In this document: piece by piece, positions 1 to 64,000 of the stretch | How positions within the stretch are numbered: the first letter of the stretch is position 1 | Layout: each line of letters opens with the position of its first letter | NCBI RefSeq assembly: GCF_018304765.1 | Contig: NZ_CP072642.1 | Location: forward strand, 2,013,819 to 2,077,818 | Length of the DNA stretch: 64,000 nt | Source: Chloracidobacterium sp. N | GTDB lineage: Bacteria; Acidobacteriota; Blastocatellia; Chloracidobacteriales; Chloracidobacteriaceae | Reading direction: 5' to 3' | The notes under the pieces: generated by a model | What the model was told of the DNA's origin: nothing | The model's database searches: none | The model's input: the letters and a program-made list of their open reading frames with translations, nothing else | Program-made: the position numbers and the translations under genes

Positions 1-642
1 GTCTTCCGGGTACGCATACCCGAAGACATCCGCTGGGCCGTCGCGCCACCGCGCGGCTGGCAAAGCTGGCGTGGTTTTCTGGGTGAACTGGCGCGCGTCC
101 AACAGGCCGCCTGGACTTCTCCGAACCTGCCCGTCGAACTCCGCAGCCATGGCGACCCTGCCGTTGCCGCAACCTGGGACTGGCTTTTTGCCGGGTTGTT
201 GACCGACCACCGCTGGCTGGCCGGGATGCTCGACCTTCAGCTTCCCCCGGCCGTGCAGCGCGCGATGGACGCCTGGCGCTGGCACGTTGTACGGCAGGCG
301 GCCTGGCGCTGTATCGCATGGTATGGGCGTGCCACGGCTGACTGGCCGCTGGAGCGCCTCCGCACCGGGTTTGAACAGCACCTGGGTGAAACGCTTTCCG
401 ACTGGGAGCTTTACCGGGAGCTCGATCTGGCGGCCCACGCTTTCGGGCAACTCCGCGGGGCCTGGCTGGCGGCCGCCCTCGATGACTGGTTGCGCACCCG
501 GTACGGCCTCTGGCCCACCAGTCGGCGTGCCGGAGATGACCTCGTTGACCTGTGGAATACCGGCTTCCGCTACCCGGCTGGCAAGTTGGCCAAACTCGTT
601 GGCGTCGGGCCGCTGACGATGGAGGCTTTCCTTGCCCACTGA
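1..642 (+). CDS. C-terminal part of an unidentified protein (5' truncated by window edge)
   Basis: The reading frame is open from base 1 and ends at TGA 640-642, so the gene begins upstream of the window. About 213 residues are visible. They are rich in Trp, Leu and Arg and look helical. The last 50 residues (a Leu-Trp-Asn-Thr-Gly stretch, then a Gly-Val-Gly-Pro-Leu turn near the end) recall the C-terminal tail of M3/PepF-like alpha-helical metallopeptidases, but no zinc-binding HExxH is visible, so this is only a weak hint. A start at 196 would give a 148-residue product, but the good codon usage upstream argues against it. Function unknown from what is visible. Confidence 0.6.
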   Translation, partial: VFRVRIPEDIRWAVAPPRGWQSWRGFLGELARVQQAAWTSPNLPVELRSHGDPAVAATWDWLFAGLLTDHRWLAGMLDLQLPPAVQRAMDAWRWHVVRQAAWRCIAWYGRATADWPLERLRTGFEQHLGETLSDWELYRELDLAAHAFGQLRGAWLAAALDDWLRTRYGLWPTSRRAGDDLVDLWNTGFRYPAGKLAKLVGVGPLTMEAFLAH

Positions 643-757
643 GCGGTGAAGTTGCCGCCGCTTTGACCGCATGGTAGTGTTGGATACATGGTGGCTTTTC
701 TCACATTTCCTGATGCGCCAGCCACCATCGCATCCCCAAGGTGGAGGACTTTTCGCC

Positions 758-1156
758 ATGTCTGAAAGCTCGAACAAAATCACCTACTTTCTTGCCGGTG
801 CCAGCATCGGCGCGCTGGTGGCCCTGCTCTTTGCTCCCAAGTCGGGACGCGAGCTGCGCAGCGACATCAGCGATGCCACCCGGCGCGGCATTGACTACAC
901 GACGGAAAGCGCCAAGTCGCTGGGTGAGAAGGCCTCGCATCTCTACACCAGCGGGCGGGAAAAAACGTCGGAGCTGTACAGCCTGGGCAAGGAAAAAGCT
1001 TCCCATCTGCTGGAATCCGGGAAGGGCCTGCTCGACGAACAGCGTGACCGGGTGGCAGCCGCTATCGAAGCCGGCAAGCAGGCGTACCGGGACAAGAAAG
1101 CCGAGGTGCTGGCTCTGAACCCGAAAGAAACGACCGATAGCGAACCGGCCCTGTAG
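758..1156 (+). CDS. YtxH-domain protein, membrane-anchored
   Basis: A 132-residue protein. After a short polar N-terminus it has one hydrophobic glycine-rich segment (about residues 8-26), then Ala-Pro-Lys-Ser-Gly-Arg-Glu-Leu-Arg, the signature of the YtxH family (general-stress/envelope proteins of unknown biochemistry). The rest is a charged, Ala/Ser/Lys-rich amphipathic helix with repeating Glu-Lys-Ala-Ser-His segments, probably a coiled coil. The start is ATG 758 because GGAGG lies at 743-747, ten bases upstream; an earlier in-frame start at 671 has no such site. The next gene also encodes a membrane-anchored helical protein, so the two may act together at the membrane (inference). Confidence 0.8.
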   Translation: MSESSNKITYFLAGASIGALVALLFAPKSGRELRSDISDATRRGIDYTTESAKSLGEKASHLYTSGREKTSELYSLGKEKASHLLESGKGLLDEQRDRVAAAIEAGKQAYRDKKAEVLALNPKETTDSEPAL

Positions 1157-1261
1157 GGCACTGTCAGTCCAGCGCGGCTGGCGCCGGTGTGAACCCTCTC
1201 AACCTGTTGGTGGCGGTGCCCTGCGGGCCGCGCCAAGGCTCCATCCTGTGGGTCACGAGTC

Positions 1262-1900
1262 GTGATTACAAACGAAATCTTCCAGATCGTCATCAGCGTT
1301 TCGCTGGTCGTTGTCTTTATCGTTCAGTTGGCGCTGCTCATTGTTCTCTACCGGCTCGTCACCAGAGTGATCAGCCTGGTCGAGCAGGTGCGCGTCAAAA
1401 CTGACCCGGTTGTTGAGCAGACACGCCAGCTTCTGACCTCGGCCAAGCCGATCATCGAGAAGGCACAGGCCACGGCCGAGGCCATCAACCCGATTCTCGT
1501 GCGCACCAACGAACTGCTGGGAGTCGCGCGCGAAACGACGGTGCTGGTACGGGACACGACGGCGACGATCAAAACCGAAACCCAGGCCTGTCTGGCCGCC
1601 GTCACGGCGACGACCAGGGAACTTTCCCGCCTCACGACGGAAAGCGCCCAGGAAGTCTCGGCGCTTGTCAAGGACACCTCCGAACAACTCCGCACCCAGG
1701 TGGACACCTACGCCCACGTCGCCTCACGGACGGCGCTGCGCATTGACGACACCGCCTCCATCATCCAGCAGGATGTGTTGCGCCCCGTACACGAAATTTC
1801 CGCCATGCTGACCGCGGTCAAGACGTTCCTCAGCGTTTTGCTGACACCGGAGCGGAAAACCATTGACCGCGCCTATCAGGACGAAGAAATGTTCATCTAG
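1262..1900 (+). CDS. Membrane-anchored coiled-coil protein (DUF948-like)
   Basis: A 212-residue protein with one strongly hydrophobic N-terminal helix (about residues 8-31) followed by a long Thr/Val/Ala/Glu-rich helical region with heptad-like spacing, the layout of DUF948-type proteins. No enzyme motif is visible. The likely start is GTG 1262; there is no clear ribosome binding site, and later starts would cut into the membrane segment. It follows the YtxH-domain gene by 105 bases on the same strand. Pairs of YtxH and DUF948-like genes are common in bacteria, which supports both calls. Biochemical function unknown. Confidence 0.7.
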   Translation: MITNEIFQIVISVSLVVVFIVQLALLIVLYRLVTRVISLVEQVRVKTDPVVEQTRQLLTSAKPIIEKAQATAEAINPILVRTNELLGVARETTVLVRDTTATIKTETQACLAAVTATTRELSRLTTESAQEVSALVKDTSEQLRTQVDTYAHVASRTALRIDDTASIIQQDVLRPVHEISAMLTAVKTFLSVLLTPERKTIDRAYQDEEMFI

Positions 1901-2040
1901 CGCCGACGCTGGGAGCCAAAGGCGGAAGCCAGGCTGGAAAAAGCCGGCCGACATCGAAAAACACTTGGTGCCGCAATGTCCTTTCGCTAGGTTTTGACAG
2001 CGTTGCTGCAAATTAGGTTCACGCTGGTGGGCGTTTCTGG

Positions 2041-3018
2041 ATGTCCCAAACACTTTCCGGTGGTTTGCTGGTCAGCAAGCCACCCAATGTCACCTCACAT
2101 GACGTGGTGGCCCTGGTTCGGCGGTTCATCGGTATCAAGCGCGTCGGGCACACCGGCACACTCGATCCATTCGCCACGGGCCTGCTGGTGCTGTGCGTCG
2201 GCCCGGCCACCCGCCTTTCACGTTTTCTGACCGATACTTCCAAGAGTTACCGGGCCGTTCTGCGCTTTGGTTTCGCCACCGACACACAGGACCTGACCGG
2301 CAAGCCCCTGACGCCGCCCCGTTCCACCAAAGACCTGACCGAAGACCGGTTGCGCGAAGTAGCGCAAGGTTTTCTGGGCCGGCAGATGCAGACGCCGCCC
2401 ATGTACTCAGCCAAGAAGATTGACGGCGTGGCGCTGTATCAGTTGGCGCGGGCCGGCAAGGTCGTGGTGCGGGCGGCAACGCCCATTGAAGTGTTCCGCT
2501 TTGATTTCATCCCGGACGCGGAAGGCCGCATCCTCCGGCCGGACGAGCACGGCAACCTGATCGTCGAATGCGATGTCACCTGCTCATCAGGTACGTACAT
2601 CCGCACGCTGGCCCATGACATCGGCGAGCGCATTGGCTGTGGGGCGCATCTCGTGACATTGCACCGCACAGCCGTGGATGGCTTCACGATTGAGGAAGCC
2701 CTGACACTCGAAGACCTGCAACGGTGTGTCATTACCGGCAACTGGACGGACCGGCTGCTGTCGCCCCTTGACCTGCTGCGTGGCTGGCCGCGTGTCACGC
2801 TGGATGCCCGGCAGGCACGGCATTTCATCCAGGGGCAGGCCCTTGCCCTTTCACCGGATGACATCATCGGTGGCGATCCCCGGCAGCGTCCCTTCCCGGT
2901 CACACCGGAAGTCGGGCTGGCTGTCACCGATGACACGGGTCAGTTCCTTGGCGTTGGACGCTACGATACGGCGGCCGGGCGGATTCGCCCCCAGACAGTG
3001 CTGCTGCCCGTGACCTGA
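2041..3018 (+). CDS. truB: tRNA pseudouridine(55) synthase TruB
   Basis: TruB isomerises uridine 55 in the T-loop of tRNAs to pseudouridine in the cytoplasm. The 325-residue product has the family's usual length and opens with Gly-Gly-Leu-Leu-Val-Ser-Lys-Pro. The catalytic motif Gly-His-Thr-Gly-Thr-Leu-Asp-Pro is at about residues 36-43, with catalytic Asp42. The Lys-Ser-Tyr-Arg segment near residue 70 and the Ser-Gly-Thr-Tyr-Ile-Arg segment near residue 187 are also characteristic, and a PUA-like tail follows. ATG 2041 places the fold at the right distance from the N-terminus. A TTGACA hexamer lies at 1994-1999, but the best -10 match is only 14 bases away, so the promoter is uncertain. rbfA and rpsO, frequent partners, are not adjacent. 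Confidence 0.96.
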   Translation: MSQTLSGGLLVSKPPNVTSHDVVALVRRFIGIKRVGHTGTLDPFATGLLVLCVGPATRLSRFLTDTSKSYRAVLRFGFATDTQDLTGKPLTPPRSTKDLTEDRLREVAQGFLGRQMQTPPMYSAKKIDGVALYQLARAGKVVVRAATPIEVFRFDFIPDAEGRILRPDEHGNLIVECDVTCSSGTYIRTLAHDIGERIGCGAHLVTLHRTAVDGFTIEEALTLEDLQRCVITGNWTDRLLSPLDLLRGWPRVTLDARQARHFIQGQALALSPDDIIGGDPRQRPFPVTPEVGLAVTDDTGQFLGVGRYDTAAGRIRPQTVLLPVT

Positions 3019-3089
3019 AGTTGTGGCGTCCGTCATCCCGCCACAGCCCTTCTGGCGCACCCCAAACCCTCAGCCCGGCAAACACGCCC

Positions 3090-3302
3090 ATGACACCTGA
3101 CGAAGCCCGTGAAAAATTCAGCCGTCGCATTCAGCGGTGCGCCAGTTGCTACGTTGCCTTTTACGTCAAGGACCTGTGGTGGGCCGACGACGGCAACTAC
3201 TACTGCCAGCACTGCCACACGGACTACCCCGGCGTCGCCGTTCATTTTTCGGACTACGCGCAGGACTTCGACTTCAGCCAGTTGCCGAGCCTGCACGAGT
3301 GA
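3090..3302 (+). CDS. Small zinc-ribbon-like protein
   Basis: A 70-residue protein with two Cys-x2-Cys pairs (Cys-Ala-Ser-Cys at about 17-20 and Cys-Gln-His-Cys at about 38-41) separated by an aromatic stretch, which fits a small treble-clef or zinc-ribbon fold. The C-terminus is acidic and aromatic. ATG 3090 is preferred because the protein then starts directly with a helix leading into the first knuckle; an upstream in-frame ATG at 3021 would add a low-complexity leader. It lies 71 bases after truB on the same strand, and its last 29 bases overlap the 3' end of the convergent ypdA-like gene. Function unknown. Confidence 0.65.
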   Translation: MTPDEAREKFSRRIQRCASCYVAFYVKDLWWADDGNYYCQHCHTDYPGVAVHFSDYAQDFDFSQLPSLHE

Positions 3303-4275
3303 GCTTCTGGGCAATGCCCTCCACGACGCGGCGCGGAACGACGGTCGCGTTCTTCATGTGGAGTTCACGGGTCAGATGACCGACCACATACAGTCCCGGC
3401 ACATTGGTTTCATTCGTTTCGGGGTCATAGACCGGACGCCCGTCGGCGGCAATCGTCACGCCGGCGGCTGCCAGCAACGACACCTCCGGTTTCGCTCCCA
3501 GCAGGGCAAAAATATGGTCACACGGAACTTCGTCCACTGTGCCGTCAGCGTGTTGCAACCGCGCCGCATTGGGTAAAACCTCGATGCAGGTCGTCGCATA
3601 GTGGATGGTCAACTCGCCCTGGGCGACACATTCCATCAGGGGCGCGCGTACCCATGGCTTGATACCAACCTGGTCCGTATCGTCAGGATGCGGGTCAAGC
3701 GTGGGACGCCGCAGTGACCAGTCCACCTGGACACCGGCGTGGCACAAATCCAGCGCGGCTTCCGCCGCCGAGTTGCCCCCACCCACCACCAGAATCCGCT
3801 TTCCGGCGTAGGGGAAAGCCTCCACGAAGCGATAGGAAACACGCGCTGGTGTTTCCCCTCGCACCCCCAACCGGAGGGGATGACCAAAACCACCGGTGGC
3901 GACGATGACCTGGCGCGCCCCATACACCGCCTTGGTGGAGATCACCTGAAATCCCGTTCCGGTCGGGAGAATGGCCTGCACCGGTTCGTAGGTATGAATC
4001 GGCAGGCTGAGTTCGCGGGTGGCCAGCCGGGTGTAATACGCCAGCACTTCCTCGCGGGTGGGCTTGGGGCCAAACTTGGGTTGCAGCGTTCCCGGAATGA
4101 GTTCAATCTCATTCGGCGTCGAAAAAAGCGGCCGTCCAATCGGATATTCGGCAATGGTCTGCGCGATGGCGGCACGCTCCAGCACAAGACAGTCAAGCCG
4201 GGACTGGCGGGCTGCATAAGCAGCGGTCAGTCCCGCCGGTCCGGCGCCGATGATGATGAGGTCATACGTTGACAT
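3274..4275 (-). CDS. ypdA: YpdA-family NAD(P)H-dependent flavin disulfide reductase
   Basis: A 333-residue flavoprotein with an N-terminal FAD-binding Gly-Ala-Gly-Pro-Ala-Gly motif (residues 10-15) and a second dinucleotide site Gly-Gly-Gly-Asn-Ser-Ala (residues 165-170), the spacing of the thioredoxin-reductase-like fold. There is no Cys-x2-Cys redox pair between them, so it is not thioredoxin reductase. Length and motifs match YpdA, the putative bacillithiol disulfide reductase that recycles oxidised bacillithiol; this suggests a low-molecular-weight thiol of that type in this organism (inference). A C-terminal Gly-Leu-Tyr-Val-Val-Gly-His motif closes the FAD site. It is transcribed divergently from the M28 peptidase gene. 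Confidence 0.85.
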   Translation of the reverse strand: MSTYDLIIIGAGPAGLTAAYAARQSRLDCLVLERAAIAQTIAEYPIGRPLFSTPNEIELIPGTLQPKFGPKPTREEVLAYYTRLATRELSLPIHTYEPVQAILPTGTGFQVISTKAVYGARQVIVATGGFGHPLRLGVRGETPARVSYRFVEAFPYAGKRILVVGGGNSAAEAALDLCHAGVQVDWSLRRPTLDPHPDDTDQVGIKPWVRAPLMECVAQGELTIHYATTCIEVLPNAARLQHADGTVDEVPCDHIFALLGAKPEVSLLAAAGVTIAADGRPVYDPETNETNVPGLYVVGHLTRELHMKNATVVPRRVVEGIAQKLTRAGSATG

Positions 4276-4401
4276 AAGGTTCTCGTCTTCCTGAATGTTT
4301 TTCCAACACAGTCAACCCGCGCCTTTCAGCTACCAGTCCGTTGCCGGCGGGCAGACATCAGGCGCCACTTTCCAGCTTGGGGGGCTTATTGCAAACGAGC
4401 C

Positions 4402-6222
4402 ATGAAAACCGCGTCCCGTTCCGTTTTTCGTTTCTTCTTCGTCATGCTGCTGGTGCTCGGTCTGGCGGCACCGCCGCTGGCACGCCACATCGAAGTTTTT
4501 CCCGCCGATGCTGCCGTTGAAGCCAACCTGCGCCGGCACATCGGCTACCTTGCCTCTGAGGCGCTGGAAGGACGCCTCCCCGGTACGCCGGGCGCGGAAA
4601 AAGCAGCACAGTACATTATCACTCAGTTTCAGCTTGCCGGGCTACAGCCGCTTGGCAGTCGGGGGTATCGGCAGCCCTTCAGCTTTGTGGCGAGCGTTCG
4701 CATGGGACGGAACAACCATCTGACAGCCACCCTGGCCGACACCCGTCTGGCAGCCAAACCGGAGGTGGATTTCCGCCCGCTGGCCTTTACGGCCAACGGT
4801 GCCGTCGAGGGCGAACCAGTGCTGGCAGGCTACGGCATTTCGGCCGCCAAAGAGGCGCAGTACGACGACTATGCCACGCTGGACGTGAAAGACCGACTTG
4901 TGATCGTCCTCCCCTACAGTCCGGCCGGCTCCAATCCCCACACGAAGTTCGGGGCGTTTTTGTCGCTGCGTTACAAGGCGACCACGGCGCGCAACAAAGG
5001 GGCCAAAGGGTTGCTCGTCATCGCCGAAGATGACGATTTCCAACGCTCGCAAGTCGCCCGTCTGCGCTATGACGACGCCTTCGGAGACGCCGGCTTTCCC
5101 TGCGCCGTGGTGAGCCGCGCCTGGGCAACGAAGCTGCTCGGCCGTCCCGTGGCGGACATCGAACGCCAGATTGCCACGACGGGCCAGCCGGAAACGCAGC
5201 TTCTTTCCGACCGGCGGCTGCGCCTTCAGACGGAAGTCATCAAGGAACGGAAGACAGCCGACAACGTCATTGGCTGGCTGGAAGGCCGCGACCCTGCGCT
5301 GCGCAACGAAGTCGTCGTCATCGGCGCGCACTACGACCACCTGGGACTCGGCGGCCCCAACTCGCTGGCGCCACGCGAAGGTGAGGTGCATCCGGGGGCG
5401 GATGACAACGCTTCAGGCACGGCCGGACTGCTCGAACTCGCCAGAAGTTTTGCCGCCGCACGCAACCGACCCCGGCGCAGCCTGCTGTTCATTGCTTTTT
5501 CAGCCGAAGAAAAGGGACTGCTCGGCTCGGCCTACTTCGTGGACCATCCCACCACCCGCGACAAACGCCTGGTCGCCATGCTCAACATGGACATGATCGG
5601 ACGGTTGCGCGACAACCGGCTGACGGTGCAGGGCGTCGGCACATCGTCGGTCTGGCGGCCGTTGCTGGCCGAGGCCAGCACGCGCCACGGGCTGGAGCTT
5701 TCCCTCGGCGAAAGCGGCTTCGGCCCCAGTGACCACGCCTCGTTTTACAAGCGCAACATCCCCGTGCTGTTTTTCCTTACCGGCAGCCACCCGGACTATC
5801 ACCGTCCTTCGGATACGCCTGACAAAATCAACTACGCCGGTGAGCGGCAGGTTCTGGCGCTGATCGGGGATGTCATTCAGTCCACGGTCAACCTGCCCAC
5901 GCCGCCGGATTTCGTCGCACCCAAGGCAGGCGATCCAGCAGAACGTGCCCGTGGCGGATTTCGGGTTTCACTGGGGACGATTCCTGACTACGCCGCCGAA
6001 ATCAGCGGCGTCAAACTCGCCGGCGTCCGTGAGGGCAGCCCGGCTGCGGCGGCCGGACTGCAAGCCGGCGATGTCATCGTGGGGCTGGCCGGACGCGACA
6101 TCAAAAGCGTGTACGATTACACTTATGTCCTTCAGGAACTCGAACCCGACCGGGAAGTGGACATCGTCGTCGAGCGCAACGGGCAGCGGTTGACCTTCAA
6201 ACTCACCCCGACGCGGCGGTGA
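4402..6222 (+). CDS. Secreted M28-family zinc aminopeptidase with PA and PDZ domains
   Basis: A 606-residue exported peptidase. An N-terminal signal peptide (residues 1-27) is followed by a PA-like insert (about 130-260), the M28 catalytic domain (about 285-500) and a C-terminal PDZ domain (about 525-600). The two-zinc ligands are visible: His310 (Ala-His-Tyr-Asp-His), Asp334/Asp335 (Gly-Ala-Asp-Asp-Asn), Glu369/Glu370 (Ala-Glu-Glu-Lys-Gly), Asp397 (Met-Asp-Met-Ile) and His467 (Asp-Tyr-His-Arg-Pro). It probably releases N-terminal amino acids from peptides in the periplasm or outside the cell. The M28-PDZ fusion is known in other bacteria. Its last 20 bases overlap the convergent ferredoxin-like gene. 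Confidence 0.93.
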   Translation: MKTASRSVFRFFFVMLLVLGLAAPPLARHIEVFPADAAVEANLRRHIGYLASEALEGRLPGTPGAEKAAQYIITQFQLAGLQPLGSRGYRQPFSFVASVRMGRNNHLTATLADTRLAAKPEVDFRPLAFTANGAVEGEPVLAGYGISAAKEAQYDDYATLDVKDRLVIVLPYSPAGSNPHTKFGAFLSLRYKATTARNKGAKGLLVIAEDDDFQRSQVARLRYDDAFGDAGFPCAVVSRAWATKLLGRPVADIERQIATTGQPETQLLSDRRLRLQTEVIKERKTADNVIGWLEGRDPALRNEVVVIGAHYDHLGLGGPNSLAPREGEVHPGADDNASGTAGLLELARSFAAARNRPRRSLLFIAFSAEEKGLLGSAYFVDHPTTRDKRLVAMLNMDMIGRLRDNRLTVQGVGTSSVWRPLLAEASTRHGLELSLGESGFGPSDHASFYKRNIPVLFFLTGSHPDYHRPSDTPDKINYAGERQVLALIGDVIQSTVNLPTPPDFVAPKAGDPAERARGGFRVSLGTIPDYAAEISGVKLAGVREGSPAAAAGLQAGDVIVGLAGRDIKSVYDYTYVLQELEPDREVDIVVERNGQRLTFKLTPTRR

Positions 6223-6547
6223 GGTTTGATGGCGGCTCGCTGCCGCTCAGGCAACGCAGGCGGATATGCGGACTCAGGCCGACGATGCGCATCCCTTCAC
6301 GGACCCGAATGCGACATGAAAGTGCCGGACGCTCGCGGTCTTCGCCGGGGCGGAAGTACCGAATCTGGCAGTTTGTGCAGTCACCGTTCCAGCAGAAATC
6401 ACCGTACGAAATGCCTTCCATGTCGAGAAACTGGAAGCCGCGCAGGATGACGTTGTTTTCCGGGACGTGCACCACCCGCCCCAGCACTTCAATCGGAATG
6501 AGCCGCTCGTAAGGCTCGAAGATTTCTGCGGGTGGTGTGGCAAACAT
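6203..6547 (-). CDS. [2Fe-2S] ferredoxin-like protein
   Basis: A 114-residue protein with Cys52-x4-Cys57-x2-Cys60 and a further Cys78, the plant-type [2Fe-2S] ligand arrangement, but with a shortened gap (17 residues) before the fourth cysteine. The N-terminal half (Ile-Glu-Val-Leu-Gly and Ile-Leu-Arg-Gly-Phe segments) fits the beta-grasp strands. It probably transfers electrons in the cytoplasm; the partner is not identifiable, as no reductase is adjacent. No strong ribosome binding site precedes ATG 6547. The gene converges on and overlaps the M28 peptidase gene by 20 bases. Confidence 0.7.
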   Translation of the reverse strand: MFATPPAEIFEPYERLIPIEVLGRVVHVPENNVILRGFQFLDMEGISYGDFCWNGDCTNCQIRYFRPGEDRERPALSCRIRVREGMRIVGLSPHIRLRCLSGSEPPSNLTAASG

Positions 6548-6650
6548 GGCGCAGAAGAAACCCGGTCAGGCAGGATTGAACCGTTTCAGACGATGCCCTC
6601 TCAATCGCATGAACTGAAGGCAGGAAGCAAGTCCTTCTGGTGTAAGGCAC

Positions 6651-7193
6651 GTGGCATATCACACGTTCTATCTCGGACTCGGCAGTAACCTTGGCGACCG
6701 CGTGGCTTTGCTGACCCGTGCCATCCAACGTCTGACCACCGGCGCGAGCCAGTGGCGGTGCGCCAACTGGTATGCCACGGCTCCGGTGGACTACCTGGAG
6801 CAGCCCTGGTTTCTCAATACCGTGCTCGAACTGACGGTTGACCTGACGCCGGAAGCCATGCTGGCGCAGGGCCTTGGGCTAGAAGCCGAAGCCGGGCGGG
6901 TTCGTACCGTCCCGAAGGGCGCGCGGCCGCTCGATGTGGACATCCTGCTCTGCCAGACCACAGACGGTGTGTTCCTGGTTTCCGCAGATTCCGCCCTGAC
7001 GCTGCCGCATCCCCGGCTGCATCAGCGGCGGTTCGTTCTGACGCCGCTGTGTGATCTCATCCCGGACGCGCAGCATCCACAGCTTCACCAGAGTTTTGCC
7101 CACCTGCTGGACGCCTGCCCTGACCGTAGCCCCGTCGAAATCTTTGCGCAGAACGGATTCAGCTTCGGCGGCGACGCCCGGCCGGAGGTGTAG
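6651..7193 (+). CDS. folK: HPPK, 6-hydroxymethyl-dihydropterin pyrophosphokinase
   Basis: FolK transfers pyrophosphate from ATP to 6-hydroxymethyl-7,8-dihydropterin in folate synthesis. The 180-residue product has the N-terminal Gly-Leu-Gly-Ser-Asn-Leu-Gly-Asp motif, the central Arg-Pro-Leu-Asp-Val-Asp-Ile-Leu motif that binds Mg-ATP, and Leu-Pro-His-Pro-Arg-Leu-His-x-Arg-x-Phe-Val-Leu. The start is GTG 6651, with AAGG just upstream at 6644-6647; no closer ATG would keep the N-terminal strand. No other folate gene is adjacent. The last 35 bases overlap the 3' end of the convergent response-regulator gene. Confidence 0.94.
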   Translation: MAYHTFYLGLGSNLGDRVALLTRAIQRLTTGASQWRCANWYATAPVDYLEQPWFLNTVLELTVDLTPEAMLAQGLGLEAEAGRVRTVPKGARPLDVDILLCQTTDGVFLVSADSALTLPHPRLHQRRFVLTPLCDLIPDAQHPQLHQSFAHLLDACPDRSPVEIFAQNGFSFGGDARPEV

Positions 7194-8367
7194 CCGTCGG
7201 CAACCGCAGGTCCTCCGGCTCCAGCGTCGTTCCTTCGCAGAGAATGCAGGCCCGCTCGATGCAGTTTTCAAGCTCGCGGATGTTGCCCGGAAAGTCGTAG
7301 TCCTGAAGGGCTTTGAGGGCCGCCGGGGACAGTGTGACCCGGCGGCGGCGGATTTCGCGGCCGTACTTTTCGGCAAAGTGGTTTGCCAGCGCCGGAATGT
7401 CCTCCCGCCGCTCGCGCAGCGGCGGGATTTCCAGCGTGAATACGGCCAGCCGGTAGTACAAATCCTCCCGAAAAGTCCTGGCCGCTACGGCTGCGGTGAG
7501 GTCCCGGTTGGTCGCCGCCACGATGCGGACATCCACGCCAATTTCCTGTCCTCCCCCGATGCGCGTGATGGTGCGGGATTCCAGCGCGCGCAGGAACTTG
7601 GACTGGACGGCCAGGGGCAGTTCACCGATTTCGTCGAGAAACAGCGTCCCACCGCGTGCCAGCTCGAACTTTCCCACCTGCCGCCCGTCCGCGCCGGTAA
7701 AAGCGCCTTTCTCATGGCCGAACAGCTCATTTTCGACCAGGGTTTCAGGGATCGCCGCGCAGTTGATGGCCACAAACGGCGCCTGCCGCCGGTGGCTCAG
7801 GTGGTGCATGGCGCGCGCAAACAGTTCCTTGCCCGTGCCGGACTCGCCAAGCAACAGGACGGTCGTCTCCGTGGGGGCGACCCGTTGCAGGTGCTGTCCG
7901 ACCTGCTGCATGGCCGGAGAATCGCCGATGATACGCGGAAAACCATAGCGCCGGGCATATTCCTCGCGCATCAGGAGGCAGGCGCGCCGCAGGCGGTGTG
8001 TCTCCACAAGGCGTTCCAGCACCAGCAGCAGGTGGTCAGGATCAACCGGCTTTTGCAGGAAGTCTTCCGCGCCGTCCTTCATGGCGGCAACGGCTTCCTC
8101 GATGGAGCCGTAGGCCGTCAGGACAACCACGGGCACGTCCGGGTCGAGGGACTTGGCAGCGCGGAGCACTTCCAGCCCTGTGCCATCGGGCAGGCGCAGA
8201 TCGGTCAGCACGACGGTCGGCGGCTGCCGCCGCAGGGCCTGCCGGGCCTGCTTCAGGTCGGCGGCTTCGACGACGCCATAACCGGCACGCTCCAGCGTCA
8301 GCCGCCACATCTGACGCAGGGCATCCTTGTCTTCGACAATCAAAATGTCTGCCGGGCCGGTGGCCAT
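7159..8367 (-). CDS. NtrC-type sigma-54 activator lacking the DNA-binding domain
   Basis: A 402-residue response regulator. The receiver domain (residues 5-120) has phospho-acceptor Asp56 and Lys106. The AAA+ domain (about 145-385) has Walker A Gly-Glu-Ser-Gly-Thr-Gly-Lys (174-180), Gly-Ala-Phe-Thr-Gly-Ala (221-226), which contacts sigma-54, and Walker B Leu-Phe-Leu-Asp-Glu-Ile. The protein stops about 17 residues after the AAA+ lid with a basic Arg-Arg-Arg-Arg-Ser tail. The usual C-terminal Fis-type helix-turn-helix is absent and the stop codon is clean. It should therefore activate sigma-54 promoters from solution, as FlgR and CtcC are thought to do. It is the last gene of the propeller kinase / histidine kinase operon, and the histidine kinase is its likely partner. 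Confidence 0.93.
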   Translation of the reverse strand: MATGPADILIVEDKDALRQMWRLTLERAGYGVVEAADLKQARQALRRQPPTVVLTDLRLPDGTGLEVLRAAKSLDPDVPVVVLTAYGSIEEAVAAMKDGAEDFLQKPVDPDHLLLVLERLVETHRLRRACLLMREEYARRYGFPRIIGDSPAMQQVGQHLQRVAPTETTVLLLGESGTGKELFARAMHHLSHRRQAPFVAINCAAIPETLVENELFGHEKGAFTGADGRQVGKFELARGGTLFLDEIGELPLAVQSKFLRALESRTITRIGGGQEIGVDVRIVAATNRDLTAAVAARTFREDLYYRLAVFTLEIPPLRERREDIPALANHFAEKYGREIRRRRVTLSPAALKALQDYDFPGNIRELENCIERACILCEGTTLEPEDLRLPTATPPAGRRRRS

Positions 8368-8395
8368 GTCAGTTCCATCTCAGGCCAGTGCCATC

Positions 8396-8956
8396 TCAGG
8401 GTTGCCCTCCGGCAGGCTGCTCGCGGTACTGCCTGGACTGGCCTTCTTCGAGCAGACGGCGCAGCGTCTGGCGCGCCTTGATGACACGCGAGGTGGCATC
8501 CTGTTCTGGCGACACCGGACTATCGGCATTGTCCTGCCGCTGCTTTTCTTCCTCGGCTTCGCGCAACTCCCGCCGGGCTTCTTCGACAGCACGCCGCCAG
8601 GTCTCTTCCGGGTCTTCAGCGGCCGGGGCGTCCGCGTCTTCGCCATTCTCTCCACGTGGCGGCGGTGCGCCGAAATCATAGTTGTCCGTCGGCCGCCGCG
8701 AGCCTGAGCGGTTTGGGCTTCCGTCCGAAGGCATTGGAGACGCGCCCGTATTCGTCATCAACAGGTCTTGGGCCCCAAGGGGTAAATCCTCCATGGGCGG
8801 CATCTCCGGGGGCGGTGCCTTGGGCGCAGGTTTCCGGGATGACCGGCGGTTCTTTTTCCCGGTCGCTGGTGCCGGTGATTGGGCGGAAGCCGGATCAGGG
8901 GCCGCCAGCATCACCTCCAAACCGCCTGTCAGAAACAGACTCAACAGCAGGCTCAT
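8396..8956 (-). CDS. Secreted proline-rich coiled-coil protein, unknown function
   Basis: A 186-residue protein with an N-terminal hydrophobic export signal (about residues 1-24), a Lys/Arg/Pro-rich middle with Pro-Pro-Pro-Glu-Met-Pro segments, and a charged Glu/Arg/Gln-rich C-terminal helix likely to form a coiled coil. No recognised domain. The start at 8956 is set by GAGGTG (complement of 8963-8968), seven bases upstream and overlapping the stop codon of the histidine kinase gene, so the two are probably translationally coupled. It sits between a histidine kinase and its presumed response regulator, which suggests a role in the same signalling route, perhaps as a periplasmic modulator (inference). 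Confidence 0.7.
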   Translation of the reverse strand: MSLLLSLFLTGGLEVMLAAPDPASAQSPAPATGKKNRRSSRKPAPKAPPPEMPPMEDLPLGAQDLLMTNTGASPMPSDGSPNRSGSRRPTDNYDFGAPPPRGENGEDADAPAAEDPEETWRRAVEEARRELREAEEEKQRQDNADSPVSPEQDATSRVIKARQTLRRLLEEGQSRQYREQPAGGQP

Positions 8957-8966
8957 GCAGAACACC

Positions 8967-10808
8967 TCACTTTTCAACACCAATCCGCAACGGTAGCGAG
9001 ATACGAAACTGCGCTCCACCGGCGGGAAGATTGCAGGCTTCAATGCGCCCATTGTGACTGACGATGATTTTCCGAACAATGGCCAACCCCAGCCCGTGGC
9101 CCTGCTTTTTCGTTGTAAAGAAGGGCAGGAACAGGTTGGCCGCGACTTCCGGTGGAAAGCCAGTGCCGGAATCCTCAACCAGCAGCGTGACATCTTCCGG
9201 GCCGGTGATGGCGCGCAGCCGCACTTCCCGTACGGGCGCGTCATCAGGGATGGCCTCCAGCGCATTGCGGAACAGGTTCTCGAAGACGCGCCGCAGCAGA
9301 GCGGCATCGCCCGGAATGACCGGCAGCGAATCCGGCAATACCAGTGTCATCGCCTGTCGGCGGAAGTCCTCCCCCAGCAGGGTGACGACTTCCTCGACCA
9401 CGCCGGCCAGGTCAACCGGTGCCATAACGGGGCGCAGTGGGCGCGCAAAGGTCAGAAAATCCGAGACAACCTGCGTCAGATGCCGGACTTCATCCCGCAA
9501 CGCCCGGGCGGCCGGGTTGTCGGGAACGTCCTGCAGGAGCAGCCGGGCGTAGCCATCCATCGTGGCCAGCGAGTTTTTGAACTCGTGGGCGATACCGGCG
9601 GCCATGTCCCCCAGACTCGTCATGGTCTCCCGGGCCTGCGCCGTAGCTCGCAACGCGGCCAGTTCGGTGATGTTGGCAATCAGACACAGGACACTCGCTG
9701 CACCGGGAATCGGGGCAACACTGGCCTCAAGCGTGCGCTGATGACCACCGATGAGCGCCGTGATGTCGGACTGTCGGCGTACGCTCCCGTCCTGCAGTCC
9801 GGCCGCCACCAGGTTCTGGAGTTCCGGCACATCGGCAAAGAATTCCCGGAACGGTATCCCCGGCGGGCGGCCAAACAAACGCTGGGCGGTCAGATTCGCC
9901 AGCACGGTCATACCGTGTTCGTCCACGACGACGAGCGCATCGGGAATACTCGCAATCAGCCGGTCGCTGAACTGGGCCTGCACCAGGGCGCGGTGTTCGG
10001 CATCGGTGCGCAGGCGTTCCAGTTCCCGTCCTGCCGATTGCAGGTGGTCAATGACTTCCTGATAGCCGGCCATGACGAACTCGACGGAAGCCGGCGGCTT
10101 GGCGTAAGAGCGCGCGGCCGACCGTCCCGAAAGGAAAACGGAACGCATCAACCACAGCCCAGCCGCGCCCACGACCAGCCACAGAGGCAGTTCGTAGGCC
10201 ACACGCAGGACGACGCCTGAAAGCTGCGCCTGGCGATGGCGCGCCAGCAGGCGCAGATGGCCCAGCCGTTCACCATCAGCCTTGCGCAACGGAACCGTGA
10301 GCGCCCAAACGCCATGCACGTACCGGCTTTCTTCCCGGTCAGCGCCGGCCACATCGAGGTTGTCCGGCAGGGTGAGTTCCCCAGTCAGGTCATTCGTGAC
10401 CACAGTACACCGCTGCCCCAGGTGGTCATAGATGCCAACGGCCATCGTCAGGCCAGACGGAAGCCAATCAGGTGTCAGCGGTTCGGTGATGGACTGCCCT
10501 GCCGTGAAGCGGGCTGCCAGGCGGTGCGCGGTCAACTGCACTTCAGCCCGGGTCCGGTGCTGCGCCTCCCGGTCATAGGCGCTGCGCAGGGCATACGTGG
10601 CCCACAACCCTATCAGGCAGACCGTCACCAGCAGGGCCACCAGAACCGCCGTCAGCGCCTGGCCGGCCATAGCCCGCCGGAAGGCAGGCCGCGGTCGGCG
10701 GGCGTGCGTCCGGGTGCAAAGCCCTGTGGACTGAAGAGGCAAAGGGCGTGGGTCTGGACGGAAATCGCCCATCGGGCTAACCGGAGCGTATTCCCCAACC
10801 CCAGTCAT
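8967..10808 (-). CDS. Membrane PAS-domain sensor histidine kinase (NtrB-like)
   Basis: A 613-residue kinase. Transmembrane helices at about 47-73 and 205-227 flank a periplasmic sensor of about 130 residues. A helical linker, a PAS domain (about 280-385), a HisKA domain with phospho-accepting His408 (Ala-His-Glu-Phe-Lys-Asn) and a HATPase domain follow. Asn515 marks the N box, Asp-Ser-Gly-Thr-Gly at 546-550 the G1 box and Gly-His-Gly-Leu-Gly-Leu at 570-575 the G2 box. Its start overlaps the stop of the upstream Ser/Thr kinase gene by 4 bases (ATGA), so the two are translationally coupled. The NtrC-type regulator two genes downstream is the obvious phosphate acceptor. Confidence 0.93.
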   Translation of the reverse strand: MTGVGEYAPVSPMGDFRPDPRPLPLQSTGLCTRTHARRPRPAFRRAMAGQALTAVLVALLVTVCLIGLWATYALRSAYDREAQHRTRAEVQLTAHRLAARFTAGQSITEPLTPDWLPSGLTMAVGIYDHLGQRCTVVTNDLTGELTLPDNLDVAGADREESRYVHGVWALTVPLRKADGERLGHLRLLARHRQAQLSGVVLRVAYELPLWLVVGAAGLWLMRSVFLSGRSAARSYAKPPASVEFVMAGYQEVIDHLQSAGRELERLRTDAEHRALVQAQFSDRLIASIPDALVVVDEHGMTVLANLTAQRLFGRPPGIPFREFFADVPELQNLVAAGLQDGSVRRQSDITALIGGHQRTLEASVAPIPGAASVLCLIANITELAALRATAQARETMTSLGDMAAGIAHEFKNSLATMDGYARLLLQDVPDNPAARALRDEVRHLTQVVSDFLTFARPLRPVMAPVDLAGVVEEVVTLLGEDFRRQAMTLVLPDSLPVIPGDAALLRRVFENLFRNALEAIPDDAPVREVRLRAITGPEDVTLLVEDSGTGFPPEVAANLFLPFFTTKKQGHGLGLAIVRKIIVSHNGRIEACNLPAGGAQFRISLPLRIGVEK

Positions 10809-13800
10809 GGCTGACCGATGAGGGTTGGGGCACTGAAAGGATCATCGTCAGGGGGTGTGGGCGGTGTCACTTTCGGGAAGCCACGACTGTTGACGGCAGC
10901 CGATTGAGTCAGATAGCTCCCCAAAGCCACGGCCATTTCACGCGCCGTAGGGCGCCGGGCCGGGTCCTTTTCCAAGGCCTGCGCCACCAGGCGACTGAGT
11001 TCCGGTGGAACGTCGGAAATGACCTCGTGAACCGGCCGGGGTTTATGGGTCAGGTGCTGGAGCGCAATGCCGACAAAGCCGCTGGCACTGGCAAAAGGCA
11101 GCAGTCCCGTCAGCATCTGATACAGCATCACCCCGACGGCATAGACATCCGACTTCCCATCATAAGCCAGATGATTGATGCGCTCCGGCGCCAGATAGGC
11201 CGCCGTGCCCACGACGACGCCCAGCGCACTGACCGTCTGCTCGCCCGACATCTCTTCCTGCATCAGCTTGGCCACGCCAAAATCCACAACCTTGATGACT
11301 TCGCCGTCTTTTGTCTGGTGCAGAAAGATGTTGTCGGGCTTGATGTCGCGGTGGATCACGCCTTCGGCATGGGCGGCATCGAGAACATCGAGCACCGGAA
11401 TGAGAATTTCGGCGCACCGGGTGGGAGGCAATGTGCCATACCGCCGCAACTCATCGGAGAGCGAGTAGCCCCGCAGCAACTCCATCACGATGTAGGCGAT
11501 CCCTTCCGAAGACACGCCGGAATCCAGTACGGCCACGGCGTTCGGGTGGTTGACGCGACAGGCTGAAATGCCTTCCTGGCGGAAACGCTCCAGCGCCTGG
11601 GGTGAATCATTGCCGGCTGTTGGACGAAACACCTTGACGGCCACCTTGCGATTGAGGGCAAGCTGCGTGCCTTCATACACAACGCCGAAGCCGCCGGAGC
11701 CGATCTTCACATCCAGGCGGTATTTCCCATCGAGCACCTTGCCGGGCAGGGCTTCTGCCAGGGCACTGAACACCAGGTCGGTCCGGCGTTGCGCTTCGTC
11801 CAGTTCTTCGTTCTTGCGTGCCAAGTCCCGGTTGGCTTCGAGCAGTTTGAGATTCTTTTCGGCCAGGTCCTGGTTGGCGGACGCCAGGGCCGCCGTCCGC
11901 TCGGCCACTTTGGCTTCGAGGGCAAGCGTCCGCTGGCGCAGCACATACACCCGCCATTGCATGAGGCCGAGGCCGAGCGCCACACACGCCAGGGCGTAGA
12001 GCGTAAAGGCCCACCAGCGAATCCACCACGGCGGAGAAATGGTGATGGAAGCCGTCGTCACTTCCTGCACCTGACCCAGGTAGTCCCGGCTGCGAATCCA
12101 GAAGGTGTACGTGCCGGGCGACAGACTGGCAAAGGTACGCCGGCGGTCGGGCAGCCAGGGCGTGGGCTGTGCCTCGTAGCCGATGAGTTGCGTTGAGTAC
12201 CGGGTTTCGGCGCTGCGAAAGAAACCCAGCAGCTCATATTCAAACGTCACTTCATTTTCCCCGTGGCTGAGCGCCAGGCGCGCCTCCAGCTTCCGGGGCT
12301 GCCCGTTGACGAGCAGGCGCACGAGACGCGGCGGCACGGTCCGGTATTCCCGGTTTTCAAGGCGCTCATCAAAAACGCCCAGACCGGCCACGGTTCCGAT
12401 CCAGAGGCGGCCCTCACTGTCGCGCAGCGCCGATCCACCGTTGCACTCGTTGCTCGGCAGGCCGTCTTCGGTGGTAAAGGTTTCGAGCCGTGGGCGACGC
12501 CACCCCTGGCCGGCATCCGGCGTCAGACGCGCCACACCGCGATTCGTAAACAGGTAAATGCGCCCCTGCCGGTCGTGGCGGATTTCATAGATGACGTTGT
12601 TCGGGAGCGCCGGGTCCGTGCTGTCCGTCAGGGTATGCCACTCGATACCGGTCCCCTGCCACTCACCGATGGTGACGCCACCGTACGTGCCGACCCACAG
12701 CGTACGCCGGTTTCCATCCACCAGCATGTGCAGGGAGCGCACCACGTCGCTGGAAAGTGTGCCGTTGGCGCGGTTGTACACCGTCCACTGCCCACGGTAC
12801 AGCGTGGCCACCCCGCCGCCAAAGGTGCCGAACCACAGGCGCAGCCCGCCTTCCGGTTCCGGGGTGGCGAGCATGGCGGTCACATACTCATTGCCCACGC
12901 CCGACTCGGCGAGGGGAAACCGGCTCCAGCGCCCTTCCTGCCACACAGCCACGCCTTTTTCCGTGCCCACGAGCAGCCGTGGCGTCCCGTTTTCATCCAT
13001 CGTCTCCAGCAGGCTCCAGATGCCGTTGTCGGGCAGCGCCCCATTTTCCCGGTTGAATACCGTCCATTGTCCGTTCTGAAACTGCGCCAGACCGCCGGTG
13101 GCGGTTCCGATCCACACGGCCGGGCCGCCGGAGACGCGGTCGGTTTTGAGCAGACACGACACAAAGCGGCTGGGGAGCGGACTGTTTTCCATCTGGAAGA
13201 TTTCCCAGCGCCCCTGCCGCAGACGGGCCGCGCCGTGGTTGCGCGTCCCGATCCAGAAGGTGCGGGAGCCATCCGGTTCCGTGTATTCCAGCAGGGCTTT
13301 GACCCCAACGGTGGGGATCATCTCCGGGGGAAAGGTGACACGCTGCCATGAGCCAAGCCGGAGGCGCGCCAGTCCGCCGCTGTTCGTCCCGACCCACAGC
13401 AGCGGCGGGCCATTCCCTGTTCGGGTCTCATATATCGAGGTGACTTCACTGTTGGGGATGACCCGCGTATCTGTGTTGTAGAGCGTCCAGTTTCCGTTCT
13501 GGCAGGCGGCCAGTCCGCCGCCATTCGTGCCGACCCAGACCGTCGCGGTCCCATCCGGCTGGTAGGTCACGGCCAGGCTCCGAATCTGCTTCGTGCCGCC
13601 AAAGTCTTCCCGCACCACCTGCCATTGCCCGTTGCGGTAGGTTGCCACGCCATGGTTGGCAAAACCGGCCCACAGGGTACGTGTCCCATTGGGTTCACGC
13701 ACTTCACCCAGGGCCCGAATGTCATCGGACGGCATGGACTCCGTTGTGGTGGAATGGAGGCGCTGCACCTGCCCGCCCTGCCATTCGACGAGGCCACGAC

Positions 13801-14491
13801 TGGTTGCCACCCACAGCAGAGGCTGCCCGTCACGTTCCGTCGCCAGCAGGGTGCGGACTTCGTCGCTGGGCAAGCCGGCGTTGGACTGGTTGAAGGTCTG
13901 CCACTGTTGTCCATCGAAGCGGGCCAGCCCGCCAGGCGTCCCGGCCCAGAGCGCAGCGCCGCCGTTCTCCGGGACCTCGGCCAGCGCCGTCACCATATCG
14001 TGGGGAAAGCCGGCCTGCCCGGACTGGTAGTGACCAACAAACTGCCCATCCCGCCAGGCAAACAGGCCGCTGGCATGCGTGCCAAACCACATCCGGCCGT
14101 CTCTGGACTGCAAGATGGCACGCACCCAGTTGGACGTTCCCGCGCCGGGCATGTTGATGCGCTGCCACTGATAGCCGTCATAGCGCGCGGCGCCATCCTG
14201 CGTGCCAATCCACAGATACCCGTCGGCGTCGCCGGTCATGGTCATGACCGAGTTTTGCGGCAGGCCGTCCATATCGGTAAACGTGTGCGCGCCGGGCAGG
14301 AACGCCATCGGGGCCGACGTGGTTGGGACGGCCGGCGGACGGACCGGCGCAGCCGGCTTTGCCCCGGCGCCTGTTTTCCGGGCAGGCACCATCTGACCGG
14401 AGGACAGGCACAGCAGCAGGCACAGCCCGGCCCGGAGCGCCCGCCAGGTCAGCTCGTGCCAGGTTGAACGCTGCCGTCTGCACCGTGTCAT
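10805..14491 (-). CDS. Periplasmic two-propeller (Reg_prop, Y_Y_Y) receptor fused to a Ser/Thr protein kinase
   Basis: A 1228-residue receptor kinase. An N-terminal signal anchor (about 17-33) precedes 14 Trp-x-Gly-Thr-like repeats between residues 65 and 705, enough for two seven-bladed propellers. A Y_Y_Y domain (about 730-820), one membrane helix (about 822-850) and a coiled coil (852-905) follow. The cytoplasmic Ser/Thr kinase (924-1195) looks active: Gly-Ser-Gly-Gly-Phe-Gly (931-936), Lys953, His-Arg-Asp-Ile-Lys-Pro-Asp-Asn (1047-1054), Asp-Phe-Gly (1070-1072) and Ala-Pro-Glu (1101-1103). Reg_prop/Y_Y_Y receptors normally end in histidine kinase modules, so this output is unusual. The ligand may be a glycan, by analogy with hybrid systems of gut Bacteroides (inference). 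Confidence 0.93.
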   Translation of the reverse strand: MTRCRRQRSTWHELTWRALRAGLCLLLCLSSGQMVPARKTGAGAKPAAPVRPPAVPTTSAPMAFLPGAHTFTDMDGLPQNSVMTMTGDADGYLWIGTQDGAARYDGYQWQRINMPGAGTSNWVRAILQSRDGRMWFGTHASGLFAWRDGQFVGHYQSGQAGFPHDMVTALAEVPENGGAALWAGTPGGLARFDGQQWQTFNQSNAGLPSDEVRTLLATERDGQPLLWVATSRGLVEWQGGQVQRLHSTTTESMPSDDIRALGEVREPNGTRTLWAGFANHGVATYRNGQWQVVREDFGGTKQIRSLAVTYQPDGTATVWVGTNGGGLAACQNGNWTLYNTDTRVIPNSEVTSIYETRTGNGPPLLWVGTNSGGLARLRLGSWQRVTFPPEMIPTVGVKALLEYTEPDGSRTFWIGTRNHGAARLRQGRWEIFQMENSPLPSRFVSCLLKTDRVSGGPAVWIGTATGGLAQFQNGQWTVFNRENGALPDNGIWSLLETMDENGTPRLLVGTEKGVAVWQEGRWSRFPLAESGVGNEYVTAMLATPEPEGGLRLWFGTFGGGVATLYRGQWTVYNRANGTLSSDVVRSLHMLVDGNRRTLWVGTYGGVTIGEWQGTGIEWHTLTDSTDPALPNNVIYEIRHDRQGRIYLFTNRGVARLTPDAGQGWRRPRLETFTTEDGLPSNECNGGSALRDSEGRLWIGTVAGLGVFDERLENREYRTVPPRLVRLLVNGQPRKLEARLALSHGENEVTFEYELLGFFRSAETRYSTQLIGYEAQPTPWLPDRRRTFASLSPGTYTFWIRSRDYLGQVQEVTTASITISPPWWIRWWAFTLYALACVALGLGLMQWRVYVLRQRTLALEAKVAERTAALASANQDLAEKNLKLLEANRDLARKNEELDEAQRRTDLVFSALAEALPGKVLDGKYRLDVKIGSGGFGVVYEGTQLALNRKVAVKVFRPTAGNDSPQALERFRQEGISACRVNHPNAVAVLDSGVSSEGIAYIVMELLRGYSLSDELRRYGTLPPTRCAEILIPVLDVLDAAHAEGVIHRDIKPDNIFLHQTKDGEVIKVVDFGVAKLMQEEMSGEQTVSALGVVVGTAAYLAPERINHLAYDGKSDVYAVGVMLYQMLTGLLPFASASGFVGIALQHLTHKPRPVHEVISDVPPELSRLVAQALEKDPARRPTAREMAVALGSYLTQSAAVNSRGFPKVTPPTPPDDDPFSAPTLIGQP

Positions 14492-14530
14492 GGAAGCTAC
14501 GCCGCCTATGTGAATGACCGGTGCCGGTTT

Positions 14531-14818
14531 TCAGAGCACGCGGGGAACCTTGAAGTGCCCGTACCCGGACGCCGGGGCATTGGCCAGGGCGGTCCCGGTT
14601 CCGGGCGGGGTGTGCGGTGTATCGGGACGCAGGGCCGTATCGCCCACGGCGCTACAGTGCGACATCGGCGGCACATCCGTGGTGTCCAGCTCATTCAAAC
14701 GGTCGAAGTAACCGACAATGGCGCCCATCTGCGCCGCCAGGCGGTCGAGATCGGCCGCCGAGGGACGCAGATTGGCAAGCTGGGCGATTTTCTCAACATC
14801 CTGGGTGGTGATGGCCAT
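14531..14818 (-). CDS. gatC: Asp/Glu-tRNA amidotransferase subunit C
   Basis: A 95-residue protein matching GatC, the small subunit that stabilises GatA in the GatCAB amidotransferase, which converts Glu-tRNA(Gln) and Asp-tRNA(Asn) to the amide forms. The N-terminal helix (Asp-Val-Glu-Lys-Ile-Ala-x-Leu-Ala), a Leu-Asn-Glu-Leu-Asp-Thr-Thr-Asp-Val segment near residue 45 and a C-terminal Phe-Lys-Val-Pro-Arg-Val-Leu are typical. GGAGGAAG lies directly upstream of ATG 14818. gatA and gatB are not adjacent. It lies 39 bases upstream of the propeller-kinase gene and 41 bases downstream of the pilin-like gene, so co-transcription is possible. Confidence 0.92.
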   Translation of the reverse strand: MAITTQDVEKIAQLANLRPSAADLDRLAAQMGAIVGYFDRLNELDTTDVPPMSHCSAVGDTALRPDTPHTPPGTGTALANAPASGYGHFKVPRVL

Positions 14819-14859
14819 CGCTTCCTCCGAAAAAAAAGAGCGTACAGGCTGGAAGGAGA

Positions 14860-15291
14860 CTACTCGATGACCGGATCGGATGCCGAAGCCCGGCTGCCGC
14901 GCCGGTCACTTCCACGCAGTTTTCCGGTCTGGTCAATGAAATAGGACATGCGTCCCGAAGCCGGATAATCAGAAGGTACACTATAGCAGGCAAATGCGTT
15001 TTCTGAAGCCTCGATGAAAAATTGCGACATCCTGGCCTCGGAGGGGTCATTGGGCAGAAAACCGGCGTCCACAAGTTCCGCCAGCGACGCATAGCGCCCG
15101 TGGGCGGCATGGAAAGACGACTCCACGCGGGCAATCGTCAGCATACTGGCCCGCGTTGCATTGTCCCGTGAGGACTGGCTGGCGGCCACCACGACCTCAT
15201 CCGGGCTTTCCTGCTTTTTGCAGGCCGGACTCATCCCAAGCACCAGCGCCACACTGACCACCTGACACACCCCAATCACAACCTTTCGCAT
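14860..15291 (-). CDS. Exported pilin-fold-like protein, possible lipoprotein
   Basis: A 143-residue protein with an N-terminal hydrophobic signal ending at Ser-Pro-Ala-Cys (Cys24), a possible but non-canonical lipobox. After a polar linker, residues 48-80 carry an amphipathic helix with the Phe-His-Ala-Ala-His-Gly-Arg-Tyr-Ala-Ser-Leu-Ala-Glu-Leu pattern seen after the N-terminal helix of type II secretion and type IV pseudopilins. There is no prepilin peptidase site (Gly-Phe-Thr-Leu-x-Glu), so this looks like a pilin-type domain presented by another export route. A ribosome binding site GGAGC precedes ATG 15291. Function unknown. Confidence 0.6.
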   Translation of the reverse strand: MRKVVIGVCQVVSVALVLGMSPACKKQESPDEVVVAASQSSRDNATRASMLTIARVESSFHAAHGRYASLAELVDAGFLPNDPSEARMSQFFIEASENAFACYSVPSDYPASGRMSYFIDQTGKLRGSDRRGSRASASDPVIE

Positions 15292-15360
15292 GGCTGCTCC
15301 ACCCCACTCCTTCTGGTTTGCTCAACATTCTACACGCGGCGTCTCCCAGTTGCCGGCTTA

Positions 15361-15462
15361 CCTGACGGACATCACGGCCTGACGGACATCACGGCCTGAC
15401 GGACATCACGGCCTGACGGACATCACGGCCTGACGGGCGTCACGGGCCGACGGGCAGCACGG
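15361..15462 (+). repeat. 17-bp tandem repeat, four perfect and two degenerate copies
   Basis: The unit CCTGACGGACATCACGG occurs perfectly at 15361-15377, 15378-15394, 15395-15411 and 15412-15428, then with 2 changes at 15429-15445 and about 4 changes at 15446-15462. The degenerate copies lie inside the 3' end of the minus-strand NtrY-like gene and the perfect ones just beyond its stop codon. The unit is not a multiple of three. There are no spacers, so it is not a CRISPR array. Confidence 0.95.
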
Positions 15463-17758
15463 GCCCGGTGGGTAGCGGGGACGCTTCAGCCGCCGTTCGA
15501 CTGGAAGGCACTTCGGCGGCCGGAAACTCAAGGACGAACGTGGCCCCCCGTGGGTGGTTCGGCTCGTAGCGAATCGTGGCCCGGTGGTCGGCCAGAATAT
15601 GCGCGACAATCGCCAGCCCCAGTCCCGTCCCCCGTTCACGGGTCGAAAAATACGGCTCGAACAGGCGGTTGCGGGCTTCCGGCGGAATACCGACGCCGGT
15701 GTCTGAAACCCGCAACCGGACCGTCTCCCGCGCCGCTGCATACTCCGTGGTGATGCGAATCTCACCCCGCGCCGGTTTCTCACCGCTGGCCTCGATGGCG
15801 TGCAGGGCATTGTCAATGAGATTGACCAGACACCGCTTGATTTGTTCGGCATCGAGCAACACGGGCGGCAGGTTGCCGGCCAGCCCGGTGGTCAACCGAA
15901 TCCCGTCCAGCCGTTCAGCGTACAGGATAACTGTCCGCTCAACGATGTCATCCAGTGAACCCGGCGCAAGCTGGGCATCCGGGAGCTTGGCAAAACGCGA
16001 AAACTCGTCCACCAACCGCTGGAGCGTCGTCACTTCCCCAATGATGCTGGCCGCGCATTCCTCGACCGTTGCCCGGAGGCGCGGCAGATGCGCCGCCTGC
16101 CGCGCCACATTGCGCGCGATCCGCTCGGTGGAAAGCTGAATGGGCGTCAGCGGATTCTTGATTTCATGCGCCATGCGCCGCGCGACCTCGCTCCACACGG
16201 TATTCCGCTGGGCCTGCATGATGGGTGAAATGTCGTCGAGCATCACCACCACGCCGGTGATTTGCCCGCCGGTGTCCGAAAGCCTCGTGGCCGTCAGTGC
16301 CACCTGCATGGAGGGGCGGTCCGGCAGCCGGATTTCGGTTTCCAGGGTTGTCTGGGGCACCCGCCGGGCACGCCGCAGAAGCCGCTCGAAATCACCCCGG
16401 TTTCCCGGTGGCACATGCTGCAAGAACTCATCGCCCACAGCGGGCGTTGCACCCAGCATGTTGCAGGCAGCAGGATTGAATGTCGTCACCCGCCACTGCG
16501 TATCGAGTGAGACAATGCCGGTACACAGGCTCCCCAGAATGGTCTCGATGTAGCGGCGGCGCTCATCAAGTTGGGTCCGGTTGACGCGCAACTGCTGCGC
16601 CATGGCGTTGAAGGAATCCACAAGCACGGCCAACTCGTCCTGGGCTTCGACCCGCACGACGTAATCGAGATTCCCCTGCGCCACGGCTTCCGTCGCTTCG
16701 GCCAACGCCCGCAGTGGCACGATGACAAAGCGGGCCGTGGTGATGGCAAACCACATCGCGCCGAACATCAGGAAGAGCGTGACGAAGCCCAGAATCAGCA
16801 GGTAGTTGATCTTGAGCGTCCGCGATTCGGCCGCGAGGGTCGCCCGCTGGTTCGCCACCCGGGTCAGTTCGGCAATCTTCTGGTCGAGCACCGGCGGCAT
16901 CGTACGGACCACCACAAGCACATCTCCGGTCTCTCCGACCGGAACGGCCGCGGCGATGAAGGTATTCAGGTTCCTCTCCAGATGACCGGCCGGAAACGGG
17001 TCCGACCGCGCGCGCCGATGCAGGCCGGCGACGAAGCCCGGCGGCAGTTCGGTCCAGTCACCAAAAATGGTGCGGGGCTGTCCCTCCCGGTCCAGCCACT
17101 GGCCGGCTTCAATGCCGAGCGCCTGCGCTTCATCCACAAAAAGCTTCCGCGCCGGTTCCATTCGCGCGCTTTCCGGCAGCATTGTTCGTTCCGTCTTCCC
17201 CGGCGCTTTTTCGGTCGCCAGCCAGGACACCAGCCGGCGCCCGACGGCGCGCCCGTCATCCTGCAGGGAACGCATTTCGCGGGTCAGCACCAACCGCTGA
17301 ATGGCCACGGCGCTCTCCCGGTAGCGTTCGGCCGGAAGGTTGAACCACTTGTCAAGGCTGCGGTTCAACAGCCCGTAGGCAAAGAAAAACAGCATCAGCA
17401 GCGGCAGGGCGGAAACGATGAGCGAAGCCGTCACCAGGCGCGTCTGGAAGGACGTACCCAGGGTGCGCTGCCGCCGTTCCTGCTGCAACTTCATGACGTT
17501 GCGAATCAGGAGCGCCAGCAGGATGATGAGCGCCAGGAAGTTCAGCGCCGACAGCGCATACAGCATCAACGTCGCCGAAACATTGCGCGGCGCGAGAAAA
17601 GGCAGCACATTGAACGCTGACTGAACGACGAGCGCCCCCAGGAGTACGATGACGAGAATGAGCAGGGACAGCGTCCGTACCCGCCGCAGACGATAGGCGC
17701 GCAGCGCACGGGTCGCTTCCTGGGGGTTGACGATGCTCACCGGGTGCTCGGAAGACAT
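15440..17758 (-). CDS. NtrY-like membrane sensor histidine kinase
   Basis: A 772-residue kinase with the NtrY layout. Three hydrophobic helices lie near the N-terminus (about 29-50, 62-87 and 108-130), followed by a large periplasmic region and another membrane helix (about 318-342). A HAMP domain (about 343-397), PAS domain (about 400-510), HisKA domain with His531 (Met-Ala-His-Glu-Ile-Lys-Asn-Pro-Leu) and HATPase domain with Gly-Thr-Gly-Leu-Gly-Leu near 711 complete it. NtrY kinases usually pair with an NtrX regulator for nitrogen or envelope control; no ntrX is adjacent here. The last ten residues (Pro-Thr-Gly-Pro-Val-Leu-Pro-Val-Gly-Pro) are encoded by degenerate copies of the 17-bp repeat. 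Divergent from thiL. Confidence 0.92.
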   Translation of the reverse strand: MSSEHPVSIVNPQEATRALRAYRLRRVRTLSLLILVIVLLGALVVQSAFNVLPFLAPRNVSATLMLYALSALNFLALIILLALLIRNVMKLQQERRQRTLGTSFQTRLVTASLIVSALPLLMLFFFAYGLLNRSLDKWFNLPAERYRESAVAIQRLVLTREMRSLQDDGRAVGRRLVSWLATEKAPGKTERTMLPESARMEPARKLFVDEAQALGIEAGQWLDREGQPRTIFGDWTELPPGFVAGLHRRARSDPFPAGHLERNLNTFIAAAVPVGETGDVLVVVRTMPPVLDQKIAELTRVANQRATLAAESRTLKINYLLILGFVTLFLMFGAMWFAITTARFVIVPLRALAEATEAVAQGNLDYVVRVEAQDELAVLVDSFNAMAQQLRVNRTQLDERRRYIETILGSLCTGIVSLDTQWRVTTFNPAACNMLGATPAVGDEFLQHVPPGNRGDFERLLRRARRVPQTTLETEIRLPDRPSMQVALTATRLSDTGGQITGVVVMLDDISPIMQAQRNTVWSEVARRMAHEIKNPLTPIQLSTERIARNVARQAAHLPRLRATVEECAASIIGEVTTLQRLVDEFSRFAKLPDAQLAPGSLDDIVERTVILYAERLDGIRLTTGLAGNLPPVLLDAEQIKRCLVNLIDNALHAIEASGEKPARGEIRITTEYAAARETVRLRVSDTGVGIPPEARNRLFEPYFSTRERGTGLGLAIVAHILADHRATIRYEPNHPRGATFVLEFPAAEVPSSRTAAEASPLPTGPVLPVGP

Positions 17759-17858
17759 GCCGACTGAAAAACAATCCAGGTGGGATGCCGGTTAGTTGTA
17801 ACACAGCCGCGTCCTGACAACCGACCGGTTTTACCTTTGCCTGAACAACAACCGCGCC

Positions 17859-18881
17859 ATGCCTTCCGAACGGGATTTTCTCCGCCGTCTCCAGTCCGTC
17901 GCACGCCGTGGATGTCCCGACCTCCAGCTTGGGATTGGAGACGATGCTGCCCTCATCACGCCGCGCCCCGGACGCCACCTGGTCGTCATGAGCGATGCCT
18001 TGGTGGAGGATGTGCATTTTCGCCGGCGCTACGTACCGGCCGCGGCCATCGGGCACAAGGCATTGGCCGTCAACCTCAGTGACTGCGCTGCCATGGGTGC
18101 GACGCCCCGGTTCTGCCTGCTTTCCCTCGCCCTTCCGCCGTCGGCACAGCCGCTGGCCGAAGACATCGTACAGGGATTGCTGGCTCTGGCTGACCGGGTG
18201 CAGGTCAGTCTGGTCGGCGGAGATACCACGGCCAGCCCGCAGTCCATGTTTGTGGATGTATGCCTGATGGGTGACATTGCACCCGGCTGTGCCGTCACCC
18301 GCGCCGGGGCCCGGCCGGACGACTACCTGTTTGTGAGTGGAACCCTTGGCGCGGCTGCCGCCGCCCTTCAGGCGCTTGAGCAGGGAGCAGCGCCGCCCGA
18401 TGCGGCTTCCGAAGCCCGGTTTCTGTTCCCGGAACCGCGTCTCGAACTGGGCCAGCACCTGGCGGCACATGGCCTGGCCACGGCCATGCTCGACATCAGC
18501 GATGGACTGTCACTTGATCTGGCCCGGCTGTGCGAAGCCAGCCAGGTTGGCGCGGTGCTGGAGGCGGCGGCACTTCCCATTGCCCTGGCAGCCGTGGCGA
18601 TCAGCCCCGACCAGACAGCCGCGCACCGGCTGGCGCTCGACGGCGGTGAGGACTACGAACTGCTTTTTACGGTCTCGCCACAGCAGGCGGCAACCGTGGC
18701 CGCGCTGAGCGGCACGGCGGCGGTCGGCGGCGTTTCCCTCACCTGCATTGGACGCATCACGGCCGGCCATGACATCACCCTGCACATGGATGGAGAAATC
18801 CGCCCGCTTCCGGCGCGCGGCCATGATCACTTCGTGAGGCCCGGAGGTAGTGGCACAGGGACGGCCGCCACCTGGGCGTAA
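17859..18881 (+). CDS. thiL: Thiamine-monophosphate kinase
   Basis: ThiL phosphorylates thiamine monophosphate to the active cofactor thiamine diphosphate. The 340-residue product has the PurM/ThiL fold motifs: Gly-Ile-Gly-Asp-Asp-Ala-Ala near residue 26, Ser-Asp-Ala-Leu-Val-Glu-Asp-Val-His-Phe near 45, Gly-x-Lys-Ala-Leu-Ala-Val-Asn-Leu-Ser-Asp near 67 and Val-Gly-Gly-Asp-Thr-Thr near 118. These bind metal and nucleotide. Asp-Ile-Ser-Asp-Gly-Leu near 210 and Gly-Glu-Asp-Tyr-Glu-Leu-Leu near 260 complete the signature. ATG 17859 is used. The last 55 bases overlap the convergent glycosyltransferase gene. Confidence 0.95.
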   Translation: MPSERDFLRRLQSVARRGCPDLQLGIGDDAALITPRPGRHLVVMSDALVEDVHFRRRYVPAAAIGHKALAVNLSDCAAMGATPRFCLLSLALPPSAQPLAEDIVQGLLALADRVQVSLVGGDTTASPQSMFVDVCLMGDIAPGCAVTRAGARPDDYLFVSGTLGAAAAALQALEQGAAPPDAASEARFLFPEPRLELGQHLAAHGLATAMLDISDGLSLDLARLCEASQVGAVLEAAALPIALAAVAISPDQTAAHRLALDGGEDYELLFTVSPQQAATVAALSGTAAVGGVSLTCIGRITAGHDITLHMDGEIRPLPARGHDHFVRPGGSGTGTAATWA

Positions 18882-19618
18882 CCGCCCCGCTGCCAGCGCC
18901 ACGGGAGCAAAGCGACATCCCAGAACGGCCGCACGGAACGCCAGTTGAAACCGACCTTCGAGCCTTCCGCGTGATTCCACACCACCGGCACTTCGGCCAC
19001 CCGCGCGCCGATGTTTTGCGCCAGGTAGAGAATTTCCACATCGAAGGCAAAGCCCTGCACCTGCTGCGCCTGAAACACGGGCAGAAACACATCCCGCCGG
19101 AAGGCTTTGAAACCACACTGGGTGTCGGCGTACTTCAGTCCCGTCAGGACGCGCACGAAGCGGTTGAAGCACCGGCCGGCGAACTCACGCAGGGCGGACT
19201 GATGCACGCCAATCTGCGAATCCGGCAGGTCACGGGAACCGATGGCGGCTTCGTACTGCCCGGCGGTAATCGGTTCCAGCAGCTTGGGAGTTTCGGTCAA
19301 CGGTGTCGAAAGGTCGGCGTCCGAAAACAGCACAACCTGGCCGCGGGACGCCAGAAAGCCATGCCGCACACTGTAGCCTTTTCCCTGATTGCCCGGATTG
19401 GACAACACCTGCAGGGAAAGCCCCTGACGCGCAAAGGACGGGACAAGCTGCTGCACCACCGCCGCCGTTCCGTCCACCGAGCCATCATCCACGACGATGA
19501 CTTCCACACCACCGGCAAAATCCCGGAAGTAGGCCCCGACGCTTTCCAGCGTCGGGGCAAGACGGGCGGCTTCGTTGTAAGCCGGGATGACCAGGCTGAG
19601 GGATGGAACGTCTGTCAC
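18827..19618 (-). CDS. Family 2 glycosyltransferase, dolichyl-phosphate glucosyltransferase-like
   Basis: A 263-residue GT-A enzyme: Leu-Val-Ile-Pro-Ala-Tyr-Asn-Glu near the N-terminus, Asp-Asp-Gly-Ser at 44-47, a Gly-Asn-x-Gly-Lys-Gly-x-Ser-Val-Arg segment and Ser-Asp-Ala-Asp-Leu-Ser-Thr-Pro, which binds the metal and sugar nucleotide. The pattern resembles enzymes that load glucose or mannose onto a polyprenyl phosphate. There is no membrane helix. The start is GTG 19618, because the protein then begins just before the first strand and GTGA overlaps the stop codon of the aldolase gene, implying translational coupling. Longer upstream frames are not protein-like. The acceptor is unknown. Confidence 0.88.
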
Positions 19619-20667
19619 GCGATGGTCACTTCCGGGGCGAGATACACATCCTGGATGAGGTTGAGCAGCTTGACGCCATCGGCCATGGGCCGCTGGAAAG
19701 CCTTGCGCCCGGAAATCAACCCCATGCCACCAGCGCGTTTGTTGATGACGGCCGTGCGGACCGCTTCGGCAAAATCGTTGTCCCCCGATGCACCGCCGCT
19801 GTTGATGAGACCGGCCCGCCCCATGTAGCAGTTGGCGACCTGGTAGCGCGTCCACTCGATGGGATGGTCCGTCGCCAGCTCCGAATAGACTTTTTTGTGC
19901 GTCTTGCCGAACTTGAGGGCCTCATAGCCGCCGTTGTTTTCGGGCAGTTTCTGCTTGATGATGTCGGCCTGAAGCGTCACCCCCAGGTGATTGGCCTGGC
20001 CTGTCAGGTCGGCTGCCACGTGGTAGTCCTTCTCGGCTGTCTTGAAGGCAGCATTGCGGGTGTAGCACCACAGGATCGTCGCCATACCCAGTTCGTGAGC
20101 CGCTTGAAACGCCTCGGAGACTTCCTGAATCTGCCGGCTCGATTCGGGCGAGCCGAAGTAAATCGTCGCACCCACGGCCACCGCGCCCAGATTCCACGCC
20201 TGCTCGATGCGCCCGAACATCACCTGATCATATTTGTTCGGGTAGGAGAGAAACTCGTTGTGGTTGATTTTGACGATGAAGGGAATTTTGTGGGCATACT
20301 TGCGAGCGGCGAAACCCAGCACGCCGAAGGTTGTCGCCACGGCATTGCATCCGCCTTCGATGGCCAGCTTCACGATGTTGTCACCGTCAAAGTAGATGGG
20401 ATTGGGCGCAAAGGAAGCCCCGGCGCTGTGCTCGATCCCCTGGTCAACCGGCAGGATGGACATGTAGCCAGTCCCCGCCAAACGGCCGTGGTCAAAGAGC
20501 TGCTGCAAGCTTCGCAGCACCTGGGGTGAGCGGTCCGATGGGGTGAAGACCCGATCCACGAAATCCGGTCCGGGCAGGTGCAGGTGCTCGGCTGAAATGC
20601 CTTTCGCACGATAGGTCAGCAAAGCCTCGGCTTCGTCGCCAAGCAGGCGTTCAATTTCTCCAATCAT
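19615..20667 (-). CDS. fbaB: Class I fructose-bisphosphate aldolase (FbaB/DhnA type)
   Basis: The 350-residue product cleaves fructose 1,6-bisphosphate to two triose phosphates through a Schiff-base lysine, in glycolysis and in reverse in sugar synthesis. It matches the archaeal/bacterial type I (DhnA) aldolases, with the segments Leu-Pro-Val-Asp-Gln-Gly-Ile-Glu-His, Phe-Ile-Val-Lys-Ile-Asn-His-Asn and [10 protein letters not shown], the last being a phosphate-binding loop. Length equals the usual 350. The start is ATG 20667 because GGAGG (complement of 20678-20682) lies ten bases upstream; the longer frame adds an unlikely leader. The stop codon overlaps the start of the glycosyltransferase gene. 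Confidence 0.93.
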
Positions 20668-20768
20668 GACAGGAAAACCTCCGGGCAAAGATGATGCAAA
20701 CAGTCCACAGGAAAACCACCGAAGCCGTTTTGTATCACAAGTGCTAAACTGGGGCGCATAACTCCAGG

Positions 20769-20797
20769 TTGTGGGCCGGGCCTTCCGAATGTACCAT
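20769..20797 (+). promoter_or_regulatory. Candidate sigma-70-type promoter for the response regulator gene
   Basis: TTGTGG at 20769-20774 and TACCAT at 20792-20797 are separated by 17 bases, and the coding start at 20848 is about 50 bases downstream. Each box matches the consensus at 4 of 6 positions. Pattern only; no evidence of activity. Confidence 0.4.
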
Positions 20798-20847
20798 ACG
20801 GCGTACACTTCAACCTGAAATCACGAACTCAAAAGTGGTGACATGCC

Positions 20848-21555
20848 ATGACCGAAGCCGCCAAAACCAGTGTGCTGATTGTTGACGATGACCGGACGAT
20901 TCGCCTGACGGTCGGGGCTTACCTGAGTGGGCAGGGATTTACGGTGCTCGAAGCGGCCACCGGACGCGAAGCCATCGAGACCGCCACGAAGCACCGCCCC
21001 CAGGCCATTATCCTCGATGTCATCCTGCCGGACCTCGACGGACTCCAAATCTGCCGCCTGCTCCGTGAATGCAACATTCAGTCGCCGATTCTCTTTCTTT
21101 CGACCGACACCGAACTCGACACGCGGTTGCGGGGTTTTTCCTACGGCGGTGATGACTTCCTCACCAAGCCGTTCAACATGCTCGAACTCGGCGCGCGCCT
21201 TCAGGCAATTCTGCGGCGGCATACCATTGTTCCCGACATCGAGGAAATCATCGTCCGGGGTGACCTTTCCATTGATGTCATCCGGCGGCGCGTCATCCGC
21301 AACGGCAAGGCGATTGAACTGACGCCAACCGAGTTTCGCATCCTGCTCACCATGGCGCGCCGTCCGGGGCAGGTCTTTTCCCGTGACCGCCTGCTCGATG
21401 AGCTACAGGATGAAGAAGGCTATCTCCGCAACGTTGACCCGCACATTGCGCGGCTCCGGGCAAAAATCGAGCCCATTCCCGGCCGTCCGACCTACGTGCA
21501 GACGGTGTGGGGGCAGGGCTACAAGTTCGAGTACGCCAACGCCACCAACCCGTAA
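20848..21555 (+). CDS. OmpR/PhoB-family response regulator
   Basis: A 235-residue two-domain regulator. The receiver domain (residues 7-120) has the acidic triad Asp13-Asp14-Asp15 and phospho-acceptor Asp57. The C-terminal winged helix (about 135-230) includes the Glu-Leu-Thr-Pro-Thr-Glu-Phe-Arg-Ile-Leu recognition segment and the closing Val-Trp-Gly-Gln-Gly-Tyr-Lys-Phe. It should bind direct repeats in promoters after phosphorylation. No histidine kinase is adjacent, so it is an orphan here; the partner could be any kinase in the genome. It is divergent from the aldolase gene, across a 180-base intergenic region. Confidence 0.94.
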   Translation: MTEAAKTSVLIVDDDRTIRLTVGAYLSGQGFTVLEAATGREAIETATKHRPQAIILDVILPDLDGLQICRLLRECNIQSPILFLSTDTELDTRLRGFSYGGDDFLTKPFNMLELGARLQAILRRHTIVPDIEEIIVRGDLSIDVIRRRVIRNGKAIELTPTEFRILLTMARRPGQVFSRDRLLDELQDEEGYLRNVDPHIARLRAKIEPIPGRPTYVQTVWGQGYKFEYANATNP

Positions 21556-21637
21556 GCTCATCCTTCACACACCTGCCGGAACGTCGTAAAGCCGGCGGCC
21601 GGGATGTCATTGGCTGGCAGGACAGCCACGGTGAGTC

Positions 21638-22866
<1,229 letters not shown>

Positions 22867-22870
<4 letters not shown>

Positions 22871-25800
22871 GAATTCTCGCCATTCGCGGTCGTCATCTCG
22901 CCTCACTGACGGACTTCGCTATGTCCCTCGAACATGGACTGCTGGGGCGCGCCGGGCTGTTCGCCATCACGGGTCCGACCGGAGCCGGCAAAAGCACCCT
23001 GCTCGACGCGCTGTGTCTGGCGCTCTATGACCGCCTGCCCCGGATCAAGCGCAAACAAGGCGGCTACCAGGTTCCGGCCGGTACGGCCGATGATGTGGCG
23101 CTACCGTTTACCGACTGCCGGCACATCATCCAGCGCGGACAGCGCGACGCCTACGCCGAGGTGGACTTCCTTGGGTGCGATAACAAACGCTGGCGTGCGC
23201 GCTGGCAGGTAAGAGTGTCGCAGCGCAAAACCTCCCGGCAGGCGACCGGACCGCGTGCATCGGAAGTCGAGTTGTTTGAACTGACCACAACGGACGGCAC
23301 ATCACCGGGAAACAGCATCCGCAAAACCGAACACGGCAAGGAAGAAACCCTCAAGCTCATCAGGCAGAAAGTTGGCTTGAGCTACGAGCAGTTCTGCCGG
23401 TCGGTCCTGCTGGCACAGGGTGACTTTGCCGCCTTTCTCAAATCCAGCGCCGAAGAACGCGCCAGCCTGCTTGAAGCCATGACCGATACCCGGCTCTACA
23501 CGGCACTTTCCAAAGCCGCCCACGAGCGGGCCAAACGCGAAAAGGAAGCGCTGGAAGCGCTGAAACAACAGACGGGCTACCTCAATCCCCTTCCCGATGA
23601 GGAACGCTGCCGGATAGAAGCCGAACGGGAGCAACGTGCCGCGCAGTGCCGGGAAATTGAACGGCAACGCAGCGCCTACGAGCAGGCGCGGCAGTGGTAT
23701 GAACGGCATGACGCCTTGGAAGCCGCTTTTCAGAAAGCAAAAGCCGATCATGACGCGGCTCTTCAGGCGCGTCATGATACCGAAAGCCAGCGTGCGTACC
23801 TTGCCCGCCTTGACCAGGCGCATCGGCTGCGTCCCATGTATGAAGACCACTTGGCGTCTGACCGGGAGCAACAGCAGGCAGCGCGACAGGTTACTGAAAC
23901 AGCCGCGCGTCATGGCGCAGCCTGCCAGCACCTTGATGCCGCCCGCAGCCGCGCGGAACAGGCTGAAAAAGACCTTGCCTGTGCCAAGGCCGAGCGCACG
24001 GACTGGCAGCCGGCCATCGAAGCAGCGCGCGAACTCGATGTGAAACTTAATCAGGCCCGGCAGCAGGTTTTGGAAGCCGAACACCAACTCGAAGCAGCCA
24101 GGCAGCAGTTTCAGACGCAACAGCAGCAACTTGCGGATACCGAACAGGCGCAGGCACAGGCTGCGGAGTCCCTTGCCCAAATCGGCCAGTGGTTGGAAGC
24201 CCATTCGCACCTCCAGCCTGTCTCTGACCAGCATGAGCGTTGGGAACGCGACATCAGAGCTTATCTGGAGGCCCGAACCACACTGGCGCAACTGGAAGAA
24301 CAGGCAGCCAGACTGACCACCGACCTCCAGCGCGGCAAAACCGAAATGATGCATGCTCGCCAGGCGCTTCAGAACGCGGAAGCACAGCTTGCGGACGACC
24401 GGCAGGCATTGCAACGCGCCACCCAGCACCTTGAACATCTCACTCGCACCCAATCGCCCGACGCACGGCGTGAGGCACGCTGCCGGCTTGATGAGCAACG
24501 CGCGACACTGAATGCACTCCACAATCTGGTTGAAGCGGCCCACAAAGCTGAACGCGAATGTGCGGAAGCCGCGCAGGAAGCGGAAGCGGCCCGAACGGCG
24601 CTGGACACCTTGCAGCACGACGACAACCAATATGTGCACCAGCAGGCCGCGCTGGAAACTGCACTCACCGAACGCCTTCAGGAACTCCGTCTGGCGGAGG
24701 CCGCCGAGGAGCTGGCCGCCCGCCGTCCCGATTTGCTTGCTCCCGGTCAGCCCTGCCCGCTTTGCGGCTCCACTGAACATCCCGACGCCGACAAACCGGC
24801 CCCGCCCGGTGATCTCGTCGCCCGTGTCAGAGCCGAAGTCGAAGCCCTCCAACAGCAGTGCGCTGCCTGCTCGCAGGTTGTACTGGAACTGGAACGCAGG
24901 ATGGCGGCTGAAGAAACCCGGCTGGAGGCCGCGCGCCAGCGCCATGACAGGGCAACGCAGGAAAAAGAAAGCCGCCTGGCAGACTGGGCACAGCAACGGA
25001 GTCCAAACCTGCCCGATTCACCACTGGCGCCGGAAACCAGGCCGATGCTCGACGCGGCTTCCAAACGGCTCGCAGAAGAACAACGCCAGCTTGAAGCGGA
25101 AGAACACGCATGTGAAGCCGTGCGCCGGCAACGGGATGCGGCACAACAGGCCGTTGACCGAAGCCAGGAACAACACCGCCAGGCACAGGAAACGTACCGG
25201 CAGGCTGAAAATGCCCTGCAACAGGTGAGAAATGCCCTGGAGACATGCCAAACCAGGTATGAAACCTACGAACAGCAACTTCGCCGGTACGTTCAGGAAC
25301 TCGCCACGGTCTTTTCGGGCACCCCCAACTGGCAGGCGCAACTTGACGCCGACGCCGACACTTTTCTCAAACAGGCCGGAAACGACGCCACCGCATGGAA
25401 AGCCAACGTTCAGGCCCGACAGGCAGCCACGGCGCAACTTCAGGAAATCGAACGCCGGATAGCTGCCCACCAATCCGCCCTTGCCGCGGCACAAACCCGG
25501 CTGGAGCAGGCTGAACAGGACGCCTCTGCCAGAACGGCCGCATGCCAAGACCTTGAGATGCGCCGCGCCGCGCAGCTTGGCGGCCAATCTACCGAAGAAT
25601 TCTGCCGGAGACTCGATGATGCCATAGCGCAGGCCGAACGCGCTTTCCATGACGCGCGTCAGGCGCTTGCCGCCGCCGAACGTGAGGAAGCCCAGGCCAC
25701 GGCTGATCACCGGGCGGCTGAGAAACGTCACCGCGAAAAAGCCACGGCGGCTGAAGCCGCCCGCCAGGCGCTCGATGCCGGACTGACCGAAGCCGGCCTG

Positions 25801-26631
25801 TCTGAAGCGGAGCTGAATGACCTGCTGGCTGTTTCCGAAGCCGAACAGCAGCAACTGCGGGAGCATATCGCGGCGCTCGATGAGCGGGTCAGACAGACGG
25901 CAACCGTGTTGGACACCAGGTGGAAGGAACTCGAAGCCCACCAGGCGTCAGCACCACCGGACATCAGTCGGGAGGACATCCAGGCAAATCTTCCGGCCCT
26001 TGCAGAGCAGCTCCGCAACCAGCACCAGACCATTGGGGCGCTGGATGAAAAGCTCAGGCAGGATGCGGAGACCCGCCAACGCCAGGCGGCGCTGGCCGCG
26101 GAGATTGAGGCGCAGGAAAAGATTTACCGCCACTGGGCCGATCTGGATGACGTCATTGGCGCAGCCGACGGCAAAACCTTCCGCCTGTTCGTCCAGGACC
26201 TTCAGTTCCAAACCCTGCTCGGCCACGCCAACGATTATCTGCGGCGGCTGCGCCAGCGGTATCGCCTGCAGTCCGTCAAGGGTGCCAGTCTGGAACTCCA
26301 GGTACTCGACCACGACCTGGCCGATACCGTACGCCCGATCAGCACGCTTTCGGGCGGCGAGACCTTTCTGGTTTCACTGGCGCTTGCCCTGGGATTGGCG
26401 GCGATGTCGGCCAACAAGGTCACGGTCAAATCCCTTTTCATAGACGAAGGTTTTGGCACGCTCGATCCCCAGTCGCTTGAAGCCGCACTGGGCATGCTGG
26501 ACGAACTGCAAGCCACCGGGTGCCAGATTGGCATCATTTCCCACATCCCGGAACTTGCCGAGCGGATTGGCTACCGCATTGCGGTGACACCCAACGGGCG
26601 TGGCACGAGTCAGGTTGCCGTACTTGCCTGA
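22867..26631 (+). CDS. sbcC: SbcC/Rad50-type ATPase subunit
   Basis: A 1254-residue SMC-like ATPase that partners SbcD. The N-terminal Walker A is Gly-Pro-Thr-Gly-Ala-Gly-Lys-Ser (36-43). Two very long Glu/Gln/Arg/Ala-rich coiled-coil arms flank the zinc hook Cys630-Pro-Leu-Cys633. The C-terminal ABC signature Leu-Ser-Gly-Gly-Glu is near residue 1160 and Walker B (Leu-Phe-Ile-Asp-Glu-Gly-Phe-Gly-Thr-Leu-Asp) near 1190. The hook dimerises two complexes through zinc; ATP binding clamps DNA. The arm repeats make the antisense strand look open over long stretches, but those frames lack any motif. Confidence 0.96.
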
Positions 26632-26690
26632 GCCGGGGCATGATCGCGCGGTCATTCCCAAAATGTGCCTGCAAGGAGACAGCCCGCGCC

Positions 26691-27014
26691 ATGCTGACAC
26701 CGGAACAACAAGCCCAGTACAACGCCCTGCTGCTGAAGCAGTACAAGGGCACGCTTACCGCCGAGGAGCAGGCAGAGCTGGAAGCTCTCCAGTTGCTGCG
26801 GGACGCGCCAGATACCGCACCGACCGCGGCCAACATAGCCAACCTGCCGCCCCATCTGGCGCGTTTTGCCGGTGAAGTGGACCTTCTGGAAGCCGACCTG
26901 GCGGACATGTCCGGCAAAATTGGCGGACGCAGCGCCCTTGCCGAAGCCAAAACCAGGATGGGAGAAACCGCCACGGATGCTGCCCGGAAACCAGAAGACG
27001 ATGGCGCACATTGA
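26691..27014 (+). CDS. Small helical protein of unknown function, overlapping kdsD
   Basis: A 107-residue, Ala/Leu/Glu/Gln-rich, probably all-helical protein with no recognised domain. It opens with Leu-Thr-Pro-Glu-Gln-Gln-Ala-Gln-Tyr-Asn-Ala-Leu and contains Leu-Thr-Ala-Glu-Glu-Gln-Ala-Glu-Leu-Glu. ATG 26691 is preferred over upstream starts because AAGGAG (26673-26678) precedes it, though with a long 12-base spacer, and because the upstream frame overlaps sbcC. Its last 14 bases overlap the start of kdsD, which suggests coupled translation. It may be expressed mainly to couple or regulate kdsD (inference). Confidence 0.6.
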   Translation: MLTPEQQAQYNALLLKQYKGTLTAEEQAELEALQLLRDAPDTAPTAANIANLPPHLARFAGEVDLLEADLADMSGKIGGRSALAEAKTRMGETATDAARKPEDDGAH

Positions 27015-28002
27015 ACGCGGCCGTGAAGTGCTGCGGGTGGAAGCCGAAGCCGTGGCGCGTCTCGTGCACCGGCTCGATGAGCATTTTGCGCGGGCGGTGG
27101 ACATCATTCTCGCCGGACGCGGGCATGTGGTCACCCTGGGCATGGGCAAAAGCGGTTTCGTGGCGCGCAAGACTTCGGCAACGCTGGCCAGTCTGGGGAC
27201 ACCTTCGTTCTTTCTGCATCCGGCCGAAGCCGCTCATGGCGACATCGGGCGCGTAACCGCCGAAGATGTCATCCTGGTGTTTTCACACAGCGGGGAAACC
27301 GAAGAAATCGTCCGGCTGCTGCCCAGCTTTCGGGACCTGGCGCTGCCGCTGATGGCCATTCTGGGACGGACGGACTCGACCATCGGGCGGGCGGCGCAGG
27401 TGGTACTGGAAACGGCCGTGGATGCCGAAGCCTGCCCGCTCAATCTGGCCCCGACGGCCTCGACGACAGCCGCCATGGCGCTCGGTGATGCGCTGGCGGT
27501 CGCCGTCGGTACGGCCCGGGGCTTTGCCGTCGAAGACTTTGCCCGGCGACATCCGGGCGGCAAGCTGGGACGCGAACTGCTGCGTGTCGCCGATGTCATG
27601 CACGTGGGGGCGGAGGTTCCGACCGTCCAGCCGACCACGCTGATGCCGGACATCATCCACGAAATTTCACGCAAAGGCTTTGGCATCACCACCGTCGTGG
27701 ACAGCGAACGGCGGCTGCTCGGCGTCATTTCCGACGGCGATCTGCGGCGGCTGATGGAGCATCAGCCGGAAGCCTTCCTGCGGCTTACGGCGGCGGCGGC
27801 GCTGGAAGGGCGGCAGGCACGGCATCCACATCCGCGCACGGCGCGGGCAACCGACCGCGCCATGGCGGCGCTGCGGGCTATGGAAGCGTACCGTATCACC
27901 TCGCTGGTCGTTGTGGATGCCGGGCAGCACGTCGAAGGGCTGGTCCATCTCCACGATCTGTGGGGTGTTTTGTCGTCGGCCGGAGCGGAACCGCGCGTTT
28001 GA
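27001..28002 (+). CDS. kdsD: Arabinose-5-phosphate isomerase (KdsD/KpsF)
   Basis: It interconverts ribulose 5-phosphate and arabinose 5-phosphate, the first step to Kdo for lipopolysaccharide or capsule. The 333-residue product has an N-terminal SIS domain (about 30-165), with Gly-Met-Gly-Lys-Ser-Gly near residue 43, Ala-Glu-Ala-Ala-His-Gly-Asp near 77 and Ser-His-Ser-Gly-Glu-Thr-Glu-Glu near 96. Two C-terminal CBS domains follow (about 200-325). ATG 27001 gives the usual family length (about 325-330). It is followed 85 bases later by ugd, so this locus makes surface-glycan precursors. Confidence 0.94.
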   Translation: MAHIERGREVLRVEAEAVARLVHRLDEHFARAVDIILAGRGHVVTLGMGKSGFVARKTSATLASLGTPSFFLHPAEAAHGDIGRVTAEDVILVFSHSGETEEIVRLLPSFRDLALPLMAILGRTDSTIGRAAQVVLETAVDAEACPLNLAPTASTTAAMALGDALAVAVGTARGFAVEDFARRHPGGKLGRELLRVADVMHVGAEVPTVQPTTLMPDIIHEISRKGFGITTVVDSERRLLGVISDGDLRRLMEHQPEAFLRLTAAAALEGRQARHPHPRTARATDRAMAALRAMEAYRITSLVVVDAGQHVEGLVHLHDLWGVLSSAGAEPRV

Positions 28003-28087
28003 CAGCCAGTTTGACAGCCGGGCCAGGGCTTTGCCAGAGTCGTCCCGTGCAGACCCTGAACTTTTCCCAGTTTCCGACGCCATTGCC

Positions 28088-29392
28088 ATGCACATTGCCA
28101 TCATCGGTACGGGTTACGTAGGTCTCGTCACGGGGGCCTGTTTTGCCGAGTTCGGCGTCAACGTCACCTGTGTGGACAAAGACGCCGCCAAGATTGCCAT
28201 GCTCGAAGACGGGCGCGTGCCCATCTACGAGCCGGGGCTTGACGTGCTCATCGAAAAAAACCGCCGGGCCGGACGTATCCACTTCACAACCGACCTGAAG
28301 GCGGCCGTCCACCGGGCGCTCGTCGTGTTCATTGCCGTTGGCACACCGCCCAATCCAGACGGGAGTCCTGACCTGTCACAGGTGGAAGCCGTGGCCGCGC
28401 AGATTGCCGAAGCCCTTGACGGCTACAAGGTCATCGTCACCAAAAGCACCGTGCCGACCGGCACGGGGCAGGCGATTCGCCGGGTGATGGAGGAATGCTG
28501 CCCGGCCGGGGCGAGCTTCAGTGTCGCCTCCAACCCGGAATTCCTGCGTGAAGGCGATGCCATCAACGACTTCATGCGCCCGGAACGCATCGTCATTGGC
28601 TGCGAAGACCCGCAGGCCAACGCCATTCTCCGCGACCTCTACGCTCCGCTCATTCAAACCGGCGTGCCTTTGGTGGCGACGACCGTGGAAACGGCAGAAC
28701 TCATCAAGTATGCGTCGAATGCGTTTCTGGCGGTGAAGATTTCCTTCATCAACGACTTGGCGCTGCTGTGCGACCGCCTTGGCTGCGATGTGCTCGATGT
28801 GGCCCGTGGCATGGGGCTGGACAGCCGGATTGGCAGCAAGTTTCTGTCGCCGGGGCCGGGCTACGGCGGCTCCTGCTTTCCCAAAGACACCCAAGCGCTG
28901 GCCCACCTGGCGCGCAGTCAACAGCATCGGCTGCGCATCGTCGAGGCCGGCATTGCCGTCAATGACGACATGCACGAGGCCATGCTGGGCAAAATCAAAA
29001 CGCTGCTGGGCGAACCCTACACCGACAAGGTGGCCGGCATGCTGGGGCTGACCTTCAAGCCCGAAACCAGCGATCTGCGTGAATCACCTGCGGTGGCCAT
29101 CGGGGCGGCCATCCGCCGGCTGGGCGTCACCCTGCGGGCCAGCGACCCGGTGGCGATTCCAGAAGCCGCGACGTTGCTGCCCGATGTGACGTTCTGTGAA
29201 GACCCCTACGAAACAGCCGCCGGCTGCGACCTGCTCATCATCGCCACGGAGTGGAATCTGTACCGCCGGCTCGACTTGGAGCGGCTGCGCGAGGTGATGC
29301 GCACACCGGCGATTGCCGACCTGCGGAACGTCTGTGACCCGATGCAGGCGCGGCGCGCCGGCTTCCGTTACCTGGGCGTCGGGCGACGCTGA
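28088..29392 (+). CDS. ugd: UDP-glucose 6-dehydrogenase
   Basis: It oxidises UDP-glucose to UDP-glucuronate with two NAD+, feeding acidic exopolysaccharide or lipid A sugars. The 434-residue protein begins with the Rossmann motif Gly-Thr-Gly-Tyr-Val-Gly-Leu-Val-Thr-Gly (8-17). Also present are Val-Gly-Thr-Pro-Pro near 85, Ser-Thr-Val-Pro-x-Gly-Thr near 120, Asn-Pro-Glu-Phe-Leu-Arg-Glu-Gly near 152 and catalytic Cys263 in Gly-Gly-Ser-Cys-Phe-Pro-Lys-Asp. ATG 28088 places the Rossmann strand at residue 2; a longer upstream frame overlaps kdsD and is unlikely. Confidence 0.95.
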   Translation: MHIAIIGTGYVGLVTGACFAEFGVNVTCVDKDAAKIAMLEDGRVPIYEPGLDVLIEKNRRAGRIHFTTDLKAAVHRALVVFIAVGTPPNPDGSPDLSQVEAVAAQIAEALDGYKVIVTKSTVPTGTGQAIRRVMEECCPAGASFSVASNPEFLREGDAINDFMRPERIVIGCEDPQANAILRDLYAPLIQTGVPLVATTVETAELIKYASNAFLAVKISFINDLALLCDRLGCDVLDVARGMGLDSRIGSKFLSPGPGYGGSCFPKDTQALAHLARSQQHRLRIVEAGIAVNDDMHEAMLGKIKTLLGEPYTDKVAGMLGLTFKPETSDLRESPAVAIGAAIRRLGVTLRASDPVAIPEAATLLPDVTFCEDPYETAAGCDLLIIATEWNLYRRLDLERLREVMRTPAIADLRNVCDPMQARRAGFRYLGVGRR

Positions 29393-29400
29393 CGCAAACG

Positions 29401-29430
29401 GGCGGCCACGGCTTCCCCGCCACGGCCGCC
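29401..29430. terminator. GC-rich inverted repeat between convergent ugd and usp genes
   Basis: GGCGGCC at 29401-29407 is the perfect inverse of GGCCGCC at 29424-29430, with a 16-base loop, nine bases after the ugd stop. A second small hairpin (CGCTT-TC-AAGCG) follows at about 29432-29443. Neither has a T-run, so if they terminate transcription it is Rho-assisted or partial. Confidence 0.35.
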
Positions 29431-29451
29431 ACGCTTTCAAGCGCCACACGC

Positions 29452-30372
29452 TCAAGCCGTTTGACTGGCCCCCGGCGGCACGACCAGCACCGGGCAGGGC
29501 AACTCCCGAATCACCCGCTCGACGTGGTGGCCAAGCGGCTGGCCGGATTTGCGGTCGCCACAGCCCATGACGATGAGATCGGCTTCGATTTCGTGGGCCA
29601 GTTTCAGGGTGACTTCATAAGCCCGTCCATCACATAACCGGGACTCAACATTGACGCCGGCGGCCGCCGCTTCGGCGGCCAGCGCCTCGAAGCGCGCTTC
29701 GGCGTTGCGCCGCACGAGTGCCACGGCATCATCTTCCCCGCTTTTGGCGCGCATGGGGAAGTACCCCAGAACGATATGAATGGCATGGAGGGCCGTGACC
29801 TTGGCCCCATGGGCTTTTGCCAGATCGAAGGCCAGTTGCTTGGCGGCATCCGTCACCGGGTCAAAATCCGTGGCCAGGAGAATCCGGTTGAGTGCAATCG
29901 TCGTTTCAGCGCCTTTGTAGTACACGAAGTCGCGCGAAGGCGGCCGGGCCACCAGGACCGGACAGGGGGTTTCTTCGAGTACGGCCAGGGCTGTCGAACC
30001 AATGAGCGGACGACTTAGAAACCCACGCCGCTGCGTTGCCATCACCACGAGGGAGATGTCTTTCTCGCGTGCGACACGCAGGATTTCCGCTGCCGGCTCA
30101 CCTTCCGCCAGCATGGCATTGGCATTCAGCCCCTGGAGCACTTCGTGCTGAAGTATTTCTTCCAGCTCGCGACGAATACCAACGAGCCATTCAAAGCCGT
30201 TTTCGGCCAGGGCCCGCTCCGAAAGCCGCAGCGCCTGGGCCGGCAGGGAGGCGCTCTGAACATTGAGGATGGTCACCTGCCCGTTGGACTGTCGCGCAAA
30301 AGCCGCTGCGTATTTCAGCAGCCCACGCGAGAGCGGGGAGAAATCAGTGGGAAAGAGAATGTGCTGGAACAT
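29452..30372 (-). CDS. Tandem-domain universal stress protein
   Basis: A 306-residue cytoplasmic protein with two UspA domains. Domain 1 (about 1-145) opens with Ile-Leu-Phe-Pro-Thr-Asp-Phe-Ser. Domain 2 (about 160-304) opens with Ile-Leu-Leu-Ala-Thr-Asp-Phe-Asp. Domain 2 ends with a Met-Gly-x2-Gly-x9-Gly-His-His-Val-Glu-Arg-Val-Ile-Arg pattern typical of ATP-binding Usps, whereas the matching part of domain 1 is Met-Ala-Thr-Gln-Arg-Arg-Gly and may have lost nucleotide binding. Such proteins protect against starvation, oxidants and heat; the exact role is not predictable. It appears monocistronic and converges with ugd. Confidence 0.9.
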   Translation of the reverse strand: MFQHILFPTDFSPLSRGLLKYAAAFARQSNGQVTILNVQSASLPAQALRLSERALAENGFEWLVGIRRELEEILQHEVLQGLNANAMLAEGEPAAEILRVAREKDISLVVMATQRRGFLSRPLIGSTALAVLEETPCPVLVARPPSRDFVYYKGAETTIALNRILLATDFDPVTDAAKQLAFDLAKAHGAKVTALHAIHIVLGYFPMRAKSGEDDAVALVRRNAEARFEALAAEAAAAGVNVESRLCDGRAYEVTLKLAHEIEADLIVMGCGDRKSGQPLGHHVERVIRELPCPVLVVPPGASQTA

Positions 30373-30416
30373 GGCGTCAGAACCGGTACGTATGTGGGTC
30401 AGTCATCTGGTGGGAA

Positions 30417-30434
30417 GTTTCGGTCAGCCGAAAC
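30417..30434. repeat. Perfect 7-bp hairpin upstream of the universal stress gene
   Basis: GTTTCGG, loop TCAG, CCGAAAC. It lies 45-62 bases upstream of the minus-strand usp start at 30372, so it could be an operator or a leader hairpin for that gene. No T-run on either strand. Confidence 0.4.
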
Positions 30435-30480
30435 CTTTGCCGTTACTGCGTGAGATTCCAGCGTAGCGCACCAGATGGCG

Positions 30481-30513
30481 CTGCGCCTATCAGAAAATCT
30501 CTGACAGGCGCAG
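30481..30513. repeat. Long imperfect hairpin between the ferritin-like and usp genes
   Basis: CTGCGCCT (30481-30488) pairs with AGGCGCAG (30506-30513), and the inner CAGA (30491-30494) pairs with TCTG (30500-30503) around a 5-base loop. It is about 90-120 bases downstream of the ferritin-like gene and upstream of usp. It may be a terminator or RNA-processing stem; there is no T-run. Confidence 0.4.
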
Positions 30514-30576
30514 TCGAACGCCACATCACAGGCACCACACCAGGTCATAACCAACCTGCGTCCGGTTCACCACGCC

Positions 30577-30598
30577 AGTTCGCCACACCAGGCGAACT
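30577..30598 (-). terminator. Hairpin three bases after the stop codon of the ferritin-like gene
   Basis: AGTTCGCC (30577-30584), 6-base loop, GGCGAACT (30591-30598): a perfect 8-bp stem starting 3 bases beyond the minus-strand stop at 30602-30604. There is no T-run, so it may be a 3' stabilising stem or Rho-type terminator element rather than a classical intrinsic terminator. Confidence 0.45.
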
Positions 30599-30601
30599 CC
30601 A

Positions 30602-31507
30602 CTAGGCGGCCTGTGCCTGCGGACGCCACAGGCTTTCAACCGCACGGCGCGCATCCGCCACCAGACGGCCCAGCAGTGAGTCGGACGCAAGTGGCTGTCC
30701 GGCCACGATGCGCTGCACATCGGCGCTGACCTGTTCCCGCAGCCGGGCGGAAGACAGGATGGTTTCGACGAGTTGCCACCGGGCGCCAAACACCGGGCGC
30801 GGGTCTGCGGCCCGGAAGAACTGCTCCACCACGTAGGGAATCTGCCGTTCTGCCGGCAACTGCCGGGCTACTTCCACAACCCGCCGCATGCGGCGGATGG
30901 GCGCGCCCGGCATAATGTCCAGCGAAGTTTCATAGGCGGCTTTTTCAATGACTTCAAACTTCGCCTGCGCCCGCCGCACTTCGGCTTCCCGTCCGTTGGC
31001 CTTGAGTTCGGACAGATACTGGTTGCCCCACCGGACGTGCCCGGCTTCTTCGTTTTTGACCTGGTTGAGCAGCTTGAAGGCTTTGCTTTCCCTGGGCAGG
31101 GTCGAAACATGCAGTGCAAAGCTGAACAGCCCGCGCTTTTCCGTCACGTTGAGCGCCGCCAGCAGTTCGACTTCATCAATCCGGTCGGGATCAGTGCTGG
31201 CGGTAGCGAGGGCGGCAAACTCATCCACATACTTGATGCCCAGCGGCGGGCGTGGGACATCGCCCAGGTCCGTCATAATGTCGGCAATCATCGCGGCGTG
31301 GCGAAACTCATCGTCCGCGTGGTGAACAAGCGCTTCGGCAAGCTGGGGATTGGTGGCTTCGACCTGTTTGGCCAGCGCGGCAATCCCTTCGGCTCCGTGA
31401 TATTCCGAGTAGTAGTAAAGATTCATCGTCGCCCAGTGCAAATCAGGATCGGCGACAATGCGCTCGAATACCTGACGCATGGCGGCTTCTTGGCGAGTAG
31501 CTGACAT
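30602..31507 (-). CDS. Ferritin-like diiron protein of unknown substrate
   Basis: A 301-residue protein. Its N-terminal half has the four-helix diiron pattern: Glu35/Glu40 (Ser-Glu-Tyr-His-Gly-Ala-Glu), Glu67-x2-His70 (Asp-Asp-Glu-Phe-Arg-His), Glu112 to Glu123 on helix three, and Glu154-x2-His157 (Glu-Glu-Ala-Gly-His-Val-Arg-Trp). This suits an iron-dependent oxidase or oxygenase, or a peroxide-detoxifying protein, rather than a storage ferritin. The C-terminal 100 residues are helical and unassigned. The start at 31507 is set by GGGAGA (complement of 31514-31519); a longer frame reads through a repeat and is unlikely. It is not AcsF (the iron-dependent chlorophyll cyclase), whose motifs differ. 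No neighbour indicates a substrate. Confidence 0.75.
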   Translation of the reverse strand: MSATRQEAAMRQVFERIVADPDLHWATMNLYYYSEYHGAEGIAALAKQVEATNPQLAEALVHHADDEFRHAAMIADIMTDLGDVPRPPLGIKYVDEFAALATASTDPDRIDEVELLAALNVTEKRGLFSFALHVSTLPRESKAFKLLNQVKNEEAGHVRWGNQYLSELKANGREAEVRRAQAKFEVIEKAAYETSLDIMPGAPIRRMRRVVEVARQLPAERQIPYVVEQFFRAADPRPVFGARWQLVETILSSARLREQVSADVQRIVAGQPLASDSLLGRLVADARRAVESLWRPQAQAA

Positions 31508-31578
31508 GCAAGGTCTCCCAAACTGGCAAAGAGATGGGTTGTCCTGGGGGATGAAGGCCACAACTGTAAACCACCGCC

Positions 31579-31665
31579 GGCCAATTGCAAACCCATGGCC
31601 GACGCCTTTGTGCAATGTGAATGGCAAGTGGTCAATTGCAACCCACGGCTGACGCCGCCGTGCAA
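31579..31665. repeat. Diverged 37-bp direct repeat upstream of the ferritin-like gene
   Basis: Copy one (31579-31615) and copy two (31630-31665) start 51 bases apart and share 30 of 37 aligned positions. Both contain CAATTGCAA with the palindrome TTGCAA and end in GTGCAA. They occupy the 174-base gap between the patatin-like and ferritin-like genes, i.e. the presumed promoter region of the latter. Confidence 0.7.
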
Positions 31666-31681
31666 GCTCGTCCGGGCGCTT

Positions 31682-32503
31682 TCAGCCCGGCGAAGGCTGT
31701 GCCGCCGACGCGATGAGGGCTTCCGTCACGGCGCGTCCCGAAGCCACCAAGGCTTCCAGATCGGACTGCCGATACAGCAGCATGCCCCGCCCCAGCGCAT
31801 CCGGCAGGACGACGTGAATGGGCACGTCCGGCCGACGCGCCTGCCAGACCTTGAGTTTGGCAGCGTTTTCCCGCCGGTGGGACAGGCGGTTGGCAATGTC
31901 ACTGACCACAATCTGACGCGGACGGAAAGGCGCGGCAAAGAGGTACTCGATGGGCAGCCGGTTGCGCCCACCGGCGTCGCTGAGGGACATCCGCTGCCCG
32001 GCATGGACGATGCGCCGTGGCGGATAGACCACCGGAATGGCCACGGCCCCCCGCATGGCCTCGGCCAGCGGGAAATCCGGCATCTGGTTGTGAAACATGA
32101 CTTCCCGCCTGGCAAGGCCATCGAAGGCCAGCAGGCCAATGCGCTCGACGCCGTGGTGCAGTGACCGCCCGGAGGCTTGTTCGAGCCGCTCCAGATAGGT
32201 TGGGACAATCCCGGCCCGGCGCTGGAAGTAAGGGCGGGCAAAGCGTGGTGCACGGCGCGCCGCTGCCCAGGCCAGCAGATGCCGCGAGGAAAGCCCCAGC
32301 CCCAGGGTGCGCATTTCCTCAAGCGACAGACCAACCCCGGCATAGTAGGCCGCAATCAGCGCGCCAACGCTGGAGCCGACGATTTCCTGTATGCGGAAAC
32401 CGTGCGTCACCAACGCTTCGAGCACCCCGACGTGGGCGACGCCACGCGCACCCCCAGCGGCGAGAACCAGACTGACCGGCTCTTCTGGTTGCAGTGGACG
32501 CAT
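31682..32503 (-). CDS. Patatin-like phospholipase / esterase
   Basis: A 273-residue patatin-family hydrolase. The oxyanion-hole motif Gly-Gly-Ala-Arg-Gly is at 17-21, the nucleophile Ser45 is in Gly-Ser-Ser-Val-Gly (43-47), and the catalytic Asp176 is in Ser-Asp-Ala-Gly-Gly. Such enzymes release fatty acids from phospholipids; there is no signal peptide, so it should act inside the cell or at the inner membrane. ATG 32503 has a G-rich stretch just upstream; a GTG at 32533 with AGGGGAA upstream is an alternative that adds ten residues. It lies 89 bases downstream of sucC on the same strand. Confidence 0.88.
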   Translation of the reverse strand: MRPLQPEEPVSLVLAAGGARGVAHVGVLEALVTHGFRIQEIVGSSVGALIAAYYAGVGLSLEEMRTLGLGLSSRHLLAWAAARRAPRFARPYFQRRAGIVPTYLERLEQASGRSLHHGVERIGLLAFDGLARREVMFHNQMPDFPLAEAMRGAVAIPVVYPPRRIVHAGQRMSLSDAGGRNRLPIEYLFAAPFRPRQIVVSDIANRLSHRRENAAKLKVWQARRPDVPIHVVLPDALGRGMLLYRQSDLEALVASGRAVTEALIASAAQPSPG

Positions 32504-32592
32504 GTCCCCCCCATACCACAGGTGACAGGCCACTTCCCCTGAAAGACCGTGCCCGGAAGATGGGTTCTGCCCAGTGCAGCCGCCAGGTGCGC

Positions 32593-33753
<1,161 letters not shown>

Positions 33754-33778
33754 AAGCAGGTTCCTGAGTGAGCCGGGC

Positions 33779-35038
33779 TTAGCGGCGGCTGCGCAGACGC
33801 TCGATGGCCTGCTTCAGACTGATGCGCATGCGTTCGAGCGATTCGCCCAGTTCGCCGATTTCATCCCCGGTGGCGACCACGATGGGCTCATCGAGTTCGC
33901 CGAGACTGATGCGGTTCGCGGCTTCGGTCAGTTGCAGAATCGGCTTCGTGAGAAGCTGCGACAGGTAAAAGGCAATGCCAACGCCCAGCACCAGTGAGAC
34001 GCCGGTGACGATGGCAATGATGAGCAGCGTCGTGTTGAACACCTGACTGAAATAGCTTTCACGCACCCCCACGCCAACGTAGCCGATGATGGTGAGGTCA
34101 CTGGGCTCCTTGATCGGCGCAAAGGCCGTTTTGTAATCGCCTCCCAGCAGGGTGTTGTTGACGGCCGTGGGTTTGTCGTCGGCCAGCGGACCTTGAATCG
34201 CCACACCCAGGGCGCGGGGATCGCTGGCTGAAATCACCTTCTTATCCTTCGACAGCACGAGTGTCACCGACACATCCTGCAGGTCGCGGTAGAGCGTCTG
34301 CTTGATTTCCCGCGTGAGTGCCGTCAGGGGACGGTTCTCATCCTGGGGCGCGTTGTTGATGAGCTGCCCGGCCACAACGTAGCCCTGCACCCGATTGCCG
34401 GACACCACCGGCGCAATGCCTTCGAGGGTCAGCCCAACCTGTGACGCCACGTTGCGGTTGAACTGCTCGGCCAGGCCAAAGTCCCGGAGCAGATCGGGCG
34501 TTTCATTGACGGCCCCGGACACCAGCGCCCGCAACAGGGCATCGGGCTGATTGCTTTCGGCAGCATTTTTGGCCTTGATGAACAGCGGGTTGTCACCAAA
34601 GGAGCTGTCTCCACTGCCGGCGCTGCGCATCAGAACCTGCCCTTTGGTGTCGAGGGTGGCCAGGAAGTCCACCCCGGAAGATTCGACCCGCTGCCGCAGC
34701 AACTGACTGAGCTTTTGCCGCCCGCCCGCCTGGCTCTGCTGGGCCACCTGGGCTGGATTCCCCGAAGCACTCGAAGCCCCGGTCGGCGCCGCCGCCGAGT
34801 CAATGAGGTTCTCGGCCGCAATGGCCTGGGCCGTGGACTGGGCGACTTCCCGCAGGGCCTGCTGTCGGGAGCGCAGAATGCGGTCGGCGAGGCGGGCATC
34901 CTTTTCGATGTCCCGGCGGGCATTGCCATCAATCGTCCCACTGACGATGACCACGAAAGCCAGCGCCGACAGCGCCAGCGGCGCAAAAATGAGGAGCGCC
35001 GCAAAAATGGCAAGTTTATTCCGAATGTTGAGTTTCAT
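33779..35038 (-). CDS. Membrane HAMP sensor without an output domain
   Basis: A 419-residue protein with a membrane helix at about 10-34, a large periplasmic sensor (about 35-330, Cache-like in length), a second helix (about 335-361) and a HAMP domain (about 359-412). It ends seven residues later in Arg-Leu-Arg-Ser-Arg-Arg. No histidine kinase, methyl-accepting, cyclase or GGDEF domain follows, and the stop codon is clean. It must signal by recruiting partners, and the DUF4388/roadblock proteins upstream on the same strand are candidates (inference). An inverted repeat lies in its 5' region. Confidence 0.85.
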   Translation of the reverse strand: MKLNIRNKLAIFAALLIFAPLALSALAFVVIVSGTIDGNARRDIEKDARLADRILRSRQQALREVAQSTAQAIAAENLIDSAAAPTGASSASGNPAQVAQQSQAGGRQKLSQLLRQRVESSGVDFLATLDTKGQVLMRSAGSGDSSFGDNPLFIKAKNAAESNQPDALLRALVSGAVNETPDLLRDFGLAEQFNRNVASQVGLTLEGIAPVVSGNRVQGYVVAGQLINNAPQDENRPLTALTREIKQTLYRDLQDVSVTLVLSKDKKVISASDPRALGVAIQGPLADDKPTAVNNTLLGGDYKTAFAPIKEPSDLTIIGYVGVGVRESYFSQVFNTTLLIIAIVTGVSLVLGVGIAFYLSQLLTKPILQLTEAANRISLGELDEPIVVATGDEIGELGESLERMRISLKQAIERLRSRR

Positions 35039-35058
35039 GGTCGAAAATGAAGCGTGAC

Positions 35059-35075
35059 GTGTCGGTGGCCGACAC
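35059..35075. repeat. Perfect 7-bp hairpin upstream of the HAMP-sensor gene
   Basis: GTGTCGG, loop TGG, CCGACAC, 21 bases upstream of the minus-strand start at 35038. It may be an attenuating hairpin that separates the sensor gene from the DUF4388 genes upstream, or an operator. No adjacent T-run. Confidence 0.4.
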
Positions 35076-35194
35076 GGCCGAAAGGTGCGGCCCCCGCCTG
35101 CCTCCCCAACCTGCCGGGAGCAGGGACGCTACGATGCGAAACCATCCCGACAGCGTGGCCCACGCCCGACGCCCATCCAGTGCAGCCGTCCGGG

Positions 35195-36001
35195 TCAGGC
35201 ATAAAGGTGCTGCATGATTTCAAGCATGGCCTCCTGAAACTTGACCCGCCGTTCGTTGTCCGGGATTTCTTCGGCCAGGCGCTCGGCCAGGGATGGCATC
35301 ATGTCTTTGGGCATCTGCCGCAGTTTGAACCCAAGGGCTTCGGCGCAGTCTTCGAGCACAATCGGCGCCATGGGGCCGATGGCGCGGGTCAGTTCGCGCT
35401 CAGTCTGGTGGATGATGTCATCTGAGACCACATCCACCTGCACATCCTCTTCCTGACGCTCGCCGACATACTCGACGAGCCCCAAATCGTACAGGCGGAC
35501 GATCACCTTCGACGCCATCAGTTCATTGAGTTGCGTGATGTCCCCAATCTCGCCGACCGTCTGGACACCATCCAGGTTCTGAATCACCGACCAGTCTTCC
35601 GCGCGCAGGGAAAACTCCTTCATCGAGCGCGAAGAAAGCCGGAACACCGCGCGCGCCGAGGGCACGACCCGGCGGACACTTTCCCACTCGGTCGCATAGG
35701 TGACGCATTCCAGCAGAATCTCTTCGGTCTGAAGGTAGGTGGTTCGTTCATCGGTTGGCGTGTCCGTGGCTGTGAAGCTGAACTTCCCGCTGCCCCAGGA
35801 AAACAGACCATAGACGGCGTCCTCCCCGATGGCATCCTCATAAACAGCGTGGACAATCTGGCCGTTGTCGAAATAAATCTCCCCCTGCCGCCCATCGTCG
35901 TGAACGAGTTCCAGCGTCCCGGTCCGGTTGCTCGCATGAAGCAGCCGCAGGACATCCATAAGCTTGAGCTGCGCCAGATTCCCACTGAATGCGTTCGACA
36001 T
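35195..36001 (-). CDS. DUF4388 (PATAN) domain protein
   Basis: A 268-residue cytoplasmic protein. Residues 1-105 form a DUF4388/PATAN domain: a Leu-Leu-His-Ala-Ser-Asn-Arg-Thr-Gly-Thr-Leu-Glu-Leu start, an Ile-Tyr-Phe-Asp-Asn-Gly-Gln-Ile-Val-His-Ala core and a Ser-Gly-Lys-Phe-Ser-Phe end. Residues 120-200 look like a second small winged or helical domain, and the C-terminal 70 residues are helical and acidic. The start is ATG 36001, giving the domain at the very N-terminus. PATAN domains are adaptor modules linked to motility and response-regulator signalling in other bacteria. It is the fourth gene of the cluster. Confidence 0.82.
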   Translation of the reverse strand: MSNAFSGNLAQLKLMDVLRLLHASNRTGTLELVHDDGRQGEIYFDNGQIVHAVYEDAIGEDAVYGLFSWGSGKFSFTATDTPTDERTTYLQTEEILLECVTYATEWESVRRVVPSARAVFRLSSRSMKEFSLRAEDWSVIQNLDGVQTVGEIGDITQLNELMASKVIVRLYDLGLVEYVGERQEEDVQVDVVSDDIIHQTERELTRAIGPMAPIVLEDCAEALGFKLRQMPKDMMPSLAERLAEEIPDNERRVKFQEAMLEIMQHLYA

Positions 36002-36105
36002 GGTGTACGTCCCCAGGGCCAAACAAAATACCGTTGGGTGCTCTGACCAGCTCCCGGCGGAAGCCGCCACGCGCCCCCTGATGCCACGTCACCTCGCTGC
36101 CACCG

Positions 36106-36594
36106 TCAGGCGCGATTCATGGCTTCCAGCAGCTCCCAACTCGTCGCATCGAGTCGGTCGCGCGTCAAAAGATTGCGACGCAACACACTGACGCTGACCC
36201 GTAGTCCAGCCACGGCACGGTCTTTTTTGAGCTTGTCGGCCGCTACCTTGACGGTCATGCGCATGGTCGGCAGGTTGGCCGCCGGCACACTGACGAGGAT
36301 GAGGAAGACTTCCTGCGTACCATAGGTGGTCTCGATCATCAAGTCAAGATTCGTGAAAGTGGTGATGCGCCCGTCGGCAAAGACCATCGAGATTTCTTCG
36401 ACCTTGTTGTACTCGATCTCGGCCACCGCCGAGAGCTGCGCCAGCAGCACCCCCATCTGCACGGTCGCCTGGGAGTTGAGGGCGAATTGTCCGGCGCTCA
36501 ACAGGACTTCCCCGCGATTGTTAACGAGCAGGGCGCTTTTGATGCCCGGCATGCGCATCAGGTCCTGGAGAAACACTTCATGGGCTTTCGACAT
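36106..36594 (-). CDS. Roadblock/LC7-like protein
   Basis: A 162-residue protein with the roadblock pattern. A first helix is followed by Pro-Gly-Ile-Lys-Ser-Ala-Leu-Leu-Val-Asn-Asn-Arg-Gly-Glu-Val-Leu (about 17-32), a long second helix, paired strands (Glu-Ile-Ser-Met-Val-Phe-Ala-Asp-Gly-Arg-Ile) and a final helix near residue 125. The C-terminal 35 residues are basic and extra. Roadblock proteins such as MglB regulate small Ras-like GTPases; no GTPase gene is in this cluster. The start at 36594 is set by AAGGAG (complement of 36600-36605), five bases upstream. Confidence 0.8.
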   Translation of the reverse strand: MSKAHEVFLQDLMRMPGIKSALLVNNRGEVLLSAGQFALNSQATVQMGVLLAQLSAVAEIEYNKVEEISMVFADGRITTFTNLDLMIETTYGTQEVFLILVSVPAANLPTMRMTVKVAADKLKKDRAVAGLRVSVSVLRRNLLTRDRLDATSWELLEAMNRA

Positions 36595-36667
36595 GCGCAC
36601 TCCTTACCAATCAAGGCTCGATTCACAATACTCACGGCGTCCCGCTGACTGGAACCAGTGCCGCCAC

Positions 36668-37939
36668 CTATCCGGCCGGGTATCCGGCCGAGGGTGCCAG
36701 AATTTCGTTTGTGGCGATTTCCAGACCGTACCGCTCGAACTCCGCCCGCCGCCGCTGATGTAACGCCCGCAATGCCGCCTCGATATGCTGGCGAAGCTGG
36801 GTTTCCGGCGCGCGCCGGTCCAGATCGGTGACGGTAAGCCGGAGCGCCTGCGAAAGCCCCACCACGAAGTCTGCCGGACGCGCCTTGCCGCGAAACGTGG
36901 CCATGCCATCGGCATACTCAAACTCGGCCGCAAAAGGGTCAAGAAAGGGATAGTGGGTGGCAATGCTGATGAGCGCCTCACGGAATGCCGGTACGAAATC
37001 CGCCCGGCGCAGGGCTTCCGTGACACCGGATTCCACGGCGCGCACCACCTCCCCCATCAAGCCGACCAGTTCGGCATACTGCTCGCGGGTCAGCGGGCGA
37101 ATACTTTCATCTTCGAGTTCGAGCGGTGAATCGCTGTCCTCCACGTCCTCGACGAGCACCGTATCCACCACCGGGGACGCGCTGGGCAGGGGCTGCACCT
37201 CCGGCACGCGCAGGGTGGGTGGCGCCAGGTCAGGCGCTGGTGTCACGGGGCCGGGACGACTGACCGGCGGCGGACTGACCGGCGGCATTTCCGGGCGTGG
37301 CGGCGCGACCAGCGGCTTGATGGTCGCCATTGAAGCCGCCGGGGTGCTCGTCCCACGATAGACGTTGAACGTGGCCCCCCGCGCAACCCGGTCGTAAATC
37401 AGTGCCAGTCCGTCCTTCCCCAGCGCCGTGGCGTACTCGCCGCCAGCCGTCGGTGCGACCGAAACGACGGCCTCGGCCCGCTCATCGAAAACGTAGATGA
37501 TTCCGCCGCCCTGTTCCTGTTCAAACAGGACTTCAACATACCAGGCAGTGCCGGACTTGATGAGCTTTTCGACGAGCTTTTCGAGGTTGGTAAAATCCGA
37601 AGACAAATCGCGGTGCACCGGCTCACCATCAATGATGCCGGTAATGGCCTGGATGACTTCTTCCGGGTGCTGGAAGAACCCGACCTTGCCGTTGCGCGCC
37701 TGGGCGCGTGACAGCAGGTTGTCCAAAGCCTGCCGCTCGCGCTGGACAGAGGTTTCCGTCGCCTCGTAGGCATTGACAATCTGCCCGCGCGACAGGAACA
37801 CATAGCCACTGTAGCCCCAGAACTCGACGGAGACATAGCCCGTAAACTCGTTGACCTGGAGATCAGCCAGCAGGGCCGCAACGTTGACGTACGAAGTGCT
37901 CAGGTTTTCATGGACTGGCTTTCCGCGTGGAACAATCAT
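36668..37939 (-). CDS. DUF4388-like protein with proline-rich linker
   Basis: A 423-residue cytoplasmic protein in three parts. An N-terminal DUF4388-like domain (about 15-110) has Phe-Thr-Gly-Tyr-Val-Ser-Val-Glu and Val-Phe-Leu-Ser-Arg-Gly-Gln-Ile-Val-Asn-Ala. A second mixed region (about 110-205) follows, then a Pro/Ala/Val-rich linker with Pro-Pro-Val-Ser-Pro-Pro-Pro-Val-Ser-Arg-Pro (about 210-275). The C-terminal half (about 285-415) is helical and acidic. ATG 37939 is taken as the start; a TTG two codons earlier is possible. It follows the first cluster gene by 47 bases. Long flexible linkers of this kind usually join interaction modules. Confidence 0.78.
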   Translation of the reverse strand: MIVPRGKPVHENLSTSYVNVAALLADLQVNEFTGYVSVEFWGYSGYVFLSRGQIVNAYEATETSVQRERQALDNLLSRAQARNGKVGFFQHPEEVIQAITGIIDGEPVHRDLSSDFTNLEKLVEKLIKSGTAWYVEVLFEQEQGGGIIYVFDERAEAVVSVAPTAGGEYATALGKDGLALIYDRVARGATFNVYRGTSTPAASMATIKPLVAPPRPEMPPVSPPPVSRPGPVTPAPDLAPPTLRVPEVQPLPSASPVVDTVLVEDVEDSDSPLELEDESIRPLTREQYAELVGLMGEVVRAVESGVTEALRRADFVPAFREALISIATHYPFLDPFAAEFEYADGMATFRGKARPADFVVGLSQALRLTVTDLDRRAPETQLRQHIEAALRALHQRRRAEFERYGLEIATNEILAPSAGYPAG

Positions 37940-37986
37940 GGCCAAGCGTCAACATCAACCGGTGTCGCAGCGCCAAGCCGACAGCA

Positions 37987-38826
37987 CTACATCGTCAGCG
38001 GCCCCGCATAAGGCCCAGGTGGGGTCAGCGCACCTGTACCACCCAACAAACCCGTCGAAACCCCTTCGGTTGCACCGTTGATGCGCGCCTGCATCTTGCG
38101 GAAGATGCGGTCAATGTGTGGACTCATGGTTTCAAACCGAACCGCCGCACTGAACTCGATGAGCGCCAGGTAGTTTTCGAGGTCGAAGACCATTACCTTC
38201 TTCGGGCCAACGCTGATGGTCATCCGGGACAGGGCCCCCACCCGGCTCGGCACGGTGATGAGCCGTCCAAGGTGAACCAGCAGGGCCACCATCATGCCCA
38301 GCTTTTCGGCTGATTTGACTTTACTGGCAGCCTGCACGGTGCCATCCCGCGCCACCGCCAGCGCCATGTCAATCCCTTTGACTTTTGTCAGATCATTGAC
38401 CAGCACCTGGTAAATGTTGACCACCCGGGCTGCGCCACTCGTGGTCGTCGGCGTCCGGGTCGGCAGCGCCGCTGTCGGCGTGGGTGTGGTGGCTTCACCA
38501 TCTTCTCCGCGTCCCGCGCGGGCCTCGTCCAGCAGCCGCAGCCCTTCCATGATGAGGTTGGCCCAAGGCTCAAAAATCGTGCGGGTCGGCGCTGGAATGC
38601 CGGTGTCAATCCGAAAGGCTCCCTGGTCATACTCCAGGGCCTTGTACACCGCTTCAACCCCTACCAGATTACCGAGACGCGCATCCACCACCTCACCATC
38701 GGCAAAGTAAAACACGCCATCGCCAATCGGGTAGTGAACGGTCAGCCGCGCCGTGTTGCGGCCGACGCAGTTGATTTGGATGATGTCCACCAGTGCGAGG
38801 TCGGTGAGATCGCCTACGAGCGGCAT
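37987..38826 (-). CDS. DUF4388-roadblock fusion protein
   Basis: A 279-residue protein, the first gene of the cluster. Residues 1-100 are a DUF4388/PATAN domain (Gly-Val-Phe-Tyr-Phe-Ala-Asp-Gly-Glu-Val-Val-Asp-Ala core). A Thr/Pro-rich linker follows (about 112-132). Residues 135-240 look like a roadblock domain, with Val-Lys-Gly-Ile-Asp-Met-Ala-Leu-Ala-Val-Ala-Arg-Asp-Gly-Thr-Val and a later Val-Met-Val-Phe-Asp-Leu-Glu-Asn-Tyr strand. The fusion links the two domain types found separately in the following genes, good evidence that those proteins work together. A strong promoter candidate and inverted repeat lie upstream. Confidence 0.82.
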   Translation of the reverse strand: MPLVGDLTDLALVDIIQINCVGRNTARLTVHYPIGDGVFYFADGEVVDARLGNLVGVEAVYKALEYDQGAFRIDTGIPAPTRTIFEPWANLIMEGLRLLDEARAGRGEDGEATTPTPTAALPTRTPTTTSGAARVVNIYQVLVNDLTKVKGIDMALAVARDGTVQAASKVKSAEKLGMMVALLVHLGRLITVPSRVGALSRMTISVGPKKVMVFDLENYLALIEFSAAVRFETMSPHIDRIFRKMQARINGATEGVSTGLLGGTGALTPPGPYAGPLTM

Positions 38827-38861
38827 AGGGCTTTCCAGGCAGGAAAAACAGGTTTTGGAAG

Positions 38862-38878
38862 CGTTATGAACTATAACG
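38862..38878. promoter_or_regulatory. Inverted repeat in the leader of the DUF4388 cluster, possible operator
   Basis: CGTTAT (38862-38867), 5-base spacer, ATAACG (38873-38878). It is A+T-rich in a G+C-rich genome and lies just downstream of the promoter candidate, at about +5 to +21 of the predicted minus-strand transcript, a position where a repressor would block elongation. Confidence 0.5.
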
Positions 38879-38889
38879 AAGGTAGGGCT

Positions 38890-38919
38890 AAGCTAACAGA
38901 GTTTTTTCCGTGGTGTCAA
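38890..38919 (-). promoter_or_regulatory. Candidate extended -10 promoter for the DUF4388/roadblock cluster
   Basis: On the minus strand a perfect TTGACA (complement of 38914-38919) is followed after 18 bases by TAGCTT (complement of 38890-38895), preceded by TG one base upstream (extended -10). The first gene starts at 38826, about 57 bases from the predicted transcription start. Confidence 0.55.
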
Positions 38920-38981
38920 TTCACGATGCACCATCTGATCGACACCCGGTAGCAACCCCCCGGAGCCGTTTTGCCGGCGGG

Positions 38982-41915
38982 CTAGTCGGTCTGATACCGC
39001 CGCCACAACCAGATGCCGGTCACAAACAGCGTCAGTCCCACCAGAGCCAGATAGACGCCGTAGGGCACGTCACCCCACGGCACACTGACCGCCAACACCA
39101 CCGACAGGTGCAGCCCCAACGCCGTCCCGCCGGCAAAGGCCGGAGCTTTCCAGCGCGTGGACAGACCCAGCACCAGTGCGGTCAATGCCGTTGCATCCGC
39201 CAGCATGTCCTGGCCAGGCGCCCCCTTGCCATCCAGACGGAGCAGTATAGACTGCACGACGACCGGAAAGCAGAAGACGAAGCTCCCCAGCCAGATGAGC
39301 AGGCGCGCCAGCACCGGATGACCGCGCTGCCACCGCCACTTGAGCCAGCCGACACCCGCCACCACCACGCCATAGGGCACAGTCAGGGCGGCAACCCGCT
39401 CAAACGGCGGCAACACCAGGTAGCTGAGCGCCCATACGTAAGTCACAGCGCCCCACACCAGCGCGGCTACGGCGTACAGGTCATGCGTGGCATCCCGGGC
39501 AAGGAAACTGGCTACGGCCAATGCGCTGGCCGCGCAGACAAGACTACAGCCGACGAGCACTGCGGACTGACCTTCCAGAACGCCCAGCGCGCCCACAGCC
39601 CCAACCCACAGGCAGAGCTGCCCGCCGGCGTTCAGTGATCCCCACAACGACGGTTCGGCTTCTCCCTCCTTGGCGCGCTGCGGTCTCCGCCACCCCAGCC
39701 ACGCCGCGCTGTAGCCATACACCACACCAACCATGGGCAACGCTTCCATCGGACATCCGGCGAGCCGCGCGGCCTGGACGGCCGCCAGCCCGCCACACAC
39801 CGTTGCCAACAGCCCCCACAGCGGAACCACCTGCCGGACGGCGGCTACCCAGCCCGCACCAGCCGCCGATGCCAGTGCCAGGAAGTGCCCGGCTTCCGGC
39901 CCCGTCGCGGTCACGATGCCAACCAGCGCGGACGGCACGCCCCACCCCAGCACAACCAGCGAGACCTGCCGTAATGCAGCGCGAAGGTGGCTTTCATCCA
40001 CCACCGGAGCGGACACCACCACGACACTGCCCCCGGCAACCAGCGCCACCCAGGGCAGGATGTCGAGCCATCCCACCTGCCCGGCGCCGCACCCCGTCAC
40101 CACCAGCCCCACGTAGGCCACACCCCACAGCGCCAGGGCATACCCACGCTGAAGACCCGGCGTACTGCTCAGAAACCATCCCAGGCCGCCATAAAGGGCC
40201 AGGATGGCAATCCCGACCGTGTGAACCGGATGCCATGCCTCCGCGGCCAGCACCACCAGCCCCAGCAGGTGAACAACCGCGCAGAAATCCACCACCCACC
40301 GCGACGGCACGATGGCCGGATGATGCGGCAGCCCGAAGTCGAGACCAAAGCTCGTGTCCACCTCGGTGCTGTACTCCCGCCCCAGCCACGCGCCCAGCCA
40401 CTCAATCCCGAAGCGCGTGGCACACAGCACAACCGGCAGCACCAGCAGGGCCATCGGCCCAGAAATGACCTGTATCTCCCGTGCGCCCATCGTCAGGGCG
40501 CTGGAGATGGCCAGAATGGACACGACCGCCAGGCAGAGTGGAAACCACAGGAGCGTTTTCCGCATCTGCCACGCCCCCCACCCCGCCACGAGCGCCCACG
40601 CCAGACCGTACCCGACACACTCATGAGCCGTCGCCAGCCCGCGGCCGAGCGTGATTCCAGCCGACGTTGCAAAAAGCCAGATGTCAAAGCCGATGACGAC
40701 GCCAAGCAGCGCCCACAAACCAAGGACGCCCGCCAGAAGATGCCCCGCCCACCTGCACGGCACAGAGAAACGTCGGGCCTGCTCTTCGTGGTCCGTTTCC
40801 GCCCGGCGATCCGCTGCGATCTGCCCCAAGGTGAGCACCCACAGCCAGCCGGCCCAACCCGTTGCCAGCCAGCCCGATGGCAGGTTGTGCAGCGCGAGCC
40901 ATTGACCATAGGCCAGCGTCAGGACGCCGAGACCACCGCCCACCCATGCCCAGGCCGCGCCCTGGCTGGCCGTCACCGCCCCCACCACTAGACATGAAAG
41001 GCCGGTGAGGCCGCCCAGCCAGAATTCACCAAGGGAAGGCGTCGTCAGCGCGCACAATCCCACAGTGGCCGCACCCCACCACCAACCCGCCACAGCCGCA
41101 ATGTGGGCCGGAAAACGGACCGACCAGACGGCCAGCCCCATCGCAACGACCGACAGCAGTCCGCAGGCCGCCGCTTCCGACGGCAGGACATCCACCCCAA
41201 ACCACAGGACGGCCACCAACCCGACACCCACCGCCAGGTGGGGCACGGCCCGGTCAGCAAGCCATGTGGCCAGCGACCAGTACGCCACGGCACACGCCAG
41301 CGCATAAGCCCACCCGACCCCGGACGGCAGCCAGCCGTGCCGAACCCCCAACCAGGAATTGAGCGGAAGCAGCAACATCGCCAGCCAGAGCCAGCCCCGG
41401 GCCAGGAGATTGTCGGGATCGTGATGCAAACCGCGCACCGCCAGCCCGAAAAACCCCGCCATGGCCGCCGTGACGAGACCAAGCTGCACCGCCGGATATT
41501 CCAGAATGATGCCCCGCAGGTACACCAGCGCGCCGATGACCATCAGCATCCCGCCGCCATACACCAGAACCGGCAGCAACCACGCCACAGAACCGGTATC
41601 AGCATCGGACGGCCACCCGGCCTCCGGCTCCGTTTCGGCCAACGCGGTCTCCATCTGCACTGGCGGCACAGGTCTGCCCGGCGCGGAACCCGCTTTCGCG
41701 GTGCTGGCTTCCGTGGGCAGCAGCGACATCAGAATGGCCCGGCGTTCGGCCTCAAGCGCCGCCAACCGCTCAAAGGCGACTGCGTCGTAGCGCAATCCAC
41801 ACCGGATACAGTATTTCTGCCCAACCGCCAGCGGCGCCCCACAGTTCGGACACCAACCCCCATACGGATGCCCGGCCGCACCCCCTCCGCCCGAAGTGAC
41901 GTCTGCTTCCAACAT
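38982..41915 (-). CDS. Large polytopic membrane protein with N-terminal zinc ribbon
   Basis: A 977-residue protein. The N-terminus carries a zinc ribbon (Cys22-x2-Cys25 ... Cys36-x2-Cys39), then a linker of about 80 residues, then more than 20 hydrophobic helices from about residue 108 to the end. The helical part, rich in Gly, Ala, Leu and Trp, resembles the DUF2157/DUF2339 class of many-helix membrane proteins of unknown function. No transporter or enzyme motif is recognised. The start is ATG 41915, with GAGGGGG (complement of 41922-41928) six bases upstream. It precedes the DUF4388 cluster on the same strand, but 155 bases and a promoter separate them. Divergent from hisZ. Confidence 0.8.
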   Translation of the reverse strand: MLEADVTSGGGGAAGHPYGGWCPNCGAPLAVGQKYCIRCGLRYDAVAFERLAALEAERRAILMSLLPTEASTAKAGSAPGRPVPPVQMETALAETEPEAGWPSDADTGSVAWLLPVLVYGGGMLMVIGALVYLRGIILEYPAVQLGLVTAAMAGFFGLAVRGLHHDPDNLLARGWLWLAMLLLPLNSWLGVRHGWLPSGVGWAYALACAVAYWSLATWLADRAVPHLAVGVGLVAVLWFGVDVLPSEAAACGLLSVVAMGLAVWSVRFPAHIAAVAGWWWGAATVGLCALTTPSLGEFWLGGLTGLSCLVVGAVTASQGAAWAWVGGGLGVLTLAYGQWLALHNLPSGWLATGWAGWLWVLTLGQIAADRRAETDHEEQARRFSVPCRWAGHLLAGVLGLWALLGVVIGFDIWLFATSAGITLGRGLATAHECVGYGLAWALVAGWGAWQMRKTLLWFPLCLAVVSILAISSALTMGAREIQVISGPMALLVLPVVLCATRFGIEWLGAWLGREYSTEVDTSFGLDFGLPHHPAIVPSRWVVDFCAVVHLLGLVVLAAEAWHPVHTVGIAILALYGGLGWFLSSTPGLQRGYALALWGVAYVGLVVTGCGAGQVGWLDILPWVALVAGGSVVVVSAPVVDESHLRAALRQVSLVVLGWGVPSALVGIVTATGPEAGHFLALASAAGAGWVAAVRQVVPLWGLLATVCGGLAAVQAARLAGCPMEALPMVGVVYGYSAAWLGWRRPQRAKEGEAEPSLWGSLNAGGQLCLWVGAVGALGVLEGQSAVLVGCSLVCAASALAVASFLARDATHDLYAVAALVWGAVTYVWALSYLVLPPFERVAALTVPYGVVVAGVGWLKWRWQRGHPVLARLLIWLGSFVFCFPVVVQSILLRLDGKGAPGQDMLADATALTALVLGLSTRWKAPAFAGGTALGLHLSVVLAVSVPWGDVPYGVYLALVGLTLFVTGIWLWRRYQTD

Positions 41916-42119
41916 TGGTGGCCCCCTCTCTGATTCCTGATGTCAGACAGAAATCACGACCGCCACGGGCTGCTCTCCCCTCTCCGGCAGCGACGCCCGG
42001 CCGCGGTTCCCGAAGCAGCAGTTTTGCCTTGACCGCCGGAATGGACTACAAGCACGGTCTTTTGCGCGTGGGAAGATGTTGCCACCTGCTCGAAATCTGA
42101 GAAAGCACGGGCCGCAATC

Positions 42120-43241
42120 ATGACGACGATAACGGATACCTGGTTCAAACTCCCGGCTGGCGTCACCTATGTCCTCGGGCCGGAAGTCCGCCGCCGCCGG
42201 ACCATCGAGCGCATTGTGTTCGAGACCTTTCACGGCTGGTCCTACGAGGAAATCCTGCTGCCGGTCTATGACGCCCATGCCCTTTTTGTCCAGAGCACGG
42301 GCAGCCATCCGGCGGAAGCCACCTACTGCTTTACGGATGTCGAAGGCGAGTTGCTGGCGCTGCGCCCGGATTTGACCTCGCTGGTGGCACGCACCGTCGC
42401 CACGCGCTGCCGGGACTGGCCGCGGCCCATCCGGCTGTGCTACGGCGGCGAAGTTTTCCGCAACACCCACGCCGCCCGCCGTGTCGCCAGCGCCACCTGG
42501 CAACTTGGCGCGGAACTTTTCGGCAATGACCGCCTCGAAGCCGATGTCGAAGTCCTGCTCGTGGCGCTGGAAGCCCTCGAACGGCTTGGACTGGAGGAAG
42601 TGCATGTGTCGCTGGGCCATGCCGGAATCCTCGCCGGCGTCGCCGAAGAACTGGGACTTTCCGCCGGACAGCGCGAAATCCTGCGCCAGCTCATTGACCG
42701 GCGGCAGTACGACGCCCTGAAAACGTGGCTGCGCGAGCAGTCCGCTCCTGCCCTCTGGCGCGACCTGCTGAGCGTCCATGGGCAGAGCGCAGCCCTACAC
42801 CACCTGCGTGCGCAGACCCGCAATGACCACATTCTGGCGGCGCTGGACGACCTCGAACACGTCTTTGATGTCGCGTCCGCCCTTGGCATTGCCGACCGCC
42901 TGACCTTCGATGCCGGCGCCGTCGGCCGCCTGGGGTACTACACCGGGATGACGTTTCACATCTACGTCCCCGGCAGCGGGCTGGCCGTCGGGAGCGGCGG
43001 ACGGTACGATGCCCTGACCCGTCTGTTTGGCGTGGATGAGCCGGCCGTGGGCTTTCAGCTTTCGCTCGACCACCTCATCCGGGTGCTGCCGACGCTTTCC
43101 GTGTCCATGCCCCGGACGACGGCGCTCGACGCCGATGGCGACGACCTGACCGCGGCCTTCCGGTACGCCCGGCAGTGCCGGCGGGCGGGTGAACGGGTTG
43201 AAATTCGCACACTGCGCCATTCCAGCTCCCCTGAAAGATAA
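42120..43241 (+). CDS. hisZ: ATP phosphoribosyltransferase regulatory subunit HisZ
   Basis: A 373-residue class II aminoacyl-tRNA-synthetase-like protein. It has Pro-Ala-Gly-Val near residue 12, the motif-2-like Arg-Pro-Asp-Leu-Thr at about 83-87, Cys-Tyr-Gly-Gly-Glu-Val-Phe-Arg near 108 and Gly-Tyr-Tyr-Thr-Gly-Met-Thr-Phe near 275. It lacks the anticodon-binding domain and is shorter than HisRS, which fits HisZ, the regulatory partner of short-form HisG in the first step of histidine synthesis. hisG is not adjacent. The C-terminal 40 residues resemble the end of HisZ proteins that bind the catalytic subunit. Confidence 0.86.
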   Translation: MTTITDTWFKLPAGVTYVLGPEVRRRRTIERIVFETFHGWSYEEILLPVYDAHALFVQSTGSHPAEATYCFTDVEGELLALRPDLTSLVARTVATRCRDWPRPIRLCYGGEVFRNTHAARRVASATWQLGAELFGNDRLEADVEVLLVALEALERLGLEEVHVSLGHAGILAGVAEELGLSAGQREILRQLIDRRQYDALKTWLREQSAPALWRDLLSVHGQSAALHHLRAQTRNDHILAALDDLEHVFDVASALGIADRLTFDAGAVGRLGYYTGMTFHIYVPGSGLAVGSGGRYDALTRLFGVDEPAVGFQLSLDHLIRVLPTLSVSMPRTTALDADGDDLTAAFRYARQCRRAGERVEIRTLRHSSSPER

Positions 43242-43315
43242 TCCATTTCCCTTTTGTTTTGTTGTATTTGCACTCCGGGACCGGCAAAATTCTGCCGCAT
43301 CGCATCACTTTCCGC

Positions 43316-43342
43316 TTGACTTTTTGACGCAGTGCGTTATCC
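43316..43342 (+). promoter_or_regulatory. Possible promoter for the PhaR-like gene
   Basis: TTGACT (43316-43321) and TTATCC (43337-43342) with a 15-base spacer, in an A+T-rich stretch about 60 bases before the start codon. The spacer is short, so this is tentative. Confidence 0.3.
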
Positions 43343-43400
43343 TCCCCTCAGCGTCCGCCCACGACGTAACTTCCGACGCCACAGGATGGAGGCAACACCC

Positions 43401-44069
43401 ATGGCACGCACAATCAAACGTTACGCGAATCGCAAACTGTACGATGTCGTCGCCCGACGCTACGTGAAACTGGAGGAACTGGCCGATCTCATCCAGGCGG
43501 GAGAAGAAGTGCAGGTCATTGACAAGGAAAGCGGCGAAGACATTACGGAAGCCACCCTCTCGAAGATTGCGGCGGCGACGGTGCGCCAGCCAACGGAGCC
43601 GATTTCCCGCAACGCGCTGGTGTCGTTCATCCGGCAGCCGAGCGATCTGTTTTTTGGCTACATGCGGCGGACGGTCTCGGCCGGGCTGGACACGGTGCAA
43701 CAGATTGACCGCCAGTTTGAGCGGCTGGGGACGATGCTCCGGGACGCCCTCCGCCACAGCGTGAAGGGCACGGCGAGCGCTGATGAAAGCGCCGAGCAAC
43801 TGGCGCCGGCGCTGCGGGCCGTCATCGAAACCTTTGTTTCACAATGTGTTACTGAGCAGCTTGCGGCGCACGGCGTGCCTTCGGCAAGGGAATTCGGACG
43901 GCTTCAGCGGCGGGTGACTGAACTCGAAAAGCAGCTTGGAAAGCTTACCCAGGCTGTGCCGCTGGATGGTGCCGGCGTGGACGGCGCAGGAGCTGCTGAG
44001 TCCGCCCAACGTGTCACCAACGGCCACGGGATGACCACCCGGAAGCGCACACGCGCCGTCCGGTCGTAA
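43401..44069 (+). CDS. phaR: PHA synthesis regulator-like DNA-binding protein (PhaR family)
   Basis: A 222-residue protein. The N-terminal 60 residues (Ile-Lys-Arg-Tyr-Ala-Asn-Arg-Lys-Leu-Tyr-Asp, then Tyr-Val-Lys-Leu-Glu-Glu-Leu-Ala-Asp-Leu-Ile) match the PHA-accumulation regulator DNA-binding domain. A central region (about 65-150) includes Phe-Ile-Arg-Gln-Pro-Ser-Asp-Leu-Phe-Phe-Gly-Tyr-Met. A C-terminal coiled coil and basic tail follow. PhaR proteins repress phasin genes until polyhydroxyalkanoate granules sequester them. GGAGG (43388-43392) sets ATG 43401. A phasin-like gene follows 89 bases later, supporting the call; no PHA synthase gene is in the window. Confidence 0.85.
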   Translation: MARTIKRYANRKLYDVVARRYVKLEELADLIQAGEEVQVIDKESGEDITEATLSKIAAATVRQPTEPISRNALVSFIRQPSDLFFGYMRRTVSAGLDTVQQIDRQFERLGTMLRDALRHSVKGTASADESAEQLAPALRAVIETFVSQCVTEQLAAHGVPSAREFGRLQRRVTELEKQLGKLTQAVPLDGAGVDGAGAAESAQRVTNGHGMTTRKRTRAVRS

Positions 44070-44158
44070 TCCCTCACTGTCAACTGCCCCTCGTACAACC
44101 CACCACACGGACTTCATTTTTCTGAATACATACCCTCGCAATAAAGGAGTGCACTCGT

Positions 44159-44791
44159 ATGGCAACGACCAAGACCACCCGGAAAACAACCCGCAAAGCG
44201 ACAACCACGACTTCCAAGCCCCGTTCCCGGGCCGCCCAGCGGCTGGCTGAACAACCGACGGTGCGGCCACCTTTTGAGATCGTTTCCGAGGCGGCCGTCA
44301 AAAGCGTCAAGTTCGGGATTGGCACGACGCTGGTTGTGCGTGACACCGTGAAGAAGTTTTTTGACGATGCCGTGGCCCGCGGCAACGAAGTCGAACTCAC
44401 CGTTCCGACATTGCCTATGCCCAACCTGAACCTGCCCAACCTGAACCTGCCCACGCCGCAGGACATCGAGCGGCAGGTCAGCAAACTCAGTGAAATGCCT
44501 GTCGCCCAGGTCAGACAGGTGACGGAGCAGCTTCAGAAGTTTTTTGACGGGCTGGTGCGCCGGCTCACGGAGCTGACCACCCCGCGGTCGAAGAAGGCGG
44601 CACTGGACAAGGAAGCCCTGCGGGAGGAAGTCCTCAACGTCGTGGCGTCGCTCGACCTCGCCAACGGCTCGGACATCAAGCGCATTCTCAATCAGGTTGA
44701 AAAGATGTCGCGCAAGCTCGACAAGGAAACCAAGGCGCCGACCCGTCGCAAAGGCGAACCGGCCGGTGAACCGACGCCTGCTGTGGCCTAG
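44159..44791 (+). CDS. Phasin-like granule-associated protein
   Basis: A 210-residue protein with a basic Lys/Thr/Arg-rich N-terminus (about 1-25), an amphipathic helical region, a short Pro-Asn-Leu repeat (about 88-100, encoded by two 15-bp copies at 44420-44449), a central Val-Arg-Gln-Val-Thr-Glu-Gln-Leu-Gln-Lys helix and a basic tail. No enzyme motif. It resembles phasins, which coat polyhydroxyalkanoate granules, mainly by composition and by its place behind a PhaR-type regulator. The Lys/Thr-rich ends could also bind nucleic acid. AAGGAG (44144-44149) precedes ATG 44159 by nine bases, a strong site that suggests high expression. Confidence 0.6.
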   Translation: MATTKTTRKTTRKATTTTSKPRSRAAQRLAEQPTVRPPFEIVSEAAVKSVKFGIGTTLVVRDTVKKFFDDAVARGNEVELTVPTLPMPNLNLPNLNLPTPQDIERQVSKLSEMPVAQVRQVTEQLQKFFDGLVRRLTELTTPRSKKAALDKEALREEVLNVVASLDLANGSDIKRILNQVEKMSRKLDKETKAPTRRKGEPAGEPTPAVA

Positions 44792-44906
44792 TTGTTTACT
44801 CACTGCCGGCACCGGGCTGCCGACCAGGCAGCACCGTTATCCTGCGACGGCTTTCTGGCAAATTCCGCGACGCGCTCCAACCGGGGCGCATCTTTGCTTT
44901 TTGTGC

Positions 44907-44926
44907 GGGCGGTTCGCGAACCGCCC
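44907..44926. repeat. 20-bp perfect palindrome, first of a pair
   Basis: The half-site GGGCGGTTCG and its exact inverse give an uninterrupted 20-bp palindrome. It lies in the 189-base gap between the convergent phasin-like and hrpB genes, 44 bases before a second one of the same length with related ends (GGGCG...CGCCC). REP-like in appearance. Confidence 0.75.
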
Positions 44927-44950
44927 CTACCTGTCGCCACTCGCCAGTAT

Positions 44951-44970
44951 GGGCGACCGGCCGGTCGCCC
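44951..44970. repeat. 20-bp perfect palindrome, second of a pair
   Basis: The half-site GGGCGACCGG and its exact inverse. It ends ten bases before the hrpB stop codon. It shares the GGGCG/CGCCC ends and the length of its neighbour but has a different core, as in repeat families that evolve by compensatory change. Could also act as a bidirectional transcription barrier. Confidence 0.75.
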
Positions 44971-44980
44971 CTTCCACTCG

Positions 44981-47464
44981 CTACTCGCTGCCCACTTCCG
45001 GGAAGGCATGCTTTGGATAGCGCCGGGCAAGTTGCGGGCGCAGTTCACGGTAGGCCCGTTTCCAGAAGCCAGCCAGATCGGTCGTGACCTGAACCGGCCG
45101 CCGATTGGGTGCCAGCAGGTGCAGGGTGACGGGAACGCGCCCGTGGGCCAGGCGTGGGGTTTCTTTGATCCCGAAGAAATCCTGAATGGGTGCAGCGATG
45201 AATGGCGGCCCATCCGCCGGATACCCGATGGACACACGGCGGCGGCCCAGCGGCAGGTTTTCCGGGGCAATGTCATCGAGCCGCGCCCGCTGCACCGGCG
45301 TCAGCCGCGCCAGCAGCAAGGCGGACAGGCGCTGCCTCTGTAGCGCCTGTCGGACTTCCTCCAGCGTCACGCAACCGAGACACAGTTCCTCCACGGCTGC
45401 CCACACATCATCGTCGGTAAAGGGTTTGAGACCGGCTTCCGGGACATGGGCCGCCGCAAAGGCCAGCCGTGCCTGCAAACGATCCAGCGCCGGCTCGGCC
45501 GGCCAGACACTTCCTCCGCTCGCGCGCAGACGGTCAACGAGCAACCGGGCCGCGGCTGCTGGCTCAACCGCCGGAGGCACCCGTTCCTCAAAAACAATGC
45601 CCTGATAGAGCAGCCGCCGGAAACGGACGACACGCCCTTCGGCGTTCAGCTCGTGCGTGTCCGTTTCCTCGATGGCATCGAAAAACAGCTCTAGCAGCCA
45701 GTCCGGCGAAATCCGGCTCGCCAGCCGCACAAGCGTCGTTCCATCCATCTGTGTTTCAGCATCGAGCGCCAAGACCAGCCCCGGTTCCGTCACGACACTC
45801 GACGCCGCCAGCCGGGCCCGTCCACCACCGGGCAGAAGTACCTCACGTTCGCCGTCGGGCCGCCGCCGCATCCGCCCCACCCGGTCAGGAAACGCCACGA
45901 GCAGGCAGCGCCCCAGCCGGAATTCGACCTCCCCGGCAACCTCTCCCGCCGACGCCAGCCGCGGCTCCGGCGGCAGACGGCGCACACACCGCAGCAGTTG
46001 CTGCTCGACCTGCCGCACCCGCGCCACCGTGCCGGCTTCGTTGGCGGTCTCAAACGTATCGAGCAGCGCCAGAACATCCGATTGCCCGTAGCCGGGCGGA
46101 ACGGTGGATGCCCGGCGAACATCGCGCTCCCCCAGCAGCGCCGCCACCCGGCAGGCTTCCCGTACCACACCCTGCCGGCGCCCTTCGACGACGAGCCGCG
46201 CCAGACGTGGCGCAACCGGTAGTTCGAGCATGGCACGCCCAACGGCTGTCACCCCTTCGGCGTCGAGCGCCCCCAGGCGATGCAGGGCCGCTTCGGCCGC
46301 GGCCAGCGCCTCGGCCGTTGGCGGCTCAAACCACGGAAAGGTTGATATGTCGCAGATGCCGGCGGCCCGCAGTTCCAGGACGGCCTCCGCCAGATCGGTA
46401 CGGTGAATCTCCGGTGTCTCAAAAGGCGGGCGCAGGTTGAAATCCGCCTCGGTGTAGAGCCGCAGGCAGCGTCCGGGACGGGTCCGGCCGGCGCGGCCGG
46501 CGCGCTGGATGGCGGACGCCTGGGAGACGCGCCCAATCGTCGTCTGGGGCAGTCCCGTCCAGCTTGCGTACTCCACGCGGCGCACCAGACCGCTGTCAAT
46601 GACAACCGCCACCTGTTCAATCGTGATGGCCGACTCGGCGACGTTGGTCGCCAGAATGACCTTGCGGCGCGGCCTGGGCCGTACGGCAGCATCCTGCTCC
46701 GCCGCCGGCAGGCTGGCGTGCAGAGCATGCAGCGCCAGATTGTGGCGCGCGGCCAGCGGGGAGCACTCCCGCAGGCAGGCGCGAATCTCGGCCATGCCCG
46801 GCAGGAAGACGAGTACATCCCCGTCGGGTCCCTCCCGGAGGCACCGCTCAAGAGCCGCCGCCACCTGCCGGGACAGGGGCACCGCACCCGGCGGCGGCAG
46901 GTAGTCCACCGTCACCGGAAAGGTCTGCCCCGGCACCGTCACCACCGGTGCGTCGGCAAGGAAGGCGGACACCCGTTCGGCATCGAGCGTCGCCGACATG
47001 ACCACCACCTTGAGGTCAGGACGCGCGCCCTGCCGCAGCCGGTGCAGGTGCGCCAGCGCCAGATCGGTGGAGAGATGCCGTTCGTGGAATTCATCCACGA
47101 TGACGATGCCCGTGCCGCGCAGGGTTGGGTCATGGAGCAGACGGCGCGTGAGTATGCCCTCCGTTACGAAGCGCAGGCGGGTCGCCGGGCCGGTGCGGTC
47201 ATCGAAACGAACCGTGTAACCGACCGTCTGCCCGACAGCTTCCCCGTACGACCGGGCCACGAAACGGGCCGCCAGGCGCGCTGCCAGGCGACGCGGGACG
47301 ACCACCACGATGTCGCCTGATGCGGACAGCCCGGCTTCCAGCAGCGCCGCCGGGACACGGGTTGTCTTTCCGGCGCCGGGAGCGGCCTGAATGACCAGCC
47401 GACCGGCCGCGCGCAGGGTCTCAACGATGCCGGGCAGAAAGGCGTCAATGGGAAGCGGCATCAC
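44981..47464 (-). CDS. hrpB: ATP-dependent helicase HrpB
   Basis: An 827-residue DEAH-type helicase of the HrpA/HrpB group. Walker A is Pro-Gly-Ala-Gly-Lys-Thr (29-34), Walker B is Asp124-Glu-Phe-His127 in place of DEAH, and motif III is Ser-Ala-Thr near 157. The helicase C domain has Gln-Arg-Ala-Gly-Arg-Ala-Gly-Arg-Thr near 320. The C-terminal HrpB-specific domains include Arg-Tyr-Pro-Lys-His near the end. The substrate of HrpB is not firmly known in most bacteria. The first codon is GTG 47464, directly followed by an ATG at 47461 that could equally be the start. Confidence 0.93.
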   Translation of the reverse strand: MMPLPIDAFLPGIVETLRAAGRLVIQAAPGAGKTTRVPAALLEAGLSASGDIVVVVPRRLAARLAARFVARSYGEAVGQTVGYTVRFDDRTGPATRLRFVTEGILTRRLLHDPTLRGTGIVIVDEFHERHLSTDLALAHLHRLRQGARPDLKVVVMSATLDAERVSAFLADAPVVTVPGQTFPVTVDYLPPPGAVPLSRQVAAALERCLREGPDGDVLVFLPGMAEIRACLRECSPLAARHNLALHALHASLPAAEQDAAVRPRPRRKVILATNVAESAITIEQVAVVIDSGLVRRVEYASWTGLPQTTIGRVSQASAIQRAGRAGRTRPGRCLRLYTEADFNLRPPFETPEIHRTDLAEAVLELRAAGICDISTFPWFEPPTAEALAAAEAALHRLGALDAEGVTAVGRAMLELPVAPRLARLVVEGRRQGVVREACRVAALLGERDVRRASTVPPGYGQSDVLALLDTFETANEAGTVARVRQVEQQLLRCVRRLPPEPRLASAGEVAGEVEFRLGRCLLVAFPDRVGRMRRRPDGEREVLLPGGGRARLAASSVVTEPGLVLALDAETQMDGTTLVRLASRISPDWLLELFFDAIEETDTHELNAEGRVVRFRRLLYQGIVFEERVPPAVEPAAAARLLVDRLRASGGSVWPAEPALDRLQARLAFAAAHVPEAGLKPFTDDDVWAAVEELCLGCVTLEEVRQALQRQRLSALLLARLTPVQRARLDDIAPENLPLGRRRVSIGYPADGPPFIAAPIQDFFGIKETPRLAHGRVPVTLHLLAPNRRPVQVTTDLAGFWKRAYRELRPQLARRYPKHAFPEVGSE

Positions 47465-47573
47465 CGGCCCGGCCTCCCTGGCAGGCTGCCTACGGACTCT
47501 TGCTTTCGGCCGGTGTCATTTCCGGTTATCGTCTGCGAATGCACGACACACAACATCCTGAAATGGAGCGCGT

Positions 47574-49787
47574 TTGTTTCCTATGTACAAGCGACTGATT
47601 GCCGGGGGGCTGGCCCTGGTGCTGTCTTCCGGCTGCTTCTTTACCCTCACCCAGGCCGAAGAAGGCATGTGGCTGCCGGATACGGTCAACACCCTGCCTC
47701 TCGCCAAAATGCGGGCCAAGGGTCTCACCCTCAAACCCGAAGACATTTACAACCCGAACGGCCCCAGCCTCAAGGATGCCATCGTCATCATTGACGGCGG
47801 CACGGGGGAGTTCATCTCTCCCGAAGGGCTTCTGCTGACCAACCACCACGTCGCCTTCGACGGCATCGCCAGCCTGAGCACCCCGGAAAAGGATTATGTC
47901 GCCAATGGCTTCGTCGCCAAAAACCGGAGTGAAGAACTGCCGACGCCGGGCTACACCGTTCAGGTGCTCGACATTATGAAGGATGTCACGGCGGAAGTCC
48001 TTGCCGGCGTCACACCGGAGATGACCGCCGAGGAACGGGAGAAAAAAATTGCCGAAAACCGCAAAAAGATCATTGACGCCCAGACTCAGCCGAACCGGCA
48101 GGCCCAGGTCGTCGAAATGAACAGCGGGTTGCAGTTTTACCTCTACGTCTATGACGTGTTTCCCGACGTGCGGATGGTCTATGCCCCGCCCAAGGACATC
48201 GGCTACTACGGCGGCGACCCGGACAACTTCGAGTGGCCGCGCCACTGCGGGGATTTCACCTTTTTCCGCGTCTATGCCAACAAGGACAACCGCCCGGCGG
48301 CCTACGCCAAAGACAACGTGCCCTACCGCCCGAAGAAGCACCTGACGATTTCGCTGGCCGGCTACAAAGAAGGCGACTTCACCATGGTCATGGGCTATCC
48401 GGGACGCACGAACCGCTACCGCGAAGCGTCCTCGGTGGAAACCAATGAACGCCTCCAGATTCCGCTGCTCATTGACTTTTTCACCGGCCAGATTGCCGCG
48501 CTCGAAGAAGCCGCCAGGGCCGACCGCAAGACGGCGCTGGCGCTGGCTTCGCAGATTTTCGGGCTGAGCAACTCGCTCAAGGCGTACCAGGGCGCCCAGC
48601 GTACGCTCCGCCGCGTCCAGTTTCTCGAACGCCGCCGCAAGGAAGAAGCCGCGTTGGCGCAGTTCATTGCCAGCACACCCGAAAACCAGGCCAAGTACGG
48701 TGATGTCATTCCCAAACTGACCAAACTCAACGAGGAGCAGCGGCCGTTCGTGCCCACGGATTTCCTGCTGCCGCGGATTCCCGGTTTCATCAGCCAGGTG
48801 GCCGGTGTCGCCAGTCTGGCCGTGGCGCGTGCGGTGGAAGCCGAAAAACCGGCCGGCGAGCGCAACCCGCAAATCGAAGCGCAGGCGAGCCGCCTCAAGG
48901 CCGTCATTCCAAACCTGTTTCGTGACCGGAATGTGCATCTCGAACAACAACGACTGGTGGCGCTCTTTGAACTGGCCGACAAGCAGCCGGCGGGCTACCG
49001 CATCGCCTTTCTCGACCGGCAGTTTGAAGGCAAAACCGGAGAAGCGCGCGCGGCAGCGCAACGGGAACTCGCCCGGCACATCATCGAATCGCCCTACTAC
49101 AGCACGCCGGGGCGGTTACAGGTGCTGTTTGAACTGTCGGCGGCCCAGCTCCGGGCGCTCGATGACCCCGGACTCAACTTCCTGCTGGCGCTGGCCCCCG
49201 AAAACGATGCTGCACGCAAGCGCACGGAACGTTTCAATGCTGAAGTCACCGCGCTGCGGGCGCGCTACATTGCGGCTCTGGCGGCCAGTCGCGGCAACCA
49301 GCCCTTCTACCCGGACGCCAACCGTACGCTGCGGTTCACCTACGGCGAAGTCAAAGGCTACACGCCCAAAGACGGCGCGACCTATCGTTACTACACGACC
49401 CTGTTTGGGGTTGTCGAAAAGGACCGTGGCGTTGATCCCTTTGCCGCGCCCCAGGCTGTCATTGACCTGCACCGGCGCAAGGATCACGGCCGGTACTTCG
49501 AGCCGCGTTTCGGCGATGTGCCCGTGAATTTTCTCTCCACGAATGACATCATTGGGGGCAACTCGGGAAGTCCCATCCTGAACGGGCGCGGCGAAATCAT
49601 CGGCGTCGTCTTCGACGGCAATTTTGAAGGGTTGGGCAACGACTTCCTGTATGATTACGACGCCCAGCGCACCATCAGCGTGGACATCCGCTACGTACTG
49701 TTCCTGACCGAGAAAATGGCAGGAGCGGATTACCTGTTCAAGGAAATGACCTTTGCGCCGGCCAGCGGCGCGGCAACCCGCCGGTGA
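47574..49787 (+). CDS. S46-family dipeptidyl peptidase (DPP7/DPP11-like), exported
   Basis: A 737-residue exported serine peptidase that removes dipeptides from N-termini in the periplasm. It has an N-terminal signal (about 1-28), Glu-Gly-Met-Trp-Leu just after it, the catalytic His in Leu-Thr-Asn-His-His-Val-Ala-Phe (His91/His92), the Asp region Phe-Glu-Trp-Pro-Arg-His-Cys-Gly-Asp near 225 and catalytic Ser664 in Gly-Asn-Ser-Gly-Ser-Pro. Length is normal for S46. The TTG at 47574 has GGAG (47565-47568) five bases upstream; ATG 47583 is the alternative. The S55-type gene follows 33 bases later, and both may be in one transcript. Confidence 0.93.
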   Translation: MFPMYKRLIAGGLALVLSSGCFFTLTQAEEGMWLPDTVNTLPLAKMRAKGLTLKPEDIYNPNGPSLKDAIVIIDGGTGEFISPEGLLLTNHHVAFDGIASLSTPEKDYVANGFVAKNRSEELPTPGYTVQVLDIMKDVTAEVLAGVTPEMTAEEREKKIAENRKKIIDAQTQPNRQAQVVEMNSGLQFYLYVYDVFPDVRMVYAPPKDIGYYGGDPDNFEWPRHCGDFTFFRVYANKDNRPAAYAKDNVPYRPKKHLTISLAGYKEGDFTMVMGYPGRTNRYREASSVETNERLQIPLLIDFFTGQIAALEEAARADRKTALALASQIFGLSNSLKAYQGAQRTLRRVQFLERRRKEEAALAQFIASTPENQAKYGDVIPKLTKLNEEQRPFVPTDFLLPRIPGFISQVAGVASLAVARAVEAEKPAGERNPQIEAQASRLKAVIPNLFRDRNVHLEQQRLVALFELADKQPAGYRIAFLDRQFEGKTGEARAAAQRELARHIIESPYYSTPGRLQVLFELSAAQLRALDDPGLNFLLALAPENDAARKRTERFNAEVTALRARYIAALAASRGNQPFYPDANRTLRFTYGEVKGYTPKDGATYRYYTTLFGVVEKDRGVDPFAAPQAVIDLHRRKDHGRYFEPRFGDVPVNFLSTNDIIGGNSGSPILNGRGEIIGVVFDGNFEGLGNDFLYDYDAQRTISVDIRYVLFLTEKMAGADYLFKEMTFAPASGAATRR

Positions 49788-49820
49788 ACCGCCGGTCAAC
49801 ACGGTGTGTGGGAGGTTGGC

Positions 49821-51683
49821 ATGCTCGGGCGACTCATGTGGCGTGGCCTTTGTGGTCTGGTTGGTCTTGTTCTCGTCAGCGGCGTGGTCGTGGCCCATGA
49901 ACGCGGACATGGCCCTACCCGCGACAGCGCCCGTGCGGCGCTGCGGATGACGGCTGACGATCCCCGTTTCTTTCCGCTGCACGCCATCCGGCCCGGACTG
50001 GTCGGCGTGGGCCGCACGGTGTTTCAGGGCGACCGCGTGGAAGACTTCGGCGTGGAAATTCTGGGAATTTTGCCCGGCACACCGAATCCGAAACAGTCCT
50101 TCATCGTGGCGCGGCTGACCGGCTCCAACGTCGAGCGCACGCTGGTCTTTGCCGGGATGAGCGGTAGCCCGGTTTTCATCGAAGGCAAGCTCGTCGGCGC
50201 GATTTCGGCGGCCTTTGCCTTTGCCAAGGAACCAATTGCGCTCATCATGCCCATCGCCCACATGATTGAAGTCTTTGCCGAAAGCGACCCGGCACGGCTT
50301 GCCCGGCGGACCGGGACGCTTTCGCCTATCCCGGTTGATGCGGCAGCCGTGGCGCGCATTCCGGCGCTGCGTGATGCCTGGCGCGAAGGCGGGGCCTTCC
50401 TGCCGATTGCCACGCCACTGGCGGCGTCCGGTTTTGCCGTGGATGTCCTGGCGCCCTTTGCCGCCACCTTTGAAGGGCTGGGCTTCCGGGTTGTCAACGG
50501 TGGCGGCGCTCCGGCGCAACCAGCCGGTCTGGGCGTCATCACCCCGGAAACCCTTGCGCCGGGGCGGACGGTCTCCGTGGACCTCATGCGCGGCGACTTC
50601 GGTCTGAGCGCCTCCGGCACGGTGACGTGGCGCGATGGCGATGACATTCTGGCGTTCGGTCATCCCTTCTTCAGCCCCGGCGGGATTGGCGGCGTGATGT
50701 TTCCGATGTCAGAAGGCGAAGTGGTGACGGTCATCCCGAACGTCGGCAACTCCTTCAAGCTGACCGTGCCCAAAGCCCCGGTCGGAGCCATGACGCAGGA
50801 TCGCTCGGCAGCCATCCGTGGGCGGCTGGGCATCACGGCCCCGATGATTCCGGTGACGGTTGAGGTCAAAAGCGCACTTGGCGCTGCCCGGCGCTACCGC
50901 TTTGAGATTGTCGAAGATGGCTTCCTGTCGCCGATTCTGGCCAACATCGGCGTCGCGGCCAGTCTGACGGCCACGGAACGCAGCATCGGCGAGGCGACAC
51001 TTCGCGCCGAAGGGCGGATCGAGCTGGACGGCGCACCGCCGGTCCGGTTCGCCCGTTCGATTGCTTCCAACTTCAGCCCGGCGACAGGCGTTGGCATCAG
51101 CGTGGCGCAACCGCTGGCGACATTGCTCAACAGCGGGCTGGCCAAGGGGAAGGTACGCGCCATCCACGTCACTGTGACAGCACGGGATGCCCGGCTCAAC
51201 GCCACCCTGGACGGACTGTGGGCCGACCGCCTGCGCGTCCGGCGGGGTGAAACCCTCCACCTGACGCTCGTGGCCCACAATGCCCAGGGGCAGACGCTTG
51301 TGGAGCAGGTGCCCGTCACCATTCCGGCCGATGTGCGTCCCGGTATGGCGACGCTGCTCGTCGGTGATGGCCGCGTCATGGATGCCCTCGATCCGGTTGT
51401 GACCGGCACGGCTGAGAATCTGGGACAGCTTGCGGCGGCACTCAATCGCCTGCACCGCCCTGACCGGCTCTACGTTCGGCTCTACCGTACTGAGCCGGGT
51501 GCAGTCATCGGCGAGGAGGCCATGCCGGCGCTGCCGGCTTCCTATCTGGCGACCATCAGCAGTGCGCGCATCAGAACCGAAGGAAAAGCCCTGCCGACCC
51601 TGACCCTGCTCAAGCAGGAACTACCACCCGGCGAGTGCGACGTGAGCGGCCGCCAGCAACTGGAGGTTGAAATCCTGCCGTGA
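49821..51683 (+). CDS. SpoIVB-type (S55) peptidase domain protein, exported
   Basis: A 620-residue exported protein with a signal peptide (about 1-25) and an S55-like core. Gly-Met-Ser-Gly-Ser-Pro-Val-Phe (Ser114 the likely nucleophile) is followed by Gly-Lys-Leu-Val-Gly-Ala, and Phe-Gly-His-Pro-Phe (His281) comes later. The remaining 330 residues are beta-rich and unassigned. SpoIVB cleaves a regulator during sporulation in Bacillus; here no sporulation genes are known, so another envelope role is likely (inference). The start is ATG 49821, because GGAGG (49811-49815) is five bases upstream. Confidence 0.82.
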   Translation: MLGRLMWRGLCGLVGLVLVSGVVVAHERGHGPTRDSARAALRMTADDPRFFPLHAIRPGLVGVGRTVFQGDRVEDFGVEILGILPGTPNPKQSFIVARLTGSNVERTLVFAGMSGSPVFIEGKLVGAISAAFAFAKEPIALIMPIAHMIEVFAESDPARLARRTGTLSPIPVDAAAVARIPALRDAWREGGAFLPIATPLAASGFAVDVLAPFAATFEGLGFRVVNGGGAPAQPAGLGVITPETLAPGRTVSVDLMRGDFGLSASGTVTWRDGDDILAFGHPFFSPGGIGGVMFPMSEGEVVTVIPNVGNSFKLTVPKAPVGAMTQDRSAAIRGRLGITAPMIPVTVEVKSALGAARRYRFEIVEDGFLSPILANIGVAASLTATERSIGEATLRAEGRIELDGAPPVRFARSIASNFSPATGVGISVAQPLATLLNSGLAKGKVRAIHVTVTARDARLNATLDGLWADRLRVRRGETLHLTLVAHNAQGQTLVEQVPVTIPADVRPGMATLLVGDGRVMDALDPVVTGTAENLGQLAAALNRLHRPDRLYVRLYRTEPGAVIGEEAMPALPASYLATISSARIRTEGKALPTLTLLKQELPPGECDVSGRQQLEVEILP

Positions 51684-51740
51684 GGCTGGCCGGTCACGGC
51701 CGGGGCCGCAACCGCACCCGGTAAGGAGGAACGGAACTCG

Positions 51741-54404
<2,664 letters not shown>

Positions 54405-54455
54405 CCCAAGGGCGCTGGGCGGCACAACGCGCACAGCCAAAGGCTTTTCCCATCC

Positions 54456-55871
54456 TCACCCCTGGCTGGTCTTCCGGTTCAAGGCTTGCAGCAGTTTGTC
54501 GTGCAGGCCGTCAAAACCGCCGTTGGACAGAATGGCGACGACTTCCCGTGGCTGGAGATGTCCCAGCAGGTACTCCACGATGGCTTCTGCGCCGGCACGT
54601 ACAACCGCTGTCTTCCCGCGTGCGGTCAGGTCGGCACGGAGCTGTTCGGGTGAAAAGCGGTCGTCTTCTGCCACTTTGGTGCTTTCAAACACCGGTGCGA
54701 TGACGACCTGTCGGGCGGCGTCAAACGCCTCGGCATAGGCCGCCTGAAACACCCGCTTGCGCGATGACCACGAACGCGGCTCAAACACGGCCGTCAGGGG
54801 GCGTCCCGGAAAGCGCCGCGCCAGGGCTTCCAGGGTTTCCCGAACAGCCGTCGGATGGTGCGCGAAGTCGTCAATGACGGTGATACCGCCGACTTCCCCC
54901 CGGACTTCCATCCGCCGTTTGACCGCACGAAACGTAGCCAGTCCCGTGGCGATGCGTTCCGGGGAAACGCCCCAGCGGGTAGCCGCAGCGATGACGGCCA
55001 GCGCGTTGCGGACGTTGAATGCACCAAAGGTCGGCAGCTCGAACGTTGCCCACGGCATGCCGGCCCGACTGACACGGAAACGCATACCGTTCGCCGTGTA
55101 TTCCAGCCCGTCGGCACGCCAGAGTGCATCGGGTGCATCAAGTGCGAAACCTTCCACCGGGGACCACGCCCGCGCCGCCACGTCGCGCGCGTGCGGCGAG
55201 TCAAAGCCGACGATGCATGCACCGTTGCGCGGAATGAGATTGACGAAGCGCCGGAAGGCCAGCTTGACGGCATCCAGGTTGGGGTAGATGTCCGCGTGGT
55301 CGAATTCGACGTTGTTGACGATGCCGATTTCCGGCAGGTAGTGCATGAACTTCGGCCCCTTGTCGAAATAGGCCGTGTCGTATTCATCGCCTTCGAGCAC
55401 GACGTAGTCGCTTTCCGTCACGCGAAAGCTGGAGCCGAAATTTTCGGCCACGCCCCCGACGAGAAACGTCGGCTCCAGTCCGCCAACCGTAAGCACGTGG
55501 GCGGCCAGCGCCGTCGTCGTCGTTTTGCCGTGGGTGCCGGTGACGACCAGAACGCGTCGCCCCCAGAGAAATTCCTGCCTGAGCACTTCCGGCAGCGAAG
55601 CGTAGCGCCAACGCTGTTCCAGTACGTATTCCATCTCCGGGTTGCCGCGTGGAATGGCATTGCCGATGACGACGACATCCGGCCGGCGGTGCGCCAGATG
55701 CGCCGGGTCATAGCCCAGGTTGACCGGAATGCCCAGGCGGGCGAGTTCATCCGACATCGGGGGATACACATGCGCATCCGAACCGGTGACTTCGTGGCCA
55801 CGCGCCTTGAGCATCCCGGCCAGTGAGGCCATGGCCGTGCCGCAAATGCCGATGAGATAGTAGTGGGTCAT
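54456..55871 (-). CDS. mpl: UDP-MurNAc : tripeptide ligase Mpl (wall recycling)
   Basis: Mpl joins UDP-MurNAc to the recycled tripeptide L-Ala-gamma-D-Glu-meso-diaminopimelate. The 471-residue Mur ligase has Gly-Ile-Cys-Gly-Thr-Ala-Met near the N-terminus (Mpl/MurC type), the ATP loop Gly-Thr-His-Gly-Lys-Thr-Thr (112-118), Glu-Gly-Asp-Glu-Tyr-Asp-Thr-Ala-Tyr-Phe-Asp near 165, diagnostic for Mpl versus MurC, and Asp-Asp-Phe-Ala-His-His-Pro-Thr-Ala near 320. The start at 55871 is set by GGAGCG (complement of 55879-55884). It is the last gene of the dacB operon, one base behind the previous stop codon. Confidence 0.94.
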   Translation of the reverse strand: MTHYYLIGICGTAMASLAGMLKARGHEVTGSDAHVYPPMSDELARLGIPVNLGYDPAHLAHRRPDVVVIGNAIPRGNPEMEYVLEQRWRYASLPEVLRQEFLWGRRVLVVTGTHGKTTTTALAAHVLTVGGLEPTFLVGGVAENFGSSFRVTESDYVVLEGDEYDTAYFDKGPKFMHYLPEIGIVNNVEFDHADIYPNLDAVKLAFRRFVNLIPRNGACIVGFDSPHARDVAARAWSPVEGFALDAPDALWRADGLEYTANGMRFRVSRAGMPWATFELPTFGAFNVRNALAVIAAATRWGVSPERIATGLATFRAVKRRMEVRGEVGGITVIDDFAHHPTAVRETLEALARRFPGRPLTAVFEPRSWSSRKRVFQAAYAEAFDAARQVVIAPVFESTKVAEDDRFSPEQLRADLTARGKTAVVRAGAEAIVEYLLGHLQPREVVAILSNGGFDGLHDKLLQALNRKTSQG

Positions 55872-55872
55872 A

Positions 55873-56244
55873 TCATGGCGCTCCGGTGACACCTTCCGTT
55901 GGCTGGCTCTGGCTCAACTCGCGGGTCAGCGGCGCGAGTGACCGCCAGTCCCGGTCGGCGATGCGGACTTCGGTGGCTTCCCACCCCCGGGCCGTCCGGG
56001 TCATTTTGAACGTGGCATCCACCTGTGCCTCGACGATGGCATCCCCGGATGAAAAGCCGGGCAGCACGCGCCGGATGCGAATGCGGTCGCGTTCGTAGCG
56101 TCCGCCCAGGGCGCGCTGAAGCGCCTGCTGGGCCTCGCGCGCCGAAAGCTGCTGACCGGCAGCCAGCCCGGCCGCAAAGGCGGCCGCAAAACCACTGCCG
56201 ACGGCGACCGCCAGGAAGGTGACTTTCCAGAAGCGTTGGTTCAT
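55873..56244 (-). CDS. Short membrane-anchored protein between dacB and mpl
   Basis: A 123-residue protein with one N-terminal hydrophobic segment (about 8-28, Gly/Ala-rich), which acts as signal or anchor, then a helical, Arg/Gln-rich stretch and a short beta-like region (Ala-Ile-Val-Glu-Ala-Gln-Val-Asp-Ala-Thr-Phe). No known domain. Its start overlaps the dacB stop by four bases (ATGA) and its stop is one base from the mpl start, so all three genes are tightly coupled. It is likely an accessory factor in wall turnover (inference). Confidence 0.7.
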   Translation of the reverse strand: MNQRFWKVTFLAVAVGSGFAAAFAAGLAAGQQLSAREAQQALQRALGGRYERDRIRIRRVLPGFSSGDAIVEAQVDATFKMTRTARGWEATEVRIADRDWRSLAPLTRELSQSQPTEGVTGAP

Positions 56245-57929
56245 CGTTTCTCCGTTTCCACGGCGGCCGTTTTCGTGGGTGTGGCGGCTGCACCGGTGTA
56301 TTCAGCCATGGCCTTGCCCAGGTCGTCGCCGGCGGCCACTCCGGCCGTACGGGCGGTGTTGAGATGGTTGGCCACGAAACTGAACACGAGCACCCGCCCG
56401 TTGGCGGCCGTGACGTAACCGGCCAGCGCGCTCACATCATCGAGCGTGCCGGTCTTGGCGCGCAGATTGTCGGCGGCGCGCGTCCCCTTCATGCGGCTGC
56501 GCAGCGTGCCGTCCACACCGGCAACGGGCAGCGAATCGTAAAACACATCCCAGGTTGGATGTTTGCGCATGAAGCGGAGCAGGGCCGTCAGTGCACCCGG
56601 CGTCAGGTTGTCGAGCCGCGACAGCCCCGAACCGTCGCGGATTTTCAGTTCGGCCACCGCAACCCCGGCGCGGGCGAGAAATTCCGCCACGACTTCACAG
56701 CCGGCCACATCGGCATCCTTGTCCGGCGTGCCGCGTGTCTTTCCCAGATGGCGCAACAGGAGTTCAGCGTAGAGGTTGGAGCTGATTTTGTTGGTCGTCC
56801 GCACCCAGAGCGCCAGCGGCGGCGACTCGATGAAAGCCACTTCCCGGAGCGTCTCCAGCGCCAGCGGCTGCCGCTGCCGCAGGTTGGCGTCAGCGCGCCG
56901 GATGCCACCCCGCACGACGATTCCCCGGCGCACGAGCAGGTCCCGGAACAGGTGTGCGGCAAAGCGGGCCGGGTCGTGAACGGCCACGCCGAGTTCGCGT
57001 CCCCCGTTGGGCGGCAGTGCGCCGTACAGTTCGATGACGTTGTCGGCCAGACCGCGGTGCAGCCCAAAGGTGTCGGTTTCCTTGCCGGCGGCCGTCACGG
57101 CTTCGTTGCGCAGGGTGATGTAATCCGTCGCCGGCGTACAGGTGACGGCCACCTTTTCTCCGGGGCGCGTCGGTGCCACCGTCAGCGTCACGTGGTTGTC
57201 GGCAACGGACAGCGCACTGACTTCCGCGCCGTAGTACCACTGCAAGTCATCCCAGCCCCAGCCGTCGCCGAGCGGCGCAGCGCGGAAGTAGCTTTCATCG
57301 CCGACGACATCGCCAGTGATTTCCCGGATGCCGGCCGCCGCCACCCGGTCGGCAAGCTGTTCGAGTGGCGTCAGGCGGGTGTCTTTTTTGTCGGTGTTGT
57401 AGCGGTCGGAAATGGTTGGATCGCCGCGGCCGACGAGTGTCAGATCGCCGGTGACGACGCCGTTGGCATCCGGCGGCGGCATATAGACCGAAGTGCGTAC
57501 GCGGAAGTCCGGCCCCAGCACACCGAGCGCCGCGGCCGTGGTGACGAGCTTCATGTTCGAGGCCGGTAAAAACCGCTTCTCGCCGGCGACATCGGCCAGA
57601 ACTTCGCCCGTTTCAGCATCTTCGATGTGGATGCCGAGGCGTGCCCCCTGCAATGCCGGACGGGCGGCCAACTGCTCCACAAACGCCTGAAGTGCTCCCG
57701 CCGGCAGTGGCTTGCCTGGCGATGTCAACGGGGCCGAAGGTGGCTGCGGGTTGCCTTTCGGTGATGATTTCGGCGCCGCTTTCTGTACCGGGCGGGCGGC
57801 TGGCCGACCGGCCCGCTGCGCCTCGACCACCGGGACGGCCGCCCAGAGCAGTCCGGCCGCGAGCGCCAGCCTGACGGCCGCCTTCAACCACGATGCCGGG
57901 CAGGATGCCGGGTACGGTTGCTGAAGCAT
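56241..57929 (-). CDS. dacB: D-Ala-D-Ala carboxypeptidase / endopeptidase (PBP4, DacB)
   Basis: A 562-residue periplasmic class C penicillin-binding protein. It has a signal (about 15-37), a Pro/Lys/Ala-rich spacer (40-75) and the catalytic Ser124-x-x-Lys127 in Ala-Ser-Asn-Met-Lys. A large inserted domain and the Ser-Ser-Asn motif near 400 follow, then Lys-Thr-Gly near 497. PBP4 trims terminal D-alanine and cuts cross-links in peptidoglycan, releasing peptides that Mpl (same operon) can reuse, so the operon links wall turnover to recycling. Divergent from bchG across 228 bases in which I see no clear promoter. Confidence 0.94.
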   Translation of the reverse strand: MLQQPYPASCPASWLKAAVRLALAAGLLWAAVPVVEAQRAGRPAARPVQKAAPKSSPKGNPQPPSAPLTSPGKPLPAGALQAFVEQLAARPALQGARLGIHIEDAETGEVLADVAGEKRFLPASNMKLVTTAAALGVLGPDFRVRTSVYMPPPDANGVVTGDLTLVGRGDPTISDRYNTDKKDTRLTPLEQLADRVAAAGIREITGDVVGDESYFRAAPLGDGWGWDDLQWYYGAEVSALSVADNHVTLTVAPTRPGEKVAVTCTPATDYITLRNEAVTAAGKETDTFGLHRGLADNVIELYGALPPNGGRELGVAVHDPARFAAHLFRDLLVRRGIVVRGGIRRADANLRQRQPLALETLREVAFIESPPLALWVRTTNKISSNLYAELLLRHLGKTRGTPDKDADVAGCEVVAEFLARAGVAVAELKIRDGSGLSRLDNLTPGALTALLRFMRKHPTWDVFYDSLPVAGVDGTLRSRMKGTRAADNLRAKTGTLDDVSALAGYVTAANGRVLVFSFVANHLNTARTAGVAAGDDLGKAMAEYTGAAATPTKTAAVETEKR

Positions 57930-58157
57930 GTTCAGTCTTCACAAGGTGTTCAAGGTGGCGCCCGGCGGCTTCTTTTGGACAGCCTCTGGCGCCTGAGATG
58001 GCCCACCTTAGCATGGCAGGCGAAAAGCTTTCGACCGGCAAAGTTTCCGTTGCAGTCAGCCCTACCATGAGCGAAGTTGGAAGGGAAACGTCCCGCTGAT
58101 TCCCGACACGATGACCCACTGACCTTCTGTCAGCCCGTCCATCGGCTGCTGATTCCA

Positions 58158-59072
58158 ATGGCCAACCAATACGCACCGCAGGCTTGTTCTGTACCGCTCG
58201 TGACATCGCGGGCCGACTTCTGGCGTGCCGTCCTCGAACTGATGAAACCGCTCACCTGGTTTGCGCCGATGTGGGCGTTCCTGTGCGGAGCCATCAGCAG
58301 CGGGGCCGCGCCGACGGGTGAGTTTCTGTGGAACCTGTTTCTGGGGGCCATTCTGGCCGGGCCGCTGATGTGTTCGATGTCGCAGGTGATGAATGACTAC
58401 TGCGACCGGGAAGTGGACCGCATCAACGAGCCGCAGCGGCCGTTTCCTTCCGGGCGGATTACAGAATCGCAGGGGCTTTGGCTGTGTACGGGGCTGACCC
58501 TGGGCTCTTTCGGGCTGGCCTGGATTGTCGGGGCGTGGCCGGTGCTGCTCATCACCATTGCGGCTTTTGTGATGTCGCTGCTGTACAGCGCGCCGCCGGT
58601 GCGTGGCAAACGCAATGGCTGGTTCGGCAACGGGCTGGTGAGTTTTGCCTACGAAGGTGTGGCGTGGGCGACGGGCTGCCTGGCGGTTTCCGGGGCCTTT
58701 CCGCCAGCGAGCATTGCCGGGGCCGTGCTCTACAGCATCGGGGCCCACGGCATCATGACGCTCAACGACTTCAAAAGCGTGCCGGGCGACACGGCGCTGG
58801 GCATTCGTTCCGTGCCGGTACAGCTCGGCATTCCACGCGCGGCGCGGGTGGCCTGCTACGTCATGAACATTCCGCAACTGCTGTGTGTGGGACTGCTGGC
58901 CTGGTACGGGGAATGGCTGTGGGCGGCCGTCCTGATGGGGCTGCTTGTGGCCCAGATACCCCTTCAGGTCAAGCTCGTCCGGGACCCGGAGGCGCGCGCC
59001 CCCTGGTACAACGCCACCGGGACGACGCTGTATGTGCTGGGCATGATGGCCTATGCCATTGCGATTCGCTGA
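58158..59072 (+). CDS. bchG: (Bacterio)chlorophyll synthase, BchG/BchK/ChlG family
   Basis: A 304-residue UbiA-type membrane prenyltransferase that esterifies (bacterio)chlorophyllide with a polyprenyl alcohol, the last step of the pathway. It has about nine membrane helices. The metal-binding motif Asn79-Asp80-x2-Asp83-x3-Asp87, followed by Arg-Ile-Asn-Glu-Pro-x-Arg-Pro-Phe-Pro-Ser-Gly, and the C-terminal Trp-Tyr-Asn-Ala-Thr-Gly-Thr-Thr-Leu-Tyr-Val-Leu-Gly-Met-Met resemble BchG more than ChlG. Because csmA is two genes away, BchK (the chlorosome pigment bacteriochlorophyll c) cannot be excluded. ATG 58158 gives family length; a TTG at 58077 would add 27 unconserved residues. Confidence 0.9.
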   Translation: MANQYAPQACSVPLVTSRADFWRAVLELMKPLTWFAPMWAFLCGAISSGAAPTGEFLWNLFLGAILAGPLMCSMSQVMNDYCDREVDRINEPQRPFPSGRITESQGLWLCTGLTLGSFGLAWIVGAWPVLLITIAAFVMSLLYSAPPVRGKRNGWFGNGLVSFAYEGVAWATGCLAVSGAFPPASIAGAVLYSIGAHGIMTLNDFKSVPGDTALGIRSVPVQLGIPRAARVACYVMNIPQLLCVGLLAWYGEWLWAAVLMGLLVAQIPLQVKLVRDPEARAPWYNATGTTLYVLGMMAYAIAIR

Positions 59073-59147
59073 GCGGCCCGGTTGCCGCAGATGCCCCCTG
59101 AACACGCGCGCGGGCGCAGACTTGCACGACACGAGAAGACGGAACGT

Positions 59148-60335
59148 ATGAGAATCATCATCTACACCGGCAAGGGCGGAGTTGGAAAAACCAGTGTTGC
59201 GGCGGCAACGGCACTGCTGGCGGCCGAGCGCGGCCTGCGTACGCTGGTGATGAGCACGGACCCGGCCCACAGCCTTTCGGATTCCCTCGACCTTCCGCTT
59301 GGCCCCGAACCGGTACGGATTGCCGACCGGCTCGATGCCCTCGAAACCAACGTCTATCAGGATTTGGAGGAAAACTGGGGCGTGGTGCGCGCCCACTTTG
59401 CCGAAATCCTCGCCAGCCAGGGGGTGGATGGGGTGCTGGCGGATGAATCCGCCATCCTGCCCGGCATGGAAGAACTGTTCAGCCTGACGCGCATTCGGAA
59501 GTACCGGGAAAGCGGTGAGTACGACCTGCTCGTGGTGGATGCCGCGCCCACCGGAGAAACCCTGCGCCTGCTTTCGATGCCGCAAACCTTGAACTGGCTC
59601 ATCCGGCTCGTGCGCGGGCTGGAAGCCTCGCTTGTACGTCCCATTGTGCGCCCCCTGGCGAATGCCACACCCGGACTGCGGAAGTACATGGCGTCAGAGA
59701 AGGTCTTTTCCGAAGTTGATCGCATGTTCCGCAACCTCGAAGTCATGCACGACATTCTGTGTGACGGCACGACAACGACGGTGCGCCTGGTGATGAACGC
59801 CGAAAAAATGGCCATCAAGGAGTCCAAGCGGGCACTGACTTACCTTAATCTCTACGGACTGCTTTCCGATGGCATCGTGGTCAACCGGCTTTTGCCGGTC
59901 CACGAAAACAGTGGTTTTCTGGAAGGATGGAAGGACGTACAGCAGCGTTACCTGGCGGAGATCGAGGACTCATTTCAGCCGTTGCCAATTCTGCGGGCGC
60001 CGATGTACGGTTCGGAAGTCGTCGGTATGGACCGCCTGCGGGTGCTGGCGCACGATCTCTTTGGCGACAGCGACCCGGCCGCGCGGCTCTACGGCGAGCG
60101 TCCCTTTGAAATGTGTAAATCCGAGCATGACTGCCGTATCCGCATCCGGCTGCCGTTTCTGGAGCCAGACCGGCTCGAAACCTGGATTGCGGGCGATGAA
60201 CTCGTCATCCAGATTGGCAACCAGCGGCGGATGGTCGGGCTGCCAACCTCGATGATTGGACTCGAACCCAGTCATGCCGAGTATCAGAACGAATGGTTGA
60301 GTATTTGCTTTGAAACCCCGGTCGGGGTTGGCTGA
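59148..60335 (+). CDS. ArsA/Get3-like ATPase between bchG and csmA
   Basis: A 395-residue cytoplasmic P-loop ATPase. The deviant Walker A is Gly-Lys-Gly-Gly-Val-Gly-Lys-Thr (8-15), switch I is Asp-Pro-Ala-His-Ser (38-42), and Asp-Ala-Ala-Pro-Thr-Gly-Glu-Thr-Leu-Arg near 147 is typical of the family. The C-terminal 75 residues (about 320-393) form an HSP20-like domain seen in photosynthetic ArsA homologues. Get3 delivers tail-anchored membrane proteins; ArsA pumps arsenite with ArsB. Neither ArsB nor the ArsA cysteine ligands are seen, so delivery of a membrane or chlorosome protein is more likely (inference). ATG 59148 is the start. Confidence 0.87.
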   Translation: MRIIIYTGKGGVGKTSVAAATALLAAERGLRTLVMSTDPAHSLSDSLDLPLGPEPVRIADRLDALETNVYQDLEENWGVVRAHFAEILASQGVDGVLADESAILPGMEELFSLTRIRKYRESGEYDLLVVDAAPTGETLRLLSMPQTLNWLIRLVRGLEASLVRPIVRPLANATPGLRKYMASEKVFSEVDRMFRNLEVMHDILCDGTTTTVRLVMNAEKMAIKESKRALTYLNLYGLLSDGIVVNRLLPVHENSGFLEGWKDVQQRYLAEIEDSFQPLPILRAPMYGSEVVGMDRLRVLAHDLFGDSDPAARLYGERPFEMCKSEHDCRIRIRLPFLEPDRLETWIAGDELVIQIGNQRRMVGLPTSMIGLEPSHAEYQNEWLSICFETPVGVG

Positions 60336-60348
60336 AGCCCGACCGGGG
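60316..60348 (+). terminator. Perfect 11-bp inverted repeat across the ATPase stop codon
   Basis: CCCCGGTCGGG (60316-60326) and CCCGACCGGGG (60338-60348) with an 11-base loop. The loop contains the TGA stop at 60333-60335. It is very stable but lacks a T-run, so it may be a 3'-end or processing stem between the ATPase and csmA messages rather than a classical terminator. Confidence 0.5.
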
Positions 60349-60505
60349 CGGCGTCGTCGCCCTGACGTACCCGACAGGCAGCGCGCCCCGCTGGTTGCCC
60401 CGCGTCATCATCCCGGCGCGGGAAATCAGGCGCCTGCCACCACGGCTACGGCGTGTCCGGTTTACGTCCCCAAAGTTCAGCTCACTTCCTTTCCATCCGA
60501 ACTTC

Positions 60506-60510
60506 GGAGG
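60506..60510 (+). promoter_or_regulatory. Strong ribosome binding site of csmA
   Basis: GGAGG lies ten bases before ATG 60521. It decides the csmA start over an in-frame upstream ATG at 60395 and fits high expression of a structural protein. Confidence 0.7.
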
Positions 60511-60520
60511 ACTTGTTGCT

Positions 60521-60748
60521 ATGGGTCAGTTCAAAAAAGTCGTGGACTCCATCGTCGAAATCGGCGAGATCAACCTTGAAGGTCACATCAACCTCGTGGG
60601 CGACATTTACCGCGCCATTGCCTACAACTTCGACCGCATTCAGGGACGTATGTTCGACAACCTGTATGACGGCGGCGGGGCCCGGCGCAGTATGGGTGCG
60701 TCTCCGGCGGGCAAGACCACGGCTTCCCGCTTCACAGCCGAAGGATAA
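60521..60748 (+). CDS. csmA: Chlorosome baseplate protein CsmA
   Basis: A 75-residue protein that matches CsmA, which binds bacteriochlorophyll a and forms the baseplate between chlorosome and membrane. The middle part, Leu-Glu-Gly-His22-Ile-Asn-Leu-Val-Gly-Asp, lines up with the Val-Glu-Gly-His25-Trp-Glu-Thr-Val-Gly of Chlorobium CsmA, whose His25 is the pigment ligand. After Asp-Gly-Gly-Gly-Ala the remaining residues are Ser/Thr/Ala-rich and may be a cleaved tail, as known for Chlorobium. Hairpins before and after the gene suggest its own abundant transcript. The call rests on the motif, size and context. Confidence 0.88.
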   Translation: MGQFKKVVDSIVEIGEINLEGHINLVGDIYRAIAYNFDRIQGRMFDNLYDGGGARRSMGASPAGKTTASRFTAEG

Positions 60749-60756
60749 GTCAGGAT

Positions 60757-60812
60757 GGGAAGTTCGGGTTGAGCGCCGGGAGCCACCCGGTGCGCTGTCT
60801 GAACTTCCCTTT
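60757..60812 (+). terminator. Long hairpin terminator after csmA
   Basis: The outer stem GGGAAGTTC (60757-60765) pairs with GAACTTCCC (60801-60809). The inner stem AGCGC-CGGG (60772-60780) pairs with CCCG...GCGCT (60086-offset block at 60786-60796) with a two-base bulge. TTTCGTT follows directly. It begins eight bases after the csmA stop and is the best intrinsic terminator in the window. Confidence 0.7.
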
Positions 60813-60864
60813 CGTTCACCAAGCTCATTGACGCCCCATCGAGGCGGTTTGAGGAGAAACGACG

Positions 60865-62145
60865 ATGGCCAACGTCGCGCTGGAGCTGCCTGTCCCTTAC
60901 ATTGGCAAAAATGTCGAACGGAAACACATCGAGGAGTTTTTCCGCTATCACCGCGAACCGGATGAAGTGGTCATTGCCCTGTTTGACGGGATCATCTTCG
61001 ATGGTGACGGCAAGCGGGTTGGCGGGCTGACCCTGCACGACTACGTCATTCTGACCGACCGGCACTTCGTTCTCTGGGCGCGTGGCTTGCAGTCGGATGT
61101 GCTCGACCGCCTAGATTACCGTGGCGTGAACCTGAACGCCAAACCGGCTGACACCCTGCATGGCGAGTTGGCGCTGGAGTTTACGCCGCCGGCCGTTCCC
61201 AAGCCACTGACGGCGCGGGTGGACCTGCTGCCCACCATGGACCTGCCGGCGCTGGGAGAACTGTTTCAACTCACCAAAGCGGTAGTGACGCAGAGCGCCG
61301 GACAGCCCGGCGGGAAAGCGCCCACAGAAACATCCAAAGACCAGTCTGCGTCTTCTCAAGGCGACACCCCGGATAGCCTGTCCGGGCAGATTGAGCGCAT
61401 CCGGGCCATTGTCCAGGAATCCCATGCCAAGCGGGGCGCCACATTCAGGGTGCCGCCACCGGCCCCAGTCGCACGGACCGTCCCGCCCGACGAAACTTCT
61501 GCCAAGGCCCCTTCTCTTGATTCCCCCTTCGGCACCGGACGGCCGGTTTCCAGTGCGAGCTATGCCGTCTATCGTGTCGCGCAGGCGGCCAAAGATGCCG
61601 TCGGGACGCTTCCCACCGAAGTCGGCAAAACCATCGGGCTGGATGAAACCCTCTCGAAACTGGTGGACCGCATTCCCAAAGTCGAGGACATCGGTCAGAT
61701 CACGGCGCTCATCGAGGCACTCAACAAGCTGCTTGTCACCGTGAGCGAAAATCCGGCCGCACGGGCGTTCCTGCTTCAGGCCATTGACCGGATGGTGGAA
61801 CAGGGCAGTCCCCTCAAACAGCTTTTGGCCTTCATCCAGAACGCTGGCAAGCCGGCCGCAAAGCCGGCCAGCCAACCTGTCAGCCAGCCTGTGACCACCC
61901 CGGCCGCCGGAGAAGCGGCCGCGGCCACTGTGGCGGCCGCGGCTGGTGGAACCGTTGGAAAAGTCGCCGAAAGCACGACGGGCCCGGTGCCCGGACCGCG
62001 CCGGACAGCCGTCAAGGTCAGCTTCGCCACGGACAAGCCAGCCAAACCGGAAGCGGAAGCCTCCCCGGCTCCACCACTTTCCATTGCCTACAAGCCAAAC
62101 GGGGCAACGGACACCACGCCCGAACTGGCCAACGCCAACTCCTGA
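60865..62145 (+). CDS. PH-like domain protein next to csmA, candidate new chlorosome component
   Basis: A 426-residue soluble protein without signal or membrane helix. Residues about 18-115 resemble a bacterial PH-type fold (Asp-Gly-Lys-Arg-Val-Gly-Gly-Leu-Thr-Leu, then Val-Ile-Leu-Thr-Asp-Arg-His-Phe-Val-Leu-Trp-Ala-Arg-Gly). A Ser/Pro-rich linker, a helical region (about 230-330, Leu-Asp-Glu-Thr-Leu-Ser-Lys-Leu-Val-Asp-Arg-Ile) and a long Ala/Pro/Lys tail (about 330-426) follow. GAGGAG (60851-60856) precedes ATG 60865. Its place right after csmA suggests an envelope or assembly role in chlorosomes (inference). I do not recognise a family with certainty. Confidence 0.72.
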   Translation: MANVALELPVPYIGKNVERKHIEEFFRYHREPDEVVIALFDGIIFDGDGKRVGGLTLHDYVILTDRHFVLWARGLQSDVLDRLDYRGVNLNAKPADTLHGELALEFTPPAVPKPLTARVDLLPTMDLPALGELFQLTKAVVTQSAGQPGGKAPTETSKDQSASSQGDTPDSLSGQIERIRAIVQESHAKRGATFRVPPPAPVARTVPPDETSAKAPSLDSPFGTGRPVSSASYAVYRVAQAAKDAVGTLPTEVGKTIGLDETLSKLVDRIPKVEDIGQITALIEALNKLLVTVSENPAARAFLLQAIDRMVEQGSPLKQLLAFIQNAGKPAAKPASQPVSQPVTTPAAGEAAAATVAAAAGGTVGKVAESTTGPVPGPRRTAVKVSFATDKPAKPEAEASPAPPLSIAYKPNGATDTTPELANANS

Positions 62146-62233
62146 GCGCCAGCCGGCACGCCTCGGACAAGCCCGGCTGAACCCTTGCATCGGTGAATGG
62201 CTCGGCCCTGTTCCCTGCCGGGAGGCGATCAAG

Positions 62234-62256
62234 TGACGGACACCATCCGTCATTTT
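62234..62256 (+). terminator. Intrinsic terminator before ispH
   Basis: Stem TGACGGA (62234-62240), 5-base loop, TCCGTCA (62246-62252), then TTTT (62253-62256). It lies 89 bases after the PH-like gene and ends the chlorosome segment, leaving ispH to a separate promoter in the remaining 114 bases. Confidence 0.65.
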
Positions 62257-62370
62257 GGCTTGGCGGCTGTGGCATGTGGCGATTAGATTTCCTTTTACGT
62301 CGTGACCGCTGGCGCGATCGCGTCGGTCTTGCCCCCAAGCCATCCTGCAAGACGAGGGCACTCGGTCAAC

Positions 62371-63597
62371 ATGGCCAGTCAGGTTGCGCTCACGCTTCCC
62401 GAAAGCGTCCACACGCGGTCACGTTTATTCGTCCAGTCCAGCACCCGTCAAACTGTCGCGCACCACTTCGGCAGCGCGATTGTCGAAGCCGTTCGTCAGC
62501 AGGATTACACCTGCCGGGCCGGCCGCCTCACCCTCCACCTGGCGCGTGAGTTTGGCTTCTGCTACGGCGTGGACGATGCCCTTGAGCTGGCTTACGAGGC
62601 ACGGCGTCGGTTCCACGACCGAAAGATTTATCTGGCCGGGGAAATCATCCACAATCCGATGGTCAACGGGCAGCTTGCCGCCGTCGGAATTCACCCGCTC
62701 GACGGGTTGGCCCACCTCACCCCCCAGGATGTCGTCATCATTCCGGCCTTTGGCTTACCTACCCCGGAGTTGTCCCGGCTGCGCCAGACGGGCTGCACCC
62801 TCATTGACACCACGTGCGGTTCGGTCGTTCACGTGTGGAAACGGGTGGAACGCTACGCGCGCGACGGTTTCACCACCGTCATTCACGGGAAATACGACCA
62901 CGAAGAAACCGCAGCAACCCGCTCGCAGGTACTGGCGGTGCCTGGTGGACGCTATGTTGTCGTCCGTGACCTGTCAGAAGCAGAGCGTCTGGCCGATGTC
63001 ATCAGTGGACTGCAACCGGTGGACATGTTGCACGACTTCTTCGCCCGGTTCGCCTCGCCCGGCTTTGACCCCCGGCGTGACCTGGAAAAGATCGGTCTGG
63101 CCAACCAGACCACCATGCTGGCGAGCGAGTCCCTGGCGATTGCCGAGCGCCTGCGCGCGGCCATGGCCGTACGGTACGGCGAAGATGAAGTGCCGTTCCG
63201 TTTCCGGTCCTTCGACACAATTTGCAGCGCCACGCAGGTTCGGCAGGATGCCGTGGCGCAGTTGCTGGCGCACGGCCCCGACCTGATGCTCGTTGTCGGC
63301 GGCTACAACAGCAGCAACACCGGCCACCTCTGCGAAATGGCTTCGGCGGTCTGCCCGACCTACCACATTACGGGGGCGGACTGTCTGGTGTCGGCCGAAC
63401 GCATCCGCCACAAGCCGGCTTTCCAGACCGGTGAAGTTGAGTCCCGACACTGGCTACCTGCCGGCAAGCTCACCATCGGGTTGACCTCCGGCGCCTCCAC
63501 ACCCGACCGCATCCTTGGGGAAGTGATGGCACGGCTCATTGACGTGGCCGGCGAGTCCCTTCCCCCGGAATGGTCTGTTCGGGCCGGCGGAGCGTAA
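62371..63597 (+). CDS. ispH: 4-Hydroxy-3-methylbut-2-enyl diphosphate reductase
   Basis: IspH makes IPP and DMAPP in the last step of the MEP pathway, using a [4Fe-4S] cluster. Ligand cysteines are Cys64 (Phe-Gly-Phe-Cys-Tyr-Gly-Val), Cys149 (Asp-Thr-Thr-Cys-Gly) and Cys285 (Asp-Thr-Ile-Cys-Ser-Ala-Thr-x2-Arg-Gln). The family Gly-Glu-Ile-Ile-His-Asn-Pro is at about 91-97 and Ala-Asn-Gln-Thr-Thr-Met-Leu near 244. At 408 residues it is longer than the E. coli form (about 316) because of an N-terminal extension and an insert, as in cyanobacteria and plants. ATG 62371 follows a GAGGG site; 62302 is less likely. It supplies pigment tails and carotenoids. Confidence 0.94.
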   Translation: MASQVALTLPESVHTRSRLFVQSSTRQTVAHHFGSAIVEAVRQQDYTCRAGRLTLHLAREFGFCYGVDDALELAYEARRRFHDRKIYLAGEIIHNPMVNGQLAAVGIHPLDGLAHLTPQDVVIIPAFGLPTPELSRLRQTGCTLIDTTCGSVVHVWKRVERYARDGFTTVIHGKYDHEETAATRSQVLAVPGGRYVVVRDLSEAERLADVISGLQPVDMLHDFFARFASPGFDPRRDLEKIGLANQTTMLASESLAIAERLRAAMAVRYGEDEVPFRFRSFDTICSATQVRQDAVAQLLAHGPDLMLVVGGYNSSNTGHLCEMASAVCPTYHITGADCLVSAERIRHKPAFQTGEVESRHWLPAGKLTIGLTSGASTPDRILGEVMARLIDVAGESLPPEWSVRAGGA

Positions 63598-63611
63598 AAA
63601 CCGCTTACGCG

Positions 63612-64000
63612 CTACCTGTCGCCACCCGTTGCCTGATCGAGCAGTTCGGCGATGTCAAAGGCTTTGACCCGCTCTTCGTTGTGGGCTTTGAGGCCGTCGG
63701 TCAGCATCGTCAGGCAGAAGGGACAGGCGGCCGCGATCATATCGGGCTTGGTTTCGAGCGCCTGGCGCGTCCGTTCGACGTTGACACGCGGGGCCGCTTC
63801 TTCCATCCACATGCGCGCACCGCCCGCGCCACAGCACATGCCCTTGTCGCGGGAGCGCTCCATTTCGGTCAGTTTCGTGCCGATTTGGACGAGCACCTGG
63901 CGCGGCTCCTCATAGACACCATTCGACCGTCCCAAGTAACAGGAATCGTGATAGACCGCTGTGGCTTCAATCTTCTGCGTGGGCGTGATGCGCCCGTCGG
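63612..64000 (-). CDS. (Fe-S)-binding CCG-domain protein, C-terminal part
   Basis: The frame is open to the window edge at 64000 and stops at 63612-63614, so the N-terminus lies outside. About 128 residues are visible. They form a CCG domain of the heterodisulfide-reductase HdrB/GlpC/LutA type, with Tyr-His-Asp-Ser-Cys-Tyr-Leu-Gly-Arg, Gly-Met-Cys-Cys-Gly-Ala-Gly-Gly-Ala-Arg-Met-Trp and Ala-Ala-Cys-Pro-Phe-Cys-Leu-Thr-Met. These cysteines bind an iron-sulfur cluster for electron transfer or disulfide chemistry. It ends 14 bases from the convergent ispH stop. The full architecture cannot be judged. Confidence 0.85.
   Translation of the reverse strand, partial: DGRITPTQKIEATAVYHDSCYLGRSNGVYEEPRQVLVQIGTKLTEMERSRDKGMCCGAGGARMWMEEAAPRVNVERTRQALETKPDMIAAACPFCLTMLTDGLKAHNEERVKAFDIAELLDQATGGDR

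What the first reader, a model, noticed from the sequence alone, without database searches (positions are those of the whole stretch)
33779..38826. Five-gene DUF4388 (PATAN)/roadblock/HAMP cluster: possible undescribed signalling system
Three proteins carry DUF4388-type domains, two carry roadblock-like domains, one fuses both, and the last is an output-less HAMP receptor. Roadblock proteins normally control small GTPases, yet none is present. The set looks like a receptor plus adaptor complex, possibly for motility or surface polarity.
Basis: partly seen in the sequence, partly recalled or inferred. Interest (0 to 1): 0.68.

Follow-up and report, generated by a model that had tools for sequence, protein, structure and literature searches.

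The report
Conserved five-gene roadblock/DUF4388 receptor operon
Five adjacent genes in a green phototrophic acidobacterium form a conserved operon: a membrane sensor with no signalling output of its own, plus four soluble adaptor proteins of kinds that elsewhere control small GTPases and pili, so it is probably an undescribed sensing pathway whose target is still unknown.

Summary
In a Chloracidobacterium-type genome, window 33779-38826 (- strand) encodes P5 (DUF4388 + roadblock), P4 (two tandem modules, the first DUF4388-like, + C-terminal domain), P3 (roadblock), P2 (DUF4388 + winged-helix-like region + conserved C-terminal domain) and P1 (Cache-like sensor + HAMP, ending there). All five are under purifying selection. 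The gene order P5-(P4)-P3-P2-P1 survives in 23 genomes of 7 acidobacterial families, down to about 19-36% identity, while flanking genes change; P4 is missing in three. In one 347-genome draw, P2 and P3 were found in the same 16 genomes. The cluster has no GTPase, but an MglB-MglA pair lies 1.17 Mb away, and MglA-like GTPases occur in all 23 cassette genomes (237 of 347 in the phylum draw, so suggestive only). P3 may lack the two MglB residues reported to orient MglA, so I read P3/P5 as MglC/Ragulator-like adaptors rather than GAPs. Best model: P1 signals through P2/P4/P5 and P3 to the MglBA switch. Direct pilus control and DNA binding by P2 are the rivals. The PATAN-roadblock link is in print; I found no description of this cassette. 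New variant of a known kind; target and phenotype untested.

The parts
37987..38826 (-). P5, first gene: N-terminal DUF4388, linker, C-terminal roadblock domain (279 aa)
   Evidence: Pfam DUF4388 68.2 bits; family profile vs solved roadblock chains E 7.6e-6; Robl_LC7 matched at E<=5 by 6 of 13 orthologues, best 3.7e-6
36668..37939 (-). P4: two tandem mutually similar modules (about residues 1-107 and 104-202), the first weakly DUF4388-like; low-confidence Pro-rich linker; C-terminal domain with a conserved YPFLDPFA-type motif; the optional member
   Evidence: hhalign module 1 vs 2 98.2%, E 2.1e-13; AF2 repeats the same strand/helix order; missing in 3 of 22 testable loci, not found elsewhere in those 3 genomes
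36106..36594 (-). P3: stand-alone roadblock/LC7-fold protein, about 162 aa
   Evidence: AF2 pLDDT 75; Foldseek PDB hits include MglB, Ragulator p14 and Asgard roadblock; Pfam 18.9 bits, below cut-off
35195..36001 (-). P2: DUF4388 + winged-helix-like middle + conserved C-terminal domain (IGPMAPIV...EIPD..R..FQ), 268 aa
   Evidence: Pfam DUF4388 84.7 bits; winged-helix/MarR models in up to 6 of 11 orthologues but not in the window protein; MarR chains top the PDB profile search, E 0.0015; alignments A2, A9
33779..35038 (-). P1: transmembrane receptor, Cache-like periplasmic region, HAMP, no output domain (419 aa)
   Evidence: Pfam HAMP 51.4 bits at 359-409; sCache_3_2 28.2 bits, just under cut-off 28.4; an orthologue is over the sCache_3_3 cut-off at 66.5 bits; hydrophobic segments about 14-32 and 338-356; short tail in 23 of 23 loci
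32593..33753 (-). Downstream neighbour sucC (succinyl-CoA ligase beta), 25 bp after P1; not part of the cassette
   Evidence: Pfam ATP-grasp_2 and Ligase_CoA; next to P1 in L030-L038, no match in the stretches L039-L043

Best explanation
The five genes encode one sensory relay. P1 senses a ligand or envelope state with its periplasmic Cache-like domain and passes a conformational change through HAMP, which ends the protein and therefore must act on a partner. That partner is most likely P2. P2, P4 and P5 (DUF4388-type domains) form the scaffold, and the roadblock domains of P3 and P5 make a heteromeric platform that recruits or tunes the cell's MglBA GTPase switch, encoded elsewhere, as MglC and RomY do for MglB in Myxococcus. 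The output would then be an MglA-controlled surface process such as pilus activity or placement. Shown: the genes, domains, co-conservation and presence of MglBA. Inferred: every protein contact, the GTPase as target, and the output.
For: Order P5-(P4)-P3-P2-P1 kept in 23 genomes of 7 families: P1, P2 and P3 in 23 of 23 loci, P5 in 20 of 20 and P4 in 19 of 22 where the contig reaches, genes cut by a contig end included (window). P2 and P3 in the same 16 of 347 genomes; next-best P2 hit E 4.9e-45 against 6.3e-104. A P2-like + P1-like pair with no P3, P4 or P5 match in the fetched 12.5 kb of G008 (L095) points to P1-P2 as the core contact. P1 stops 9-15 residues after the HAMP-end motif in 23 of 23 loci, and 10 of its 18 invariant columns lie in the last 50 residues. 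Roadblock fold of P3. MglA-like GTPase in 23 of 23 cassette genomes. Published precedents: PATAN genes near some group 1/5 mglA genes (PMC4316618, passages), RomY-MglB (PMC9481161, passages), RomR-MglC-MglB (PMC10329633, passages).
Against: MglBA is 1.17 Mb away and MglA is far commoner (237 of 347) than the cassette (16 of 347); 16 of 16 against that background gives p 0.002 if genomes were independent, but only about 0.07 counted over 7 families. One cassette genome, G187 (82% complete), has only a distant MglA match inside a 765-aa frame. P3 may lack the MglB residues N37/R98 (R29/E97 instead; weak alignment), and the P5 roadblock region did not align with this genome's MglB (0.2%). The genus is described as non-motile. 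None of 15 flanking genes scanned with Pfam is a recognised motility, pilus or GTPase gene (5 of them had no match at E<=0.01); most flanking ORFs were not scanned. No complex was modelled.
Confidence: 0.42

Rival explanations
1. GTPase-independent relay: P1 acts through the DUF4388 proteins directly on the type IV pilus motor, as is hypothesised for the PATAN response regulator PixE and PilB1 in Synechocystis; the roadblock domains serve only for dimerisation.
For: PATAN response regulators PixE, PixG and LsiR are implicated in T4P motility in Synechocystis, PixE by a hypothesised PilB1 contact (PMC7690835, passages). PilT-family ATPase in 23 of 23 cassette genomes. Three of the five proteins carry DUF4388-type domains, P4 weakly.
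Against: PilT is in 297 of 347 genomes of the phylum draw anyway. No pilus gene among the 15 flanking genes scanned. No REC domain was found in the cassette. The genome has 14 other DUF4388 matches, 6 of the 13 scanned fused to REC, which could fill that role.
Confidence: 0.25
2. Membrane-to-DNA signalling: P2's winged helix binds DNA, and P1 with the roadblock and DUF4388 partners holds or releases it, so the output is transcription.
For: At E<=5, HTH_27 and HTH_47 each hit 6 of 11 P2 orthologues and MarR_2 hits 3, best E 2.4e-6; MarR chains top the PDB profile search, E 0.0015.
Against: The window P2 itself hits no HTH model in that scan. Proteins matching the DUF4388 and winged-helix part of the P2 profile are found in 77 further genomes without the cassette. 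Weak hits also go to DUF742 (2 of 11) and the GATOR1 NPRL3 HTH (1 of 11), which by recall are not known as DNA-binding domains.
Confidence: 0.2
3. Degenerate conservon-like system: an ancestral HAMP receptor/roadblock/GTPase operon that lost its GTPase and kinase parts and kept residual scaffolding.
For: Same kinds of parts as an actinobacterial conservon: HAMP sensor, roadblock, small scaffold (PMC4316618, passages; PMC13343842, abstract and outline); 2 of 11 P2 orthologues hit DUF742, best E 0.042.
Against: Strong purifying selection, dN/dS 0.012-0.095, and conservation over 7 families; the DUF742 hit whose score was shown is far under cut-off (13.1 against 27 bits); DUF4388 is not among the four core conservon proteins named in that abstract.
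Confidence: 0.05

Closest known systems
MglA/MglB/MglC/RomY/RomR polarity module of Myxococcus xanthus
   Same: More than one roadblock protein, adaptors feeding a signal into an MglA GTPase; MglA-like and MglB-like genes are both present in this genome.
   Different: Here the input is a dedicated membrane receptor; DUF4388 proteins are added; no GTPase in the operon; P3 may lack the MglB N37/R98 residues.
Conservons / actinobacterial G protein systems (CvnABCD)
   Same: Operon with a HAMP membrane sensor, a roadblock protein and a possibly winged-helix-like small protein.
   Different: No histidine kinase domain, no GTPase, DUF742 not established, DUF4388 proteins instead, different phylum.
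PATAN (DUF4388) response regulators of cyanobacteria (PatA, PixE, PixG, LsiR)
   Same: DUF4388/PATAN domain as adaptor; described genome context includes MglA/MglB homologues (PMC4316618, passages). That DUF4388 and PATAN are the same domain is recalled.
   Different: No REC domain in any of the five; partners are roadblock domains and a HAMP receptor; P4 has a divergent tandem pair.
Ragulator (eukaryotic roadblock scaffold)
   Same: LAMTOR2/p14 and MglB are among the closest solved structures to P3; a heteromeric roadblock platform fed by membrane signals, by analogy.
   Different: Only the superfamily fold is shared; no complex shown.

Membership tests
DUF4388 / PATAN (PF14332) | Score over the curated cut-off, P2 and P5 | tested here: met
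   84.7 and 68.2 bits, cut-off 25; 11 of 11 and 13 of 13 orthologues match
DUF4388 / PATAN (PF14332) | Score over the curated cut-off, P4 | tested here: inconclusive
   19.0 bits against 25, so not over it; 8 of 11 orthologues match at E<=5, best 8.5e-5; module 1 vs P2 DUF4388 35%, E 7e-5, module 2 1%
Roadblock/LC7 (PF03259) | Curated sequence cut-off, P3 and P5 | tested here: not met
   18.9 and 14.6 bits, cut-off 23
Roadblock/LC7 fold | alpha-beta-beta-alpha-beta-beta-beta-alpha fold matching solved roadblock proteins (P3) | tested here: met
   Predicted model and Foldseek PDB, E 4e-7 to 1e-5, prob 1.00, TM by query length about 0.5; for P5 only by sequence profile, E 7.6e-6
MglB-type GAP | Gene next to its mglA | tested here: not met
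   No GTPase in the five genes; MglBA pair 1.17 Mb away
MglB-type GAP | Residues equivalent to M. xanthus MglB N37 and R98 (named in PMC11016934) in P3 | tested here: inconclusive
   P3 has R29 and E97 there, each in 15 of 15 (A1); R 11 of 12 and E 9 of 12 in A5; the alignment to this genome's MglB is weak (22%, E 1e-3), and the Myxococcus sequence itself was not aligned
Conservon / AGPS | Histidine kinase-like CvnA | tested here: not met
   P1 has only Cache-like and HAMP matches in Pfam and ends 10 residues after HAMP
Conservon / AGPS | Small GTPase CvnD in the operon | tested here: not met
   None among the five genes or the two flanking genes scanned
Conservon / AGPS | CvnC, DUF742 (that CvnC is DUF742 is recalled) | tested here: inconclusive
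   2 of 11 P2 orthologues at E<=5, best E 0.042; not the window protein
Chemoreceptor or sensor kinase | Cytoplasmic output domain after HAMP | tested here: not met
   Window P1; in 23 of 23 cassette loci the frame stops 9-15 residues after the HAMP-end motif
MglA-dependent regulator | Physical or genetic interaction with MglA or MglB | not testable with these tools

The most novel reading that the evidence does not exclude
An undescribed class of bacterial transmembrane signalling: an output-less HAMP receptor that works neither by kinase nor by chemotaxis array but by a heteromeric DUF4388/roadblock scaffold (a bacterial counterpart of Ragulator in logic), acting in trans on a shared MglA GTPase, with P2-P1 as the minimal core.
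Probability: 0.3. Interest if true: 0.75.

Novelty: new variant of a known kind. Interest (0 to 1): 0.5.

Why it matters
Many bacterial roadblock proteins are orphans: 328 of 749 MglB homologues in one survey were not coupled to an mglA, and none of the orphans had been characterised at that date (PMC4316618, passages). How PATAN domains connect to receptors outside cyanobacteria is, as far as I know, also open. This cassette ties orphan roadblock domains, DUF4388 domains and a specific membrane receptor into one co-inherited unit, so the question becomes directly testable by deletion and pull-down.

Tried and rejected
Chance or mis-called ORFs: rejected, dN/dS 0.012-0.095 against 0.034-0.037 for sucC.

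Roadblock by Pfam alone: P3 and P5 fail the cut-off; rescued by predicted fold and family profiles. NCBIfam names none of the five; P1's best hits are the HAMP region of sensor kinases, far under cut-off.

Pilus link by co-occurrence: rejected as uninformative (23 of 23, but 297 of 347 in the phylum; p 0.08).

MglA link by co-occurrence: weak.

P4 fold: no Foldseek PDB match at E<=0.001; VIA-align second look best Z 6.7, acetolactate decarboxylases, in the range its notes call common; the P4 profile reached no PDB chain better than E 0.021. No fold is claimed.

P1 paralogues in this genome: six other matches to the P1 profile, covering only its C-terminal part, in frames of 466-803 aa; not followed.

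Relatives outside Acidobacteriota: not settled. The one genome-contig scan found 10 loci: 9 have Chloracidobacterium, Blastocatellia or Acidobacteria titles and 1 has an 'Actinomycetota' title with an Acidobacteria scaffold name; P1, P2 and P3 are in 10 of 10, and their contig lengths are those of 10 of the loci already counted by handle. Plasmids had no match with P2 or P5; viral contigs gave no relative of P2; PHROGs hit only residues 330-416 of P1.

Second-tier P2-like proteins (E 1e-45 to 1e-26): 10 loci inspected; 9 of 10 had no P1, P3 or P4 match and no MglA/MglB match in the 10-13 kb fetched; L095 had the P1-like partner.

Promoters and terminators (32500-39100): 3 promoter-like sites against 0.9 by chance, none in the 155 bp before P5; terminators at chance.

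Full report
SETTING. The window lies at C1:2013819-2077818 of a two-contig genome, 2.64 + 1.08 Mb. Named relatives of P3 are mostly Chloracidobacterium and other Blastocatellia records. The genus name is inferred from these and from the replicon layout (recalled).

ANATOMY. The genes run on the - strand in the order P5, P4, P3, P2, P1, then sucC. Starts taken from conserved N-termini give gaps of 47, 73, 104, 156 and 25 bp. In a distant relative (L067) the gaps are -1, 9, 23 and 24 bp, as in an operon. P1 is a membrane protein with an N-terminal and a second hydrophobic segment, a Cache-like region between them and HAMP at 359-409 of 419. P2 has DUF4388, a winged-helix-like middle and a C-terminal domain with an invariant GP in all 11 aligned members. 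P3 is a stand-alone roadblock-fold protein. P4 has two mutually similar modules (98%, E 2.1e-13), the first weakly similar to DUF4388 of P2 (35%, E 7e-5), the second not by itself (1%), and a C-terminal domain; its predicted model shows the same order of strands and helices twice. P5 joins DUF4388 to a roadblock domain; its two domains match DUF4388 of P2 (99.4%) and P3 (92%) respectively.

THE ROADBLOCK CALLS. Pfam alone would have rejected both (18.9 and 14.6 bits, cut-off 23). The P3 model (mean pLDDT 75) matches Ragulator p14, MglB and Asgard roadblock proteins with probability 1.00; 48 of the 50 rows shown are titled as that superfamily or its complexes, the other two being complexes that by recall are Ragulator. 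The P5 family profile reaches solved roadblock chains at E 7.6e-6; the P3 profile reaches only two chains at E<=10, both roadblock, at E 0.066-0.07. The window P3 matches Robl_LC7 at E 0.0013, and 4 of 12 P3 and 6 of 13 P5 members match it at E<=5.

CO-CONSERVATION. P3 was found in 15 of 118 genomes of the class and, with a profile, in 16 of 347 of the phylum, own genome included; the union is 23 genomes in families f1, f2, f6, f22, f38, f46 and f62. In their loci (window; 14 loci; 8) P1, P2 and P3 occur in 23 of 23, P5 in 20 of 20 where the contig reaches, and P4 in 19 of 22, counting genes cut by a contig end. P4 is absent in L040, L071 and L074 and was not found elsewhere in those genomes, so it is an optional part. 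A P2 profile run on the phylum draw gave the same 16 genomes at E<=6.3e-104, and next a paralogue at 4.9e-45. The profile contains cassette members, so this is not fully independent. Identity of the distant members to the window is 19-36%. Neighbours differ: sucC in the f1 loci; an enoyl-CoA hydratase in L070 (f22) and L072 (f38); TPR, AIM24, Hsp70-like, menaquinone-biosynthesis, tyrosyl-tRNA synthetase, mannosyltransferase-type and DUF4149 genes elsewhere. Of 15 flanking genes scanned with Pfam, 5 had no match at E<=0.01 and none is a recognised pilus, motility or GTPase gene; most flanking ORFs were not scanned. dN/dS against two congeners is 0.012-0.095 for the five genes, 0.034-0.037 for sucC and 0.27-0.30 for the upstream membrane gene.

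AN OUTPUT-LESS RECEPTOR, ALWAYS. In 23 of 23 cassette loci the P1 frame stops 9-15 residues after the motif that ends HAMP, and the short tail is itself conserved (mostly QAIERLRxR or SAIERLRxR). Ten of the 18 invariant columns of P1 lie in its last 50 residues. I infer that the HAMP end is the output surface.

A MINIMAL PAIR. G008 carries, besides its cassette, a second locus (L095) with a P2 paralogue (DUF4388 50 bits, weak HTH, aligned over nearly the whole P2 profile) followed by a HAMP protein (52 bits) with a very weak Cache match, whose frame also stops 9 residues after the motif; the 12.5 kb fetched holds no P3, P4 or P5 match. This suggests that P1 and P2 contact each other and that the roadblock proteins are the elaboration.

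THE GTPASE. One exists in trans: at C1:873687-874851 lie an MglB-like protein (Robl_LC7 46.4 bits) and an MglA-like GTPase (Arf 27.0 bits, cut-off 22.3). MglA-like matches occur in 23 of 23 cassette genomes at E<=1e-10; one of these, G187 (82% complete), has only a more distant match inside a 765-aa frame. In the phylum draw 237 of 347 have one at E<=1e-20. The chance of 16 of 16 is 0.002 if genomes are independent and about 0.07 if 7 families are counted, so the association is suggestive only. In M. xanthus MglB, N37 and R98 contact MglA's switch-I region, and mutating both lowered GTPase stimulation (PMC11016934, passages). The aligned P3 residues are R29 and E97, each 15 of 15 in A1; in the wider A5, R in 11 of 12 and E in 9 of 12 (K in 2, D in 1). 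The alignment is weak (22%), and the P5 roadblock region did not align with MglB in any useful way (0.2%). If right, P3 is unlikely to be an MglB-type GAP; it could act like MglC, a roadblock protein that pulled down MglB and RomR but not MglA (PMC10329633, passages), or like RomY, which raises MglB GAP activity (PMC9481161, passages).

MECHANISM. Step 1, ligand or envelope signal to P1: inferred from Cache-like + HAMP. Step 2, HAMP to P2: inferred from the missing output domain, the conserved HAMP tail and the P2-P1 pair. Step 3, scaffold of DUF4388 and roadblock proteins: inferred from the domains. Step 4, MglBA as target: inferred, weakest link. Step 5, pili or surface organisation as output: inferred by analogy. 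The genus is non-motile by description, with many fimbriae proposed for attachment (PMC12816986, passages), so attachment fits better than movement.

WHAT IS IN PRINT. Full-text searches for DUF4388 (1 paper), PATAN with roadblock (5), 'PATAN domain' (10), roadblock + HAMP domain + operon + small GTPase (2), Acidobacteria + roadblock + MglB (2) and 'PatA N-terminal' + small GTPase (2) showed no description of this cassette in their listings; of those papers I read passages in PMC4316618, PMC11580455 and PMC7690835 and the abstract and outline of PMC13343842. The library holds open-licence papers only. The general link, PATAN genes near mglA/mglB, is published (PMC4316618, passages, citing Makarova 2006, which I did not see).

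VERDICT. It is made of known kinds of parts in a combination I did not find described. The function is not shown.

Noticed in passing
G000:C1:873687-874851 (L028:5688-6852), outside the window: MglB-like and MglA-like genes side by side in a genus described as non-motile; the best MglA-like matches of the same order are 92-99% identical.
   Followed up: partly
L095:5080-6798: Minimal P2-like + output-less HAMP pair in G008, in addition to its full cassette.
   Followed up: partly
77 further genomes of the phylum draw: Proteins matching mostly positions 4-185 of the P2 profile (DUF4388 and winged-helix part), without the cassette; in the 9 such loci inspected none was near P1, P3, P4, MglA or MglB matches.
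   Followed up: partly
Whole genome: 16 DUF4388 matches: besides the cassette's two, 13 scanned proteins carry DUF4388 with REC (6), DnaJ (4, one just under cut-off), a weak TPR only (1), FHA (1) or cNMP-binding (1) domains; a 14th, an 89-aa frame, was not scanned.
   Followed up: partly
38982-41915 (- strand): 977-aa polytopic membrane protein with a weak N-terminal zinc ribbon, fast evolving (dN/dS 0.27-0.30) next to the strongly conserved cassette.
   Followed up: partly
L060 (JAAFHI010000370.1): Public contig titled 'Actinomycetota bacterium' but with an Acidobacteria scaffold name carries the cassette at 87% P3 identity; probably a mislabelled bin.
   Followed up: no
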